From: Marinobacterium jannaschii DSM 6295 | GTDB lineage: Bacteria; Pseudomonadota; Gammaproteobacteria; Pseudomonadales; Balneatricaceae | Reading direction: 5' to 3' | Length of the DNA: 60,069 bases | NCBI RefSeq assembly: GCF_000620085.1 | Contig: NZ_JHVJ01000033.1 | Coordinates: forward strand, 1 to 60,069 | In this document: piece by piece, positions 1 to 60,069 of the stretch | Layout of the letters: each line of letters starts with the position of its first letter | Numbering within the stretch: position 1 is the stretch's first letter | Made by a program: the position numbers and the translations under genes | The notes under the pieces: generated by a model | The model's database searches: none | Seen by the model: only the letters and a program-made list of their open reading frames with translations | What the model was told of the DNA's origin: nothing

Positions 1-1
1 C

Positions 2-288
<287 letters not shown>

Positions 289-290
289 CG

Positions 291-583
291 GGCGGCCCAA
301 CTGTGCAGACAACCCGTGTGCGCTTCGCGCCTTTCGGAAAACGGTTAAAACTCCCCCGGGTTTCGCTTCGCTCAACCCAGGCTACATGCATGGATAATAA
401 GGTAGGAATGCCTATCTATTCGCTGCAGCGCTCCGCTGCACCGATGGGATAAATTTCGTGCCCGTAGATATCTTGGCGAGTTTTTGGGTAGCGTGAGTTG
501 AGGTACGAAATCCACGGATGGTGCCGAGTTATTCACAACTAACCTAGGATTACAGGTTTTTGTAGCAGCAACCTCCGGTCGCG
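291..583. repeat. Dispersed intergenic repeat, copy A
   Basis: This gene-free stretch between the IS end and the orphan membrane-protein gene matches 1957-2226 in the same orientation. Shared blocks include a 17-base run beginning GGCGGCCCAACTG, the run CGCGCCTTTCGGAAAACGG, the run GAAATCCACGGATGGTG, and the end TGTAGCAGCAACCTCCGG. It contains an imperfect hairpin (492-499 with 508-516). Copy A also has an extra segment near 354-384 of the form GGGTTTCGCTTCGCTCAACCC, a palindromic motif common between genes in Proteobacteria. No coding potential is credible here. Confidence 0.8.
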
Positions 584-593
584 TCAGAACAAG

Positions 594-617
594 GCGGCTA
601 TCTCTTCCGATAGCCGC
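594..617 (-). terminator. Hairpin downstream of the orphan membrane-protein gene
   Basis: A 9-bp perfect stem (GCGGCTATC at 594-602 with GATAGCCGC at 609-617) with a 6-base loop lies just past the stop of the minus-strand gene. On the minus strand it is followed by TTGTTC, only a weak U tract, so it may be a weak terminator or a 3'-end stabiliser. Confidence 0.45.
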
Positions 618-627
618 AAGCATCACG

Positions 628-1464
628 CTACTGTGCAGAATCTCCGCCCGCGATTGACAGGGTGGTTTCAGGGTTGGTCTTATCTGATAAGGCAGAAGGC
701 ATAAGTTCTCTAACCAAATGTGCATCAGTGGGCACCGTCAGAATCAGGCTGCCTTGCTGGGTAAAGAAAGCGGCTTTATTGCCAGATACGGCGACCAACA
801 ACCCCTCTACCAATACCCGGTTATCTTTCGAGACGAGCTTAGTGCATGTGGATAATTGTGTTTTTTGTTCCTGCACACAGCCCTTTTCCATGAATCCTTG
901 AATGCTAGCCTTTGCCAAGTCTTGAGCTTTCAGGCCGCTAAAGGCGGGAATCGCCATCCAAATCAGGACAACAATCAGTCCGGCATTGGCTGGTCTTTTA
1001 AAACTAACTATCAGCTGTGCCACGGCGATGGCAACTTTGCTTAAGTCATTGTTTTTTGGGTGTAAGTATCTGAAGGGATAAGGGTATTTAGTATCTGTAG
1101 TGGAGCGATCTTGTTTCTCAATTATCCAGCGTCCAGCTCTAAATATCATGAAAATTACAAGCGTGAATATCAGGATCCCAATGCTTAACCGCTTAGCCAT
1201 TTCTAGGGAGAAAACTTCAGGCATCCAATCAGCCATATACAAGAAAACTACATAAAAGGAGTTCGTATAGGCCTCGGTTGCGGCTAGTTCAAAAACGTCG
1301 CTACTAACACCGTACATGTGTAAATACGTCATGTGATAGGTATACCCTGAGATATACCCGGCTGGAGCTAAAACACTGATCAGTGTACTGATAGTGGTTA
1401 ATAGATAGCTGTGGTTTTCCACAAGGCTGCGTAGCTTTGCTGGTGGCTTTTCCTGAGCCGACAT
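628..1464 (-). CDS. Orphan integral membrane protein of unknown function
   Basis: I do not recognise a family for this 278-residue protein. Hydrophobic segments at about residues 20-40, 62-80, 92-110 and 160-178 predict three or four membrane spans. They are followed by a soluble C-terminal domain of about 100 residues with two cysteines (C196, C207) that could form a disulfide if it is outside the cytoplasm. Codon use looks less GC-rich than in the core genes, and the gene stands alone between two copies of a direct repeat (291-583, 1957-2226) next to an IS element, which suggests acquired cargo. The ATG at 1464 is the first in frame; no strong ribosome-binding site is visible, so the start is tentative. 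Confidence 0.65.
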   Translation of the reverse strand: MSAQEKPPAKLRSLVENHSYLLTTISTLISVLAPAGYISGYTYHMTYLHMYGVSSDVFELAATEAYTNSFYVVFLYMADWMPEVFSLEMAKRLSIGILIFTLVIFMIFRAGRWIIEKQDRSTTDTKYPYPFRYLHPKNNDLSKVAIAVAQLIVSFKRPANAGLIVVLIWMAIPAFSGLKAQDLAKASIQGFMEKGCVQEQKTQLSTCTKLVSKDNRVLVEGLLVAVSGNKAAFFTQQGSLILTVPTDAHLVRELMPSALSDKTNPETTLSIAGGDSAQ

Positions 1465-1603
1465 AATTCATCCATGATTTTGCGGTTTAAGTTGGTCAGG
1501 AGTGTAACACTGGAATTGATATCCGGTTCAATCTTGGCAGTTACTAATAAGTTAGGCTAATCCTAACTAGATCAGTACCAGATAATCCTTCTACGAAGTG
1601 ACC

Positions 1604-1830
1604 AATCCCCTTCGACGCAGCCGAGCATTGACGGCTGAGGCGGGATTAGCGGGCTGATTGTCTGACGAGCGTAGCGAGGAGTTTACAGCACGCCCCGCAG
1701 CAGGCGGCAAGCGCAGGGTATGGGCGTAGCCCACAAGTCGCGGGGCGCACTTTCTTTTGGTTCGTTTTCTTTATGCGAGTAAAGAAAATGAACAACCACA
1801 AAATCAGCATTGGCAGAGGGGCAGATAACG
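1604..1830. other. Structured intergenic element with nested hairpins
   Basis: No gene is visible. The stretch has strong potential secondary structure: an 8-bp stem CGCCCCGC (1691-1698) with GCGGGGCG (1740-1747) encloses a small hairpin TGGGC-GTA-GCCCA (1721-1733). Directly after it comes a 13-bp stem with one G-T wobble, 1760-1772 with 1781-1793, around the loop ATGCGAGT. I recall similar elements (GAGCGTAGCGAGGAG, then a hairpin of the type TTCTTTNNNNNAAAGAA) between genes in many Proteobacteria, but this was not searched. It could be a repeat element or a transcribed RNA. Confidence 0.6.
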
Positions 1831-1908
1831 GTTGTTTGATCTCAGGCTAAGTGGAACCAATAAGCTAATTCAGTTCAGGTAAACCATGCTATCGCTCATT
1901 TCTACTTC

Positions 1909-1943
1909 GGCCTTTCGGCCCCAAAGGGGCGTTCCGCCGCCCC
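1909..1943. repeat. Cluster of overlapping GC-rich hairpins
   Basis: Three small stems lie end to end: GGCC-TTTC-GGCC (1909-1920), GCCCC-AAA-GGGGC (1918-1930) and GGGGCG-TTCCGC-CGCCCC (1926-1943). They share arms, so only alternative foldings are possible. They sit just left of repeat copy B and probably belong to the same composite element as 1604-1830. Confidence 0.55.
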
Positions 1944-1956
1944 CTCTGGACTCCCG

Positions 1957-2226
1957 GGCGGCCCAACTGTGCAGACAGCCCGTACGCGCTTCGCGCCTTT
2001 CGGAAAACGGTTAAAACTCCTCACATTCGTTCGTCAGACAAAACCGTTTTCGAATCCGAAAGCCACTGCAGTGCTCCGCTGCACAGATGGGATTGATATC
2101 GTGCCAGTAGAGGTTTCGGCAAGTATTTGGGTAGCGTGGGTTGAGGAGCGAAATCCACGGATGGTGCTGGTTTATTCGCCGTTAACCGGGACTTGCAGGC
2201 TTTTGTAGCAGCAACCTCCGGTCGCG
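1957..2226. repeat. Dispersed intergenic repeat, copy B
   Basis: This is the second copy of the 291-583 repeat, same orientation, about 1.67 kb away. It holds a clean hairpin, CGTGGGTT (2135-2142) with AATCCACG (2152-2159), inside the sequence GTAGCGTGGGTTGAGGAGCG. Copies A and B differ by substitutions and by one replaced internal segment (copy A 354-418 against copy B 2020-2060), so this is not a recent duplication. The region from 2227 to 2640 holds no convincing gene, only a further degenerate palindrome of similar type at about 2401-2440. Confidence 0.8.
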
Positions 2227-2654
2227 ATGAAAAGGAGTTCGGACTCGCTGTTGGCACTGATAGCAGATATGTTTGTGACCCTGGTTCCCGCGCTCCGAGG
2301 CTGTGAATCTATTCCAAACGAAATAGGTGTAGGCTGGCGGTGAGCTTGCGAACCCCAGAAAAAGGGGGCTAGTTTCGGCAAAATTACCTGCTTCACGGCA
2401 ATGTTGGGATTCGTCGTTGCACTCCTCGTCACCAACCTACGCATACTTTCACAGTCTCAGACTGTGGGAACGAGATACCTGCAATCACCCAACGACACCA
2501 GAGCAATAAAACGACTATCTACCATAAAGTGTACTACTGACGTGTTTGAAAGCGGCGTAAAATAGCCGGTTACTCAGGCATAGTTCGTATCAGGGATTGT
2601 TTAACGGGCGGCTACTCATTAGTAAGCAAGCCAGCCTAAACGCAGGGAACAGCG

Positions 2655-3191
2655 ATGGAATGGATTCTTCTACCACTGGTGATTTTCGCCGTGCTGATGG
2701 TTTTGCTGAAAGCAAAGGCTAACAGCGAAAACAGCGCCGACACCACCGATCAAAGCAGCAGCCTCGGCTACCGGCCTAAGGGCGCACTCTTTACCCCTGC
2801 AGAACGCTCCTTTCTTGGTGTTTTAGATCAGGTTGTGGATAACCGCTACCGGGTCTTTGGCAAGGTGCGTGTTGCCGACCTGATCGAACCCCAACCCAGC
2901 CGTAACCGCAGCCAGTGGCAGCGAGCCTTTAACGCCATCAGTTCTAAGCATTTTGACTTTGTGATCTGCAAGGCCGGTGACCTGACACCGGTCTGTGTGA
3001 TTGAGCTGGATGATAAAAGTCATAACGCCAAAAAGCGCCAACAGCGGGATCAGTTCCTGGGGAGCGTTTGTAAAGATGCGGAATTACCTTTAATTCGTTT
3101 CTCAGCCAAGCAAGGCTACCAGTTGAATGAAGTAAAGGCTCGATTGGCGGAGAGCTTAGTGCATCGGAATCCGATTGGTCAGTGTAAATGA
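2655..3191 (+). CDS. DUF2726 protein with N-terminal membrane anchor (nuclease-fold family)
   Basis: The 178-residue protein has a single N-terminal membrane segment (about residues 3-19), a short polar linker, then a DUF2726 domain (about 45-165). Family hallmarks are FTPAERSFL (46-54), RVFGKVRVADL (66-76), the SSKHFDFVI segment with D101, and VIELDDKSH (115-123) followed by K/R-rich residues ending at D132. The D...ExD arrangement fits a PD-(D/E)XK-like endonuclease fold. That assignment rests on family resemblance, and the substrate is unknown. AGGGAA lies 6 bases before the ATG. The gene sits alone in the accessory region, 121 bp before the sce7726/sce7725 cassette and on the same strand, but its base composition is closer to the core. 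Confidence 0.8.
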   Translation: MEWILLPLVIFAVLMVLLKAKANSENSADTTDQSSSLGYRPKGALFTPAERSFLGVLDQVVDNRYRVFGKVRVADLIEPQPSRNRSQWQRAFNAISSKHFDFVICKAGDLTPVCVIELDDKSHNAKKRQQRDQFLGSVCKDAELPLIRFSAKQGYQLNEVKARLAESLVHRNPIGQCK

Positions 3192-3256
3192 AACAGGTAA
3201 ACACAGCTAAGGCATTAGAGTGGTATGTAGCTCAGAGGTGCTCGCAGCGTCTATCA

Positions 3257-3279
3257 GAGTATGTATCTTTGATATACTC
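3257..3279. promoter_or_regulatory. Inverted repeat upstream of the sce7726-like gene
   Basis: GAGTAT (3257-3262) is repeated inverted as ATACTC (3274-3279). A weak sigma70-like promoter overlaps it: TTGATA at 3269-3274 and either AATACT (3292-3297) or TACTAT (3294-3299). The placement suits an operator controlling the two-gene cassette, by inference only. Confidence 0.4.
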
Positions 3280-3312
3280 ATAGATTGCTGCAATACTATA
3301 TCCCTCTGATTA

Positions 3313-3329
3313 ATGAGTGAATTACTCAT
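3313..3329. promoter_or_regulatory. Palindrome covering the start of the sce7726-like gene
   Basis: ATGAGT-GAATT-ACTCAT is a perfect 6-bp inverted repeat with a 5-base centre. Its left arm is the first candidate start codon and its right arm lies just before the second candidate (ATG at 3328). It could be a repressor site or an RNA hairpin hiding the translation start. Confidence 0.4.
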
Positions 3330-4197
3330 GAACATAAATATATCAACACAACGTGAGTATCAACTGCTAAGCAAGGTTTTTAGCCGAAGTATAATATCAG
3401 GCTTAGCTAGGCATGGTGGTAGTGCTGATCTTGAAAGAATTTTGAGCGAAGTAGGACGCGATAAAATTGATCTTGATAGTGTAAGTTTGTTAGATTTTTT
3501 TGAAGGTTGCTTTGAAAAGCTTAAAGTTAATTATAGAAACGAATATGTATTTAAGAATGCAATAGCTACAAAGATAGTGAGGGGGCGGCATAAGCTATCG
3601 AACTGCCACTATATATCAGAATTCAAGGTTGGAAGATCTATTGCTGATGTAGCGGTTTTTAATGGGACGTCAACGGCCTATGAAATAAAAAGCTCATTTG
3701 ACTCTTTTGAAAGATTAAGAGATCAGATTGCATCGTACTCCAGTGCTTTTGATAAAGTGTACGTGGTTGTTCCTAAAGAAAAGGTTGATAAAGTATTTCT
3801 ACATATTGAGGATCATATAGGCGTTTACGAACTAACCGATCGATACTCACTATCTCAGGTTAGAGAAGCTGAATCAAACATAGATAATATCTGTAGTGAT
3901 AGCATATTGGGGTGTTTGAGAAGGGGAGAGTATCTAAATATTGTAAAGAATAAATATGGCTATATCCCATCAGGGAAACCATCGGAAATAAAGAGGGAAG
4001 TTGCGAATATTTTTCGGAATATGAGTAAGGATCAACTTCATCGTGAATTTGTGCATGCAATGAGGAAGAGAGGGATTTCAAAATCTGAGAAAGATATCTT
4101 GAGTCAAATGCCTGCCTCTATAATATCTTTATTGTTGAGTGAGAGGCTAAATGAAAGACTGCTTAAAAGCTTATATTTAAAGCTTCATGTGAGATGA
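3313..4197 (+). CDS. sce7726-family protein, probable PD-(D/E)XK nuclease
   Basis: The 294-residue protein resembles the family named after Sorangium cellulosum sce7726. The middle domain (about residues 75-155) has the layout of a restriction-endonuclease-like core: E77 in NEYVFKNAI, E103 in ISEFKVG, D112 in SIADVAV, E124 and K126 in AYEIKSSFD, and Q138 in the following helix, then the strand KVYVVVP. D112 and E124-I-K126 are the presumed catalytic residues. The C-terminal 130 residues are basic and helical and could bind nucleic acid. The coding sequence is AT-rich (24 of 60 bases G+C at 3541-3600), unlike the core. It is followed after 27 bases by its usual partner, an sce7725-family gene. 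No clear ribosome-binding site marks the start: ATG at 3313 or at 3328 are both possible. A defence role is plausible but is inference. Confidence 0.8.
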   Translation: MSELLMNINISTQREYQLLSKVFSRSIISGLARHGGSADLERILSEVGRDKIDLDSVSLLDFFEGCFEKLKVNYRNEYVFKNAIATKIVRGRHKLSNCHYISEFKVGRSIADVAVFNGTSTAYEIKSSFDSFERLRDQIASYSSAFDKVYVVVPKEKVDKVFLHIEDHIGVYELTDRYSLSQVREAESNIDNICSDSILGCLRRGEYLNIVKNKYGYIPSGKPSEIKREVANIFRNMSKDQLHREFVHAMRKRGISKSEKDILSQMPASIISLLLSERLNERLLKSLYLKLHVR

Positions 4198-4224
4198 CTT
4201 TATAAATTGTAAAGGAGTACGATA

Positions 4225-5181
4225 ATGTATCATTGTTATTTGAGAGGAAAGCAGTATGAACTTTTGGCAATAAGGGAGGCAGCTTCTAAAATATATGAAA
4301 GTGGATCTGTTCCGATAATAGAGCCTGTAAGGGAAGGAACTAGAGATCTTATTAAGTGTATTGATGTGCTTTCTAAGGCAAAGGCTCAATATATAGTTGT
4401 AGCTAATCCTCAGGTTGGAGATATGTCTAAGAGCCAGGCAAAATCTGAGGCTGTAATTGATATCGTAGTCTCAAATTATCCTGAAACAGAGCTTGCTTTT
4501 ATTGTCAATGAAGATGTGTCTCTAAGCCAAGTGGAGCACTTTTTGCAGAGATATCCAAATCAAGTTTTTAGTATTATCCATAATGGAAGATTCGGTGATG
4601 TAGCCGGTCTGAAAAATTTTCTCAGTGAAAATTCTAGATTAAATAAGCACTTCTTCATAAAAAATGATTGCAGTACATCTTATCGCGATGGCTTTGAGGG
4701 AAGTAAGCTCGTATTGATTGAAGATGGGTTCAATAGAAGGAGCCCTAATGCTGAATATGCTAATAAGTTAGAAGAGTTTTTCTCAGATCTCTATTTGACG
4801 TATAAGGAAAGTGGCTATATTGGGTTCGGTGACTTTTCAATAATTGGTGACCACTATAGTGAAGGAGGAGGGCAGGCTATCACTGCTGTTCTCCACATTA
4901 CTTATAAAGGAGAGGACGAAATTAATATTCGACATTTCCTGTCTGACCCTAGGAAAGTGCCGGAAGAGGTTCCAATTCTTCTAGAAGAAGCGCTAGGAAA
5001 GCTGGAAGAGTTCTTGAGTGAAAACCAAGACATTTTAGAGTGGTCGGAAGCGTGCCAGCAGCTGATGACTATTTATGAAGGTGGTTGCCAAACGAATCTA
5101 GCAACGATGAAGAAGCTTACAATAAGGCATCACTTTGAGCTTATGCATCGTATCTCTGTGGATCGACAGGCTGAACAGTGA
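4225..5181 (+). CDS. sce7725-family protein, partner of the sce7726-like nuclease
   Basis: The 318-residue protein opens with YLRGKQYELLAIRE (5-18) and SVPIIEPVRE (28-37), the signature start of sce7725-family proteins. It also recalls the phage Beta_protein family, whose members start with a K-Q-G/Y-E-L motif and a PxIE strand. A later conserved block is GFGDFSIIGDHYSEGGG (200-216), followed by IRHFLSD (235-241). Biochemical function is unknown to me. An alpha/beta barrel-like fold is suggested by regular beta strands ending in charged residues. AAGGAG lies 8 bases before the ATG, and the gene is co-directional and close to the nuclease gene, so co-transcription is likely. It is strongly AT-rich (17 of 60 G+C at 4621-4680), a sign of transfer. 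A hairpin terminator follows. Confidence 0.8.
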   Translation: MYHCYLRGKQYELLAIREAASKIYESGSVPIIEPVREGTRDLIKCIDVLSKAKAQYIVVANPQVGDMSKSQAKSEAVIDIVVSNYPETELAFIVNEDVSLSQVEHFLQRYPNQVFSIIHNGRFGDVAGLKNFLSENSRLNKHFFIKNDCSTSYRDGFEGSKLVLIEDGFNRRSPNAEYANKLEEFFSDLYLTYKESGYIGFGDFSIIGDHYSEGGGQAITAVLHITYKGEDEINIRHFLSDPRKVPEEVPILLEEALGKLEEFLSENQDILEWSEACQQLMTIYEGGCQTNLATMKKLTIRHHFELMHRISVDRQAEQ

Positions 5182-5222
5182 TGGTATTTACCTGACAGCG
5201 CCTCCCACTTCAGTAACAATTT

Positions 5223-5247
5223 AGGCAGCTTAATCAGCTGCCTTTTT
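5223..5247 (+). terminator. Rho-independent terminator of the two-gene cassette
   Basis: A perfect 8-bp stem (AGGCAGCT 5223-5230, AGCTGCCT 5236-5243) with loop TAATC is followed by a run of T. It lies 42 bp past the sce7725-like stop and closes the cassette. Confidence 0.85.
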
Positions 5248-5368
5248 GTGTGCCCGAAGTAGCCACGATGAATCAACCCAGACAGACACGACCATACAAG
5301 GATTGGGCGATGTAAACGCTATCCGCGCGCAGTTCTTAGCGCGCCACGCGCCGCTCCGAAGGCCCACA

Positions 5369-5404
5369 AAAAAGCCCGGTACTGATACCAGTACCGGGCT
5401 TTTT
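5369..5404. terminator. Bidirectional terminator downstream of valS
   Basis: A 15-bp stem (5369-5383 with 5390-5404), rich in G-C and flanked by A and T runs on both sides, works in either direction. It ends valS transcripts coming from the right and backs up the cassette terminator from the left. Confidence 0.85.
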
Positions 5405-5464
5405 GCTTTTAAGCTGTTGCGCTTTTAGCGCGCCGCTCGCAGCGCGCTTCGCGTAGCTCTGTTG

Positions 5465-8320
5465 TTACAGCGCTTCGATCTTAGCGTACTGCTCAGCCAG
5501 CTTGGCATGGGCAGACTTGGCTTCTTCCAGTTTCTCGCGCTCTTTGGCGATTACGTCCGCAGGGGCGTTGGAGACGAAGCGTTCGTTGCTCAGTTTGCCT
5601 TCGAAGCGGCTGACTTCCTTCTGCAGCTTGTCCAGGGACTTCTGCAGGCGGGCCAGTTCGGCGTCTTTGTCGATCAGGCCGGCCATCGGTACCAGCACTT
5701 CCATGTTGCCAACCAGCTGGGTGGCGGACATCGGTGCTTCGTCGCCCGGGTTGAGCCAAGTGATCTTCTCAACGGAGGCCAGCTTGGACAGGAAGGCTTC
5801 GTTGGCTGCCAGACGTGTCTTGTCTGCTTCGCTGCCGTTGTTGAACAGCACGTGCAGTTCCTTGGCCGGGGAGATGCCCATCTCACCACGGATATTACGG
5901 ATACCGGTGATCACGCCTTTCAGCCAGTTGATCTCGGCGACGGCGCTGTCGTCGATCTTGCTGTTGTCGGCAACCGGGTAGGGCTGCAGCATGATGCTGT
6001 CGCCTTCGGCACCGGCCAGTTCCTTGATGGACTGCCAGATCTCTTCGGTGATGTACGGCATGATCGGGTGCGCCAGACGCAGCAGTACTTCCAGTACGCG
6101 CACCAGGGTACGGCGGGTGCCGCGCTTGGCTTCGGCAGAAGCGTTGTCGTCCCAGAGTACCGGCTTGGACAGCTCCAGGTACCAACCGCAGTACTCGTTC
6201 CAGATGAAGTCGTACAGGGTGGAGGAAGCCATGTCGAAGCGGTATTCGTCGAAGTGCTTGGTGACTTCGGCTTCAACGCGCTGCAGCTCACCGGCGATCC
6301 AGCGGTCAGCCAGGGAGAGTTCTACCTCGCCACCGTTCTGCCCACAATCTTCGCCTTCGGTGTTCATCAGCACGTAGCGGGCGGCGTTCCAGATCTTGTT
6401 ACAGAAGTTACGGTAGCCTTCCAGACGCTTCATATCCCAGTTGATATCACGGCCGGTGGAGGCCAGTGCTGCCAGGGTGAAGCGCAGGGCGTCGGTGCCG
6501 TGGGCAGAGATCCCTTCCGGGAACTCTTTCTGGGTACGCTTGCCGATCTTCTCGGCCAGCTGCGGCTGCATCATGTTGCCGGTACGTTTTTCCAGCAGGG
6601 CGTCCAGCTCGATGCCGTCGATCATATCCAGCGGGTCCAGTACGTTACCCTTGGACTTGGACATCTTGTCGCCGTTTTCGTCGCGGATCAGGCCGGTAAC
6701 GTAAACGGTCTTGAACGGAACCTGTGGCGTGCCGTCTTCGTTCTTCACCAGATGCATGGTCATCATCATCATACGGGCAACCCAGAAGAAGATGATGTCG
6801 AAACCGGTTACCAGCACGTCGGTCGGGTGGAAGGTGTTCAGACGCTCGGTCTGTTCCGGCCAGCCCAGGGTACCGAAGGTCCACAGGCCGGAGCTGAACC
6901 AGGTGTCCAGCACGTCGTCGTCCTGTTTCAGTTCGAGGTCGGCGGCCAGGTTGTACTTCTCGCGCGCGGCATCGGCGCTGCCCGCAACGTAGACGTTGCC
7001 TTCATTGTCGTAGAAGGCCGGGATACGGTGGCCCCACCACAGCTGACGGGAGATACACCAGTCCTGGATATCGCGCATCCAGGCGAAGAACATGTTTTCG
7101 TACTGTTTCGGTACGAATTTGATGTCGCCGTTTTCGACTGCTTCAACTGCAGGCTTGGCCAGGGTCTTGGCGTCGGCAAACCACTGGTCGGTCAGCATCG
7201 GCTCGATCACCACGCCGCCACGGTCGCCGTACGGGATGGTCATATCGTTTTCTTCGATTTTTACCAGCAGGCCGGCGGTTTCGAAGTCGGCGACGATTTC
7301 GCGACGGGCGGCGAAGCGCTCCATGCCACGGTATTTTTCCGGGATGGTGACGTCGACGTCGTTGTTCGGAGTGCCGTCGGTGTTGAAGCCTTCGCCTTCG
7401 TCGCGGATATCGGCGTTGAAGGTGAGGACGTTGATCATCGGCAGGTTGCAGCGTTTGCCGACTTCGTTATCGTTGAAGTCGTGTGCCGGGGTGATCTTCA
7501 CACAGCCGGTGCCTTTTTCCATATCGGCGTGTTCGTCAGCGACGATCGGGATACGGCGGCCGACCAGTGGCAGTTCGACAAACTTGCCGATCAGGCTCTG
7601 GTAACGCTCGTCGTCCGGGTTAACCGCGACGCCGGTATCGCCCAGCATGGTTTCCGGACGGGTGGTGCCGACGACGATGTGGTCTTCACCGGCAGCGGTT
7701 TTCTCGCCATCGGCCAGCGGGTAGCGCAGGTACCACATCTTGCCCTTAACCTCTTTGTTTTCCACTTCGAGGTCGGATATGGCGGTGTGCAGTTTCGGGT
7801 CCCAGTTAACCAGGCGCTTGCCACGGTAGATCAGGCCTTCGTCATACAGGCGGATAAACACTTCCTGAACGGAGTTGTAGAAGCCTTCATCCATGGTGAA
7901 GCGTTCGTTTGCCCAGTCAACGGAGTCGCCGAGACGGCGCATCTGGCGGGTGATGTTGCCGCCGGATTCCTCTTTCCATTCCCAGATTTTGTCGATGAAG
8001 TTTTCACGGCCCAGGTCGTGACGGGTCTTACCCTCTTCAGCGGCCAGTTTACGCTCTACCACCATCTGGGTGGCGATACCGGCGTGGTCGGTGCCGACCT
8101 GCCACAGGGTGTTTTTACCCTGCATGCGCTTGTAGCGAGTAAGCGCGTCCATGATGGTGTGCTGGAAAGCGTGACCCATATGCAGGCTGCCGGTGACGTT
8201 CGGCGGCGGGATCATGATGCTGTAGGCTTCACCTTCGCCGGAAGGGGCGAAGTAGTTGTTGTCTTCCCAGGTTTTATACCAGGATTTCTCTATCTCATGG
8301 GGCTGGTAGGTTGTATCCAT
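5465..8320 (-). CDS. valS: Valyl-tRNA synthetase
   Basis: This 951-residue class Ia synthetase charges tRNA-Val and edits mischarged threonine. The HIGH-type signature is [13 protein letters not shown] (38-50). The editing (CP1) domain includes [14 protein letters not shown] (216-229). KMSKS is at 552-556 within the [11 protein letters not shown] segment, and the WISRQLWWG-type motif appears as [11 protein letters not shown] (421-431). A coiled-coil tail (about residues 885-951) ends in an alternating Lys/Glu/Ala helix, normal for ValRS. It is the last gene of the pepA-holC-valS order, as in many Gammaproteobacteria. A good minus-strand -10 (TATAAT at 8418-8413) in the holC-valS gap suggests it also has its own promoter, although no matching -35 is clear. 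Confidence 0.98.
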
Positions 8321-8506
8321 TGCGATGCTGATCTCAGGAATTCTTGGCTACTTGTCATGTCGGCCCGCACGGCCGTAAAACGGATTAAACGGCGGGCGCA
8401 GGTAATCGGCCGATTATACCGGCTGATGGTGAATTCCGATAGGGAGCAGGGCGAGAGGGCTTGCTGAGGGGAAGCAGAGAGCAGCGGGCTGCTCTCGGGC
8501 CGGGCT

Positions 8507-8941
8507 TCAGCGTTTCTTGCGCATATCGTTCATGCGAATCTCGATGCCGTTGTCCTGGTAGCGCTTGTAGTTGCGCCGGGTGGCGTCGAGGACATCCGGG
8601 GTCTGCACCACCACTTCGAGGATACGCTCGAACTGCAGGGCATCGTCGGGGATATCCAGCGCCAGGTTAATAAACACCTGTTGCTGGTTGGGACGGTGGT
8701 TGCCCCAGCCGAGGCGGATCGGTGAATCTTCCGGCCGCTGGCCGATCAGGCTGTGCGGCAGGAAGGCGTCGGGCCGGAACTCCCACAGCAGCTGATCCAC
8801 CGCTTCGGCATCGCTTTCATCCTGGCAGTGGATATAGATCTGATGGCCCAGCCCCTGGATCTTCTCCACCAGGCGGCAGAGAAAGCGGCTGCGCGCTTCG
8901 GGCGCAGCCGCGGGCAGGACATAGAAGTCAGCCTGAGCCAT
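8507..8941 (-). CDS. holC: DNA polymerase III chi subunit
   Basis: The 144-residue protein (from the ATG at 8941; a TTG directly before it could also serve) has the chi-family start ADFYVLP, then RFLCRLVEKIQGLGHQIYIH, the WEFRPDAFLPH segment and a C-terminal YKRYQDNGIEIR. Chi joins the clamp-loader psi subunit to single-strand binding protein at the replication fork. It starts 6 bp after the pepA stop and is followed by valS. Confidence 0.93.
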   Translation of the reverse strand: MAQADFYVLPAAAPEARSRFLCRLVEKIQGLGHQIYIHCQDESDAEAVDQLLWEFRPDAFLPHSLIGQRPEDSPIRLGWGNHRPNQQQVFINLALDIPDDALQFERILEVVVQTPDVLDATRRNYKRYQDNGIEIRMNDMRKKR

Positions 8942-8947
8942 CAATGC

Positions 8948-10465
8948 TTAGTCGTCGCCGTTTTCGTCGCTGGCATCGCCGGCGGACTGGTTCAGCAGGT
9001 ACTGAGTCAGCAGTGGTACGCAGCGGCCGGTGGCGCCTTTCGCCTTGCCGTTGCTGTTCCAGGCGGTACCGGCGATATCCAGGTGCGCCCAGCGGAAGCT
9101 CTTGGTAAAGCGGGACAGGAAGCAAGCCGCCGTGACGGTGCCACCGGCGCGGCCGCCGATGTTGGCGATATCGGCGAAGTTGGAATCCAGCTGTTCCTGG
9201 AACTCATCCCACAGCGGCAGGCGCCACGCTTTGTCGGCAGCCTGATCACCGGCAGCCAGCAGCTCGGCAGCCAGGTCGTCGTCGTTACTCAGCAGGCCAG
9301 TGGCATGGTGGCCCAGGGCGATAATGCAGGCACCGGTGAGGGTGGCGATATCGACCACGGTCTGAGGCTCGAAACGCTCGGCGTAGGTCAGGGCGTCGCA
9401 CAGTACCAGACGGCCTTCGGCGTCGGTGTTGAGGATCTCAACGGTCTGGCCGGACATAGTGGTGACGATATCACCCGGCTTAGTGGCGTGACCGCTTGGC
9501 ATGTTCTCGGCGGCGGCGATAATCGCGACTACGTTGATCTCCGGCTGCATCTCGCACAGGGCGGTGACGGCACCGAAGACGCTGGCGGCGCCACACATAT
9601 CGAATTTCATTTCGTCCATCGCCGCGCCCGGCTTCAGGCTGATGCCGCCGGTGTCGAAGGTGATGCCCTTGCCGACCAGTACATGGGGTTTTTCGTCCGC
9701 TTGCGCGCCCTTAAACTCCATCACGATCAGCTTGGATGGCTGTTCGCTGCCGTGACCGACCGACAGCAGGCTGTGCATGCCCAGTTCGGCCATCTCGTCT
9801 TCGTCGACGATGGTGGTGGTCAGGTTATCGACCTCTTCGGCCAGTTCAACTGCCTGTTCCGCCAGGTAGGTCGGGGTGCAGACGTTGCCCGGCAGGTTGC
9901 CCAGGTCACGCGCGGTGCTGATGCCGTTAACCAGGGCTACGCCATCCAGCAGGGCGAATTCGGCGATCTCGTTGTCATCTTCCCCGATCACGATGCCGAG
10001 CAGTTCCAGCTTCAGCGGATCGGCTTTTTTGCTCTTGGTTTCGTCGTAGTTGTACAGCTCGCTGCCGGACCACTCGACCAGCTGACGCACCTGACGGTAG
10101 AGGTCGTCATCGGCACCCACCTGCTTGTCCAGCGCGAATACGGCGGAACTGATACTGGTGGATTTGATCACAGCCATGGCGGCGGTGATCTGTTTGCGCG
10201 AACCGCGGTCGCTGCGCTCGTCGGCTTTGCCGAGGCCCAGTAGCAGTACGCGACGGGCGCTGATGCCCGGGACTTTCTGCAGCAGCAGGGTCTCGCCGCT
10301 CTTACCCTGAATATCGCCGGCATTCAGGATCTCCTGGATATAGCCGGATGCAGCCTGATCGATCTCGCGGGCTGACGGGGTCAGGGTCGCGTCGGCCTGA
10401 ATGCCGACGACCAGACATTCAGTTTCCAGAGAGGTGATATTTCCGTTGACGATTTCGAAATCCAT
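8948..10465 (-). CDS. pepA: Leucyl aminopeptidase (M17 family)
   Basis: This 505-residue cytosolic metalloaminopeptidase carries the M17 active-site blocks: VGKGITFDTGGISLKPG with metal ligands Lys and Asp, DEMKFDMCGAA, and NTDAEGRLVL with the two acidic ligands. In E. coli PepA is also a DNA-binding accessory factor at plasmid resolution sites and the carAB operator; whether that holds here is unknown. The start at 10465 (MDFEIVNGN) is preferred because TTGGAG lies 5 bases upstream; an in-frame ATG 21 bases further up has no such site. It is the first gene of the pepA-holC-valS group and diverges from lptF. Confidence 0.96.
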   Translation of the reverse strand: MDFEIVNGNITSLETECLVVGIQADATLTPSAREIDQAASGYIQEILNAGDIQGKSGETLLLQKVPGISARRVLLLGLGKADERSDRGSRKQITAAMAVIKSTSISSAVFALDKQVGADDDLYRQVRQLVEWSGSELYNYDETKSKKADPLKLELLGIVIGEDDNEIAEFALLDGVALVNGISTARDLGNLPGNVCTPTYLAEQAVELAEEVDNLTTTIVDEDEMAELGMHSLLSVGHGSEQPSKLIVMEFKGAQADEKPHVLVGKGITFDTGGISLKPGAAMDEMKFDMCGAASVFGAVTALCEMQPEINVVAIIAAAENMPSGHATKPGDIVTTMSGQTVEILNTDAEGRLVLCDALTYAERFEPQTVVDIATLTGACIIALGHHATGLLSNDDDLAAELLAAGDQAADKAWRLPLWDEFQEQLDSNFADIANIGGRAGGTVTAACFLSRFTKSFRWAHLDIAGTAWNSNGKAKGATGRCVPLLTQYLLNQSAGDASDENGDD

Positions 10466-10628
10466 GCTGGCTCCAAAACAAGACATTCTGTACAGATTGA
10501 AGGATAATGCCGCCTTTCGGTGCCTATACTTTTCAGGCAGCGGCAGGGCTCGCAGGCGTTAAGTTGCGGCCGGTTCCCGTTTGCCATGCACTATAAACCA
10601 TTTTGTCGATCCTGACAGAGTATCCGCT

Positions 10629-11741
10629 TTGATCGTTTTTCGTTATTTAGCTCGTGAAATCCTGCTGAGTATGGTGGCTGTGACCACGGTACTGCTGATG
10701 ATCATCATGAGCGGTCGTTTTATCAAATATCTGGCTGATGCCGCGGCCGGTGAGTTTTCACCCAGCGTGCTGTTTCTGATTATGGCCTACCGTCTGCCCG
10801 GCTTTCTGGAACTTATCCTGCCGCTGGGGCTGTTTCTCGGCATCCTGCTTGGCTATGGCCGCCTCTATCTCGAAAGTGAGATGACGGTGCTGCACGCCTG
10901 CGGCATGAGCGAGCGTAAGCTGATGCGCAAGACGCTGGGGCCGGCCCTGATGGTGTCGCTGTTTGTCGGCTTCCTCAGTTTCTACCTGTCGCCGCTGGGG
11001 GCGGAGAAGATGATTCATGTCTTCAACGAGCAGAAATCCCGCAGCGAGCTGGAGGCGATCACTGTGGGACGCTTCCAGTACGACAGCTCAGGCCGTTCGG
11101 TCTCCTATACCGACAATATCGATGAAGAGGGCCATCTGGGGCAGGTGTTCGTCCTGCAGCAGCTGCCGGATGACCGGGTGGCGGTGACCCTGGCCGAATC
11201 CGGCCAGCGCACCTTCTACCCGCAGAGCGGCAACCAGTATCTGGTGCTGCAGAACGGCGAGCGCTATGAGGGCCTGCCGGGCCATGCTGACTACCGTATC
11301 CTCGGCTTCGAGACCTACGGGGTGCGGATGGATAACCCGGAGGTGCGACAGGAAGTGACCAAGCTGGAAGCGCTGCCGACGATGCGCCTGCTGGAGTCGG
11401 ATATACCGGCCGAACAGGCCCAGCTGCACTGGCGGATGTCGATCCCGGTACTGGTACTGATCGTTTCCCTGCTGGCGGTGCCGCTGAGTAAGGTTAATCC
11501 GCGTCAGGGCCGCTATGCCCGCCTGCTGCCGTCGATCCTGCTCTACCTGGCCTACCTGACCCTGCTGAGCACGGTGCGCAGCAAGGTGGAGGATGGTGAG
11601 ACGGGCGTGGAGGCCTTCTGGCTGCTGCACGCGGCTTTCCTGCTGCTGGCCGCCAATATGATCTTCTTCGGACGGCACTGGCAGCGGTTGTTTGACCGCC
11701 TGCCGAGTCCGTTTGGCTGGATAAGGAGAAAACGCGCATGA
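10629..11741 (+). CDS. lptF: LPS export permease LptF
   Basis: LptF is one of two inner-membrane permease subunits of the LptB2FG transporter that extracts lipopolysaccharide and passes it to LptC. The protein begins (M)IVFRYLAREIL, the normal LptF N-terminus, when the TTG at 10629 is used. An upstream ATG at 10581 would add 16 residues that family members lack. There are three N-terminal spans (first about 10-30), a periplasmic beta-jellyroll domain in the middle, then three C-terminal spans after VPLSKVNPRQGR, a conserved motif. Its stop overlaps the lptG start. Confidence 0.93.
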   Translation: MIVFRYLAREILLSMVAVTTVLLMIIMSGRFIKYLADAAAGEFSPSVLFLIMAYRLPGFLELILPLGLFLGILLGYGRLYLESEMTVLHACGMSERKLMRKTLGPALMVSLFVGFLSFYLSPLGAEKMIHVFNEQKSRSELEAITVGRFQYDSSGRSVSYTDNIDEEGHLGQVFVLQQLPDDRVAVTLAESGQRTFYPQSGNQYLVLQNGERYEGLPGHADYRILGFETYGVRMDNPEVRQEVTKLEALPTMRLLESDIPAEQAQLHWRMSIPVLVLIVSLLAVPLSKVNPRQGRYARLLPSILLYLAYLTLLSTVRSKVEDGETGVEAFWLLHAAFLLLAANMIFFGRHWQRLFDRLPSPFGWIRRKRA

Positions 11742-12805
11742 TGACCCGTCTGGATCGCTATATCGCCCGCCAGGTGGGCGGCGCAGTCTTTATCGTGGCA
11801 CTGGTGATTATCGGGCTGGATCTGATGTTCGCGCTGGTCGACCAGCTGCCGGATCTGAGCCGCCATTATGACCTGACCCAGGCGATGTGGTATGTCGCCC
11901 TGACCAGCCCACGCCGCCTCTATGAGTATCTGCCGCTGAGCTGCCTGATCGGCGCTCTGGTGGGACTGGGCACCCTGGCCTCCAGCTCCGAGCTGACGGT
12001 GATGCGTGCCGCCGGGATCTCCACCCAGCGCATTATCGTCGCCGTCTGTAAGCCGGTGTTGCTGATTATTACTGCCTCGCTGTTGCTGGGTGAGTATGTG
12101 GTGCCGCAAACCGAGCAGACCGCCCAGACTCACCGGGTACGCATGATGGCACAGGATGGTCGCCGTTCGCAGCTGAACGAGGGGGCCTGGCACCGGGAGG
12201 GGCAGAGCTTTATCCATATCGATGCGGTTGCCACCGATGGCCGCCTGTTTGGCGTCACCCGTTACCAGTTTGATGAGAACCGGCAGTTGCAACAGGCCAG
12301 CTTTGCCCGCGAGGGTGAATATGTCGAGGGCGGCTGGAAGCTGAAGTTTCTGCGCGATACCCGTTTCTATCCGGACCGCACCGAAGTGGTGAAACGGAAA
12401 GAGGAGCTCTGGCAGAGCGGCCTGACGCCGTCGCTGCTGAACGTGGTGGTGATGGAGCCGGCCAACCTGTCGATCAGCGGTCTCAACTACTACTCCGACT
12501 ACCTGCGCGGCCAGGGGCTGCAGGCGGCGGAGTATCATGTGGCGTTCTGGACCAAGGTGCTGCAGCCGGTAGCGATTCTCGGCCTGGTACTGGTCGCGGT
12601 GTCCTTTATCTTCGGCCCGCTGCGTTCGGTGACGCTGGGGCAGCGCCTGATCGCAGGGGTGATCGTCGGACTGGTGTTTAAGCTGATTCAGGATGTACTG
12701 GGGCCAGCCAGTGCGGTATTTGCCTTCCCGCCGCTGCTGGCGGTGCTGGTGCCGATTATCGCTTGTTACCTGGTAGGTATCCTGTTGCTGCGGCGGGCGG
12801 GATAG
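11738..12805 (+). CDS. lptG: LPS export permease LptG
   Basis: The 355-residue partner of LptF begins LDRYIARQVGGAV, as usual for LptG, with the same layout of three spans, periplasmic domain, three spans. The LptB coupling-helix region includes ELTVMRAAGIS (about 86-96), and FGPLRSVTLGQRL lies at the third-last span. ATGATG at 11738 overlaps the lptF TGA by 4 bases, so translation is probably coupled. A terminator follows directly. Confidence 0.95.
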   Translation: MMTRLDRYIARQVGGAVFIVALVIIGLDLMFALVDQLPDLSRHYDLTQAMWYVALTSPRRLYEYLPLSCLIGALVGLGTLASSSELTVMRAAGISTQRIIVAVCKPVLLIITASLLLGEYVVPQTEQTAQTHRVRMMAQDGRRSQLNEGAWHREGQSFIHIDAVATDGRLFGVTRYQFDENRQLQQASFAREGEYVEGGWKLKFLRDTRFYPDRTEVVKRKEELWQSGLTPSLLNVVVMEPANLSISGLNYYSDYLRGQGLQAAEYHVAFWTKVLQPVAILGLVLVAVSFIFGPLRSVTLGQRLIAGVIVGLVFKLIQDVLGPASAVFAFPPLLAVLVPIIACYLVGILLLRRAG

Positions 12806-12814
12806 TGCTCGAAA

Positions 12815-12848
12815 CATAAAAAAAGGAGCCTGTGGCTCCTTTTTTTAT
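12815..12848. terminator. Bidirectional terminator between lptG and the RDD gene
   Basis: The stem CATAAAAAAAGGAGCC (12815-12830) pairs with GGCTCCTTTTTTATG (12834-12848) apart from one bulged A, with T runs in both directions. It separates two converging genes. Confidence 0.88.
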
Positions 12849-12850
12849 GT

Positions 12851-13318
12851 TTACCGCTTACCGCTTTCTTTCTTCTTATCCTTCTTGGGCAGCTGTACCA
12901 CGCAGGTGCCGCTGGCGATATCGTGCCAGGTGAGCTTTTCGCGGTTGATAAAGGCCCAGAGGAAGCCGGCAAACGCCGGTAGCAGCGAAATCAGGCCGAC
13001 CATAAAGCGAATCAGGGCCTGGGTCAGGCTGATCGATTCGCCGTTGGTGGTCTGTACCCGAAGACGCCAGGCGGCCATGCCCAGGGTCTGGCCGTTACGG
13101 GTCCAGAAGTAGGCGAGGAAGCCGTAGGTGAGGACAAACAGGAAGGTCTGGAAGCCGGGGCCGGTGACGGCCTGGCCGTCGTTGATCACCACTGCGATAA
13201 TGCCGACCACCATCCAGAGCGCCAGGATCACCATGCCATCGTAGACCATGGCGCCGAGGCGGCGTACGGGGTTGGCGATCTGGATTTCATCAAAGGTCTC
13301 GGGAAAAAGGCGTCTCAT
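12851..13318 (-). CDS. RDD-family membrane protein
   Basis: The 155-residue protein has the RDD domain arrangement: an N-terminal segment with RRLGAMVYDGMV (Arg and Asp of the family name), hydrophobic spans at about 27-47, 58-75 and 107-128, the QTLGMAAWRLRV motif, and WHDIASGTCVV near the end, then a lysine-rich tail. Function is unknown; some RDD proteins have been linked to ion or small-solute transport. The start at 13318 (MRRLFPETFDE) fits the family better than an ATG 39 bases upstream. Confidence 0.85.
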   Translation of the reverse strand: MRRLFPETFDEIQIANPVRRLGAMVYDGMVILALWMVVGIIAVVINDGQAVTGPGFQTFLFVLTYGFLAYFWTRNGQTLGMAAWRLRVQTTNGESISLTQALIRFMVGLISLLPAFAGFLWAFINREKLTWHDIASGTCVVQLPKKDKKKESGKR

Positions 13319-13378
13319 GGTCTTTCTGCTCTGTTGGGTGATGGGGCATTCTACCAATTCAGCGGCTGGCAGCCAGCG

Positions 13379-14587
13379 TCACTGTAATCTGAACAGTGGC
13401 CGCAGGCGGGTGCCCAGCAGGCTGCCAAAGAAGGCGGCCACCAGCCAGAGCCAGCCGTGCAGGCTGCCGGAGACAATACCGCCGAAGAAGGCACCGATAT
13501 TACAGCCAAAGGCGATAGTGGCACCGTAGCCCAGCATAACACCGCCAATCGAGGCGGCCAGCCAGTGCAGCGGCGGCAGGCGCCATTCAAACGAGAAACG
13601 GCCCGCCAGGTTTGCGGCCAGCAGGGCGCCGGCGATAATGCCGATATTCATCAGGCTGGTGGCGTCCTCCAGCAGCGGCGCATAGAGGGCATCTTCCCGT
13701 CCCGGCTGAGTCCAGTAGCTCCAGAAATCGATCTCCAGATCCAGTTCCAGCAGCATGGCGGCCTTGGCACCCCAAAGAGGGTAGGCCAGGGCTACCGTCC
13801 AGGGACGTCCCACCATCGCCAGGGTGGCAAAGTTCATCAGCGCCAGCACGATACCGGCCCAGATCAGCGGCCAGGGGCCACGCATCAGGCGGCGAGCCAG
13901 AGGCAGGCCCTGTCCTTCGGTATCCCGTTCCCAGTCGCCGTAGCGGCGCTTTTCCAGCCAGATCGTCAGCAGGGCGATGGCGGCAAACAGCATCAGGTTC
14001 AGGGCGATCGCCGGTGCGGCACCAAAATCCCGGATCAGCGAGACCGGCTCCAGTTGTGGCTGGTTCTGCCACCACTCATAGTCTGCGGTGGCCCAGAGGC
14101 CACCGGCGGCAAAGCCTATCATGCTGGGAATCGCCCGCATCTGGCCGCCGCCGGCATGGTAGAGGTTGCCGGAGGCGCAGCCATTGCCCAGTTGCATGCC
14201 GACACCGAAGATAAAGGCGCCGCAGATGACCGACCAGCCCAGTGGTCGCACCAGTGCGAAGACGGAATCGCCAAACAGCTCTCCGGCACTGAGTACCGGA
14301 AAAAACAGGCACACGGCCAGCGCCAGCATCACCATCTGGGCCCTCAGGCCCTTACCGCGCCGTTGCAGGATCAGGTTGCGCCAGGCGGTAGTGAAGCCGA
14401 AGGAGGCCTGATACAGCGCCAGGCCGATCACGCCGCCAATCAGCAGCAGCCAGCCATCACGGCCCTGTTGCTCCGTGCTGAGCCACCAGGCGGAGGCTGC
14501 CAGCGCGATGCTGATCAGGATCGCGGCCAGGCGCTGGCTGGCGGATACGGTAGATAAGGTATCGACAGGTGATGAGGTGCTGCTCAT
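13379..14587 (-). CDS. YeeE/YedE-family transporter (thiosulfate-type)
   Basis: The 402-residue, multi-span inner-membrane protein belongs to the YeeE/YedE (sulphur transport, TsuA-like) family. It is built as two related halves, each with a glycine- and cysteine-rich loop: QLGNGCASGNLYHAGGG (C137) and GYGATIAFGCNIGAFF (C362). In TsuA such cysteines line the path for thiosulfate. A rhodanese gene (rhdA) lies elsewhere in the window, not adjacent, and no TusA-like gene is next to it, so the substrate is inferred from family only. The gene appears to be monocistronic. Confidence 0.85.
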   Translation of the reverse strand: MSSTSSPVDTLSTVSASQRLAAILISIALAASAWWLSTEQQGRDGWLLLIGGVIGLALYQASFGFTTAWRNLILQRRGKGLRAQMVMLALAVCLFFPVLSAGELFGDSVFALVRPLGWSVICGAFIFGVGMQLGNGCASGNLYHAGGGQMRAIPSMIGFAAGGLWATADYEWWQNQPQLEPVSLIRDFGAAPAIALNLMLFAAIALLTIWLEKRRYGDWERDTEGQGLPLARRLMRGPWPLIWAGIVLALMNFATLAMVGRPWTVALAYPLWGAKAAMLLELDLEIDFWSYWTQPGREDALYAPLLEDATSLMNIGIIAGALLAANLAGRFSFEWRLPPLHWLAASIGGVMLGYGATIAFGCNIGAFFGGIVSGSLHGWLWLVAAFFGSLLGTRLRPLFRLQ

Positions 14588-14736
14588 GAGTGTTGCCTGA
14601 TTAATTCAAAATCCCGGGGCGCGAAATATACCACTCCAGAGCGCTGAAAGGGATCGGCTGTACGACAGAAAGACAGAGGCTTTGCTGAATCCGGGGGCGG
14701 GGCAGGCAGAGGGCGGGGCGGTTGGGGCAGGGAAGT

Positions 14737-14767
14737 CGCCGGACTGAGCATGCTGTTCAGTCCGGCG
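14737..14767. terminator. Strong hairpin without U tract, downstream of the Sel1 gene
   Basis: An 11-bp perfect stem (CGCCGGACTGA 14737-14747 with TCAGTCCGGCG 14757-14767) lies 26 bp past the stop of the minus-strand Sel1 gene. No T run follows on either strand, so it may protect the 3' end of the mRNA or need Rho rather than act as a classic terminator. Confidence 0.5.
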
Positions 14768-14793
14768 ATGTCGCTGGAACGTCAGGCCCGGCT

Positions 14794-15600
14794 TCAGTTC
14801 TTGTACGGTGCGACGTAACGGCTCTGGTAGTCATTCGCCAGTGCCTGGGCGGTTTTCAGTTCGCTTTCGCTGAGCTTCATTACCAGGCGCTTCTCGATAG
14901 CGGCAGCGGTTTCATTACCCAGTTCGGAAGCGTTATGCATCCAGGCGTAGGCGATAATATTGCTGTCGTAGGCGCGCTCGCGGCCGTGATCGTTGGAGTA
15001 CAGGGTGCCGAGGAAGAACATCGCTTCAGTATGGCCCTGTTCGGCGGCTTTACGGTACCAGGTCTCGGCTTCGCTGAAGTTCTGCGCCACGCCGGTTCCG
15101 AAGTTGTAGCAACGGCCGATATTGTGCAGGGCGGCGACATAGTTCTTGTCAGCGGCCTTGCGGTACCAGTCGAGCGCGATCTCAGGAGAACGTTTCACGC
15201 CGTAGCCGAATTCATACATCACACCCAGACGGTTCTGGGCGGCGGCATTGCCGGACTCGGCATCCTGGCGAACCTTCACCAGCTCTTTCTGGTATTCCTT
15301 GTTTTTCAGGCCGCGCAGGCTGTTAACGCTGTCCAGGTGGCCGATATTGGCGCCACGGGTATACAGACGCTTGGCCTGGTCCAGGTCCTTATCGACACCC
15401 CAGCCGTTTTCATACATCTGTCCCAGCATGTTGGAGGCATCGTGATTGCCCTCTTTCGCCAGCGGCTTGAGTTCATCCAGCGCAACAGAATAGTCCTGCT
15501 GATCGAAAGCGCGGGTAGCTTTACCCAGATCGGCGGCAAGGGTATATGTCGCCTGGAGGCTGAGCAGCAGGCTTGCTGCAAGAAGCGCGTGTTTTTTCAT
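14794..15600 (-). CDS. Exported Sel1-repeat (TPR-like) protein
   Basis: The 268-residue protein starts with a clear signal peptide (MKKHALLAASLLLSLQA..., probable cleavage after A22 or A23) and then carries tandem Sel1-like repeats. Examples are ASNMLGQMYENGWGV, AQNRLGVMYEFGYGV, ALHNIGRCYNFGTGV and AMFFLGTLYSND, each followed by a helix of the type A..WYRKAA. Such repeats form curved helical scaffolds for protein contacts in the periplasm. The binding partner is unknown. It is a single gene with its own probable promoter. Confidence 0.88.
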   Translation of the reverse strand: MKKHALLAASLLLSLQATYTLAADLGKATRAFDQQDYSVALDELKPLAKEGNHDASNMLGQMYENGWGVDKDLDQAKRLYTRGANIGHLDSVNSLRGLKNKEYQKELVKVRQDAESGNAAAQNRLGVMYEFGYGVKRSPEIALDWYRKAADKNYVAALHNIGRCYNFGTGVAQNFSEAETWYRKAAEQGHTEAMFFLGTLYSNDHGRERAYDSNIIAYAWMHNASELGNETAAAIEKRLVMKLSESELKTAQALANDYQSRYVAPYKN

Positions 15601-15646
15601 CGAAAACCTGGCCTGTTAACTGATTAGGGTTCTTAAAATTGCCGCC

Positions 15647-15652
15647 ATTATA
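15647..15652 (-). promoter_or_regulatory. Probable -10 element for the Sel1 gene
   Basis: The minus strand reads TATAAT, 47 bases before the start codon. The hexamer 17 bases upstream (TTTTAT) is a poor -35. The rest of the 297-bp gap to gloA shows GC-rich repeats near 15840-15880 but no gene. Confidence 0.45.
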
Positions 15653-15897
15653 ACCACGCTTAGCTGTAGATAAAATGTACAGGATCGGGTACGGCTGGCG
15701 GCTGTTATCTGAGAACTTTACTTTAGAAGTCGCTAATGTTGGCGCATTCTAGCGCAATCAGCGGACAGTTTGCAGGCGCAGATGCCAGAAAAAAAGTGTG
15801 CCCAGCGTTGAATAATTGATCAGTGACAAGGATTATCGGCGCCCCGGGCCGGGATGCGCGGGGCCGGGGCGGGAGGTTTCCCGGCCTGAATAAGGCA

Positions 15898-16293
15898 TCA
15901 GCCCTTACCGGATCTGGCGCCCAGTAACTCAATCATATAGCCATCCGGGTCTTCAACGAAGGCGAGGATAGTGCTGCTGCCTTTCATCGGGCCGGCTTCG
16001 CGCACCACCTGACCTCCCTTGGCCTTAATCGAATCACAGGCGCTGTAGACATCTTCTACCTCGATGGCGATATGGCCGAAGGCGTTCCCCTGCTCGTAGC
16101 CGGCGACACCCCAGTTATGGGTCAGCTCCAGTACGGTGTTTTCGGATTCGTCACCGTAGCCGAGAAAGGCCAGGGTGAATTTACCTTCCGGGTAATCTTT
16201 GCGGCGCAGCAGACGCATACCGAGGATATCGGTGTAGAAGGAGATCGACTTATCCAGATCGCCCACCCGCAGCATGGTATGAAGTAAACGCAT
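15898..16293 (-). CDS. gloA: Lactoylglutathione lyase (glyoxalase I)
   Basis: The 131-residue enzyme converts the hemithioacetal of methylglyoxal and glutathione to S-lactoylglutathione. All four metal ligands known for the E. coli Ni-dependent enzyme are present at the same positions: H5, E56, H74 and E122. The start at 16293 ([13 protein letters not shown]) is chosen because AGGGAT lies 7 bases upstream and the family starts there; an upstream in-frame start would add 21 unrelated residues. It diverges from the phasin gene. Confidence 0.96.
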
Positions 16294-16564
16294 CGTGTTA
16301 TCCCTGATTATTATCTGTAGCTGAAGTTTAACGGTGATCCGGCTGATTGTCGTCAAGGTATTCAGTGCGCCGCACCGCGAGAATAGCCTGTGCTGAATAT
16401 GCTATTCGCAGGTGCCCTGATATGGCACCGCCGTGCGATTGCCGTTACAGTAAGGGCCGAGCCTGGCGCCTGCCATAACAACCGGGCGACCCTAGTCGAT
16501 GGCACCGCACATCTGTTACTGCCGCTGACAGGTCGCGACACAATAATAAGGAAAGGTACAGAGT

Positions 16565-16897
16565 ATGTTTCAGGATATGAGTAAGACACTGACTGAATCG
16601 ATGGAGCCGTTTAAAGATCTGGTGAATATCCAGACCCGGATGCTGGAAGATATCTCGCGCCGGCAGCTGGAGTGCACCCGCGCCTGTATCGAAGCGACGA
16701 TGCAGCAGACGCGCGAGTTGCCCAAGTGTCAGTCACCGGAAGACCTGATGGCGCTGCAGCGGGCTTATGCCGCCGAGCTGGAGGAAACCCTGCGTAATGC
16801 CGGCGAGCAGAACATTGCGGCCCTCAATGAGGCGCGGGAGATGATCGGCAAGCTGACCCAGGACTCCTTTACTGCCTTTGCACCGCCGCAGAAATAA
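16565..16897 (+). CDS. Phasin-family protein
   Basis: The 110-residue protein is mostly amphipathic helix, with a Phasin_2-like pattern: MEPFKDLVNIQTRMLEDISRRQ, a cysteine-containing middle, then YAAELEETLRNAGEQN and EMIGKLTQDSF. Phasins coat polyhydroxyalkanoate granules. No phaC or phaB gene is present in the window. GGAAAGG lies about 10 bases before the ATG; a second ATG five codons in is possible. A terminator follows. Confidence 0.75.
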   Translation: MFQDMSKTLTESMEPFKDLVNIQTRMLEDISRRQLECTRACIEATMQQTRELPKCQSPEDLMALQRAYAAELEETLRNAGEQNIAALNEAREMIGKLTQDSFTAFAPPQK

Positions 16898-16918
16898 AAG
16901 CCCTGCGCGGTGTGAACG

Positions 16919-16944
16919 AAGCAGCTCAGATGAGCTGCTTTTTT
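16919..16944 (+). terminator. Rho-independent terminator after the phasin gene
   Basis: The stem AAGCAGCTC (16919-16927) pairs with GAGCTGCTT (16932-16940) around loop AGAT and is followed by TTTT. Confidence 0.88.
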
Positions 16945-17001
16945 GTTTGGATAACGTTATCTGTGACAATTCCCTGGATTTTTTAACGGGCGACACTATC
17001 G

Positions 17002-17508
17002 ATGATTGGATTGTTTTTTGGTTCTACCACCGGTAACACCGAAGATGTAGCCGTGGCGATTGCGGAGCAGTTCGGCCCTGAGCTGACGCAACACGATATA
17101 GCCGATGAGGGCCTGGCGGCCGTACCTCACTACCAGCAGCTGATCTTTGGCATCCCGACCTGGGATTTCGGTGAGTTGCAGGAGGACTGGGGTGACCTCT
17201 GGGATGAGATCGACCAGCTCGACCTCAGTGGTACCCGCTGTGCCCTGTTTGGCCTGGGTGACCAGATCGGTTATGGCGAGTGGTTCCTTGATGCCATGGG
17301 CTTGCTGCATGACAAGCTGCAGGCACGTGGTGCTGAGATGATCGGCTACTGGCCAAACCAGGGCTATAATTTTGAAGCCTCTAAGGCGCTGACGGACGAT
17401 GGCAGTCAGTTTGTCGGGCTGGCGCTGGATGAAGACAGCCAGCATGGCGAGACCGCCGAACGGGTCAGTCGTTGGGTAGAGCAGCTGCGGGCGGAATTTC
17501 CGGCCTGA
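17002..17508 (+). CDS. fldB: Flavodoxin (FldB type)
   Basis: The 168-residue long-chain flavodoxin has the FMN phosphate loop GSTTGNTE (7-14), the aromatic FMN stacking segment GIPTWDFGELQEDW and a second flavin loop GLGDQIGYGEWF. It is closer to E. coli FldB than FldA. Its place directly before prfB-lysS matches the order fldB ... prfB-lysS found in enterobacteria. It carries single electrons to reductive enzymes; the partner here is not evident. Confidence 0.9.
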   Translation: MIGLFFGSTTGNTEDVAVAIAEQFGPELTQHDIADEGLAAVPHYQQLIFGIPTWDFGELQEDWGDLWDEIDQLDLSGTRCALFGLGDQIGYGEWFLDAMGLLHDKLQARGAEMIGYWPNQGYNFEASKALTDDGSQFVGLALDEDSQHGETAERVSRWVEQLRAEFPA

Positions 17509-17618
17509 TCCCGGGCGGCGAAATTTTGTCGCGCAACAGGGCGCAAGCGATACAAACTGACCCCGATTTCAGGTAAAATGCCTGCCTTTTTTTAACACTT
17601 CGAGTTTTGAGCCGGACA

Positions 17619-18713
17619 ATGGAAATCAATCCCATCATCAACAGTCTGAAAGATATTGTTGAGCGCACAACCGAGCTGCGTGGTTATCTCGACTACGATG
17701 GCAACAAAGATCGCCTGGAAGAAGTAGAGCGCGAGCTGGAAGACCCGGCCGTGTGGAACGATCCGGAAAATGCCCAGAAGCTGGGTAAAGAGCGTGCTGC
17801 GTTGGAGGGGATTGTCAAAACCATCGATGAGCTGACTTCAGGCGTCGAAGACTCCCGCGACCTGCTGGATATGGCGGTCGAAGAAGACGACGCAGACACC
17901 GTGGCCGAGGTTGAGGCTGAAGTGGCCGAAATGATGGCCAAGCTGGAGAAGCTTGAGTTCCGTCGTATGTTCTCCGGTGAAGCCGACATCAACAACGCCT
18001 TCCTCGATATCCAGGCCGGTTCCGGCGGTACTGAGGCCCAGGACTGGGCCAATATGATGCTGCGTATGTTCCTGCGCTGGGGTGAGTCGAAAGGCTTTAA
18101 GACCGAACTGATCGAAGTCTCCGATGGCGATGTGGCCGGTATCAAGTCCGCCACTATCCGCTTTGAAGGCGAGTACGCCTTTGGCTGGCTGCGCACTGAG
18201 ACCGGCGTTCACCGTCTGGTACGTAAGTCACCGTTCGATTCCGGCGGCCGTCGTCATACCTCTTTCTCCTCGGTATTCGTCTCGCCTGAGATCGACGATA
18301 ACGTAGAGATCGATATCAACCCGGCCGACCTGCGTGTCGACGTTTACCGCGCCTCCGGTGCCGGTGGTCAGCACGTTAACCGAACTGAATCCGCGGTCCG
18401 TATTACCCACGAGCCATCCGGCATCGTCGTGCAGTGTCAGTCCCAGCGCTCGCAGCACCAGAACCGCGACTTCTGTATGAAGCAGCTGCGTGCCAAGTTG
18501 TACGAGATGGAGATGCTGAAACGCCGTGAAGCTGCGCAGGAAGTGGAAGATACCAAGGCTGATATCGGCTGGGGTAGCCAGATCCGCTCCTATGTACTGG
18601 ATGACCAGCGCATCAAGGACCTGCGTACCAATGTGCAGTCCAGCAACTGTGACAAAGTACTGGATGGCGACCTGGATCTCTTTATTGAAGCCAGCCTGAA
18701 AGCCGGCCTGTAA
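17619..18713 (+). CDS. prfB: Peptide chain release factor 2, without programmed frameshift
   Basis: RF2 releases proteins at UGA and UAA. The 364-residue reading frame is continuous. The anticodon-like SPF tripeptide is at 204-206 and the catalytic GGQ at 249-251. Where most bacteria have CTT TGA C and need a +1 shift, this gene reads TAT CTC GAC TAC (residues 23-26), with no in-frame stop and no purine-rich stimulator before it, so the usual autoregulation is absent. Residue 245, equivalent to E. coli 246, is Ala rather than the less active Thr of strain K-12. The ATG at 17619 (MEINPIIN) is the family start. lysS follows after 63 bp. Confidence 0.97.
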
Positions 18714-18776
18714 TCCACAGGCCGCTGCTTAAGATACCGAATAGAACAGAACTGAATAGAAAGGTTTAACACCAAG

Positions 18777-20249
18777 ATGTCTGACAACACTCAGCCACAA
18801 GATGAAAACCGCCTGATCGCCGAGCGCCGTGAAAAACTGGCGGCCCTGCGTGAAGCGGGTAACGCTTTCCCGAACAGCTTCCGCCGCGACAGCTACGCGC
18901 AGGACCTGCAGGAGCAGTACGGCGATAAGAGTAAAGAAGAGCTGGCTGAATCAGGTATCAAGGTAAGTATTGCCGGTCGTGTAATGCTGAACCGCGGTGC
19001 CTTCGGTGTTATCCAGGATATGAGTGGTCGTATCCAGTTCTACGTTAACAAGGAAGCGCGCAAGTTTGCCAAGAGCCTGGACCTGGGCGATATCATCGGT
19101 ATCAGCGGTGAGCTGCACAAATCCGGCAAGGGCGACCTGTATGTCGATATGGGTGAGTTCCAGCTGCTGACCAAGAACCTGCGTCCGCTGCCGGATAAGC
19201 ACAAGGGCCTGCAGGATACCGAAATGCGCTATCGCCAGCGTTATGTCGATCTGATCACTAACGAAGAGTCGCGTCGCGTCTTCGAAGTGCGTTCTAAGAT
19301 TGTGTCCGGTATCCGTAAGTTCCTGGAAGAGCGTCGCTTCGTTGAAGCCGAAACACCGATGCTGCAGGTGATTCCAGGTGGTGCTTCTGCACGTCCGTTT
19401 ATCACGCACCACAATGCGCTGGACCGCGATATGTACCTGCGTATCGCGCCGGAACTGTACCTCAAGCGTCTGGTTGTCGGCGGTGTCGAGCGGGTGTTCG
19501 AGATCAACCGTAACTTCCGTAACGAAGGTCTTTCCACCCGTCATAACCCTGAATTCACCATGCTGGAGTTCTACCAGGCATACGCGGACTTCAACGATCT
19601 GATGGACCTGACCGAAGAGATGCTGCGTACCCTGGCAAAAGATGTGCTGGGTACCACTACGCTGACCTATCAGGGTCAGGAGTATGACCTGGGTGCGCCG
19701 TTTACCCGCATCAGCGTGTTCGACTCTATTCTGCACTACAACCCGGAACTGTCCGCGTCCGATATCGATAATATCGAATCAGCGCGTGCCGTGGCCGATA
19801 AGCTGGGCATCCCGCTGAAAGACAGCTATGGCCTGGGCAAGGTGCAGATCGAGATCTTCGAGAAAACCGTAGAAGACCGTCTGTCCCAGCCGACTTTCAT
19901 CACTGAGTACCCGGCTGAAGTATCGCCGCTGGCGCGCCGTAACGATAACGATCCGTTCATTACTGACCGTTTCGAGTTCTTTATCGGTGGCCGTGAAGTA
20001 GCCAACGGCTTCTCCGAGTTGAATGACTCCGAAGACCAGGCAGAGCGTTTCCGCGCCCAGGTGGCTGAGAAAGATGCCGGCGATGACGAAGCGATGCACT
20101 TCGACGATGACTACATCAACGCGCTGGAGTACGGCCTGCCGCCGACAGCGGGTGAAGGTATCGGTATCGACCGTCTGGTAATGTTCTTCGCCGACTGCGA
20201 TTCGATCCGTGATGTGATCCTGTTCCCGGCGATGCGTCCGCGCGGTTAA
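18777..20249 (+). CDS. lysS: Lysyl-tRNA synthetase, class II
   Basis: The 490-residue class II synthetase has an N-terminal OB-fold anticodon domain (about 55-150), motif 2 in [20 protein letters not shown] and motif 3 in [11 protein letters not shown]. It charges tRNA-Lys. The prfB-lysS pair is a conserved arrangement. A strong terminator lies 21 bp past the stop. Confidence 0.98.
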
Positions 20250-20270
20250 ACGCCGCCTTCGCTGAGTCTG

Positions 20271-20299
20271 AAAAAGCCGCGCCTGTCGCGGCTTTTTTG
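20271..20299 (+). terminator. Rho-independent terminator after lysS
   Basis: The 11-bp stem AAAAAGCCGCG (20271-20281) with CGCGGCTTTTT (20287-20297) has a five-base loop and ends in a T run. Confidence 0.92.
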
Positions 20300-20326
20300 T
20301 CGCTGTCAGAGACTGAGGGGGATGTT

Positions 20327-20785
20327 ATGGGCTGGCTGATTGCCGATCATAAACGAGAACTGCCGGGGCGGCGCTGGATCAGCATCGTCTTGCGCAGCCT
20401 GCACCTGTTGGGAATCGCCGGTATTGCCGGGGGTTATCTCTATCAGCTGCCACTGCAGCAGTGGCATGGCTGGCTGATGCTGGCGCTGGGCAGCGGCCTG
20501 CTGATGCTGCTGAAAGAGATCTATGTCGACGGTATCTGGCTGTTACAGCTGCGCGGCCAGGTGGTATTGCTGAAGATGCTGTTGCTGGGCTGCAGCCACC
20601 TCTGGTGGAGTACGCCGCAGGCCTGGGCCTATGGCCTGATTATCCTGATTTCCGGCCTGATCTCCCACGCGCCGGGCAATGTCCGGTATTATTCGCCCTG
20701 GTATCGTTGCCGCCTCAGCCGTGAGCTGTGGATGACGATACGTTCTGATTCAACTGAGCCGAGGAACCATGATGGCCCTGGATAA
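20327..20785 (+). CDS. Small integral membrane protein of unknown function
   Basis: The 152-residue protein has about four hydrophobic spans (roughly 16-36, 44-58, 75-88 and 95-108), a basic N-terminus and a polar tail. I do not recognise a named family. The start at 20327 ([12 protein letters not shown]) is chosen because GAGGGGG lies 6 bases upstream. Its end overlaps the ung start by 17 bases, so the two are probably translated from one mRNA, but a link to base-excision repair is not implied. Confidence 0.75.
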
Positions 20786-21464
20786 CGCCCCCAGCTGGCA
20801 ACCCTTTCTGCAGGATGAGTTTCAGCAACCCTATATGCTGGCGCTGAAGGATTTCCTGCGTCAGGAGAAAGATGCCGGTAAGTTGATCTACCCCCACTCC
20901 TCAAACTGGTTTCATGCCCTGGAAGCGACGCCGCTGAATGATGTCAGGGTGGTGATTCTGGGACAGGACCCCTACCACCAGCCTAATCAGGCTCACGGTC
21001 TCTGTTTCTCGGTAATGCCGGGAGTCCGCACGCCGCCTTCGCTGGTGAATATCTATAAGGAACTGGAGACCGATCAGGGCTGTGTCACGCCGGATCACGG
21101 CTATCTGGAAAGCTGGGCGCAGCAGGGGGTATTGCTGCTGAACGCGGTACTGACGGTGGAGAACAGCAACGCCAACGCCCATCAGGGTAAGGGCTGGGAA
21201 ACCTTTACCGATAAGGTGATCGCCACGGTGAATGAGCAGTGCCAGAACGTGGTGTTCCTGCTCTGGGGCAGCTATGCCCAGAAGAAGGGTGCCAGGATCG
21301 ACCGGCAGCGCCATCTGGTGCTGAAAGCCCCGCATCCGTCACCGCTGTCCGCCTATCGCGGCTTCTTCGGCTGCGGCCATTTCAGCCAGGCCAATAACTA
21401 CCTGCAGCAGATGGGGAAACCGGCGATTAACTGGCAGTTGCCATTGGAAGCAGCTGAAAGCTGA
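20769..21464 (+). CDS. ung: Uracil-DNA glycosylase
   Basis: The 231-residue family-1 enzyme removes uracil from DNA. It has the water-activating loop GQDPYH (65-70, catalytic D67), the uracil-binding segment GLCFSV and the DNA-intercalating loop [13 protein letters not shown] with the catalytic His. GAGG lies 5 bases before the ATG. The end of the gene runs into a short heptamer-like repeat. Confidence 0.97.
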
Positions 21465-21515
21465 GGGCTATAAGTTACAAGCTATAAGCCGCTCTTGTTG
21501 GCGGCTTATAGCTTG
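21452..21515. repeat. Degenerate heptamer array ending in a 15-bp inverted repeat
   Basis: Six 7-base units follow each other: AGCTGAA, AGCTGAG, GGCTATA, AGTTACA, AGCTATA, AGCCGCT (21452-21493). The last part forms the left arm of a perfect 15-bp inverted repeat (21478-21492 with 21501-21515, loop TCTTGTTG). It lies between converging ung and ygfZ, and the array starts inside the last codons of ung. It may act as a bidirectional hairpin, though no T run follows. Confidence 0.7.
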
Positions 21516-21522
21516 AGCAGTT

Positions 21523-22545
21523 CTATCGCTTAGACTCGAACAGGCGCGGGTCCAGTTCGTATGGCAGGGGCAGGATCTCAAGCGTCCGGGTCGGATCGCT
21601 TTCCAGCGTCACGCTGCCGTTGTCGGCTTTCTCTTTGATCATCACCGCCAGCAGTTCGCAGCCGTTTTCGGCTTTGGCGGCCTGTACCACCTGACCGATC
21701 TTGACGCCCGCTTCACCCAGCAGGGCGTCGCCTGGCTGTGGTAGCTGGTCGCTGTCGATACGTGCCAGGTACATCGGACGCTTAAGAATGCCGCGGTGCT
21801 GCAGGCGGGTGACAATCTCCTGGCCGGTGTAGCAGCCTTTGGTAAAGCTGACGCCGTTGAGGGCCTGGAGGTTGGTCATCTGTGGGATAAAGCCTTCGCT
21901 GGTGGCGGCGCATACCGTTGGGATGCCGGCGCGGATCTCGCTCAGGCGCCAGTCGTTGCTGCTGCCCAGTTCAGCCTGGCTCAGCAGCTCAGGCAGCAGG
22001 CTTGCGGCATCGTCGGCGGGCAGCCAGATCTCGAATCGCTCACCCGGTACCTTAACCGCCACGCGCTCGCCCTGGCGTACCACCTGATCGACTCCGGCCG
22101 GGGCTTCGCCCAGCAGCGCTGCGGTCAGCTGAGCTGCGTCATCGCCCTGCAGGCCGATGCCCACCAGGCTGTCGCGCCGGTCGCTGGCGTCAGCCTTGGA
22201 GAACATAATGTATTTGTTGAGGGTCTTGAAGCCGCTGTCCAGGTTGTCGCTATCGGTACGCAGCAGGAAGCCGTCTTCCAGCGCCAGCAGGCGCCAGAGC
22301 ACAATCATATGGCCCTTGATATTGCAGTGCGCGGCCAGGCGGCTGCCCAGCTGGCGTGCTTCGCTGATATCGGCACTGAGCTGTCCTTGCAGAAACTTGT
22401 CCGCATCCGGACCGCGGACATCGATGGCCGCCTGGTGCAGCAGCGGAATCAGCAGGGTGCTGACACTGCTCTGATTCAGGATCGCCTGATTGTCTTCGCT
22501 AAGTTCTGCGCCTGCCTGACGCAGGCCTTCGAGCCAGTTATTCAT
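21523..22545 (-). CDS. ygfZ: Folate-binding Fe-S protein YgfZ
   Basis: The 340-residue protein belongs to the GcvT-like YgfZ family, which uses tetrahydrofolate in repair or maturation of certain Fe-S enzymes such as MiaB. The signature KGCYTGQE is at 236-243 with the conserved C238. The folate-binding domain lies before it and a beta-barrel after. Its presence fits the strong Fe-S theme of the window (isc operon, queG, rlmN). Confidence 0.93.
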   Translation of the reverse strand: MNNWLEGLRQAGAELSEDNQAILNQSSVSTLLIPLLHQAAIDVRGPDADKFLQGQLSADISEARQLGSRLAAHCNIKGHMIVLWRLLALEDGFLLRTDSDNLDSGFKTLNKYIMFSKADASDRRDSLVGIGLQGDDAAQLTAALLGEAPAGVDQVVRQGERVAVKVPGERFEIWLPADDAASLLPELLSQAELGSSNDWRLSEIRAGIPTVCAATSEGFIPQMTNLQALNGVSFTKGCYTGQEIVTRLQHRGILKRPMYLARIDSDQLPQPGDALLGEAGVKIGQVVQAAKAENGCELLAVMIKEKADNGSVTLESDPTRTLEILPLPYELDPRLFESKR

Positions 22546-22650
22546 AGTCTGTGTATCTCCTGATCCGGCTGTAGGCTTTGTGCACAGTGTAGGTGAAAGC
22601 GGTGCTCACTACAGCCGGTAAACTATGGGGTTATTCCGTCCTGCGGGTTG

Positions 22651-23508
22651 TTACTCACTGACGCCGATACGCTGGCCCAGGCACAGCGGGCTTTCCGCCT
22701 GTAGCTCTGGCAGCCATTCCATGGCGTCCTTTCCGAACAGCAGGACCACGGTGGAGCCGAGCTTGAAGCGGCCCATCTCGACGCCTTTATCCAGCGTGAT
22801 TTCCGGCTGAGGCTGGTTGCTGAAGTCGCGGCTGACCGGGGCCTTCAGTACCGGAGCTTCCTGGCCGGACCAGACCGTTTCGATACCCGCGACGATCATG
22901 GCGCCGACCAGCACCATCGCCATCGGACCGAATTCGGTATCGAAGATCGCGACCAGGCGCTCGTTACGGGCAAACAGCTGATCCACGTTTTCGGCCGTGG
23001 TCTGATTGACGGAGTAGAGATCGCCCGGCACATAGATGGTTTGACGCAGGGTGCCTTTGACCGGCATATGGACCCGGTGATAGTCCCGCGGTGACAGGTA
23101 GATGGTGGCGAAGCGACCATCCTTAAACTCGTTTGCCAGGTTCATATCGCCGCCGAGCAGGGTGCTGAGGCCATAGCCCCGTCCCTTGGCCTGAAAGATA
23201 CGGCCATTTGCGATTGTGCCCAGCTGACTGATCGCACCGTCTGCCGGGCTGACGATCGCTTCCGCTGTCATATCGATGCTGCGTGCATCCGGTTTCAGGG
23301 CGCGGGTGAAGAAGGCGTTGAAGTTTTCGTAGGCGGTGGGTTCTTCGACCAGCGCCTCGCTCATATTGATCTGGTAGCGTTTGGCAAACCAGCGGATAAA
23401 AGTGTTTTTAACCTTAGGGTTTTTACACTCGGCGATTCGGCCCACCAGTCGGGACAGGCAGTGTTGTGGCAGCAGCTGTTGCAGCAGGATAAACAGTTTA
23501 TCTTTCAA
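22651..23508 (-). CDS. psd: Phosphatidylserine decarboxylase proenzyme
   Basis: The 285-residue inner-membrane enzyme makes phosphatidylethanolamine. The self-cleavage motif LGST is at 250-253, where cutting between G251 and S252 creates the pyruvoyl group. The charge-relay residues are in SPADG (D90) and RDYHRVHMP (H144). The gene starts with TTG (23508), 33 bp after the rhdA stop, so the two are likely co-transcribed. Confidence 0.96.
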   Translation of the reverse strand: MKDKLFILLQQLLPQHCLSRLVGRIAECKNPKVKNTFIRWFAKRYQINMSEALVEEPTAYENFNAFFTRALKPDARSIDMTAEAIVSPADGAISQLGTIANGRIFQAKGRGYGLSTLLGGDMNLANEFKDGRFATIYLSPRDYHRVHMPVKGTLRQTIYVPGDLYSVNQTTAENVDQLFARNERLVAIFDTEFGPMAMVLVGAMIVAGIETVWSGQEAPVLKAPVSRDFSNQPQPEITLDKGVEMGRFKLGSTVVLLFGKDAMEWLPELQAESPLCLGQRIGVSE

Positions 23509-23541
23509 ACTTCTTGCTCTTCGGTCTTGGCGGTTAATCGG

Positions 23542-24354
23542 TTATTTCTCTACCGGCGTGTCAGGCAGGTTGCCCCATTCGAACCAGGAGCCGTCATAGC
23601 AGCGTACCTTGTCGAAGCCGAGGTGGCGTGCCACCAGGTAGGTCAGGCCGGAGCGGCGGTGGGTCTGGCAGTGGGTAATGATCTCTTTATCGCGGCTGAT
23701 ACCCCGGGCGGCGAGTTCGCTGATCAGGCTGTCTGTATCGCGCAGGCGGCTGTCTTCCGCCGAGATCATGCTGTCGGTCCACTCATACCAGCTGGCGCCG
23801 GGGATATGGCCGCCTTTTCGGGCGTTAACGACTTTTTCACCCTTGTACTCCGCCTCGGTGCGGGCATCCCAGATAGCGCACTGGTCGTTGTCCAGCTGGC
23901 TGAGGATGTAGTCCACATCGGCGATCAGGCTGGTATCGATGCTGGCCTCAAAGTATCCCGGGGTCGGCTGGTTGGCGGTGGTTTCCAGATCCAGTCCGGC
24001 GCTGACCCAGGCCTGAAGCTGACCGTTCAGGAAACTGCAGTTCTGATGGCCGACACAATGCAGGGTCCAGATCATGCGGCCTGCCAGCGGCCCTTTCTGA
24101 TCGTCATAGACGACGACCTGGGTGTCGTCGCTCAGGCCGATGGCGGAAAACAGTTCATTCAGCTGCAGTGGCGATGGCAGCTTGTTTGGCACCGGCTGGC
24201 TGCCGCAGAGCAGCCGGGCGGCATCAACATGGACGGCACCGGGGATATGGCCTTTATCGTAATTTTCCTGACTGGACAGGTCGAGGATAAGCAGCTGTGG
24301 GTTCTGCAGCTGCTGTGCAAGCTGAGCCGCTTCGATTACCAGGGGCAGTGACAT
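23542..24354 (-). CDS. rhdA: Thiosulfate sulfurtransferase (RhdA-type rhodanese)
   Basis: The 270-residue tandem-domain rhodanese has an inactive N-terminal domain and an active C-terminal domain with the loop HCQTHRRSG (persulfide cysteine C229). This CQTH(R/H)RS loop is typical of RhdA of Azotobacter and Pseudomonas and differs from the CGSG loop of SseA. It moves sulfane sulfur to acceptors. The neighbour order psd-rhdA is as in Pseudomonas. Confidence 0.92.
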   Translation of the reverse strand: MSLPLVIEAAQLAQQLQNPQLLILDLSSQENYDKGHIPGAVHVDAARLLCGSQPVPNKLPSPLQLNELFSAIGLSDDTQVVVYDDQKGPLAGRMIWTLHCVGHQNCSFLNGQLQAWVSAGLDLETTANQPTPGYFEASIDTSLIADVDYILSQLDNDQCAIWDARTEAEYKGEKVVNARKGGHIPGASWYEWTDSMISAEDSRLRDTDSLISELAARGISRDKEIITHCQTHRRSGLTYLVARHLGFDKVRCYDGSWFEWGNLPDTPVEK

Positions 24355-24430
24355 GGTTCGTATCCTGATCGCATCATTGATGTGCTGGCATCATATAGTG
24401 TTACTGCGATGGTCACAAACCGGCGCGAAG

Positions 24431-26086
24431 TTACTGCCCGGTGATCATGCGCTTCAGCGCCAGTGAGGCGGCGGAGCAGACGTAACGGAAGCGCTCGTGG
24501 TGGAAGTCGCTGAGGATCTTGCCGGCGTTGCCGCGGTCGGCATGGACGACGGCGATCGGTTTTTTATCGATGAAGATCGACATGATCAGGGCGCCGCTTT
24601 CCGGTACGAAGCCGTGATAGTTCTCCGGCAGCAGCCGTAACATCTTGGCGCGGTTGTCCGGGGTAATCCAGATGCAGGAGGGCTTCTCCGACAGGCGTTT
24701 GAACAGGCTGGTGATCTCAAGGCTGTGATAGAAACTCAGGATGGCATCCTGCTTTTCAACCCCCTTGGTAAAGGCGGTCTTCATGCTGCTGCCTTTCTGC
24801 TGGATCAGGAACATGGCGGCCCGTTCCATGCCCAGGCCTTCATGCAGTGCCTGCATGGTACCCTGCAGTATATGGCGTGGTTCGCTATAGAGGTCGGAGC
24901 CTTTCAGCAGGCGCTCTGCGGTCTGGGTGAAGACGACTTTATCGCGCAGGCTGGGCTTTTCATAAACCACCGCTGCTGCCTGCGCTTCCGGTTCGTCCCG
25001 CGCCGGCCCGGCCGGTGCGCTGCTGGTGTTTCCCGCCAGCTGGGGGATATCCCGTGGCAGGGCTTTGATCTCGCGCGGCCCGAGCTTGTAGTTGGGGCGC
25101 GTATTGGAACGGATAAACAGCATCTCCGCGGCCGGTGCCATCGTGCCGGGAATATGGTATTCGCGGCTGGCCGCCGCGCAATTCTGATGCAGGCTGGCCA
25201 GGGTTTCGCTCAGGGCGCTTTTCAGATAGTCGTTAATGATATCGACGATTTTCATCGCCTTGGTGGTATGCCAGCCATACTGGGTCGTCTGGCAGAGCCA
25301 GTTGGCAATTTTGACCGGGAAGAACTTCTCCTGCACCAGATGATTCAGGTCGCGCAACTCCTGATCGCTGAGGCGCGGATCATTGATGGTGCGCATATGC
25401 AGGCGTTGCAGGATCTGACGGCTGGGCGAGTTGTCGTGGTCCAGGCTGGTGACGGCCAGTTCCGACAGTCCCCAGTCGCTGATCAGGCCCTTGGAGATCT
25501 CCTGCACGGTGCAGCCCAGGACATCGCTTTCGGCCAGTACTACGTCGACACCTTCTTCGCGCTGTTTGCGCTGCACTTCGCTCATATGCAGCGGGGCGTA
25601 GTGCCATAGCATCCAGTAGCCGACACCGTAAAACAGCGCCGCCAGATAGCTCTCATCGACAAACAGGCTGTTGCGGGACTGGGTCCAATGGCGCGCCTGG
25701 ACAGCGGCATGGTGGCTGTTGGCGATGCTGCGGAAAAACATCTTCTGGGCGGTGCTGGTGGGATTCAGCTTGATCGCGGGCACCCGGAACGCCACATCTT
25801 CGATGTGATCCAGCCCCAGTGAGCTGATTGCGTGATCGATGCCGGTGACTTCAGAGCCTTTGGCCGCGTGCAGCTGGCAGGCCGTTTTGACCATATACAG
25901 GCAGAGGACAGGATCTGACTTAATCAGTTTGCCCAGATCCCTGAGGTTGACGTTGCTGTCACGAACCTGTCGCTTGAGGCGCTGTTGTACGCTGTTCCGG
26001 ACAGGCAGCTTGCGCCGGACCAGATATTCGATCCAGGCCTCAGCTCCCTGCGGTGACACAACAATTGTCCCTTGCCTTTTTTCCAT
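24431..26086 (-). CDS. HDOD-domain signalling protein with C-terminal GAF-like region
   Basis: The 551-residue protein has an N-terminal HDOD domain (about residues 20-220) with the typical LGKLIKSDPVLCLYMVKTA and HAISSLGLDHIEDVAF motifs. It then has a variable proline-rich stretch and a C-terminal region (about 420-550) resembling a GAF sensor, with GMERAAMFLIQ and IFIDKKPIAVVHADRG. HDOD proteins act in signal transduction and lack phosphodiesterase catalysis. The ATG at 26086 is preferred: longer versions would overlap rsgA. In Pseudomonas, motA and motB lie near this point, from memory. Confidence 0.82.
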   Translation of the reverse strand: MEKRQGTIVVSPQGAEAWIEYLVRRKLPVRNSVQQRLKRQVRDSNVNLRDLGKLIKSDPVLCLYMVKTACQLHAAKGSEVTGIDHAISSLGLDHIEDVAFRVPAIKLNPTSTAQKMFFRSIANSHHAAVQARHWTQSRNSLFVDESYLAALFYGVGYWMLWHYAPLHMSEVQRKQREEGVDVVLAESDVLGCTVQEISKGLISDWGLSELAVTSLDHDNSPSRQILQRLHMRTINDPRLSDQELRDLNHLVQEKFFPVKIANWLCQTTQYGWHTTKAMKIVDIINDYLKSALSETLASLHQNCAAASREYHIPGTMAPAAEMLFIRSNTRPNYKLGPREIKALPRDIPQLAGNTSSAPAGPARDEPEAQAAAVVYEKPSLRDKVVFTQTAERLLKGSDLYSEPRHILQGTMQALHEGLGMERAAMFLIQQKGSSMKTAFTKGVEKQDAILSFYHSLEITSLFKRLSEKPSCIWITPDNRAKMLRLLPENYHGFVPESGALIMSIFIDKKPIAVVHADRGNAGKILSDFHHERFRYVCSAASLALKRMITGQ

Positions 26087-26118
26087 AGTTGAACTGACTC
26101 GTAACGAAAGCGTTATTG

Positions 26119-27141
26119 TTACTGTTCTTTCAAAGATGTAAGTATGTGTCGATAACTGTACCACCGTTCGGTGGAAATTTGACCGCTTTCCAGTGCTTCT
26201 TTAAACGCGCATCCTGGCTCTTTTTCGTGATTGCAGTCACGGAAACGACAGTAGCCTTTGACGCCGTCGAACTCCTTAAAGCCATCAATCAGCCGGTCCG
26301 GATCGATATGCCAGAGTCCGAATTCACGGATGCCGGGGGAGTCGATCAGGTCACCCCCATCAGGGAAATGAAACAACCGTGCCGTGGTTGTGGTGTGGCG
26401 TCCTTTGCGCGTCTGCTCTGACAGCTCGCCAACCCGCAGGTCGATTCCCGGCAGCAGGGAGTTGATCAGGGAGGACTTGCCGACACCTGACTGGCCGACA
26501 AAGACGCTGATTCGGTTATCCAGTGCCTGCTTCAACTCCACCAGTCCCTCCTGGCTTGCATTGGAAGCATGCAGAACCCTGTAGCCGATATCCTGATAGC
26601 GCTGCATCATCTCTTCTATCGGCTGACGGTTGGCATCATTGAGCAGGTCGGTCTTATTCAGCAATATCACCGGCTCAATCTCACTGAGCTCGGCGGCAAC
26701 CAGGTAGCGATCGATCAGGTTGGCATAAGGTGTCGGCTCGACCGCCACGGTTACCACAATATAGTCGATATTGGCGGCAACGGGCTTGAGGTCGCCGTGG
26801 GGGTTAGGGCGGATCAGCTCACTCTTACGCGGCAGGGTGGCGACGACGACACCGGCATCGGCGCCCGCGCGCCAGATAACCCGGTCGCCGGTCACCAGCT
26901 GTCCCAGGTTGGTGCGCATATGGCAGCGGATGATCTCGCCTTCACGTTCGCCGTCGCTGATCTCCACGTCAACCTGGCGGCCAAAGTGGGAGATAATCAG
27001 TCCGTGTTGTTCCGGACCCAGTTCACTTCCTTCAAGCTGGACATCAATGGCTGCATCTTTCTTCGCGGCCCGCGCTGCGCGCTCTTCCTGTATTTTCTGC
27101 ACGCGCCAGGTCTGGCGGCGGTTCAGTTTTCGTTTCGCCAT
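26119..27141 (-). CDS. rsgA: Ribosome small-subunit biogenesis GTPase RsgA
   Basis: The 340-residue circularly permuted GTPase has an N-terminal OB-fold, then G4 (NKTD, 162-165) before G1 (GQSGVGKSS, 216-224) and the G3 segment DSPGIREF, and ends with a zinc-binding CxxxxxCNHxxxxxC motif. It matures the 30S subunit. It diverges from orn, a common arrangement, and is followed by the HDOD gene after 32 bp. Confidence 0.97.
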
Positions 27142-27250
27142 TCACAACTCTGAGTATATATTTGGGAAATGTATCTGACAGCAGGTACACTCGGCGGTCT
27201 ATTCTATTGTAATCGCAACACTCTGTGCCAGTTGCCGCGGGAGGAATTCA

Positions 27251-27796
27251 GTGGACCCTAAGAATAACCTGATCTGGATCGATCTGGAGATGACCGGACT
27301 GGATCCGGATAATGACTTTATTATCGAAATCGCGACCATTGTTACCGATAAAGATCTCAATGTCATTGCCGAAGGTCCGGTTATGGCGATCCATCAGCCG
27401 GATGATGTGATGGAGGGGATGGATGAATGGTGCACCAACACCCACGGTAACTCCGGGCTGACTCAGCGCGTGAAGGAGTCAAGCCTGACCGAGCGTGAGG
27501 CTGAACAGCGTACTATTGAGTTCCTGGCCCAGCATGTCGCCAAGGGCGCATCACCGATCTGCGGTAACAGCGTCGGTCAGGATCGGCGTTTTCTCTACCG
27601 TCATATGCCGGAGCTGGAAGCGTTTTTCCACTATCGCACTATCGATGTCAGCACCCTGAAAGAGCTGGCGAGCCGCTGGAAGCCTTCGGCAATGGATGGC
27701 TTTTCCAAGAAAGGGGCGCATCTGGCGCTGGACGATATCCGCGAATCCGTTGAAGAGCTCAAGCACTACCGCAAAACTTTCCTGAAGCTGGACTAA
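27251..27796 (+). CDS. orn: Oligoribonuclease
   Basis: The 181-residue DEDDh 3'-5' exonuclease degrades 2-5 nt RNAs, including pGpG from c-di-GMP breakdown. Catalytic residues are D11, E13, D111, H157 and D162. It starts with GTG, with GGAGG 6 bases upstream. The next gene, on the opposite strand, is a diguanylate cyclase. Confidence 0.97.
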
Positions 27797-27830
27797 TCCC
27801 GGCGCAGGGCTGAATCCGCCGTGGTTGCCT

Positions 27831-29423
27831 TCAGCTTGTTCCGGCTGGTTGCTGCGCCAGGCTGATGCCATTCTTGCCGTTGTGCTTGACCCTGTACATT
27901 GCGGTGTCTGCCAGGTGGATCAGCTGATCGATATCGGTCACCGGTTGTTCGGAGCAGGCGATACCGATACAGGCGCCAATATGGATCTCATGCTCTTGCA
28001 GCATAAAAGGGGAGCAGATCCGTTGCAGGGTCTCCTCTGCTGCGCGCTCGGTGACGTTGCTCTCGGTAGTATCATGCATCACCACTACAAACTCATCCCC
28101 GCCATAGCGCGCCACTTCGTCGGTGCTTTTCAGGCCTGACGCAATCCGCTGGGCGACAGCCTGCAGCAGCTGGTCACCGACCGCATGACCATACTGGTCG
28201 TTGACTGACTTAAAGCCGTCCAGGTCGATAAACAGGACTGAGAATGCTCTCTGGCGCTGCAGCAGGTTGCTGAGGGTCTGGCGGATGGCGAGACGGTTTG
28301 GCAGTCCCGTGACCACGTCATGGCGGGCAAGGTGACGGCTGAGCTGTTCGGCCTTTCGCAGCTCGGCGGTCCGCGCCTCAACCCGTTGTTCCAGCTGATC
28401 GCGTCCCAGCTCTACCTGCTGAGACATCTGGTTGAACGCTGTCAGTAACTGGTTGATCTCGGATGCCTGGAACCCGGGCTGGGGTGCGATCGCTTGATGC
28501 CGCTGCTGCTGGGCAATGGCTGCGGCCTTTGTCACCAGCTGACTGACCGGGCGTGAAATTCTGCCTGCCAGCCACCAGCTGGTGGCAAGCGATACAGCCA
28601 GCGCGATCAGGGCAACGATAAGGGTGACGTAGCGTACCTTAAGGGCGTGGCTGTACAGCTCGCTGACCGGCTGGGGCACCATCACGCCCCAGCCGGTGCG
28701 TTCGACGCTGGAAAAGCCAGCGATCATATGGGCATCCACAGCCGGTGAATAGAAGCGCGCTACACCGGTCTCTCCCTGCATCATCCTCTGCACGGCCGGA
28801 ATGGCTGCGATATTGCGGGCGCTTTCCTGCCAGCGTTTGTCCGGGTGGGCCAGTATATTGCCGGCACGATCGACAATGGCGGCATGGCCCAGCTTGCCAA
28901 AGGTGACCGCCTGCTGGATCAGCTGCAGATAGCCGGTGTTCATGGCGGCTATCCAGTAATGCCGGTTCCGGCTCTGGCGTACCAGATAGAGGGTGGGTTC
29001 CGGCAGTGACTCACTTCTGACGTTGCTGATGCGGGTTTGTGCCGAGGCGGAGTCGAATATCTGGGAGTGGCGCAGGTCGTCGGGAAAATACCCGGAATCG
29101 CCGAAGTGTGTGCGCAGGTGGCGCCCCTGAGGGTCGTATTCGCTCATGGCGTGGACGTTGAACTGCAGCAGTAGCTGCTGGAGAGCGGTCTCCGCTGTGC
29201 CGCTGTCCCGGTCGGTTACGGCTGCAAAGACGGCTGTCACATCGATGGCATAGCGGTTGAGTGCGCCCGTAAGGTTTTTAGCGATGAGCAGATGCTTCTC
29301 TTCGACTGCGGCAAACTCTTTATCCAGCGCGGTGTCCGTTGTCCATACGGCAAATATGGCGATTGGAATCAGAACCAGCAGAGTCATAGTTGCGAACAGC
29401 AGTTGGCGTAGAGATAGATTCAT
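27831..29423 (-). CDS. Membrane-bound diguanylate cyclase (sensor-HAMP-GGDEF)
   Basis: The protein has a first membrane span (about residues 7-28), an extracytoplasmic sensor region of about 230 residues (dCache/PAS-like, with GHAAIVDRAGNILAHPD), a second span at about 262-283, a HAMP domain starting GRISRPVSQL, a short coiled coil and a GGDEF domain. The active-site motif RYGGDEF is intact (about 437), so c-di-GMP synthesis is expected. The start is uncertain: the ATG at 29423 puts the first span close to the N-terminus; ATG at 29432 or 29462 and TTG at 29468 are alternatives, none with a good ribosome-binding site. The 180 bp upstream to queG is T-rich on the plus strand. Confidence 0.9.
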   Translation of the reverse strand: MNLSLRQLLFATMTLLVLIPIAIFAVWTTDTALDKEFAAVEEKHLLIAKNLTGALNRYAIDVTAVFAAVTDRDSGTAETALQQLLLQFNVHAMSEYDPQGRHLRTHFGDSGYFPDDLRHSQIFDSASAQTRISNVRSESLPEPTLYLVRQSRNRHYWIAAMNTGYLQLIQQAVTFGKLGHAAIVDRAGNILAHPDKRWQESARNIAAIPAVQRMMQGETGVARFYSPAVDAHMIAGFSSVERTGWGVMVPQPVSELYSHALKVRYVTLIVALIALAVSLATSWWLAGRISRPVSQLVTKAAAIAQQQRHQAIAPQPGFQASEINQLLTAFNQMSQQVELGRDQLEQRVEARTAELRKAEQLSRHLARHDVVTGLPNRLAIRQTLSNLLQRQRAFSVLFIDLDGFKSVNDQYGHAVGDQLLQAVAQRIASGLKSTDEVARYGGDEFVVVMHDTTESNVTERAAEETLQRICSPFMLQEHEIHIGACIGIACSEQPVTDIDQLIHLADTAMYRVKHNGKNGISLAQQPAGTS

Positions 29424-29603
29424 AGGCGGCATAGGTGCTGGTGAGATGTCAGCTTCCAGCATACCCAAAATCAGTCCGCGTTAAAGCAGGATTTGTTTTA
29501 TTTTTGTGTGTGTCTGCTCCTGTGGTTTTTAATGTGTGTTTTAACTTGTTGATTTTAAATTTATTTGTTGTTTGCTCTTGAGTGGGTTCTATGTTTTTCG
29601 GGT

Positions 29604-30734
29604 CTATTTCTGTTTGATTTTTTTAGATCGCTGATGGCTCAGGATCGGTGGCGGGGTATTGCCAGTAGAGGCGTCCAGGCGCTCAAGTGCCCAGAGAATG
29701 TGTTCGCGTACGATCTCTGAAGGGTGCTCCAGGCGGGAGCGTAAGGCCTCTGTTACCGCCTCGCCGCCGTCACTGTTGCCAAGGGCTACGGCGATATTGC
29801 GCAGCCAGCCTTCGTGGCCGGTACGGCGGATCGCCGAACCTTCGGTGTTTTTCAGGAAGGTTTCCTCATCCCAGGCGAAAAGCTCAGTGAGCTGGCGGTT
29901 GTCCAGCCGGTGGCGGGGATGGAAGTCCGCTTCAGCGGTGTCGTTGGAGAAGCGATTCCAGGGACAGATCAGCTGGCAGTCGTCGCAGCCAAAGATCCGG
30001 TTGCCCATCAGGGGGCGCAGCTCTTCCGGGATGCTGCCTTTCAGCTCGATAGTCAGGTAGGAGATGCAGCGGCGGGCATCCAGCACGCCGGGTTGTGGAA
30101 AGGCATTGGTCGGACAGACATCGATACAGGCACTGCAGCGGCCGCAGTGGTTTTCCTGTTCGGGTGGATCGACCGGTAGTGGCAGGTCGATAAAGAGTTC
30201 GGCGAGAAAGAACCAGGATCCTGCCTGGCGGTTAAGGATCAGGCTGTGTTTGCCAGTCCAGCCCAGGCCTGCCTTTTGCGCCAGCGGCCTTTCCAGTATC
30301 GGGGCGCTGTCGACAAAGGCGCGAAACTCCAGCGCCTGGTCCAGGTGCTGCTGTATCCGTTTGCCGAGCTGAGTCAGACGCTTGCGTACCAGTTTGTGGT
30401 AGTCGCGGCCGAGGGTATAGCGGGCGATATAGGCCTTGTCCGGTGAGCTGAGTACTTTGAGGGTGCTGATATCCGGTGGCATGTAATCCATGCGGACACA
30501 GATAATGCGCTGGGTACCGGGCTGCAACTGATCCGGGTGGATGCGCTTCTCAAAGTGGTTGCCGAGATAAGCCATCTCTCCCTGATAACCCCGCGCCAGC
30601 CAGTCACGCAGTCGTGCCTCCTGGTCCGAAAGGTCCGGTTCGGTAATGCCGCATTGCTGAAAGCCGGCTTCCCGGGCCCACTGTTTGATATCGCAGGCAA
30701 GTTGCTGCAGTTGAGATGGTGTCAATTCGGGCAT
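29604..30734 (-). CDS. queG: Epoxyqueuosine reductase
   Basis: The 376-residue cobalamin-dependent enzyme does the last step of queuosine synthesis in tRNA. Two 4Fe-4S motifs are visible, HCGRCSACIDVCPTNAF and FGCDDCQLICPWN, and a C-terminal HEAT-like part after about residue 300. In many Gammaproteobacteria it lies next to nnr-tsaE-amiB-mutL, here on the opposite strand. Confidence 0.96.
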   Translation of the reverse strand: MPELTPSQLQQLACDIKQWAREAGFQQCGITEPDLSDQEARLRDWLARGYQGEMAYLGNHFEKRIHPDQLQPGTQRIICVRMDYMPPDISTLKVLSSPDKAYIARYTLGRDYHKLVRKRLTQLGKRIQQHLDQALEFRAFVDSAPILERPLAQKAGLGWTGKHSLILNRQAGSWFFLAELFIDLPLPVDPPEQENHCGRCSACIDVCPTNAFPQPGVLDARRCISYLTIELKGSIPEELRPLMGNRIFGCDDCQLICPWNRFSNDTAEADFHPRHRLDNRQLTELFAWDEETFLKNTEGSAIRRTGHEGWLRNIAVALGNSDGGEAVTEALRSRLEHPSEIVREHILWALERLDASTGNTPPPILSHQRSKKIKQK

Positions 30735-30744
30735 ACGGCTCCGC

Positions 30745-30775
30745 TTGCCTGATGGCGGCAGGCTTCCTCTATAAT
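30745..30775 (+). promoter_or_regulatory. Probable sigma70 promoter of the nnr cluster
   Basis: TTGCCT (30745-30750) and TATAAT (30770-30775) are 19 bp apart. The -10 covers the in-frame upstream ATG at 30774, which supports the downstream start of nnr at 30801. Confidence 0.55.
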
Positions 30776-30800
30776 GGGGCTATTCTCAGGAGATAAGCTG

Positions 30801-32318
30801 ATGTCTGTCGATAGAACTCTACTTCCCGCGGCATTATACACCGCTGAACAGACCCGTGCGCTGGATCGCACTGCCATTGAACTGGCCGGTATTCCGGGCT
30901 TTCGCCTGATGCAGCGGGCGGGGCGCGCCGCCTTTCAGTTAATACAGCAGTATTACCCGCAATGTCGCAGTCTCAGTATTCTCTGTGGCACCGGTAATAA
31001 CGGTGGCGATGGCTTTGTGGTTGCGGCGCTGGCGCGCCAGCATGGCTACGAGGTGCAGCTGATACTGGTGGGTGGCGAGGATTTTTCCGACCGGCTCAGG
31101 GGCGAGGCGCTGCAGGCCTGGCAACGGATGCTGGAACAGGGTGTCGACGGAGAGCTGTTCTCGGATGAGACGGAGATCGGGGGCGAACTTATCGTTGATG
31201 CGATTCTGGGAACCGGCCTGGGGGGCGAGGTCAGAGGTGTGGCCAGGGCTGCGATCCGGCAGATTAACCGCACGGCAAAACCGGTGCTGGCACTGGATAC
31301 GCCCTCTGGAATCTGCAGTGATAGCGGTGCCGTGCTGGGTGAGGCGGTTGAGGCGGATGCTACGCTCAGTTTTATCGGGCTTAAGCAGGGGCTGATGACC
31401 TATCAGGCGGTGGATTATACCGGCCAGCTGTTTTTCGATGGCCTGCTGGTGCCGGATGAGGTTTTTGAGCAGGTGGCCGTCAGTGCTTTTCGTCTTTCTG
31501 CTGAAGACCTGGCTGAGATCCTGCCGCCGCGCCGCCGCACGGCGCATAAAGGTGATTTTGGCCACCTGCTGGTGGTTGGCGGCGATATCGGTATGGGAGG
31601 CGCGGCGGTGATGGCGGCGGAGGCGGCGTTACGTAGCGGCGCCGGTTTAGTGTCGCTGGCTACCCGGGAGTCTCATGTGGCAGCCTCGCTGATCCGCTGT
31701 CCGGAGGTGATGGTCAAGGCAGTGCGGGGCGCTCAGGATCTGGAACCCTTACTGCAGAAAGCCAGCATGGTGGTTATCGGACCCGGGCTGGGGACTGATG
31801 CCTGGGGCGAACAGCTGCTGAAAGCGGTGCTGGCATCCGGCAAGTCGATGGTGCTGGATGCCGATGCGCTAAACCTGATCGCCTTACATGAATGGGATCT
31901 GGGCGCGGCTGCAGCGTACTCGGTGGTGACGCCTCATCCGGGTGAGGCCGCCCGGCTGGCAGAGCAATCCGTGACGCAGATTCAGCGCGATCGCTTCAAC
32001 AGTGTGCTGGCATTGCAGCAGCGACTGGGCGCAGTGGTATTGCTCAAGGGGGCCGGCACGCTGATTTCTGATGGCGATGCGACCTACCTCTGTGATCGGG
32101 GAAACCCGGGGATGGCGAGCGGCGGCATGGGGGACGTGCTCTCTGGTATTATCGGTGCTTTGGCTGCCCAGGGACTGAGTGCTCTGGATGCGGCGCGTAT
32201 TGGTTGCTATCTTCATGCCTCTGCCGCCGATCTGGCAGCCCATGAGCTGGGCGAACGGGGCATAACGGCAACTGACCTGATAAATCGGGTATCCAGGGTA
32301 AGTAACAGAAAGGTTTGA
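30801..32318 (+). CDS. nnr: Bifunctional NAD(P)H-hydrate epimerase/dehydratase
   Basis: The 505-residue fusion repairs hydrated NAD(P)H. The N-terminal epimerase domain has the GTGNNGGDGFV loop and the metal-binding ILGTGLGG segment. The C-terminal ADP-dependent dehydratase domain has VVTPHPGEAARL and NPGMASGGMGDVLSG. AGGAGA lies 6 bases before the ATG. tsaE follows with one base between stop and start. Confidence 0.96.
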   Translation: MSVDRTLLPAALYTAEQTRALDRTAIELAGIPGFRLMQRAGRAAFQLIQQYYPQCRSLSILCGTGNNGGDGFVVAALARQHGYEVQLILVGGEDFSDRLRGEALQAWQRMLEQGVDGELFSDETEIGGELIVDAILGTGLGGEVRGVARAAIRQINRTAKPVLALDTPSGICSDSGAVLGEAVEADATLSFIGLKQGLMTYQAVDYTGQLFFDGLLVPDEVFEQVAVSAFRLSAEDLAEILPPRRRTAHKGDFGHLLVVGGDIGMGGAAVMAAEAALRSGAGLVSLATRESHVAASLIRCPEVMVKAVRGAQDLEPLLQKASMVVIGPGLGTDAWGEQLLKAVLASGKSMVLDADALNLIALHEWDLGAAAAYSVVTPHPGEAARLAEQSVTQIQRDRFNSVLALQQRLGAVVLLKGAGTLISDGDATYLCDRGNPGMASGGMGDVLSGIIGALAAQGLSALDAARIGCYLHASAADLAAHELGERGITATDLINRVSRVSNRKV

Positions 32319-32319
32319 A

Positions 32320-32781
32320 GTGACGGAATTTCAGTACAGTGCAGCGGATGAGGCTGCAATGATCGCGTTTGGTAAGCGCCTTGCCGCAGTGACTCTGGGG
32401 CGTGGTGTGGTGTTTCTGCAAGGTGATCTGGGGATGGGCAAGACCACCCTTTGTCGTGGCGTGCTGCAGGGCTTTGGCCATAAAGGTGCGGTTAAGAGCC
32501 CGACCTATACGCTGGTGGAACCCTATGAGCTGGCTGAGCATCAGGTCTATCACTTTGACCTTTACCGTCTCTCCGATCCGGAAGAGCTGGAATATCTTGG
32601 TATTCGCGATTACTTTGATGAACGGGCATTATGCCTGATTGAATGGCCTGACCGGGGGGCGGGAGTACTGCCCCAGCCCGATCTGGAAATCTATTTGGAT
32701 ATAGAAGGGCAGGGCCGCAGTATTCGCTGGCTGGCGCATACCGAATACGGTGTGCAGCTGGCTGAAGAACTTAATCGCTGA
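32320..32781 (+). CDS. tsaE: tRNA t6A37 synthesis ATPase TsaE
   Basis: The 153-residue P-loop protein (GDLGMGKTT, 35-43) has the family motifs SPTYTLVEPYE and HFDLYRL, then IEWPDR. It works with TsaB and TsaD in threonylcarbamoylation of A37 in ANN-decoding tRNAs. It starts with GTG directly after nnr, so coupling is likely. Confidence 0.96.
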   Translation: MTEFQYSAADEAAMIAFGKRLAAVTLGRGVVFLQGDLGMGKTTLCRGVLQGFGHKGAVKSPTYTLVEPYELAEHQVYHFDLYRLSDPEELEYLGIRDYFDERALCLIEWPDRGAGVLPQPDLEIYLDIEGQGRSIRWLAHTEYGVQLAEELNR

Positions 32782-32804
32782 AGAGACAGAGAAAAACTTT
32801 CCGG

Positions 32805-34511
32805 ATGTCAGGTTCTTTAAGACGAAGTTCCCTATGGATTGCACTGGCCTTCTGGCTGATGAGTGCGTTGGTGCAGGCCGCGGAGGTTCGCAATGTCCGC
32901 ATGTGGCTGGCGCCGGACAACACCCGCCTGGTGTTTGATCTCAGCGGACCGGTGAAACACAAGATCTTTACTCTTTCCAATCCTGACCGGATCGTGCTGG
33001 ACCTGAAGTCCAGCCGTCTCAATACTTCACTGTCTAAGGTAAACCTCGGGAAAAGTGCCATCCGTGGTTTGCGCAGTGCTGCCAAGGGTAAAGACCTGCG
33101 TATCGTGCTGGATATGAAGCGCCGGGTAAGGCCCAAGAGCTTCGATCTGAAACCGAACGATCAGTATGGCCACCGCCTGGTGCTGGATCTGTTTAATGGC
33201 GGCTCCGGCAGCGCTGCGGTGAAAAAAGCGATCACGCCTAAAGCCGCCAACGGCCGACGCGATATTGTCATCGCCATCGATGCAGGGCACGGTGGCGAAG
33301 ACCCGGGAGCCTTAGGGCCGGGGCGGGTCAAGGAAAAAGTTGTGGTACTGGCTATCGCCAAAGAGCTGAAACGGCTACTGGATGCCGAGCCCGGCTATAA
33401 AGGCCGGCTGACCCGCAGCGGCGATTACTATATCAGCTTGCGGGGGCGCACTAAGGCGGCCCGTCAGTCGAATGCCGATCTGTTCGTGTCCATTCACGCG
33501 GATGCCTTCAAGGATAAGCGGGCCAAGGGAGCCTCGGTCTGGGTGTTGTCACCCCGGGGTGCGACCAGTGAAGTCGGTCGCTGGCTGGCGCGCAAGGAAA
33601 ACAGTACCGATCTGATTGGTGGGGTCGGTAGCGTGAGCCTTGAGGATAAGGATGATGTGCTGGCCGGTGTTCTGCTGGATATGTCGATGACGGCAAGCCG
33701 TGCAGACAGTCGCGTGGTTGCCAAGCATATCCACAAAAATATCAGCCGCTTTGCCAAAATGCATAAGCCCTTTGTGGAACAGGCCGGATTCGTAGTGCTG
33801 AAATCTCCGGATATCCCCTCGATTCTGGTTGAAACCGGCTTTATCTCCAACCCGGATGAAGCGCGGAAGCTGAAGAGCCGCAGTTATCAGCGCAAGATGG
33901 CTAAGGCGATCTTCGCCGGTATCAAGGCGCATTTTAAAACCCGACCGCCACAGGCGACTGTTATTGCGAATACCGGCCCGTCTGCGGGCGAAACCAAATC
34001 GCGTTACAAAGTGGTGCGGGGGGACTCGCTGGGAGGGATTGCGGCCCGGCATGGTATGAGTATTGCCGCCTTACGAAAGCTGAATAACCTGAAGACGGAT
34101 GTTATCCGCATCGGCCAGGTGCTGAACGTAGCTGAAACCGCCGCAGTTAAGCCGGTTGCGTCTCCGGTTGTTCAGCTGTCGCATTACAAGGTTGTGTCCG
34201 GTGACTCACTGGGCGGGATTGCTGCCCGGCACGGCATCAGTGTTGCGTCCCTGCGCAAGCTTAACGGTCTGCGCAGCGATGTTATCCGCGTCGGCCAGAC
34301 GCTTAAAGTGCGGCCGGGGCCTGTGCAGCTGGCAAAGGTGAGCCCGGCTGAGGTGCGCAAAAAACCGGTGCGCTACAAAGTCTCCCGCGGCGATACCCTG
34401 GGTGTGATTGCCGCGCGAAACGGTGTTAGTGTTAAAGCGATACGCAAAGAGAATCGTTTGCGAAACGATGTCATCCGAGTCGGGCAGGTATTGCGTATAC
34501 CTGCCAGCTGA
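32805..34511 (+). CDS. amiB: N-acetylmuramoyl-L-alanine amidase with three LysM domains
   Basis: The 568-residue periplasmic hydrolase cuts peptide stems from peptidoglycan during cell separation. It has a signal peptide (about 1-25), an AMIN domain (about 26-125, septal ring binding), an Amidase_3 domain (about 150-378) with IAIDAGHGGEDPGA, RSGDYYISL and VSIHADAF, then three LysM repeats (about 400-443, 460-503, 523-567), each of the form YKV..GD(S/T)LG.IAAR.G. Repeats 1 and 2 are unusually similar to each other. Zn ligands are the His of AGHGG, a Glu and the His of SIHAD. Confidence 0.96.
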   Translation: MSGSLRRSSLWIALAFWLMSALVQAAEVRNVRMWLAPDNTRLVFDLSGPVKHKIFTLSNPDRIVLDLKSSRLNTSLSKVNLGKSAIRGLRSAAKGKDLRIVLDMKRRVRPKSFDLKPNDQYGHRLVLDLFNGGSGSAAVKKAITPKAANGRRDIVIAIDAGHGGEDPGALGPGRVKEKVVVLAIAKELKRLLDAEPGYKGRLTRSGDYYISLRGRTKAARQSNADLFVSIHADAFKDKRAKGASVWVLSPRGATSEVGRWLARKENSTDLIGGVGSVSLEDKDDVLAGVLLDMSMTASRADSRVVAKHIHKNISRFAKMHKPFVEQAGFVVLKSPDIPSILVETGFISNPDEARKLKSRSYQRKMAKAIFAGIKAHFKTRPPQATVIANTGPSAGETKSRYKVVRGDSLGGIAARHGMSIAALRKLNNLKTDVIRIGQVLNVAETAAVKPVASPVVQLSHYKVVSGDSLGGIAARHGISVASLRKLNGLRSDVIRVGQTLKVRPGPVQLAKVSPAEVRKKPVRYKVSRGDTLGVIAARNGVSVKAIRKENRLRNDVIRVGQVLRIPAS

Positions 34512-34525
34512 ATCTGGAATCTTAA

Positions 34526-36420
34526 ATGTCCCGAATCCAATTACTATCGCCGCGACTGGCTAACCAGATCGCGGCAGGCGAGGTTGTAGAGCGGCCCGCC
34601 TCCGTTATCAAGGAGATGCTGGAAAACAGTATCGATGCCGGCGCGCGACGGGTTGATGTCGAAGTCGAGCAGGGTGGCATGAAGCTGATGCGGATCCGCG
34701 ATGATGGTTCGGGTATCGATAAGGATGACCTGCCACTGGCCCTGAGCCGTCACGCCACCTCAAAATCCGTGAACTGGAAGACCTGGAGGCGGTGGGCAGC
34801 CTGGGATTCAGGGGGGAGGCGCTGGCGTCGATCAGTTCTGTCTCCCGACTGACGCTGAGTTCCAGGTCGGTCGGCGCTGAAAGTGGCTGGCAGGTGGTCA
34901 CCGAAGGGCGAGATATGGAGGCTTCAGTGTCGCCGTCGTCGCAGCCGCAGGGGACCAGTGTCGAAGTGCGGGATCTGTTCTTCAACACCCCGGCACGACG
35001 CAAGTTCATGAAGACTGAGCGCACCGAGTTCAAGCATCTGGAAGAGGTGGTTAAGCGACTGGCGCTGAGCCGCTTTGATGTCGCCTTCAGTCTGCGTCAC
35101 AACGCCAAGATGATCCATCAGCTGAGGGTTGCCAGCAGTGAGCTGGAGATGGAACGCCGTATCGCAGCGCTCTGTGGTTCCGCCTTTATTGATAATGCCC
35201 TGCGGGTGAATGTCGCGGCGGAGGCGTCGGGCCTGCGTCTGTCTGGCTGGATGGGGATGCCGACCTTCTCCCGTGGCCAGGCCGATATGCAGTACTTCTT
35301 CGTCAATAACCGCATTATCCGCGATAAGGTGGTTAATCACGCTATCCGCCAGGCCTATGAGGACGTGCTCTATCACGGCCGTCACCCGGCCTATGTGCTC
35401 TATCTGGAGCTGGATCCGGCGCTGGTGGATGTCAATGTACACCCGACCAAGCATGAAGTGCGTTTTCGCGAGAGCCGGCTGGTGCATGATTTCCTGTTCC
35501 GTACCCTGCATCGGGTGATTGCCGATGCGCGACCACAAGATCAGCTGGAAACTCCGGAAACCGTCTCTCCCGGGCATTCCGAGATGCAACTGAACTCAGC
35601 CCCCGGTCAGCTGGCCAGCGAGAATAGTTTTGAGCAGGGGCGCATGGCACTGCATCCGCAGCGTCCTGCGACCAGTCAGCACTCTGCCGGTGAAGTGCGC
35701 GAACAGATCAGTGCCTATGGCAACTTACATACTGCCGAGGCTGCCACTGGCATGGCTGCAGGTGGTGCTGGCGGTCTGAGTGGCTTTCGCCCTCAGCTGG
35801 CTGCGCCGCCGATGCCTGAGATCAGCGCTGAGGAGTGCCCGCCGCTGGGCTTTGCTGTGGCGCAGCTGCACGGCGTCTACATCCTGTCACAGAATGATAA
35901 GGGGCTGGTGGTGGTGGATATGCATGCCGCCCATGAACGTATCGTGTATGAGCGGATGAAGGCGGCCTGGGAAAATGATGCGATTCGCAGTCAGCCCTTA
36001 CTGGTGCCGGTCAGTATGGCGGTGAGCAGCGGTGAGGCGGACTGTGCGGAGGAGCAGCGCGACACCTTCAGCCAGCTGGGGATAGAGATTAACCGCCTGG
36101 GTGAAGAGACGCTGGTGATCCGCCAGGTGCCGGTGGCGCTGGCGAAGGCGGATGCGGAAAAGCTGATCCGTGGCATGCTGACCGATATGATGGCCTATGG
36201 CAGCAGCTCGCGGGTGAGGCAGCATATTAATGAACTGTTGGGCACCATGGCCTGTCACGGTGCTGTACGAGCCAATCGCCAGCTGAGTCTGCAGGAGATG
36301 AATGCACTGTTGCGGGATATGGAGCAAACCGAGCGCAGCGGCCAATGTAACCATGGGCGTCCCACCTGGACCCAGATGACAATGAATGATCTCGATAAGC
36401 TGTTTATGCGGGGGCAGTAA
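34526..36420 (+). pseudogene. mutL: mutL with a one-base frameshift in an A tract
   Basis: MutL is the ATPase linking mismatch recognition by MutS to downstream repair. The ATPase motifs are read in two frames. Frame 1 (34526-34852) carries [20 protein letters not shown] and ALSRHATSK, then diverges and stops. The other frame picks up at about 34766 with [19 protein letters not shown] and runs to 36420 through [11 protein letters not shown] to the C-terminal [10 protein letters not shown]. Adding one base in the A run at 34762-34765 (AAAA to AAAAA) restores a 631-residue protein of normal length, with SKIRELEDL at the join. The rest is intact, so the change is recent or a base-calling error. 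If real, the strain would be a mutator. The ribosome-binding region and the order amiB-mutL-miaA are normal. Confidence 0.93.
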
Positions 36421-36424
36421 ATAA

Positions 36425-37363
36425 GTGACTAATACGCAGTTACCGGTGGTATTCCTGATGGGGCCAACCGCCTCAGGCAAGACTGACCTGGCGATGAAAC
36501 TCTATGATCGGCTGCCCTGTGAGATCGTCAGTGTGGATTCGGCGATGATCTACCGTGATATGAATATCGGTACCGCCAAACCCGATGCCGAGATGCTGGC
36601 GCAGTACCCGCACCGTCTGATTGACCTGCGTGACCCGGCAGAGGCTTACTCAGCCGCTGACTTTCGTCAGGATGCCTTGCGGGAGATCGCAGAGATCCAT
36701 GCCGGGGGGCGGATTCCGATCCTGACCGGCGGCACCATGATGTATTTTCATGCGCTGCAGAATGGCCTGGCCCGGTTGCCGGAAGCTAATCCTCTGATTC
36801 GGCAGCGCCTGCTGGATCAGGCCTCAGCTGAGGGCTGGGCGGCGCTTCACGCCCGCCTTGCCGAGGTGGACCCGGCATCAGCGCAGCGCCTGAATCCTAA
36901 TGATTCGCAGCGCCTGCAGCGTGCGCTCGAGGTTTACGAGGTCACCGGCCGGCCGATGAGTGAGCTCTGGGCCGAGCAGGAAAAGCAGAAACTACCCTAT
37001 CCGGTGGTGCCGATGGCGGTGATGCCTGCCGAGCGCAGCGAGCTGCACCAGCGAATTGAGCAGCGCTTCGATATCATGCTGGGGCAGGGCTTTGAGGAAG
37101 AGGTTCGGGCGCTGTGGCAGCGGGGAGACCTGAATCTGCAGATGCCGTCCGTGCGCTGCGTCGGTTATCGTCAGATGTGGGAGTATTTTCAGGGTGACTG
37201 GGACTATGGCACTATGCGCTTTAAGGGCGTGGTAGCTACCCGTCAGCTGGCCAAGCGACAGCTAACCTGGCTGCGCAGCTGGCAGGATCTGAACTGGTTG
37301 GATACACATGACCCGAATATTGTTGCTAAAGCCTTGAAATTGATAGAGCCAGTCATTATATAA
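36425..37363 (+). CDS. miaA: tRNA dimethylallyltransferase
   Basis: The 312-residue enzyme adds dimethylallyl to A37 of UNN-decoding tRNAs. The P-loop GPTASGKT is at 13-20, followed by [18 protein letters not shown] and [13 protein letters not shown] start 5 bases after mutL. Its isoprenoid donor depends on the MEP pathway, whose ispG gene is missing from its common place in this window. Confidence 0.97.
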
Positions 37364-37445
37364 TGTCCTGCTGGCCTGTTTTGTGCACCTGCTGCTATGT
37401 TTAAGCTGTAGGCAGAAAATCGGGCAGGCTGAAAACTATAAATAA

Positions 37446-37724
<279 letters not shown>

Positions 37725-37732
37725 GGTAATCA

Positions 37733-39034
37733 TTGTTCTTTGAACGTCCGGAGTCTGGCGAACGCGCCATACTCGTCCATATAGAGATGGCAGATGAGGT
37801 GGACCAGGAAAGTCCGCAAGAACTCGAAGAACTTGCCATCTCCGCGGGTGCGGATCCTGTCGATTGGCTGATGGGGTCTCGCGCCCAGCCCAGCCCGAAA
37901 TTCTTTATCGGATCCGGTAAACTCGATGAACTGCAACAGCTGGTGCAACTGCATCAGGTGGAGCTGGTCATCTTCAATCATTCCCTCTCTCCCGGTCAGG
38001 AACGCAATATAGAGCGAGAGATCAAATGCCGTGTGCTGGACCGTACCGGTCTGATCCTTGATATCTTTGCGCAGCGTGCCCGAACCCACGAAGGTAAACT
38101 TCAGGTTGAGCTGGCTCAGCTTGAGCATATGTCTACCCGTCTGATACGGGGCTGGACTCACCTTGAGCGTCAGAAAGGTGGTATCGGTCTGCGTGGTCCG
38201 GGGGAAACCCAGCTAGAGACTGACCGTCGCCTGTTGCGTGCGCGCATCAAATCGATCCATAAGCGTCTGGAGCGCGTACGAAAACAACGGGACCAGGGGC
38301 GGCGTTCGCGTAAGCGGGCCGAGGTGCCAACGCTGTCGTTGGTGGGATATACCAACGCCGGTAAGTCGACGCTGTTTAACCGTATTACCGCGTCCGAGGT
38401 GTATGCAGCCGATCAGCTGTTTGCAACCCTGGATCCAACCCTGCGTAAAGTGGAGATCGCGGATGTCGGCCCGGCTATCCTGGCCGATACGGTAGGCTTT
38501 ATTCGCCATCTGCCACATAAGCTGGTTGAGGCATTCCGTGCTACGCTGCAGGAAACCACCGAAGCGACTCTGTTGTTGCATGTGATCGACTGTCATGATG
38601 ACGAGCGCCACGGACATATTCGGGAAGTAGAGTCTGTACTGAAGGAGATCGGTGCTGCCGATGTGCCTGAGCTGCAGGTCTACAACAAGATCGATCTGTT
38701 ACCTGGTCAGGAAGCCAGGATCGACCGGGATGAAGAGGGTAAGCCTGTCAGGGTCTGGCTCTCAGCGGTATCCGGTGAAGGGATCGATCTGCTGTTTCAG
38801 GCAGCCAGTGAGTTACTGGCTGAAGATGTGTTTCATGAAACGCTTAGCCTGAAACCACAGGAAGGCGGCTTCCGGGCGCAGCTTTATGCCCAGGGAGCGG
38901 TGATTAAAGAGGATGTAGACGAACAGGGTTGTATGCTGCTTGAGGTTCGCTTGCAGAAGAAGGATCTGCTACAGATTCTTAGTCGTGCAGGAATCCCGGC
39001 GGAACGATACTGTCCGGCTGAAGTCCACTATTAA
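37733..39034 (+). CDS. hflX: Ribosome-splitting GTPase HflX
   Basis: The 433-residue GTPase has an N-terminal HflX domain (GSGKLDELQQL, FNHSLSPGQERN), a glycine-rich linker (GGIGLRGPGETQLE) and a G domain with GYTNAGKST, the DTVGFIRHLP switch and NKID. It rescues stalled ribosomes. It starts with TTG, with GAGGT 6 bases upstream; the N-terminus MFFERPESGERA fits the family. It follows hfq after 8 bp. Confidence 0.96.
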   Translation: MFFERPESGERAILVHIEMADEVDQESPQELEELAISAGADPVDWLMGSRAQPSPKFFIGSGKLDELQQLVQLHQVELVIFNHSLSPGQERNIEREIKCRVLDRTGLILDIFAQRARTHEGKLQVELAQLEHMSTRLIRGWTHLERQKGGIGLRGPGETQLETDRRLLRARIKSIHKRLERVRKQRDQGRRSRKRAEVPTLSLVGYTNAGKSTLFNRITASEVYAADQLFATLDPTLRKVEIADVGPAILADTVGFIRHLPHKLVEAFRATLQETTEATLLLHVIDCHDDERHGHIREVESVLKEIGAADVPELQVYNKIDLLPGQEARIDRDEEGKPVRVWLSAVSGEGIDLLFQAASELLAEDVFHETLSLKPQEGGFRAQLYAQGAVIKEDVDEQGCMLLEVRLQKKDLLQILSRAGIPAERYCPAEVHY

Positions 39035-39101
39035 CGGGGTTGTCCTCTGTATTGCTATGTAGTTCCTGAGTGATCGCTTTTAACAGGGTTGTCGATAGGG
39101 G

Positions 39102-39130
39102 TTGCACAGTGCCGGGGGGCTACCTACAAT
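39102..39130 (+). promoter_or_regulatory. hflK: Sigma70 promoter of hflKC
   Basis: TTGCAC (39102-39107) and TACAAT (39125-39130) are exactly 17 bp apart, 39 bp before the hflK start, so hflKC can be expressed apart from hflX. Confidence 0.65.
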
Positions 39131-39168
39131 TTTCCTCAGCGAATCAAGCTTTTGGAACGGAGACACTT

Positions 39169-40374
39169 ATGGCTTGGAATGAGCCCGGTGGTAACGGCAA
39201 GAACCAGGATCCCTGGGGTGGTGGTGGCGACAATCGCGGTGGGAATAACCGCGGTGGAGATCAGGGACCGCCAGATCTGGATGAAGCTCTGCGTAAATTG
39301 CAGGATAAACTCAACAATATATTCGGAGGCTCCGGCAAAAAGCCCAATAGCGGCTTTGGCGGAGACGGTGGGGGCTCTGGTTCCTCGTCGGGCTCCGGTT
39401 TCTTTATTGTAATCATTGTGCTGGCAGTTCTGCTCTGGGCTGGGATGGGTGCATACACCGTCGACCAGCAGGAGCGTGCAGTGGTGCTGCGCCTCGGTGA
39501 GTTCATTGAAACCAAAGGCCCGGGTCTGCGCTGGAATCCGCCGCTGATCGATCAGGTATCTAAAGTTGTGGTAACCCGGGTACGTACCCGTGATCACCGC
39601 TCACTGATGCTGACCAAAGACGAAAATATCGTCGAAGTCGAAATGACCGTTCAGTACGTGATTACCGATCCCAAGGATTTCCTGCTCAACGTGCGTAATC
39701 CGGAAGAGTCGCTTTCCCATGCGGCCGAATCGGCCTTGCGTCATGTGGTAGGCGCAACCGAAATGCATTCTATTCTGACGCAGGGGCGTGAAACCCTCGG
39801 TGTGCAGGTGATGGAGCGGTTGCAGGGCTACATGCGCGATTACCGTACCGGATTGCAGATCTCTCAGGTCAACATCAAGGAAGCCAAAGCACCTTCACAG
39901 GTTCAGGATGCTTTCGATGATGTGATCAAGGCCCGTGAGGATGAGCAGCGCGTGAAGAACGAAGCTGAAGCATACTCCAATGGTGTTGTTCCGGAGGCGC
40001 GTGGTCAGGCCCAGCGTATGCTGGAAGAAGCCAGCGCTTATCGCGAAGAGGTTATCGCTAAGGCTCAGGGTGAATCTCAGCGTTTCACGGCTCTGCTGAC
40101 AGAGTATGAAAAAGCGCCGGAAGTCACTCGCGAACGTCTCTATCTGGATACGATGGAACAGGTGATGACTGACAGCCCTAAAGTGCTTGTTGATGTTGAA
40201 GGTGGTAATAACATGATGTATCTGCCGCTGGATAAGCTGAGTCAGGGGGTATCGACTCGTCAGTCAGCTGATACTTCGGTTTCACTGGATAATCAGAGCC
40301 TGCGTCAGGTAACCGATCAGGTCATTGATCAGCTGCGTCAGCGTCAGGCGAGCAGCCGTCGGGAGGGGCGTTAA
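39169..40374 (+). CDS. hflK: HflK, membrane regulator of FtsH
   Basis: The 401-residue SPFH/stomatin-family protein has a Gly/Asn-rich N-terminus (MAWNEPGGNGKNQDPW), one membrane span at about 77-97, then the SPFH domain starting YTVDQQERAVVLRLG and a long coiled coil. It forms a cage with HflC around the protease FtsH. The start at 39169 (CGGAGA 7 bases upstream) is the family N-terminus; an in-frame start 99 bases further up would lie above the promoter. Confidence 0.96.
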   Translation: MAWNEPGGNGKNQDPWGGGGDNRGGNNRGGDQGPPDLDEALRKLQDKLNNIFGGSGKKPNSGFGGDGGGSGSSSGSGFFIVIIVLAVLLWAGMGAYTVDQQERAVVLRLGEFIETKGPGLRWNPPLIDQVSKVVVTRVRTRDHRSLMLTKDENIVEVEMTVQYVITDPKDFLLNVRNPEESLSHAAESALRHVVGATEMHSILTQGRETLGVQVMERLQGYMRDYRTGLQISQVNIKEAKAPSQVQDAFDDVIKAREDEQRVKNEAEAYSNGVVPEARGQAQRMLEEASAYREEVIAKAQGESQRFTALLTEYEKAPEVTRERLYLDTMEQVMTDSPKVLVDVEGGNNMMYLPLDKLSQGVSTRQSADTSVSLDNQSLRQVTDQVIDQLRQRQASSRREGR

Positions 40375-41246
40375 TGAAATCCTCATCTCTGGTTGGAATT
40401 ATTGTAGCCCTGCTGGTGCTACTGGTAGGTTCCAAATCCGTCTATATCATCAACGAAACCGAGCGTGCGGTATTGCTTAAGTTTGGTGAGGTGGTAAATG
40501 CGGATGTTAAGCCTGGTTTTCACTTTAAGGTTCCGTTCGTCAATGCCGTGCGCCGGTTTGATGCCCGTGTACTGACGCTGGATGCGCGTCCACAGTCTTA
40601 CCTGACGCTGGAGAAGAAGCGTCTGGTGGTGGATTCGTTCGTGAAGTGGCGTGTTGAGAACGTTGAAAAGTACTACACCGCAACGTCAGGTGATGAGTTC
40701 AAGGCAGCTCAGATTCTGGCTGACCGTGTGGATACCGGACTGCGTAACCAGTTTGGTGAGCGTACCGTGACCGAAGTGGTGTCCGGTGAACGTGAAGAGC
40801 TGATGAAAGAGCTGACCACAAGTCTGAGCACTATTGCGAAGGATGAGTGGGGGATCGAGGTTGTGGATATCCGGATCAAGAAAATTGATCTGCCACCACA
40901 GGTCTCCGAGTCGGTTTATCAGCGTATGCGTTCTGAGCGTGAGCGAGAAGCGCGTGAGTTGCGTTCCCGTGGTCAGGAGCTGGCGGAAGGTATCCGTGCC
41001 GATGCAGATCGTCAGAAGACAGTTATCGTAGCCGAAGCCTATCGTGAGTCCGAGTTGTTGCGAGGTGATGGTGATGCCCAGGCGTCTGCGATCTACTCTG
41101 AGGCGTTCTCGCGTAATGCGGAGTTCTACTCGTTCCACCGCAGTCTGAAGGCTTATCGTGAGTCCTTCGGTAGCAGCAACGATGTGCTGGTGCTGAAGCC
41201 TGACAGTGACTTCTTCAAGTACCTGTCCAAGCCTGAGGTTCGCTAA
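40374..41246 (+). CDS. hflC: HflC, membrane regulator of FtsH
   Basis: The 290-residue partner of HflK has an N-terminal span (about 5-23), then NETERAVLLKFGEVV of the SPFH domain and the VDIRIKKIDLP motif, and a coiled coil with RSEREREARELRS. Its ATG overlaps the hflK TAA by one base. Confidence 0.96.
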   Translation: MKSSSLVGIIVALLVLLVGSKSVYIINETERAVLLKFGEVVNADVKPGFHFKVPFVNAVRRFDARVLTLDARPQSYLTLEKKRLVVDSFVKWRVENVEKYYTATSGDEFKAAQILADRVDTGLRNQFGERTVTEVVSGEREELMKELTTSLSTIAKDEWGIEVVDIRIKKIDLPPQVSESVYQRMRSEREREARELRSRGQELAEGIRADADRQKTVIVAEAYRESELLRGDGDAQASAIYSEAFSRNAEFYSFHRSLKAYRESFGSSNDVLVLKPDSDFFKYLSKPEVR

Positions 41247-41281
41247 GCCAATTGACTGTATTGGTATAAAAAACCTCCAAT

Positions 41282-41302
41282 CAGGGCGCGCATCGCGCCC
41301 TG
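41282..41302 (+). terminator. Hairpin after hflC
   Basis: CAGGGCGCG-CAT-CGCGCCCTG is a perfect 9-bp stem followed by GTTTCTGTT. It is the weaker of two hairpins in tandem. Confidence 0.6.
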
Positions 41303-41320
41303 GTTTCTGTTAGGATTGTC

Positions 41321-41347
41321 AAAACCGGGCCAAGACCCGGTTTTTTT
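41321..41347 (+). terminator. Rho-independent terminator after hflC
   Basis: The stem AAAACCGGG (41321-41329) with CCCGGTTTT (41336-41344) is followed by a run of T. It separates hflKC from the DUF2065-hisZ-purA group. Confidence 0.9.
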
Positions 41348-41383
41348 GTGTGGCAACGCTACTCTTGAGGTTGTGCTGGATAC

Positions 41384-41581
41384 ATGTCTTCCACTTTTTT
41401 GCATGAGCTATTGATCGGATTCTGTCTGATGCTGGTGCTGGAAGGGGTGATCCCATTTCTTTATCCTCAGCGCTGGCGCAGTCTGGTGCAGCAACTGGCG
41501 CAGGTCGATGACCGTACGCTACGGCTGTTCGGCCTGATCAGCATGCTGAGTGGTACGGCGTTGCTCTACTGGATTAATTGA
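41384..41581 (+). CDS. DUF2065 (YjeT-type) small membrane protein
   Basis: The 65-residue protein has two predicted spans (about 8-26 and 46-63) joined by YPQRWRSLVQQLAQVDDRTLRLFGL, the signature of DUF2065. E. coli yjeT sits between hflC and purA, the same place as here. Function is unknown. Confidence 0.88.
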   Translation: MSSTFLHELLIGFCLMLVLEGVIPFLYPQRWRSLVQQLAQVDDRTLRLFGLISMLSGTALLYWIN

Positions 41582-41610
41582 GATTGCATCAAAATCGTAC
41601 GGAGTACTGC

Positions 41611-42786
41611 ATGGCATTGGCAGATCGCTGGCTGTTGCCGGAAGGGGTTAAAGAGTTACTTCCACCGCAGGCGCGTCGGGTAGAATCGCTGCGTCGCCGC
41701 ATTATTGACCTGTATGAAAGCTGGGGCTATGAGCAGGTCATGCCGCCTCTGATGGAGCATCTGGACTCCCTGCTGACAGGTGTCGGGCGGGATCTGGAGA
41801 TGAATACCTTCAAGGTCACCGATCAGCTGAGTGGTCATATGCTGGGTGTGCGGGCAGATATTACACCGCAGGTTGCCCGCATCGACGCTCATGTTTTGCG
41901 CAGCGAAGGGCCTAGTCGCCTTTGTTACTGTGCCTCTGTCCTGCATGCGCGTACGGCTGAGCCGCTGGCTTCCCGCAATCCGCTGCAGCTGGGTGCAGAG
42001 CTTTATGGTCATGCAGGCTTGGAAAGCGATCTTGAAGTTATCGTGCTGATGCTGACTACGCTGCGCAGTGCCGGTGTTGCCCGTGAGCTGACACTGGATC
42101 TGGGGCATGTGGATATCTTTCGCGGCCTGATGCAGCAGGCCGGAATCGGTGCCGAAGCTGAGGCCGAATACATGGATATTCTGGCACGTAAAGCATTGCC
42201 GGAGCTGGATAAGTTTCTCGTAGCCCTGAACGCTGATGCGCGTCAGCTGGAGATTCTGTCCCGCCTGCCGCGCCTGAATGGCGATCGTACTGTATTGGAT
42301 AAGGCGCGTGAGCTTTTCTCAGATGCGTCGGCAGAGGTGCTTGAGGCGATTGACTACCTGGCACTACTGGCGGATAGCGTAGCGCGTCGTTTCCCGGAAG
42401 TGGATCTGTACTTCGACCTGAGTGAGCTGCGTGGTTATGCCTATCATACCGGCGTGGTATTTGCGGCGTTTACCCCGGGTCGTGGCCAGGCGATCGCCAA
42501 AGGCGGTCGCTACGATGCAATTGGTGAAGATTTTGGCCGGGCACGTCCGGCGACAGGCTTCAGTGCGGATCTGAAAACACTGATTGACTTGTCTGATGAA
42601 GAATTGGAAAGCGGTAAGCTGATTGAGGCCCCTGCGGGGGATGATCAGTCTTTGCTGCAACAGATTGAGGAGCTGCGCGCACAAGGTCTGCGGGTGGTCC
42701 AGAAGCTGCCAGGAAGTCAGGCGGCAGCGGGGTGCACCGCAGAACTGGTGCAACGTGATGGGGCTTGGGTCGTAGTCGACCTTTAA
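41611..42786 (+). CDS. hisZ: ATP phosphoribosyltransferase regulatory subunit HisZ
   Basis: The 391-residue HisRS-like protein lacks synthetase function and pairs with the short form of HisG for histidine synthesis and feedback control. It has the class II core (VRADITPQVARIDAH, ELRGYAYHTGVVF, GGRYD) but lacks the anticodon-binding domain. The ATG at 41611 has ACGGAG 6 bases upstream. The hisZ-purA order is as in Pseudomonas. True HisS is encoded separately at 55184-56452. Confidence 0.95.
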   Translation: MALADRWLLPEGVKELLPPQARRVESLRRRIIDLYESWGYEQVMPPLMEHLDSLLTGVGRDLEMNTFKVTDQLSGHMLGVRADITPQVARIDAHVLRSEGPSRLCYCASVLHARTAEPLASRNPLQLGAELYGHAGLESDLEVIVLMLTTLRSAGVARELTLDLGHVDIFRGLMQQAGIGAEAEAEYMDILARKALPELDKFLVALNADARQLEILSRLPRLNGDRTVLDKARELFSDASAEVLEAIDYLALLADSVARRFPEVDLYFDLSELRGYAYHTGVVFAAFTPGRGQAIAKGGRYDAIGEDFGRARPATGFSADLKTLIDLSDEELESGKLIEAPAGDDQSLLQQIEELRAQGLRVVQKLPGSQAAAGCTAELVQRDGAWVVVDL

Positions 42787-42810
42787 GTCTGAAGTGATTT
42801 AACGAACTAG

Positions 42811-44121
<1,311 letters not shown>

Positions 44122-44141
44122 GTTTCTGCAGTACTGATCTG

Positions 44142-44168
44142 AAAAGCCCGGCTCGCCGGGCTTTTTTG
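44142..44168 (+). terminator. Rho-independent terminator after purA
   Basis: The stem AAAAGCCCGG (44142-44151) with CCGGGCTTTT (44156-44165), loop CTCG, runs into more T. Confidence 0.92.
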
Positions 44169-44213
44169 TATCCGTAATTTGGCATCAGGATGTGGGCCTG
44201 GCTGTTTTCGGGC

Positions 44214-44242
44214 AATAAAAAACCCGGCGCAGGCCGGGTTTT
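44214..44242 (-). terminator. Rho-independent terminator of the suhB-like gene
   Basis: The stem AAAACCCGGC (44219-44228) with GCCGGGTTTT (44233-44242) is followed on the minus strand by a T run. It lies 42 bp past the stop. Confidence 0.9.
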
Positions 44243-44283
44243 CTGAATCAGTCTGGCAACTCAGTGAGTGCCGGGCTGCTTAA

Positions 44284-45096
44284 TCAGTGCATGTCAGGTG
44301 TGACTGCCGGGCGGATAGCCTGCAGCAGTGCCTTGAACATTTTCGGGTTGCCAGCCACAAGGTTGCCGGACGTGCGGTAGTTGTTGCCGCCGGTAAAATC
44401 GCCAGCCAGGCCGCCGGCCTCTTGCAGGATCATCAGGCCAGCTTCGATCTCAGAGCGGTTCAGGCCGATCTGGAAGTAGCCGTCCAGGCGTCCGGCAGCG
44501 GTATACGCCAGGTTCAGGGCGGGGGAGCTGCTGTTGATAACCTGAGCGTCGCTGAGGGCGATGTTCTTGAACATTTCCAGGTGGTTGTTCAGGAACGGCT
44601 TATCGCTTGGGCGGTTAATAAAGCCGGTGCCGATCAGGGTTTTGTTCAGTGCGCGGTTATTGCTGACGCGAATCCGGCGGCCGTTAAGCTGGGCGCCCTT
44701 GCCGCGGCTGGCAGTAAACTCTTCGCTGGACATCGGATTCAGGATGATTGCATGTTCGATGCGACCATTCTGCTCGCCGGCCAGGCAGAGTGCGAACTGA
44801 GGCAGGGCATTTGCCAGGTTGGAAACGCTGTCAGCCGGAGTCAGGTGCCAGATAAATTCCGGACCCTCTTCCAGGGCTTCGTGACGACCTGTGTATTCAC
44901 CGATTACCGTGTGGCTTGGGTAGGCCTTCTGGATGGTGACAACCACAGTCTGCTCGACCTGTTTGCAGGTTTTGTGCAGGAACTGTGCGACATCGGACTG
45001 TTCAGATTTGATCAGGTCCAGGCGCTCTACGGCGCGGACGATTTGTTCGCCTGCTGCGCGGGCGGCGCGCAGGGCAATATTCACCATCGGTTGCAT
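44284..45096 (-). CDS. suhB: SuhB-like inositol monophosphatase family protein with degraded active site
   Basis: The 270-residue protein is clearly SuhB-like (MQPMVNIALRAARAAGE, EEFTASRGKGAQLNGRRIRVS), but key metal and catalytic positions are changed. The usual DPLDGT loop reads TPADSV (86-91), so the first Asp is Thr86 while Asp89 remains. The VTEVD Asp is Cys44, GEESG reads GEYTG (66-70, E67 kept) and WDxAAG reads SEIEAG (215-220). Phosphatase activity is therefore doubtful. E. coli SuhB has a second, structural role with NusA in rRNA antitermination, which does not need catalysis. The start at 45096 is fixed by a promoter that lies inside the longer open frame. It diverges from trmJ. Confidence 0.9.
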   Translation of the reverse strand: MQPMVNIALRAARAAGEQIVRAVERLDLIKSEQSDVAQFLHKTCKQVEQTVVVTIQKAYPSHTVIGEYTGRHEALEEGPEFIWHLTPADSVSNLANALPQFALCLAGEQNGRIEHAIILNPMSSEEFTASRGKGAQLNGRRIRVSNNRALNKTLIGTGFINRPSDKPFLNNHLEMFKNIALSDAQVINSSSPALNLAYTAAGRLDGYFQIGLNRSEIEAGLMILQEAGGLAGDFTGGNNYRTSGNLVAGNPKMFKALLQAIRPAVTPDMH

Positions 45097-45138
45097 GCTG
45101 TTTGGAGACCTAAAAAGCTGTTCAGAGCAAAGGCGGAG

Positions 45139-45167
45139 ATTATACCTGAGTATTGTCATTGTCTGAA
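45139..45167 (-). promoter_or_regulatory. suhB: Sigma70 promoter of the suhB-like gene
   Basis: On the minus strand, TTCAGA (45167-45162) and TATAAT (45144-45139) are 17 bp apart, giving a leader of about 35 bases. Its -35 overlaps that of the opposite trmJ promoter. Confidence 0.65.
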
Positions 45168-45192
45168 CACTTTCCGGAGGATCTGCTAAAAT
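45164..45192 (+). promoter_or_regulatory. trmJ: Sigma70 promoter of trmJ
   Basis: TGAACA (45164-45169) and TAAAAT (45187-45192) are 17 bp apart. Overlap with the opposite suhB -35 means RNA polymerase cannot use both at once. Confidence 0.6.
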
Positions 45193-45228
45193 ATCGCGCT
45201 TTTAGCGACAGTAATCAGGTGGCGAAGA

Positions 45229-45966
45229 TTGGCTAACGTACGGATAGTGCTGGTAAATACAACCCATCCGGGCAATATCGGTGGTGTGGCGCGGGCGATG
45301 AAAAACATGGGGCTAAGTGACCTTTGCCTGGTTGCCCCTAAGTTGTTCCCGAGTGAAGAGGCGGTATCGCGTGCGTCCGGTGCCGCGGATATCCTTGATC
45401 AGGCGAGTGTGGTGGGCTCGGTTGTTGAGGCTATTGCTGACTGTCAGCTGGTCGTAGGAACCAGTGCCAGGGAGCGGCATATTCCGTGGCCGCTGGTTGA
45501 TCCCCGGGAGATGGCAGCTGTGGTGGCGCCGTTACCGGATGATGTGACGGTGGCTGTGCTGTTTGGCCGGGAAGATCGCGGTTTGACCAATGAGGAATTG
45601 CAGTTGTGCCATAAACACGTGCATATTCCGGCTATAGAGAGTTTTAGTTCGCTGAATATTGCGGCCGCAGTGCAGGTTATCAGTTACGAATTGCGAATGG
45701 CTGCTCTGGCGGGGGACGAGGTGAAGAATCAGCGCCCGCAGTGGGGTACCGACTGGGATATAGATCTGGCCGATCATGATGAAATTGAACGACTATTTGT
45801 TCATTTAGAAGAGACGTTGGTTGATATAGAGTTCCTTGATCCGGATAATCCCCGACAGTTAATGCCCCGTTTGCGTCGCCTTCTTATGCGTGCAGTGCCG
45901 GATAAGGTGGAAGTAAACGTTCTGAGGGGCGTATTGCGGGCGGTTCAGAAAAAGACGGGTCGTTAA
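45229..45966 (+). CDS. trmJ: tRNA (cytidine/uridine-2'-O-)-methyltransferase TrmJ
   Basis: The 245-residue SPOUT methyltransferase modifies position 32 of certain tRNAs. It has the NTTHPGNIGGVARAMKNMG start, LFGREDRGLTNEE and the knot segment IPAIESFSSLNIAAAVQVISYE. It starts with TTG, with AGGTGG upstream. trmJ-iscR is a conserved neighbourhood. Confidence 0.95.
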   Translation: MANVRIVLVNTTHPGNIGGVARAMKNMGLSDLCLVAPKLFPSEEAVSRASGAADILDQASVVGSVVEAIADCQLVVGTSARERHIPWPLVDPREMAAVVAPLPDDVTVAVLFGREDRGLTNEELQLCHKHVHIPAIESFSSLNIAAAVQVISYELRMAALAGDEVKNQRPQWGTDWDIDLADHDEIERLFVHLEETLVDIEFLDPDNPRQLMPRLRRLLMRAVPDKVEVNVLRGVLRAVQKKTGR

Positions 45967-46033
45967 CGCGTAAGCAGGGCGGGTGCCGCCTGCTTTATCT
46001 TTCGTGCTAGAATGCGCGCCAAATCAGTGAAAT

Positions 46034-46091
46034 AATCCCGACAAAATAGGTTGGTTATATACTTGACTGTTTTGGTCGGGTAAAGCATAAT
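46034..46091 (+). promoter_or_regulatory. iscR: iscR promoter with two tandem IscR-type operators
   Basis: TTGACT (46063-46068) and CATAAT (46086-46091), 17 bp apart, form a strong sigma70 promoter. It lies within a 25-bp sequence (46059-46083, ATACTTGACTG...) that matches the type 1 IscR consensus of E. coli at 23 of 25 positions by my hand comparison. A second, weaker site (46034-46058, about 18 of 25) abuts it. Fe-S loaded IscR should repress its own operon here. Confidence 0.82.
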
Positions 46092-46128
46092 CCCAACCAC
46101 ACTCGCCAAACGACGAGGAATTCGGATT

Positions 46129-46626
46129 ATGCGACTGACAACAAAAGGGCGCTATGCCGTCACTGCAATGCTGGATCTGGCACTGCATGAAGGCAAGGGG
46201 CCGATAAGCCTGGCTGATATTTCTGAACGGCAGGGCATCTCACTGTCCTATCTCGAACAGCTGTTTGCAAAGCTGAGACGGAATGAGCTGGTGAGAAGTG
46301 TCCGTGGGCCGGGCGGGGGCTATCAGCTCAATCGCACCCAGGAAGCGATCAATGTGGCTGAGGTGATCGATGCAGTGAATGAATCGGTCGATGCGACAGG
46401 CTGCAGTGGCGTAGGCGATTGTCAGGGCGGTGAAACCTGTCTGACCCATCACCTCTGGTGTGATCTGAGTGCTCAGATCCATAACTTCCTGAGTGGTATC
46501 TCCCTGGCAGATCTGGTGGCGCGCAAAGATGTGCGTCAGGTGGCCGATCGTCAGGATCGTCGACAGTTGGATAACATTATCATGAGCGCATCCGTGCAGT
46601 CTGCTGCGGAAAAAGCGACTGCATAA
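46129..46626 (+). CDS. iscR: Fe-S cluster regulator IscR
   Basis: The 165-residue Rrf2-family regulator has an N-terminal winged helix ([19 protein letters not shown]) and the 2Fe-2S ligands C92, C98, C104 and H107, as in E. coli. With a cluster it represses isc; without one it binds type 2 sites. First gene of the isc operon. Confidence 0.97.
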
Positions 46627-46648
46627 GTACGAGGTTCGGAGACCTAGA

Positions 46649-47863
46649 ATGAAGAAACCGATTTATCTGGACTATTCCGCCACTACCCCGGTTGATCCGC
46701 GTGTAGCGGAGAAAATGATGGAATGCCTGACTCTGGAGGGTAACTTTGGTAACCCGGCGTCACGCTCGCATCTTTTCGGCTGGAAAGCAGAAGAGGCGGT
46801 GGAGAACGCTCGTCGTCAGGTGGCTGATCTGGTGAATGCCGATCCTCGTGAAATTGTCTGGACCTCGGGTGCGACTGAGTCTGACAACCTTGCGATTAAA
46901 GGTGCTGCACACTTCTATCAGAAGAAGGGTAAGCACATTATTACCTCCAGAATCGAGCACAAAGCTGTGCTGGATACCACGCGTCAGCTGGAGCGTGAGG
47001 GCTTTGAAGTTACTTATCTGGACCCGAACAGCGACGGCATTATCACGCCGGAGTCGGTTGCAGACGCAATCCGTGAAGACACAATCGTTGTCTCTCTGAT
47101 GCACGTGAATAACGAAATCGGCACCATTACCGATATCGCTGCGATTGGTGAAATCACCCGCGCCAAAGGGATTATTTTCCACGTCGACGCCGCTCAGAGC
47201 GCCGGAAAAATTGATATTGACCTGGCTGCTACCAAGGTCGACCTGATGTCCTTCTCCGCCCATAAGGTATATGGCCCGAAAGGTATCGGTGCGATGTATG
47301 TGCGTCGTAAGCCGCGTATCCGTATCGAGGCTCAGATGCATGGTGGTGGTCACGAGCGTGGTATGCGTTCCGGCACACTGCCAACTCATCAGATTGTTGG
47401 TATGGGTGAGGCCTTCCGGATCGCCAAAGAAGAGATGGAAATGGCCAAACAGCAGGCGATCGCGCTGCGTGACCGTTTCTGGGCTGCTGTCAATGACATG
47501 GAAGAAGTGCATGTCAATGGCTCTTTCGAGCAGCGAGTACCCCATAACCTGAATGTCAGCTTTGCCTTTGTCGAAGGTGAATCACTGCTGATGTCCATTA
47601 AAGATCTGGCTGTATCCTCCGGTTCTGCCTGTACTTCGGCAAGCCTGGAGCCGTCCTATGTGCTGCGAGCACTGGGACTGAATGATGAACTGGCTCACAG
47701 CTCAATTCGTTTCTCCTTTGGTCGTTTCACGACCGAGGAAGAGGTGGACTTCGCCGCAGAACAGATTCGTCAGGCTGTAGATAAACTTCGTGAGCTGTCC
47801 CCGCTGTGGGATATGTATAGGGATGGTGTCGACCTGAGCAAGGTCGAATGGGTTCATCACTAA
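46649..47863 (+). CDS. iscS: Cysteine desulfurase IscS
   Basis: The 404-residue PLP enzyme supplies sulfur for Fe-S clusters and tRNA thiolation. The PLP lysine is K206 ([10 protein letters not shown]) and the persulfide cysteine is C328 in [14 protein letters not shown]. It follows iscR after 22 bp. Confidence 0.98.
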
Positions 47864-47890
47864 TACAGATTCAGAATTGAGGAGGTCGTC

Positions 47891-48271
47891 ATGGCTTATA
47901 GTGATCAGGTAATTGACCATTACGAAAATCCGCGCAATGTTGGGCGGATGGACGATAAAGATGGAAATGTAGGTACCGGTATGGTCGGTGCGCCTGCATG
48001 TGGTGATGTAATGCGCTTGCAGATTAAGGTAAGTGATGAAGGCATCATTGAAGATGCTAAGTTCAAAACTTACGGTTGTGGCTCTGCAATTGCGTCCAGC
48101 TCTCTGATCACCGAGTGGGTGAAGGGTATGAGCCTGGATGAAGCGGCAGAACTGAAGAACACCGCAATTGCAGAAGAGCTGGCGTTGCCGCCGGTTAAAA
48201 TCCATTGTTCAGTGCTGGCCGAGGACGCGATTAAAGCGGCCATCGACGATTACAAGAGCAAGCAGGATTAA
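47891..48271 (+). CDS. iscU: Fe-S scaffold protein IscU
   Basis: The 126-residue scaffold has ligands C37, D39, C63 and C106 and the HscA-recognised LPPVK (99-103). GAGGAGG precedes the ATG. Confidence 0.98.
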   Translation: MAYSDQVIDHYENPRNVGRMDDKDGNVGTGMVGAPACGDVMRLQIKVSDEGIIEDAKFKTYGCGSAIASSSLITEWVKGMSLDEAAELKNTAIAEELALPPVKIHCSVLAEDAIKAAIDDYKSKQD

Positions 48272-48286
48272 TCATCAGACAATAAG

Positions 48287-48309
48287 CTGCCACCAGACTC
48301 TGGTGGCAG
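48287..48309 (+). other. Hairpin between iscU and iscA
   Basis: CTGCCACCA-GACTC-TGGTGGCAG is a perfect 9-bp stem in the 56-bp gap, the widest inside the operon. No T run follows, so it is unlikely to end transcription fully; it may mark an mRNA processing or stability point. Confidence 0.6.
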
Positions 48310-48327
48310 TCGGTGGGTAGTTAGTTT

Positions 48328-48654
48328 ATGGCAATCACAATGACAGAGGCTGCGGCAGCTCATGTAACCCGTTACATGGAAAACCGCGGTAAAGGCATGG
48401 GAATCCGCTTAGGGGTTCGTACTTCAGGTTGTTCCGGTATGGCATACGTACTGGAGTTTGTCGACGAGGTTCAGGATGATGACCAGGTGTTCGAGCCTGT
48501 GCAGGGCATCACTATCGTTGTCGACCCGAAAAGCATGCTTTATCTGGACGGTACCGAACTGGACTTTGTCAAAGAAGGCCTGAATGAAGGGTTTCGCTTC
48601 AATAACCCTAATGTCAGTAGCGAATGTGGTTGCGGCGAAAGCTTCAACGTCTGA
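48328..48654 (+). CDS. iscA: A-type Fe-S carrier IscA
   Basis: The 108-residue carrier has the three A-type cysteines: C35 in SGCSGMAY, and C100 and C102 in SECGCGESF near the end. Confidence 0.97.
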
Positions 48655-48672
48655 TAACCGACAGGCAGTGCC

Positions 48673-49200
48673 ATGGATATTAGTAAGAACTTTTTTGAGT
48701 TTTTTGGGCTGCCCGTTTCCTTCCAGATAGATCAAACCCTCCTGTCTGAGCGTTATCGGGAGCTGCAGAAGCAGCTTCATCCCGATCGTCATGCTCACCT
48801 TTCTGATCGTGAACAGCGTCTTTCTGTTCAGTACACCGCTCATCTCAATGAAGGAATGGCGACACTGAAATCGCCGTTGCGTCGTGCCCAGTATCTGCTT
48901 CTGATAGAGGGTATCGATACCACCGGTGAATCTTCGGTGAAAATCGATCCGATGTTCCTGATGCAGCAGATGGAGCTCAGAGAACGGCTGGAAGATGCTC
49001 GCGATGCGGCAGACCCTTTTGCTGAACTTGAGTCGCTGGGGGAAGAGGTGCAGTCAGAACTCGCAGGATTGCGTCGTCAGTTTGATCAGTGCTATCTGTC
49101 GAAAGCTCTGGAAGAAGCGGCAGCGGTAGTGCGTAAAATGCAATTTTTGGAAAAGTTGCTCCTCGAGATTGAAAATCTCGAAGATCAGCTTGAAGACTGA
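48673..49200 (+). CDS. hscB: Co-chaperone HscB
   Basis: The 175-residue J-domain protein has the HPD motif at 36-38 (QLHPDRH) and a C-terminal three-helix part that binds IscU. It brings IscU to HscA. Confidence 0.96.
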
Positions 49201-49211
49201 GTTTAGAAATT

Positions 49212-51092
49212 ATGGCCCTGTTACAGATCGCAGAACCAGGTCAGAGCGCCGCTCCTCACCAGCACAAGCTGGCAGTGGGTATTGATCTTGGTACAACAAA
49301 CTCTCTGGTTGCTTCCGTTAAGAGCGGTGAAGCTGTAACCCTGCCTGATGGCGAAGGTCAGCATCTGCTGCCTTCGGTCGTGCGTTACCTGTGCCCGCTG
49401 GAAAAGCAGGTTGGTCAGGTGGCACGGGATGCGGCCGCAGAAGATCCATATAACACCATCGTATCGGTTAAGCGTCTCATGGGGCGCGGTGTCGATGATG
49501 TGAAGGCGCTGGGGAGTGAAGCTCCGTACAAATTTGTGCCGGGTGACGGTGGTATGCCATTCATCGACACGGCCGCCGGTAACAAAAGTCCGGTCGAGGT
49601 CTCTGCGGATATTCTGCGGAGTTTGCTGGACCGGGCCGCGGTCTCGCTGGGTGGTGATCTGGAAGGCGCAGTGATAACAGTTCCAGCCTACTTTGATGAT
49701 GCTCAGCGCCAGGCGACGAAGGATGCGGCAAAGCTGGCAGATGTCAAAGTCCTGCGGCTGCTGAATGAACCTACAGCCGCGGCCGTCGCCTACGGGCTCG
49801 ACCAAAAAAATGATGGCGTTATTGCGGTCTACGATCTGGGGGGCGGCACTTTTGATATCTCAGTGCTGCGCCTGAACAAGGGTGTGTTTGAGGTGCTGGC
49901 TACCGGTGGCGACAGTGCGCTGGGGGGCGATGACTTTGATCTGGCGCTGGCGCGTCACCTGGCTGCTGAATGCGGCCTTGGTGATGCCCTGGATGCTGGC
50001 AGTGCGCGATACCTGACCGAGCTGGCAAAAAAGGTGAAAGAACAGTTGTCTTCTGACGCTGCAGCGCAGCTGTCTGTTAATGTCGATGGTCAGCAGCACG
50101 ATCTGTCCGTAACCCGTGAACAGTTTGATGACCTGATCAGCGGACTTGTGTCCCGTACCCTGCGCGCCTGTAAGCGTACGTTGAAAGACGCCGGCGTCAC
50201 GGTGGATGAAGTGCAGGATGTGGTCATGGTCGGTGGCTCTACCCGGGTACCTCTGGTACGGGAAAAAGTGGGGCACCTGTTTGCTCGTGAGCCGCATATT
50301 GATATTGATCCCGATCGTGTAGTGGCCATTGGCGCAGCGATTCAGGCGGATGTGCTGGCAGGAAATAAGCCCGACAGTGAGATGCTGTTGCTGGATGTGA
50401 TTCCATTATCACTGGGCTTGGAAACCATGGGTGGCCTGACGGAAAAAGTTATCCACAGAAACACTTCAATCCCGGTAGGCCGTGCCCAGGAATTTACCAC
50501 CTATCAGGATGGCCAGACAGCTATGGCGATCCATGTAGTGCAGGGCGAAAGGGAGTTGGTCGAAGATTGCCGTTCGCTGGCGCGTTTTGTGCTGCGGGGT
50601 ATCCCGCCAATGGCGGCAGGCGCAGCCAAGATTCGTGTTACCTACCAGGTCGATGCTGATGGCCTGCTGAGTGTTGCGGCGAAAGAGATGTCTACCGGCG
50701 TCGAAAGCAGTATTCAGGTGAAGCCTTCATACGGCCTGGCTGATGACCAGATTGCTGAAATGCTGAAGGCTTCATACAGCCATGCTCAGGAAGACCTGGA
50801 TGCCCGGGCGTTGCGTGAACAGCAGGTCGAGGCTGAGCGCTTGGTATTGGCCCTGACGCAGGCACTGGCCGCCGATGGTGACGCCCTGTTGAGCGCTGAT
50901 GAGCGCGCTGCGCTTGAGTCTGAAATCGCTTTGTTGCGACAGACCGCGGCGGGATCAGATACCCGGGCTATAGAGCAGGGTGTGGCGAAGCTGGCTAAGG
51001 CCAGTGATGAGTTCGCCGCGCGCCGCATGGATCAGAATATTCAGCGTGCCCTGCAGGGGCAGACTATTGAGCAGATCGAGGAGAAAAACTGA
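49212..51092 (+). CDS. hscA: Hsp70-type chaperone HscA
   Basis: The 626-residue chaperone has the Hsp70 ATPase start [13 protein letters not shown], the phosphate-binding [12 protein letters not shown] and [13 protein letters not shown], then the substrate-binding domain ([13 protein letters not shown]). It drives cluster transfer from IscU. Its last base is shared with the fdx start. Confidence 0.98.
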
Positions 51093-51430
51093 TGCCGCAG
51101 ATTATCTTTTTGCCTCATGATGAGTTGTGTCCGGAAGGCAAGGTAATCGATGCCGAGCCCGGCGTTACCATTTGTGATGCCGCACTTAAGCATGGTATTG
51201 AGATTGAACACGCTTGTGAAAAATCCTGCGCCTGTACAACCTGTCATGTGGTGGTGCGCGAGGGTTTTGACACACTTGAGGAGTCCGATGAGCTGGAAGA
51301 CGATATGCTGGATAAGGCCTGGGGGCTGGAGCCGGAATCGCGTCTGAGCTGTCAGGCCGTCGTGGCGGAGGCTGATCTGGTGGTCGAGATTCCGAAATAT
51401 ACGATTAATCAGGTGTCAGAACGTCACTGA
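51092..51430 (+). CDS. fdx: [2Fe-2S] ferredoxin of the isc operon
   Basis: The 112-residue adrenodoxin-type ferredoxin has ligands C42, C48, C51 and C87 (CEKSCACTTC and SCQAV), with the usual extra C46. It gives electrons for cluster assembly. Confidence 0.97.
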   Translation: MPQIIFLPHDELCPEGKVIDAEPGVTICDAALKHGIEIEHACEKSCACTTCHVVVREGFDTLEESDELEDDMLDKAWGLEPESRLSCQAVVAEADLVVEIPKYTINQVSERH

Positions 51431-51445
51431 TTGAGGAGCTCTGTT

Positions 51446-51646
51446 ATGAGTCTGAAGTGGGTTGATGTGCTGGATATTGCCATTGAACTGACTGAGACCT
51501 ATCCGGATGCTGATCCAATGACGATCAGTTTCCCGGATCTCTATCAGAAGGTCATGGATCTGCCCGGCTTTGATGATGATCCGGATCGGTGTGGAGAAAA
51601 GATCCTTGAAGCGATTCAGATGGCCTGGATCGAAGAACAGGACTGA
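51446..51646 (+). CDS. iscX: Fe-S assembly protein IscX
   Basis: The 66-residue acidic protein (MSLKWVDVLDIAIELTE, then DPDRCGEKILEAIQ) binds IscS and iron. GAGGAG before the ATG at 51446 decides the start over an upstream TTG. Last gene of the isc operon. Confidence 0.95.
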   Translation: MSLKWVDVLDIAIELTETYPDADPMTISFPDLYQKVMDLPGFDDDPDRCGEKILEAIQMAWIEEQD

Positions 51647-51651
51647 CAGGG

Positions 51652-51677
51652 AGCCCGGTTTGCCGGGCTTCTTTTTG
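51652..51677 (+). terminator. Terminator of the isc operon
   Basis: The stem AGCCCGG (51652-51658) with CCGGGCT (51663-51669), loop TTTG, is followed by TTCTTTTTG. Confidence 0.85.
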
Positions 51678-51733
51678 TCTGCTGAACGGCATCCGGTGTG
51701 TGGCCGAGGGCAACAGCTCCTTTGTTGCAACGC

Positions 51734-51762
51734 TGTTCACTCCATCATCTCTCGCGTATAAT
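51734..51762 (+). promoter_or_regulatory. ndk: Probable promoter of ndk
   Basis: A perfect -10, TATAAT (51757-51762), lies 51 bp before the ndk start. The hexamer 17 bp upstream (TGTTCA) matches -35 at only 3 of 6 bases. Confidence 0.5.
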
Positions 51763-51813
51763 CGCGCGTTTAATTTTAGCACTGTCCTTTAAAATAACTG
51801 GGATTCCAAAAAA

Positions 51814-52221
51814 ATGGCAATCGAACGTACTCTGTCTATCATCAAGCCTGATGCTGTTGCGAAAAACGTAATCGGCGAAATCGAAACCCGTTTCGAGAAA
51901 GCTGGCCTGAAACTTGTTGAAATGCAGATGAAACAGCTGTCTAAAGCAGACGCTGAAGGTTTCTACGCTGAGCACAAAGAGCGTCCTTTCTTCGCTGATC
52001 TGGTTGCTTTCATGACTTCCGGTCCTGTTGTTGTTCAGGTTCTGGAAGGTGAAAACGCGATCGCTGCAAACCGTGACCTGATGGGTGCTACTAACCCTAA
52101 GGAAGCGGCTGAAGGCACTATCCGTCGTGACTTCGCAGAGTCCATCGACGCGAACGCTGTACACGGTTCCGACTCTGCTGCATCTGCAGAGCGCGAAATC
52201 GCTTACTTCTTCGGCAAGTAA
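51814..52221 (+). CDS. ndk: Nucleoside diphosphate kinase
   Basis: The 135-residue kinase balances nucleoside triphosphates. Phospho-histidine H117 sits in NAVHGSDS, and the start [11 protein letters not shown] is typical. Its codon choice looks strongly biased to major codons, as expected of a highly expressed gene. Confidence 0.98.
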
Positions 52222-52283
52222 TTGCTGATCCGGGATGCTCCGCCGGAGTATCCCTGCTTTTAAAAGACATCGAGTTGAATCTA

Positions 52284-53423
52284 ATGACTGAATCCTCCAC
52301 CCCTAAAGTTAATCTGGTTGGCTATTCACCTGCCCAGCTTGAAGATTTCTTTGAGTCAATTGGCGAGAAACGCTTCCGCGCCACTCAGGTGATGAAATGG
52401 ATTCATCAACTTGGTGCTACCACCTTTGATGAGATGACGAATATCAGCAAAGCGCTGCGTCAGAAACTCAGTGAGGTGGCGGAGCTACGCGAGCCTGAAG
52501 TAATCTTTGAGAAATTCTCTAAAGATGGCACCCGTAAGTGGGTTATCCGTACTGAAGGTGGCTCCAGTGTCGAAGCCGTACTGATACCGGACGGAGACCG
52601 CAAGACCCTCTGTGTATCATCGCAGATTGGTTGCTCTCTGGATTGCAGCTTCTGCTCTACCGGTAAACAAGGATTTAACCGTAACCTGACTGCCGCTGAG
52701 ATTATCAGTCAGGTGCGTATCGCTATTCGTTCTTACGGGCCTTTCGATCCTTCAGGTGAGCGACGTGTCACTAACGTCGTACTGATGGGAATGGGCGAGC
52801 CGTTGATGAACTTCGATAACGTGGTTGCTGCAGTGCAGCTGATGATGGAGGACAACGCTTATGGTCTCTCCAAGCGCCGTGTTACGTTGTCGACAGCAGG
52901 TGTAGTACCTGCGCTGGATAAACTGCGTGAAGTGACCGATGTATCACTGGCTATCTCCCTGCACGCTCCGAATGATGAGCTGCGTGATGTGCTGGTGCCG
53001 GTTAACAAGCGCTATCCAATCAAGGAGCTGATTGCGGCCTGTAATCGTTACCTCGATAAGCTCAATGATAAGCGCGTCATTACCGTTGAATATACCATGC
53101 TGGCAGGCGTGAACGATCAGCCTGAACATGCGCGCCAGTTGGTCAAGGTGCTGCGTAAACTGCCGTCCAAGCTGAATCTGATCCCGTTTAATCCCTTCCC
53201 GAATTCCGGATATGATCGTCCGAGTGACGACGCTATTCTCGCCTTTAAGGAAATTATGCTGAAGGCGGGGATTATCACGACTGTACGTCGTACCCGGGGT
53301 GATGATGTGGATGCTGCCTGTGGCCAGCTTGTAGGTCAGGTGCAGGACCGTACCAGACGTAGCCAAAAATACATTCCTGTGGTACAAGAAGAGCCGGCTG
53401 CAGAGGTGCAGCGACCACAGTAG
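52284..53423 (+). CDS. rlmN: rRNA/tRNA adenine-C2 methyltransferase RlmN
   Basis: The 379-residue radical SAM enzyme methylates A2503 of 23S rRNA and A37 of some tRNAs. The cluster cysteines are C117, C121, C124 (GCSLDCSFC) and the methyl-transfer cysteines are C110 and C346 (DAACGQL). The ATG at 52284 fits the family start; a TTG 9 bases upstream is unlikely. Confidence 0.96.
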
Positions 53424-53434
53424 GAGATGGACAA

Positions 53435-54199
53435 GTGAACGGATGGAAAGTTGCGTTATTGCTGATGATCATGGTGATCTCGGGCTGTACTGGCAACAAT
53501 GTCCGTTCACCGCAGGAGCGGGCTGATGCCAGCGCTGCGTATACCCGCCTGGGTATAAAGTATCTGCAGACCCAGGATCTCCAGGGGGCAAAGAATGCCT
53601 TCCAGAAAGCCCTGTCCCTGAATCAGGAAGAAGCCCAGGCCCTGAATGGTCTGGCCCTGGTGTTTCAGATGGAGCAGGAGATGGCGCTTTCTGAGCAGTA
53701 TTTCAGGAAAGCGATCGCCGCAGATTCAGAGTCAGCCCAGATATATAATAACTATGGCGCATTTTTGTTCAGTCAAAAACGTTATAGTGATGCCTGTCGA
53801 CAGCTGGCAAGAGCGACTGAAGACCCGTTTTACAGCCAGCGAGGACAGGCGTTCGAAAACCTTGGGCGCTGTTATCTGCACCTGGAGCGTTCAGATGCCG
53901 CCGAACATGCATTACAAAGATCCCTACAGCTAAATCCGAACCGTCCGTTAGCACTGATCCAGCTCAGCGAACTGCTGCTAGCACGTGGAGAGGCCGAGCT
54001 GGCAGGACGCCACTTCGAGCGATTTTCAACGCTGGTAGAGAAAAAGCGGGTTAATCATTTTCCTAAGAGCCTCTGGCTGGGTATTCAGTTATCCCGATCC
54101 CAGGGGGACGCAGTACAGGCCGCGACTTATGCCCTGATACTGAAAAACCTCTATCCGGAGTCAACGGAGTACCGGGAGTACGAGGAGTCGACCCATTGA
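53435..54199 (+). CDS. pilF: Type IV pilus biogenesis lipoprotein PilF (PilW)
   Basis: The 254-residue TPR lipoprotein has lipobox VISGC with C18, then about six TPR units. It is the pilotin for PilQ secretin in the outer membrane. GTG start with AGGAG 7 bases upstream. It sits between rlmN and rodZ as usual, while no other pilus genes are present here. Confidence 0.93.
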   Translation: MNGWKVALLLMIMVISGCTGNNVRSPQERADASAAYTRLGIKYLQTQDLQGAKNAFQKALSLNQEEAQALNGLALVFQMEQEMALSEQYFRKAIAADSESAQIYNNYGAFLFSQKRYSDACRQLARATEDPFYSQRGQAFENLGRCYLHLERSDAAEHALQRSLQLNPNRPLALIQLSELLLARGEAELAGRHFERFSTLVEKKRVNHFPKSLWLGIQLSRSQGDAVQAATYALILKNLYPESTEYREYEESTH

Positions 54200-55146
54200 G
54201 TAATGAAGAACAGACTTTATCATCGGATGAAGGCACAGGGTTTCCGGGCTATAAGCTGACCGCCGCGCGTGAGGCCGGTGGCCTCAGTGTGAATCAGGTT
54301 GCTGCCCGTATGAACCTGTCGCCGCACTATATAGAAGCAATAGAGAGTGGCGATTTTGACGCTCTGCCCAGCCTGGTCTTTGCGCGTGGCTACGTACGTA
54401 ACTATGCCCGTATGCTGGGATTGGATGAGGTTCTGCTGGTTCAGCATGTTGGCGGATTCACATCCCCCTCTGTGCCGAAGCCGGTGACCACCGTTCCTCA
54501 GGATGTGAAGTTAAGTGATCCGCGGGTGCGCTGGTCTGGCTGGCTTTTTCTGGTAGGTATTCTGGGGATCACGATCTGGTGGTGGCAGACTCAGTATGGC
54601 AACGGGGAGGCCCCTGCTGCTGAAGTGGTTGCGGAAACCGCTGAGCTGGCCGCAGATGGCACGCTGAAACTGCCTGCACTGAACGACGGTGAGCAAGCAG
54701 CGCCTCAGGCAGAGCCAGCCGCAGAGATTGCGGTGGATGAACCTGAGCTGCCGATACAGGTCACAGAGTCTGAAGCCGAGCCGCAAGGTTTGAGCCAGGC
54801 TGAGGTTGATGCTCTTGCTGCCGAGCTTTCACAGTCGTCTGACGCAGCGAATGAAGCTGCTGTTTCGGCAGCCCCTGCTGAGGTCACTGAGCCGGTACCG
54901 GCTGGCCAGGCGCGGCTCAAAGTCAGTTTTACCGCTGACTGCTGGGTTGAGGTCCGCGACGCGACAGGTAAGGTGCTGATTTCCGGTATTCGCAGTACCG
55001 GTAACGATATCGATCTTACCGCAGCTGCTCCGTTAAAGGTTCTGTTTGGCGCTGTTTCAGCAGTCGAACGTGTTGAGGTGAACGGCAAGGTGCTGGATAA
55101 GCTGGATGGCGGACGCAAGAATATGGCCCGCCTGACCCTGCCGTAA
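54196..55146 (+). CDS. rodZ: Cell-shape protein RodZ
   Basis: The 316-residue bitopic protein has a cytoplasmic helix-turn-helix (about 18-85, MreB contact), one span at about 114-131, an acidic Ala/Glu/Pro-rich periplasmic linker, and a C-terminal DUF4115 domain (about 235-316). It starts with TTG overlapping the pilF stop, with GAGGAG upstream. The gene that normally follows, ispG, is missing. Confidence 0.94.
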
Positions 55147-55183
55147 GCAAACGATTTATAGTTACAGTTTTAGGATTGGAACA

Positions 55184-56452
55184 TTGGCAAACATCAAAGC
55201 CATTCGCGGGATGAACGACATCCTGCCTGATCAGACGCCGGTTTGGCAGTATCTCGAATCAAAAGTGAAATCTGTGCTGTCGGCCTATGGCTACAGCGAG
55301 ATCCGTATGCCGATCGTTGAACAGACTGATCTGTTCAAGCGCTCTATTGGTGAAGTGACCGATATTGTCGAAAAAGAGATGTATACCTTTGAGGATCGCA
55401 ACGGCGAAAGCCTGACGCTGCGTCCTGAAGGCACCGCCAGCTGTGTGCGGGCGGGTGAAGAGCATGGTCTGCTGTTTAATCAGGCTCAGCGCCTCTGGTA
55501 TACCGGTCCTATGTTTCGCTATGAGAAGCCACAGAAGGGGCGTTATCGCCAGTTCCATCAGATCGGTGTGGAAACCTTTGGCATGGCCAATGCGGACATC
55601 GATGCCGAAGTTATTCTGCTGAGTGCCCGGTTGTGGAAAGAACTGGGTATTCTGGATGCGGTGACGCTGCAGCTTAACTCTCTGGGCAGCAATGAAGCCC
55701 GGGCTGAATACAAGGATGCGCTGGTCGCATACCTGACAGAGCGTAAGTCAGAACTGGATGAAGACAGCCAACGTCGCCTGACAAGTAATCCGCTGCGTAT
55801 TCTGGATAGTAAGGACGCTGCGACTCAGGCATTGCTGGATTCAGCGCCGGTGCTGACAGACTATCTGGATGAGGAATCCCGCCTGCACTTTACTCAGCTG
55901 TGCGAGACTCTGGATGCGGCCGGTATCAGCTATGAGGTGAATCCGCGCCTGGTGCGAGGTCTGGATTACTACTGCAAAACTGTATTTGAATGGGTTACCG
56001 ATAAGTTAGGGGCTCAGGGTACAGTCTGTGCGGGCGGTCGTTACGATGGACTGGTTAAGCAGCTGGGCGGCAGACCTACTCCGGCAGTTGGCTTCGCGAT
56101 GGGCGTTGAGCGTCTGATTCTGATGCTGGAAACGCTGGCTGTTATTCCGCAGGCCGTTACCCAGACATTCGATGTCTATCTAGCTGCCGAAACCAAGGCG
56201 ATTCAGCCTCGAATCATTCTGCTGGCTGATCGGTTAAGAGACAGCTTGCCTGGGCTTCGCGTACGGGTGCATTGCGCAGGCCTTAAAAATATCAGTGCCA
56301 AGGCGCGTCAGACGGGAGCACCGATCGTATTGCTGATTAAAGCGAATGAGGATCAGCAACTTTCCGGCACCATCTGGCATAATGATGAGCCGGTATTTGA
56401 TATCGAAGAATCTGCGCTGGCAACGGCCATTAGTGAGATCTGGAAGCCCTGA
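55184..56452 (+). CDS. hisS: Histidyl-tRNA synthetase
   Basis: The 422-residue class II synthetase has [12 protein letters not shown] (motif 2 region), the histidine loops [13 protein letters not shown] and GGRYDGL, motif 3 [11 protein letters not shown] and a C-terminal anticodon domain. TTG start. It follows rodZ by 37 bp. Confidence 0.97.
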
Positions 56453-56482
56453 CAGGGCGAGCAATAGGTTAAGGAGTTTACG

Positions 56483-57139
56483 GTGGCTGAACTGCGTACC
56501 GAAGAAGAACAGGTTAAAGCGCTCAAAGAGTGGTGGTCGGAAAACGGAAAATCGCTGATGCTTGGTGTTGCTCTGGCAGCCGCGGCCGGTTTTGGCTGGA
56601 ATGCCTGGCAGGATAAGCAAGCAGCTGAGGCGGAGTCAGCTTCGGTGCTTTACCAGAATATGATGGACGCAGCTGCCGGTGCTATTGGTCCTGAACAGGA
56701 TGAAAATCAGCGCAGTACAGCCGTTCACCTGGCCGGTCAGTTGAAGTCTGATCATGAGTCATCTGCTTATGCCCGCTTTGCGGCGCTGATGATGGCGCGC
56801 GTAGCGGCAGAGTCCGGTGACTATGCGACGGCCCTGAGTGAACTGGACTGGGTGATTGCCCATGAGCCAGAGGCGGCGCAGAAAGAGATCGCTCTGATGC
56901 GCAAGGCGCGTATCCTCGCGGCTCAGGGAGAGGTTGATAAGGCGCTTGCCGTACTGCCTTCCGCTTCTGCCGGCTTTAGTGCCAGTGTTGCTGAAATCCG
57001 TGGCGACCTGCTATTGCTGAAGGGCGATAAGGCCGCTGCGCGGGAGGCATACGCTAAAGCCAGGGCTGCAGTGGAGGCGGGGCAGGGACGGCCGATACTT
57101 GATATGAAGCTGGATAACCTTGCTGCTGGAGAAGGTTAA
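56483..57139 (+). CDS. yfgM: YfgM-type SecYEG-associated membrane protein
   Basis: The 218-residue protein has a cytoplasmic N-terminus (LRTEEEQVKALKEWW), a single span at about 21-39 (GKSLMLGVALAAAAGFGW) and periplasmic TPR-like helices. In E. coli it works with PpiD at the Sec translocon. GTG start with AAGGAG upstream. Confidence 0.92.
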   Translation: MAELRTEEEQVKALKEWWSENGKSLMLGVALAAAAGFGWNAWQDKQAAEAESASVLYQNMMDAAAGAIGPEQDENQRSTAVHLAGQLKSDHESSAYARFAALMMARVAAESGDYATALSELDWVIAHEPEAAQKEIALMRKARILAAQGEVDKALAVLPSASAGFSASVAEIRGDLLLLKGDKAAAREAYAKARAAVEAGQGRPILDMKLDNLAAGEG

Positions 57140-57141
57140 GC

Positions 57142-58290
57142 ATGAATGCTCTGCTGCGCGGTTTTACCGTTGCTATCCTGACGGTTGCGGTCTCCGGTTG
57201 TAGTCTGTTCAGTGGTGAGGAGGAAGTTGGTCCGAATCCGCTGGTCGAGTTTGAGGCGGAAAAGGAAGCCGAGGTGCTCTGGTCTGTGTCGGTCGGGGAT
57301 CAACTGGGAGAGTTCTATAACCAGTTTCAGCCGGCTATATCGGGTGATGCTATCTTCACAACCGATAAGGCCGGGGCCTTGCATGCGATCGATCGTAGCA
57401 ACGGTGATCAGTTGTGGGAGCGCGACCTTGAGACTTCTATGGTTGGGGGTGTCGGTGCTGGTTACGGTAAGCTTTTTGTAACCGCCGAGCGCGGAGAGCT
57501 GATCGTGCTGGACGCAGATACGGGTGAAGACCTCTGGCGTGCGGTACTGAGCTCCGAAGCGGTAGCTCCGGCGCAGGCGAATTCCGAGCTGGTTCTGGTG
57601 CAACAGATCGATGGTAAGGTTGTCGCTTTTGATCTGGAAAGTGGAGCGCGCAGGTGGAGCTACACGAGTCCGGTGCCTAAGCTGACATTGCGTGGTACCG
57701 GTGTGCCGATCGTCACCCAGAATGTGACATTTGTCAGCTTTTCATCCGGTAAACTGGTGGCGTTGGACAATGCCAGTGGCGACCTGTTGTGGGAGCGGCG
57801 TATTTCCGTGCCTCAGGGGCGCTCGGCGCTGGAGCGTATGGTGGATGCCGATGGCCGTATGCTGATTAAGGACCGGACGTTGTTTGCCGCCAGTTTCCAG
57901 GGAAGCCTGATTGCCCTGAATCCGCTGCGGGCGCAGATTTTGTGGTCACAGGATGTGTCGACATTTCATAGCCTGAGCGCCGGTTACGGTAACATCTACG
58001 TCAGTGATGCAGCTGATGCAGTGCAGGCATTCGATCAGCGCAGCAGTGCCAGTGTCTGGACCCAGGCGAGCCTGGGAAATCGATCGATCACAGCGCCGGT
58101 CAGTATCGGTAATGCTGTCGCTGTCGGTGACAGTGAAGGATATATCCACTTTATGTCCCAGGTTGATGGTCGCTTTATTGCCCGGGTGCATACCAGCTCG
58201 GATGGCTTGCGTGGCGACCTGCTTGTTAAGGGCAATCAGCTCTATGCCCTGAGTAACGATAGCCGCCTCTATGCGGTCGAACTCAGGTAA
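57142..58290 (+). CDS. bamB: Outer-membrane assembly lipoprotein BamB
   Basis: The 382-residue lipoprotein (lipobox AVSGC, C20) folds as an eight-bladed beta-propeller of PQQ-like repeats with ALxxxxGxxLW motifs. It is part of the BAM complex with BamA. It follows yfgM by 2 bp and lies before der, the standard order. Confidence 0.95.
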   Translation: MNALLRGFTVAILTVAVSGCSLFSGEEEVGPNPLVEFEAEKEAEVLWSVSVGDQLGEFYNQFQPAISGDAIFTTDKAGALHAIDRSNGDQLWERDLETSMVGGVGAGYGKLFVTAERGELIVLDADTGEDLWRAVLSSEAVAPAQANSELVLVQQIDGKVVAFDLESGARRWSYTSPVPKLTLRGTGVPIVTQNVTFVSFSSGKLVALDNASGDLLWERRISVPQGRSALERMVDADGRMLIKDRTLFAASFQGSLIALNPLRAQILWSQDVSTFHSLSAGYGNIYVSDAADAVQAFDQRSSASVWTQASLGNRSITAPVSIGNAVAVGDSEGYIHFMSQVDGRFIARVHTSSDGLRGDLLVKGNQLYALSNDSRLYAVELR

Positions 58291-58306
58291 CTCTATTTGA
58301 ATCACC

Positions 58307-58345
58307 AGGCGGCTATTTGCCCTGGCAAGTAGCCGCCTTTTATTT
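58307..58345 (+). terminator. Terminator between bamB and der
   Basis: AGGCGGCTA (58307-58315) pairs with TAGCCGCCT (58330-58338); the inside also pairs partly. It is followed by TTTATTTT. Confidence 0.82.
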
Positions 58346-58374
58346 TGGACCTGCCTAAGACGCAGGAGTGAGCA

Positions 58375-59811
58375 ATGCTTCCCGTAATAGCCTTAGTTGG
58401 CCGACCAAATGTCGGAAAATCTACTCTCTTTAATCGCCTGACTCGCAGCCGTGATGCGCTTGTCGCAGATATGCCTGGTGTAACCCGAGACCGTAAATAC
58501 GGTGAGGGCAGAACAGGTAATCGTGACTATATTGTCGTTGATACAGGAGGTATCACCGGAGACGAGCAGGGAATCGATCATGAGATGGCGAAGCAGTCAC
58601 TTCAGGCGATCGAGGAGGCGGATATCGTACTCTTTATGGTGGACGCCCGTGCAGGCCTCAATCCTGCTGATGAGATGATTGCGCGTCACCTGAGAAAGAC
58701 CGGAAAGCATCACTACCTGGTCGTGAATAAAGTTGATGGACTCGATCCCGATGTGGTGGTCGGTGATTTCTATCAGTTGGGTGCCGGCGAGCCTCTGGCC
58801 ATTGCGGCCTCTCATGGTCGTGGTGTTCGATTACTGATCGAATACGTGCTCGAAGAGCTACTCGGACCTGAGCCGGAAGAAGGTGAAGAGGGTGAGGAAG
58901 AGCAGGAAGACAATAGCGGTATCCGGATTGCAGTGGTTGGGCGTCCCAATGTGGGTAAGTCTACGCTGGTTAACCGCCTGCTGGGTGAAGACCGGGTAGT
59001 GGTGTTCGACCAGGCGGGAACTACCACGGATAGTGTCTATATCCCCTACACCCGTGATGAACAGCCATACACCCTGATCGATACGGCAGGAGTGCGTCGG
59101 CGTAAAAACATCACTGAGTCAGTGGAAAAGTTTTCCATCGTTAAAACGCTACAGGCGGTGCGGGATGCTAATGTAGTGGTACTGGTGATTGATGCGAAAG
59201 ACGGTATCAGTGAACAGGATCTGCATATTCTGGGATTCGTGTTGGAAACCGGTCGCGCCCTTGTTGTGAGTTTTAACAAGTGGGACGGCATGACGGAAGA
59301 TCAGAAGCAGACGCTGCGGAATCAGATTGACCGTCGTATGGAGTTTGCAACGTTTGCTCGTTTCCACAATATATCGGCCCTGCATGGCAGTGGCGTCGGT
59401 GATCTGTACGAGTCGATTAACGAAGCCTACGACTGCGCGATGTCCAAGTGGAGTACTAATCGTTTGACGACGTTGCTGGAAGACGTTGTTGCCGAGCATC
59501 AGCCGCCAACAGTGAATGGCCGACGTATTAAGCTTCGTTATGCCCATCAGGGTGGCTCCAATCCGCCGATTATCGTGGTGCATGGTAATCAGACGGACTC
59601 ACTGCCTGGGTCCTACAAGCGTTACCTGCAGAACAAGTTTATTAAGGTGCTGGGTATTATGGGCACGCCAATGCGTTTTGAATTCCGCACGGGCGATAAC
59701 CCTTATGAGGGCAAGCGGAATATTCTGACGCCAAGGCAGCAGGCGAAGAAGGTTCGTCAGCAGCAGTTTAATCGTGAAATGAAAAAGTCGAAAAAGGCTA
59801 AGCGTAAGTAA
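58375..59811 (+). CDS. der: Ribosome assembly GTPase Der (EngA)
   Basis: The 478-residue protein has two G domains in tandem ([14 protein letters not shown] near the start and [15 protein letters not shown] at about 189), an acidic Glu-rich linker ([10 protein letters not shown]) and a C-terminal KH-like domain. It matures the 50S subunit. The two domains are intact. Confidence 0.98.
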
Positions 59812-59839
59812 ATAGAGTGGGTTGGTTGTTTATTGTCCG

Positions 59840-59867
59840 AAAAAGGCGCCTTAGGGCGTCTTTTTTT
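59840..59867 (+). terminator. Rho-independent terminator after der
   Basis: The stem AAAAAGGCGCC (59840-59850) with GGCGTCTTTTT (59855-59865), with one G-T wobble, is followed by more T. Confidence 0.9.
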
Positions 59868-59920
59868 GTTTGTTTTTTGTGCGATTCTGCCCCGGTTTAA
59901 ACTAATTCCCGTTTATACGA

Positions 59921-59967
59921 CTTTTTATTTAAAAAGCCATTGACGCCCGCTGCAGGATCTATAGAAT
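59921..59967 (+). promoter_or_regulatory. Ribosomal-RNA-type promoter near the right edge
   Basis: An AT-rich block (CTTTTTATTTAAAAAG), resembling an UP element, stands before TTGACG (59940-59945) and TAGAAT (59962-59967), 16 bp apart. A G+C-rich segment (ACGCCTCC) follows at the expected start of transcription, as in stringently controlled rRNA and tRNA promoters. The leader runs to the window edge without an open frame, so a 16S gene or tRNA may lie just outside. Confidence 0.6.
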
Positions 59968-60069
59968 ACGCCTCCACATTGAGACGCGGGGTCGCAAACG
60001 GCACCGGACAACGTCGCAGGACAGTCTTCTAACTTGTTGAAAGAAAAGCGATTTTCAATCAGGGTTCAG

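Follow-up and report, generated by a model that had tools for sequence, protein, structure and literature searches.

A two-gene sce7726/sce7725 cassette without RES in Marinobacterium jannaschii: a candidate minimal form of a modular phage-defence unit

The closest system with a described role is gop-beta-cII of P4, which shields E. coli against both lambda and P1 according to the accessible text of Rousset et al. (2022, PMC9122126). The same text describes gop as toxic without beta and ascribes the toxicity in P4 to Gop, not to the nuclease. RES enzymes, which phosphorolyse NAD+ (PMC9503650, accessible part), are known from RES-Xre toxin-antitoxin modules, where the partner is an Xre antitoxin. 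The curated families sce7726 and sce7725 (NCBIfam NF033832 and NF033831) are described by names and no role. In the accessible parts of three further papers, RES, sce7725 and sce7726 are listed together, with no function, in an IME of P. aeruginosa PA_HN002 (PMC9394441), the sce7726/sce7725 pair is listed in Leptospira (PMC12457778), and sce7726 is listed with a beta-family protein as unknown (PMC13414232). The sce7726-sce7725-RES operon was not described as a defence system in the literature searched, outside of which lay most subscription papers and bioRxiv preprints.

We examined an sce7726/sce7725 pair in the window, by which we mean the whole 60,069-nt stretch of M. jannaschii DSM 6295 DNA analysed here. 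As in the original prediction, the two genes were found to be co-directional, with 27 nt between them on the + strand, and to have a common terminator, a hairpin with a T run (the terminator pattern gave 4 matches in the region and a mean of 1.9 in shuffles of it). No other + strand ORF of at least 80 aa starts between 3191 and 5461, and the interval 5181-5465 holds a 60-aa ORF and otherwise no gene. The ORF that bounds the accessory region is presumably valS, a name given on the basis of its translation.

Table 1. Features of the sce7726/sce7725 locus and its flanks (window coordinates)
Feature	Position	Strand	Description
DUF2726 gene, upstream	2655..3191	+	PF10881, 5e-41; 51% G+C
sce7726-family gene	3313..4197	+	294 aa; predicted PD-(D/E)XK nuclease fold, helical N- and C-terminal regions
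AGGAG, likely ribosome-binding site of sce7725	4213..4217	+	read from sequence
sce7725-family gene	4225..5181	+	318 aa; (alpha/beta)8 barrel model; distant homologue of Beta
3' boundary element (motif ACAGTGATGGTATTTACCTGACAG and terminator)	5174..5247	+	junction of AT-rich insert and core DNA
Intrinsic terminator-like hairpin and T run, common 3' end of the pair	5223..5243	+	pattern match
Putative valS, core gene bounding the accessory region	5465..8320	-	ORF; edge of conserved DNA

Both proteins exceeded the curated cut-offs of their families widely. The first scored 181.3 bits against sce7726_fam over residues 75-253 (cut-off 70), making it a family member, and its gene was labelled 'cll' by PADLOC (6e-20). 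The credible nuclease core claimed for it by the original prediction held up on each count: D112, E124, K126 and Q138 were invariant across 98 aligned sequences, the AlphaFold2 model was confident (pLDDT 94.2), and the model carries the D...(E/D)xK core on an alpha/beta fold that characterises the PD-(D/E)XK superfamily. The putative active-site set comprises E103, D112, E124-x-K126 and Q138. Structure matches of the model included 3dnx (SPO1766, the closest solved structure, of unknown function), PaqCI, XisH, the repair endonuclease NucS and Can2, as well as BsmI and AspBHI. The nuclease residues were unchanged in both long and short forms of sce7726, and this constancy speaks for cleavage being important in all of them.

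The second protein was assigned to sce7725_fam with 276.5 bits over residues 2-310 (cut-off 60), and its model was an (alpha/beta)8 barrel, a single TIM-like domain. Residues invariant in the barrel include E33, D203, H224, H237 and H302/H303. A resemblance to the phage Beta_protein family had been proposed for it, which stood as distant homology and failed as family membership: no Pfam match was obtained at E<=1, so the gathering cut-off of PF14350 was not reached and the protein is a homologue of PF14350, not a member of it. Profile-profile comparison with Beta (hhalign) gave an E-value of 1.5e-4 at a probability of only 52%, covering 295 of 320 columns, with GFGDF/YGDY and a C-terminal HH lined up. 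Among the 50 BFVD matches listed for the model, the sole one with E<0.001 was a protein of 379 aa from Gordonia phage Powerball (E 3.2e-9, TM 0.67 by query length, rmsd 5.5), an entry equated with Powerball gene 33 by phage name and length, with no accession match. Gene 33 (379 aa) was Beta-like by sequence (tblastn E 1e-13; 91 bits with our own Beta HMM), and gene 32, convergent to and overlapping it, was an sce7726 relative (137 bits with our own HMM); the two lie near a tyrosine integrase. By way of the Powerball protein, the sce7725 model appears to share its fold with a Beta-family protein. P4 beta itself was absent among the 50 matches listed. Together, the profile comparison and the Powerball structure match assign sce7725 to the Beta superfamily but leave it outside PF14350.

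Compared with P4, the nuclease is the nearer of the two proteins. Window sce7726 matched P4 cII, itself annotated as sce7726 family, at 30% identity (tblastn, E 2e-6), and the two have the same E/D/ExK/Q residues. P4 beta and window sce7725 are distant homologues, as judged from the profile comparison and from the structure match to another Beta-type protein. The arrangement differs, however: P4 has three genes including gop, with cII convergent to beta, whereas the window pair is co-directional and has no gop-like gene. The statement that no biochemical role is established for such pairs is partly outdated, given the anti-phage activity published for gop-beta-cII (PMC9122126, accessible text) and the PADLOC label.

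The genes most often found beside relatives of the pair include a third one. A scan of genome contigs with a 7-sequence sce7725 alignment confirmed 403 loci, and the figures given here are for the best 80 of these 403, near-copies included (L030-L032). Seventy-nine of the 80 had sce7726 5' of sce7725 (it was not found in L038). A RES-type ORF lay 3' of sce7725 in 79 of the 80, a few being split or cut by a contig end, and because only the best 80 of 403 were retained this figure leans to relatives of the query alignment. The sole locus without RES among them, from Ca. Thiobius (L028), is the window's top-ranked relative. Gaps in the relatives were short, with a median of 4 nt between sce7726 and sce7725 (range -143 to 200, n=79) and of 0 nt between sce7725 and RES (range -245 to 862, n=79). 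All five third proteins scanned matched PF08808 (RES), the same toxin superfamily as in RES-Xre modules, although here the partners are a nuclease and a barrel. Across 87 RES proteins, viral and plasmid ones included, R165, R167, R192, N194, Y202 and E213 were among the invariant residues and a CxxC...CxxC pair was nearly invariant. The trio was also observed in Salmonella, Moraxella and Pseudorhizobium records, with RES annotated in all three; the first two genes are named so in two of the three, and our own HMMs found them in all three. On an Enterococcus plasmid, sce7725 is followed by a GNAT gene, without RES, and the first gene is divergent. Relatives occur on plasmids and viral contigs. 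The window locus matches the three-gene operon in its first two genes and their order, but has the wider spacing of 27 nt and lacks the RES gene. The description of the locus as a conserved pair therefore held for the co-occurrence of the two families, while the usual unit (79 of the best 80 of 403 loci) is a trio with RES.

At the window locus no RES gene lies directly 3' of sce7725, and a search of the window's genome (99.8% complete) gave no match to PF08808. On a 105-row tree, the window, the Ca. Thiobius locus and a viral locus (L108) formed a clade with support 100/95, none of them with RES. The RES label changed 5 times on this tree, 4 of the changes being forced by well-supported branches, compared with 13.4 changes for shuffled labels. 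From 46 viral loci we dropped 26 as near-copies, cut or broken (L112-L119, L132, L136-L145, L151; L120, L148-L150, L152, L153) and retained 20, close kin still among them (L131/L133/L147, L126/L128, L129/L130). Eleven of the 20 were without RES, and a phage integrase gene adjoined the pair in 5 of these 11, the five being those tested. These comparisons support the assignment of the window pair to a RES-less branch of the sce7726/sce7725 family; the clade is supported rather than certain because its branches are long.

Co-occurrence of the two families was examined in 369 genomes of the class, in which sce7725 was found in 4 (one copy, in G097, broken), Beta in 7 and sce7726 in 8. Every one of the 8 sce7726 genomes carried an adjoining sce7725 (4) or Beta (4), a strict co-occurrence; co-occurrence by chance of sce7726 with either has a probability of 2e-14 when genomes are taken as independent. 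Three of the 7 Beta genomes gave no sce7726 match. In G097 (L022, 6016-7168), sce7726 is intact, but sce7725 runs for only 89 aa before a stop, leaving a broken pair. Among plasmid records with a Beta match, 16 of 27 list an sce7726 gene under the match.

Third genes near the core differed: RES, Gop (P4), HigB with M78, or none seen. Upstream of Beta we observed HigB with an HTH/M78-like gene (L025), HigB with M78 (L234), DUF6932 with HTH/M78 (L023), M78 (L026, L233, L236), gop in P4 and an XRE-annotated gene on plasmids. No in-line gene was seen upstream of Beta in L024, Rhodococcus and Rac-SA53. The six M78-Beta loci (L023, L025, L026, L233, L234, L236) may possibly represent a toxin-regulator-Beta system in its own right. 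Convergent Beta-sce7726 pairs with neither gop nor RES annotated beside them were present in Escherichia phage Rac-SA53 (L246), E. coli plasmid pSTEC1024_3 (L244) and a Rhodococcus plasmid (L243). A hok-type gene lies nearby on the other strand in the first two, the hok/mok of Rac-SA53 being about 500 nt away.

The composition of the cassette sets it apart from its surroundings. Its 1869 nt (3313-5181) have a G+C content of 37.3%, compared with a mean of 55.7% (sd 4.3%) for stretches of equal length in the window; just 6 of 1164 sliding stretches fell below the cassette, all of them overlapping it. The counts on which low G+C had been claimed, 17 of 60 at 4621-4680 and 36 of 60 at 6001-6060, were both exact. 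The IS-bearing character of the region has as its basis a 92-aa rve_3 transposase fragment at 2-277, inside which the contig starts. Direct repeats at 289-583 and 1955-2226 (66 nt at 95%, 161 nt at 83%) flank a minus-strand ORF (628-1464), a hint that this accessory region may hold a further insert. When six related genomes were searched, DNA alignable beside the cassette began only from 5463-5469 onward, at the putative valS end, in five (three of them congeners), the sixth being a fragmented congener with no match there. In 95 other relatives, 4 congeners among them, sce7725 was not found. The low G+C, the edge of conserved DNA at putative valS and the lack of sce7725 in relatives point to an acquired insert beside a core gene and support horizontal acquisition of the cassette. 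The upstream DUF2726 gene resembles DNA at other places in two genomes of the family and was judged to be host flank, outside the unit.

In several genera of the family, the ACAGTGATGGTATTTACCTGACAG motif, often followed by a terminator hairpin, was found where AT-rich accessory inserts have their 3' edge. Copies of the motif lie in genome G000 (C14:111253-111328, C6:78265-78297, C3:205184-205208), in L192, L173 and L193, and at contig ends in L217 and L221, and the cargo at these edges includes sce7726/sce7725, an HD_assoc protein, a weakly HNH-like gene, a tyrosine recombinase and a DUF1643 gene. The motif occupied 27 distinct places, 22 of them with both flanks; a G+C step of at least 0.10 was present in 7 of the 22, those found by whole-element similarity, and not in the other 15, which were matches of a shorter pattern with 2 mismatches. 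In 116 genomes the pattern had 24 matches and a backward control pattern 3. The element possibly marks one end of a mobile gene cassette. A left end was looked for as an inverted copy and not found, the best matches having 7-10 mismatches of 24, which we took as chance. Consistent integron-type core sites were not seen at the element, and a shared tyrosine recombinase was looked for and found only in G378 of 10 genomes. Separately, G000 C6:77001-95000 (L224) holds at least 5 copies, a few hundred bases apart, of a repeat of about 70 nt with AGGACACCCAC, and a related copy stands at G000 C3 (L225) just before the boundary motif.

Enrichment of defence genes near these loci was mild at best, giving little to the expectation that the pair is enriched in defence islands. 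We compared 132 neighbour ORFs, from the 44 of 80 loci that were at least 16,880 nt long, with 139 control ORFs, taken from 11 genomes of the class with one or two contigs each (20 arbitrarily chosen stretches), using the first 25 families of 129 and 67 (PADLOC) and of 111 and 193 (Pfam). Among the matches listed for the neighbours, KwaB, PtuA, RT-Toprim, a type I MTase, PDC-M01A, PDC-S24 and PDC-S32 appeared once each at E<=1e-10, along with five mad2, two mad3 and, from Pfam, two ArdA and four Phage_integrase. The matches listed for the control included four mad3, two mad8 and one each of PDC-S02, RtcR, dGTPase, GajB, CARF_2OG, PD_DExK and RTasHel.

Since RES is usual in the relatives and the P4 cousin is anti-phage, the window pair looks like a stripped-down modular phage-defence unit. 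Our main reading, to which we give a probability of about 0.5, is that the pair is an acquired, compact unit of abortive-infection or toxin-antitoxin-like type, representing a modular family in its smallest form, without RES, with the nuclease as effector and the barrel as controller. The constant core of such a family would be the PD-(D/E)XK nuclease (sce7726/cII) and its TIM-barrel partner (sce7725/Beta). In the two-gene form we infer that the core would be triggered by phage, and that the nuclease, as effector, would kill or would cut phage DNA. The barrel may restrain the nuclease, or may activate it upon sensing a phage-made change, the sensed ligand perhaps being a small molecule or a protein bound inside. 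In relatives with a third gene, that gene (RES, of the NAD+ phosphorylase family, or Gop) would supply an additional killing step or take the place of the existing one. Against the defence reading stand the distant P4 link of sce7725, the different gene order in P4, the attribution of P4 toxicity to Gop and not the nuclease, the long branches of the RES-less clade and the weak neighbourhood enrichment; the missing RES could also be a lost killing part, which counts against it.

More tentatively, and with somewhat less than an even chance, sce7726/cII and sce7725/Beta may be a single widespread immune core that takes interchangeable killers, namely RES NAD+ phosphorylases, Gop, and HigB RNases via HTH/M78 regulators. 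The window branch would then act without a plug-in, the nuclease killing and the barrel reading an infection signal, and a TIM barrel would serve as an immune sensor or antitoxin.

The strongest alternative, which we regard as unlikely, is that the third gene (RES, Gop or HigB) is the killer and sce7725/Beta its antitoxin or sensor, so that the window branch lost its killer and the pair is an orphan control module acting in anti-addiction or as a decoy. This would fit RES in 79 of the best 80 of 403 loci, the toxicity of gop without beta (PMC9122126, accessible text), and the position of Beta downstream of M78 genes, which in three loci are themselves preceded by HigB or DUF6932. Decay would be expected of an orphan, yet both window frames are intact and keep the family's invariant or nearly invariant residues. 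The RES-less state is, moreover, common to the deep branches of one clade and turns up again in prophage-like contigs, and Beta-sce7726 pairs exist with no in-line third gene annotated (Rac-SA53, Rhodococcus).

We consider direct restriction improbable. Here the two proteins would act as a single complex, with the barrel recognising its target (foreign DNA, modified DNA or a nucleotide) and the nuclease cleaving the phage genome while the cell stays alive. This reading suits the tight coupling of the genes and the likeness of the nuclease to restriction and modification-dependent endonucleases (PaqCI, BsmI, AspBHI). It sits poorly with a barrel modelled as a single TIM-like domain with no obvious DNA-binding module, with a cassette whose gene content leaves no candidate for a methyltransferase, and with the toxin families among the partners in kin. 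No better placed is the reading as an ordinary mobile pair whose role has nothing to do with phage (plasmid or prophage maintenance or DNA repair, for example), which would suit relatives on plasmids and viral contigs and the matches to SPO1766 (3dnx) and NucS but not the anti-phage P4 homologue (PMC9122126, accessible text) or the patchy spread (sce7725 in 4 of 369 genomes of the class).

The defence reading links items kept apart in the databases and papers searched: two role-less families, P4 gop-beta-cII, and RES toxins. If it is right, one nuclease and barrel core would be common to satellites, prophages, plasmids and chromosomes of many phyla, swapping effectors, and the RES-less branch that includes the window locus would be the cleanest setting for studying the core by itself.
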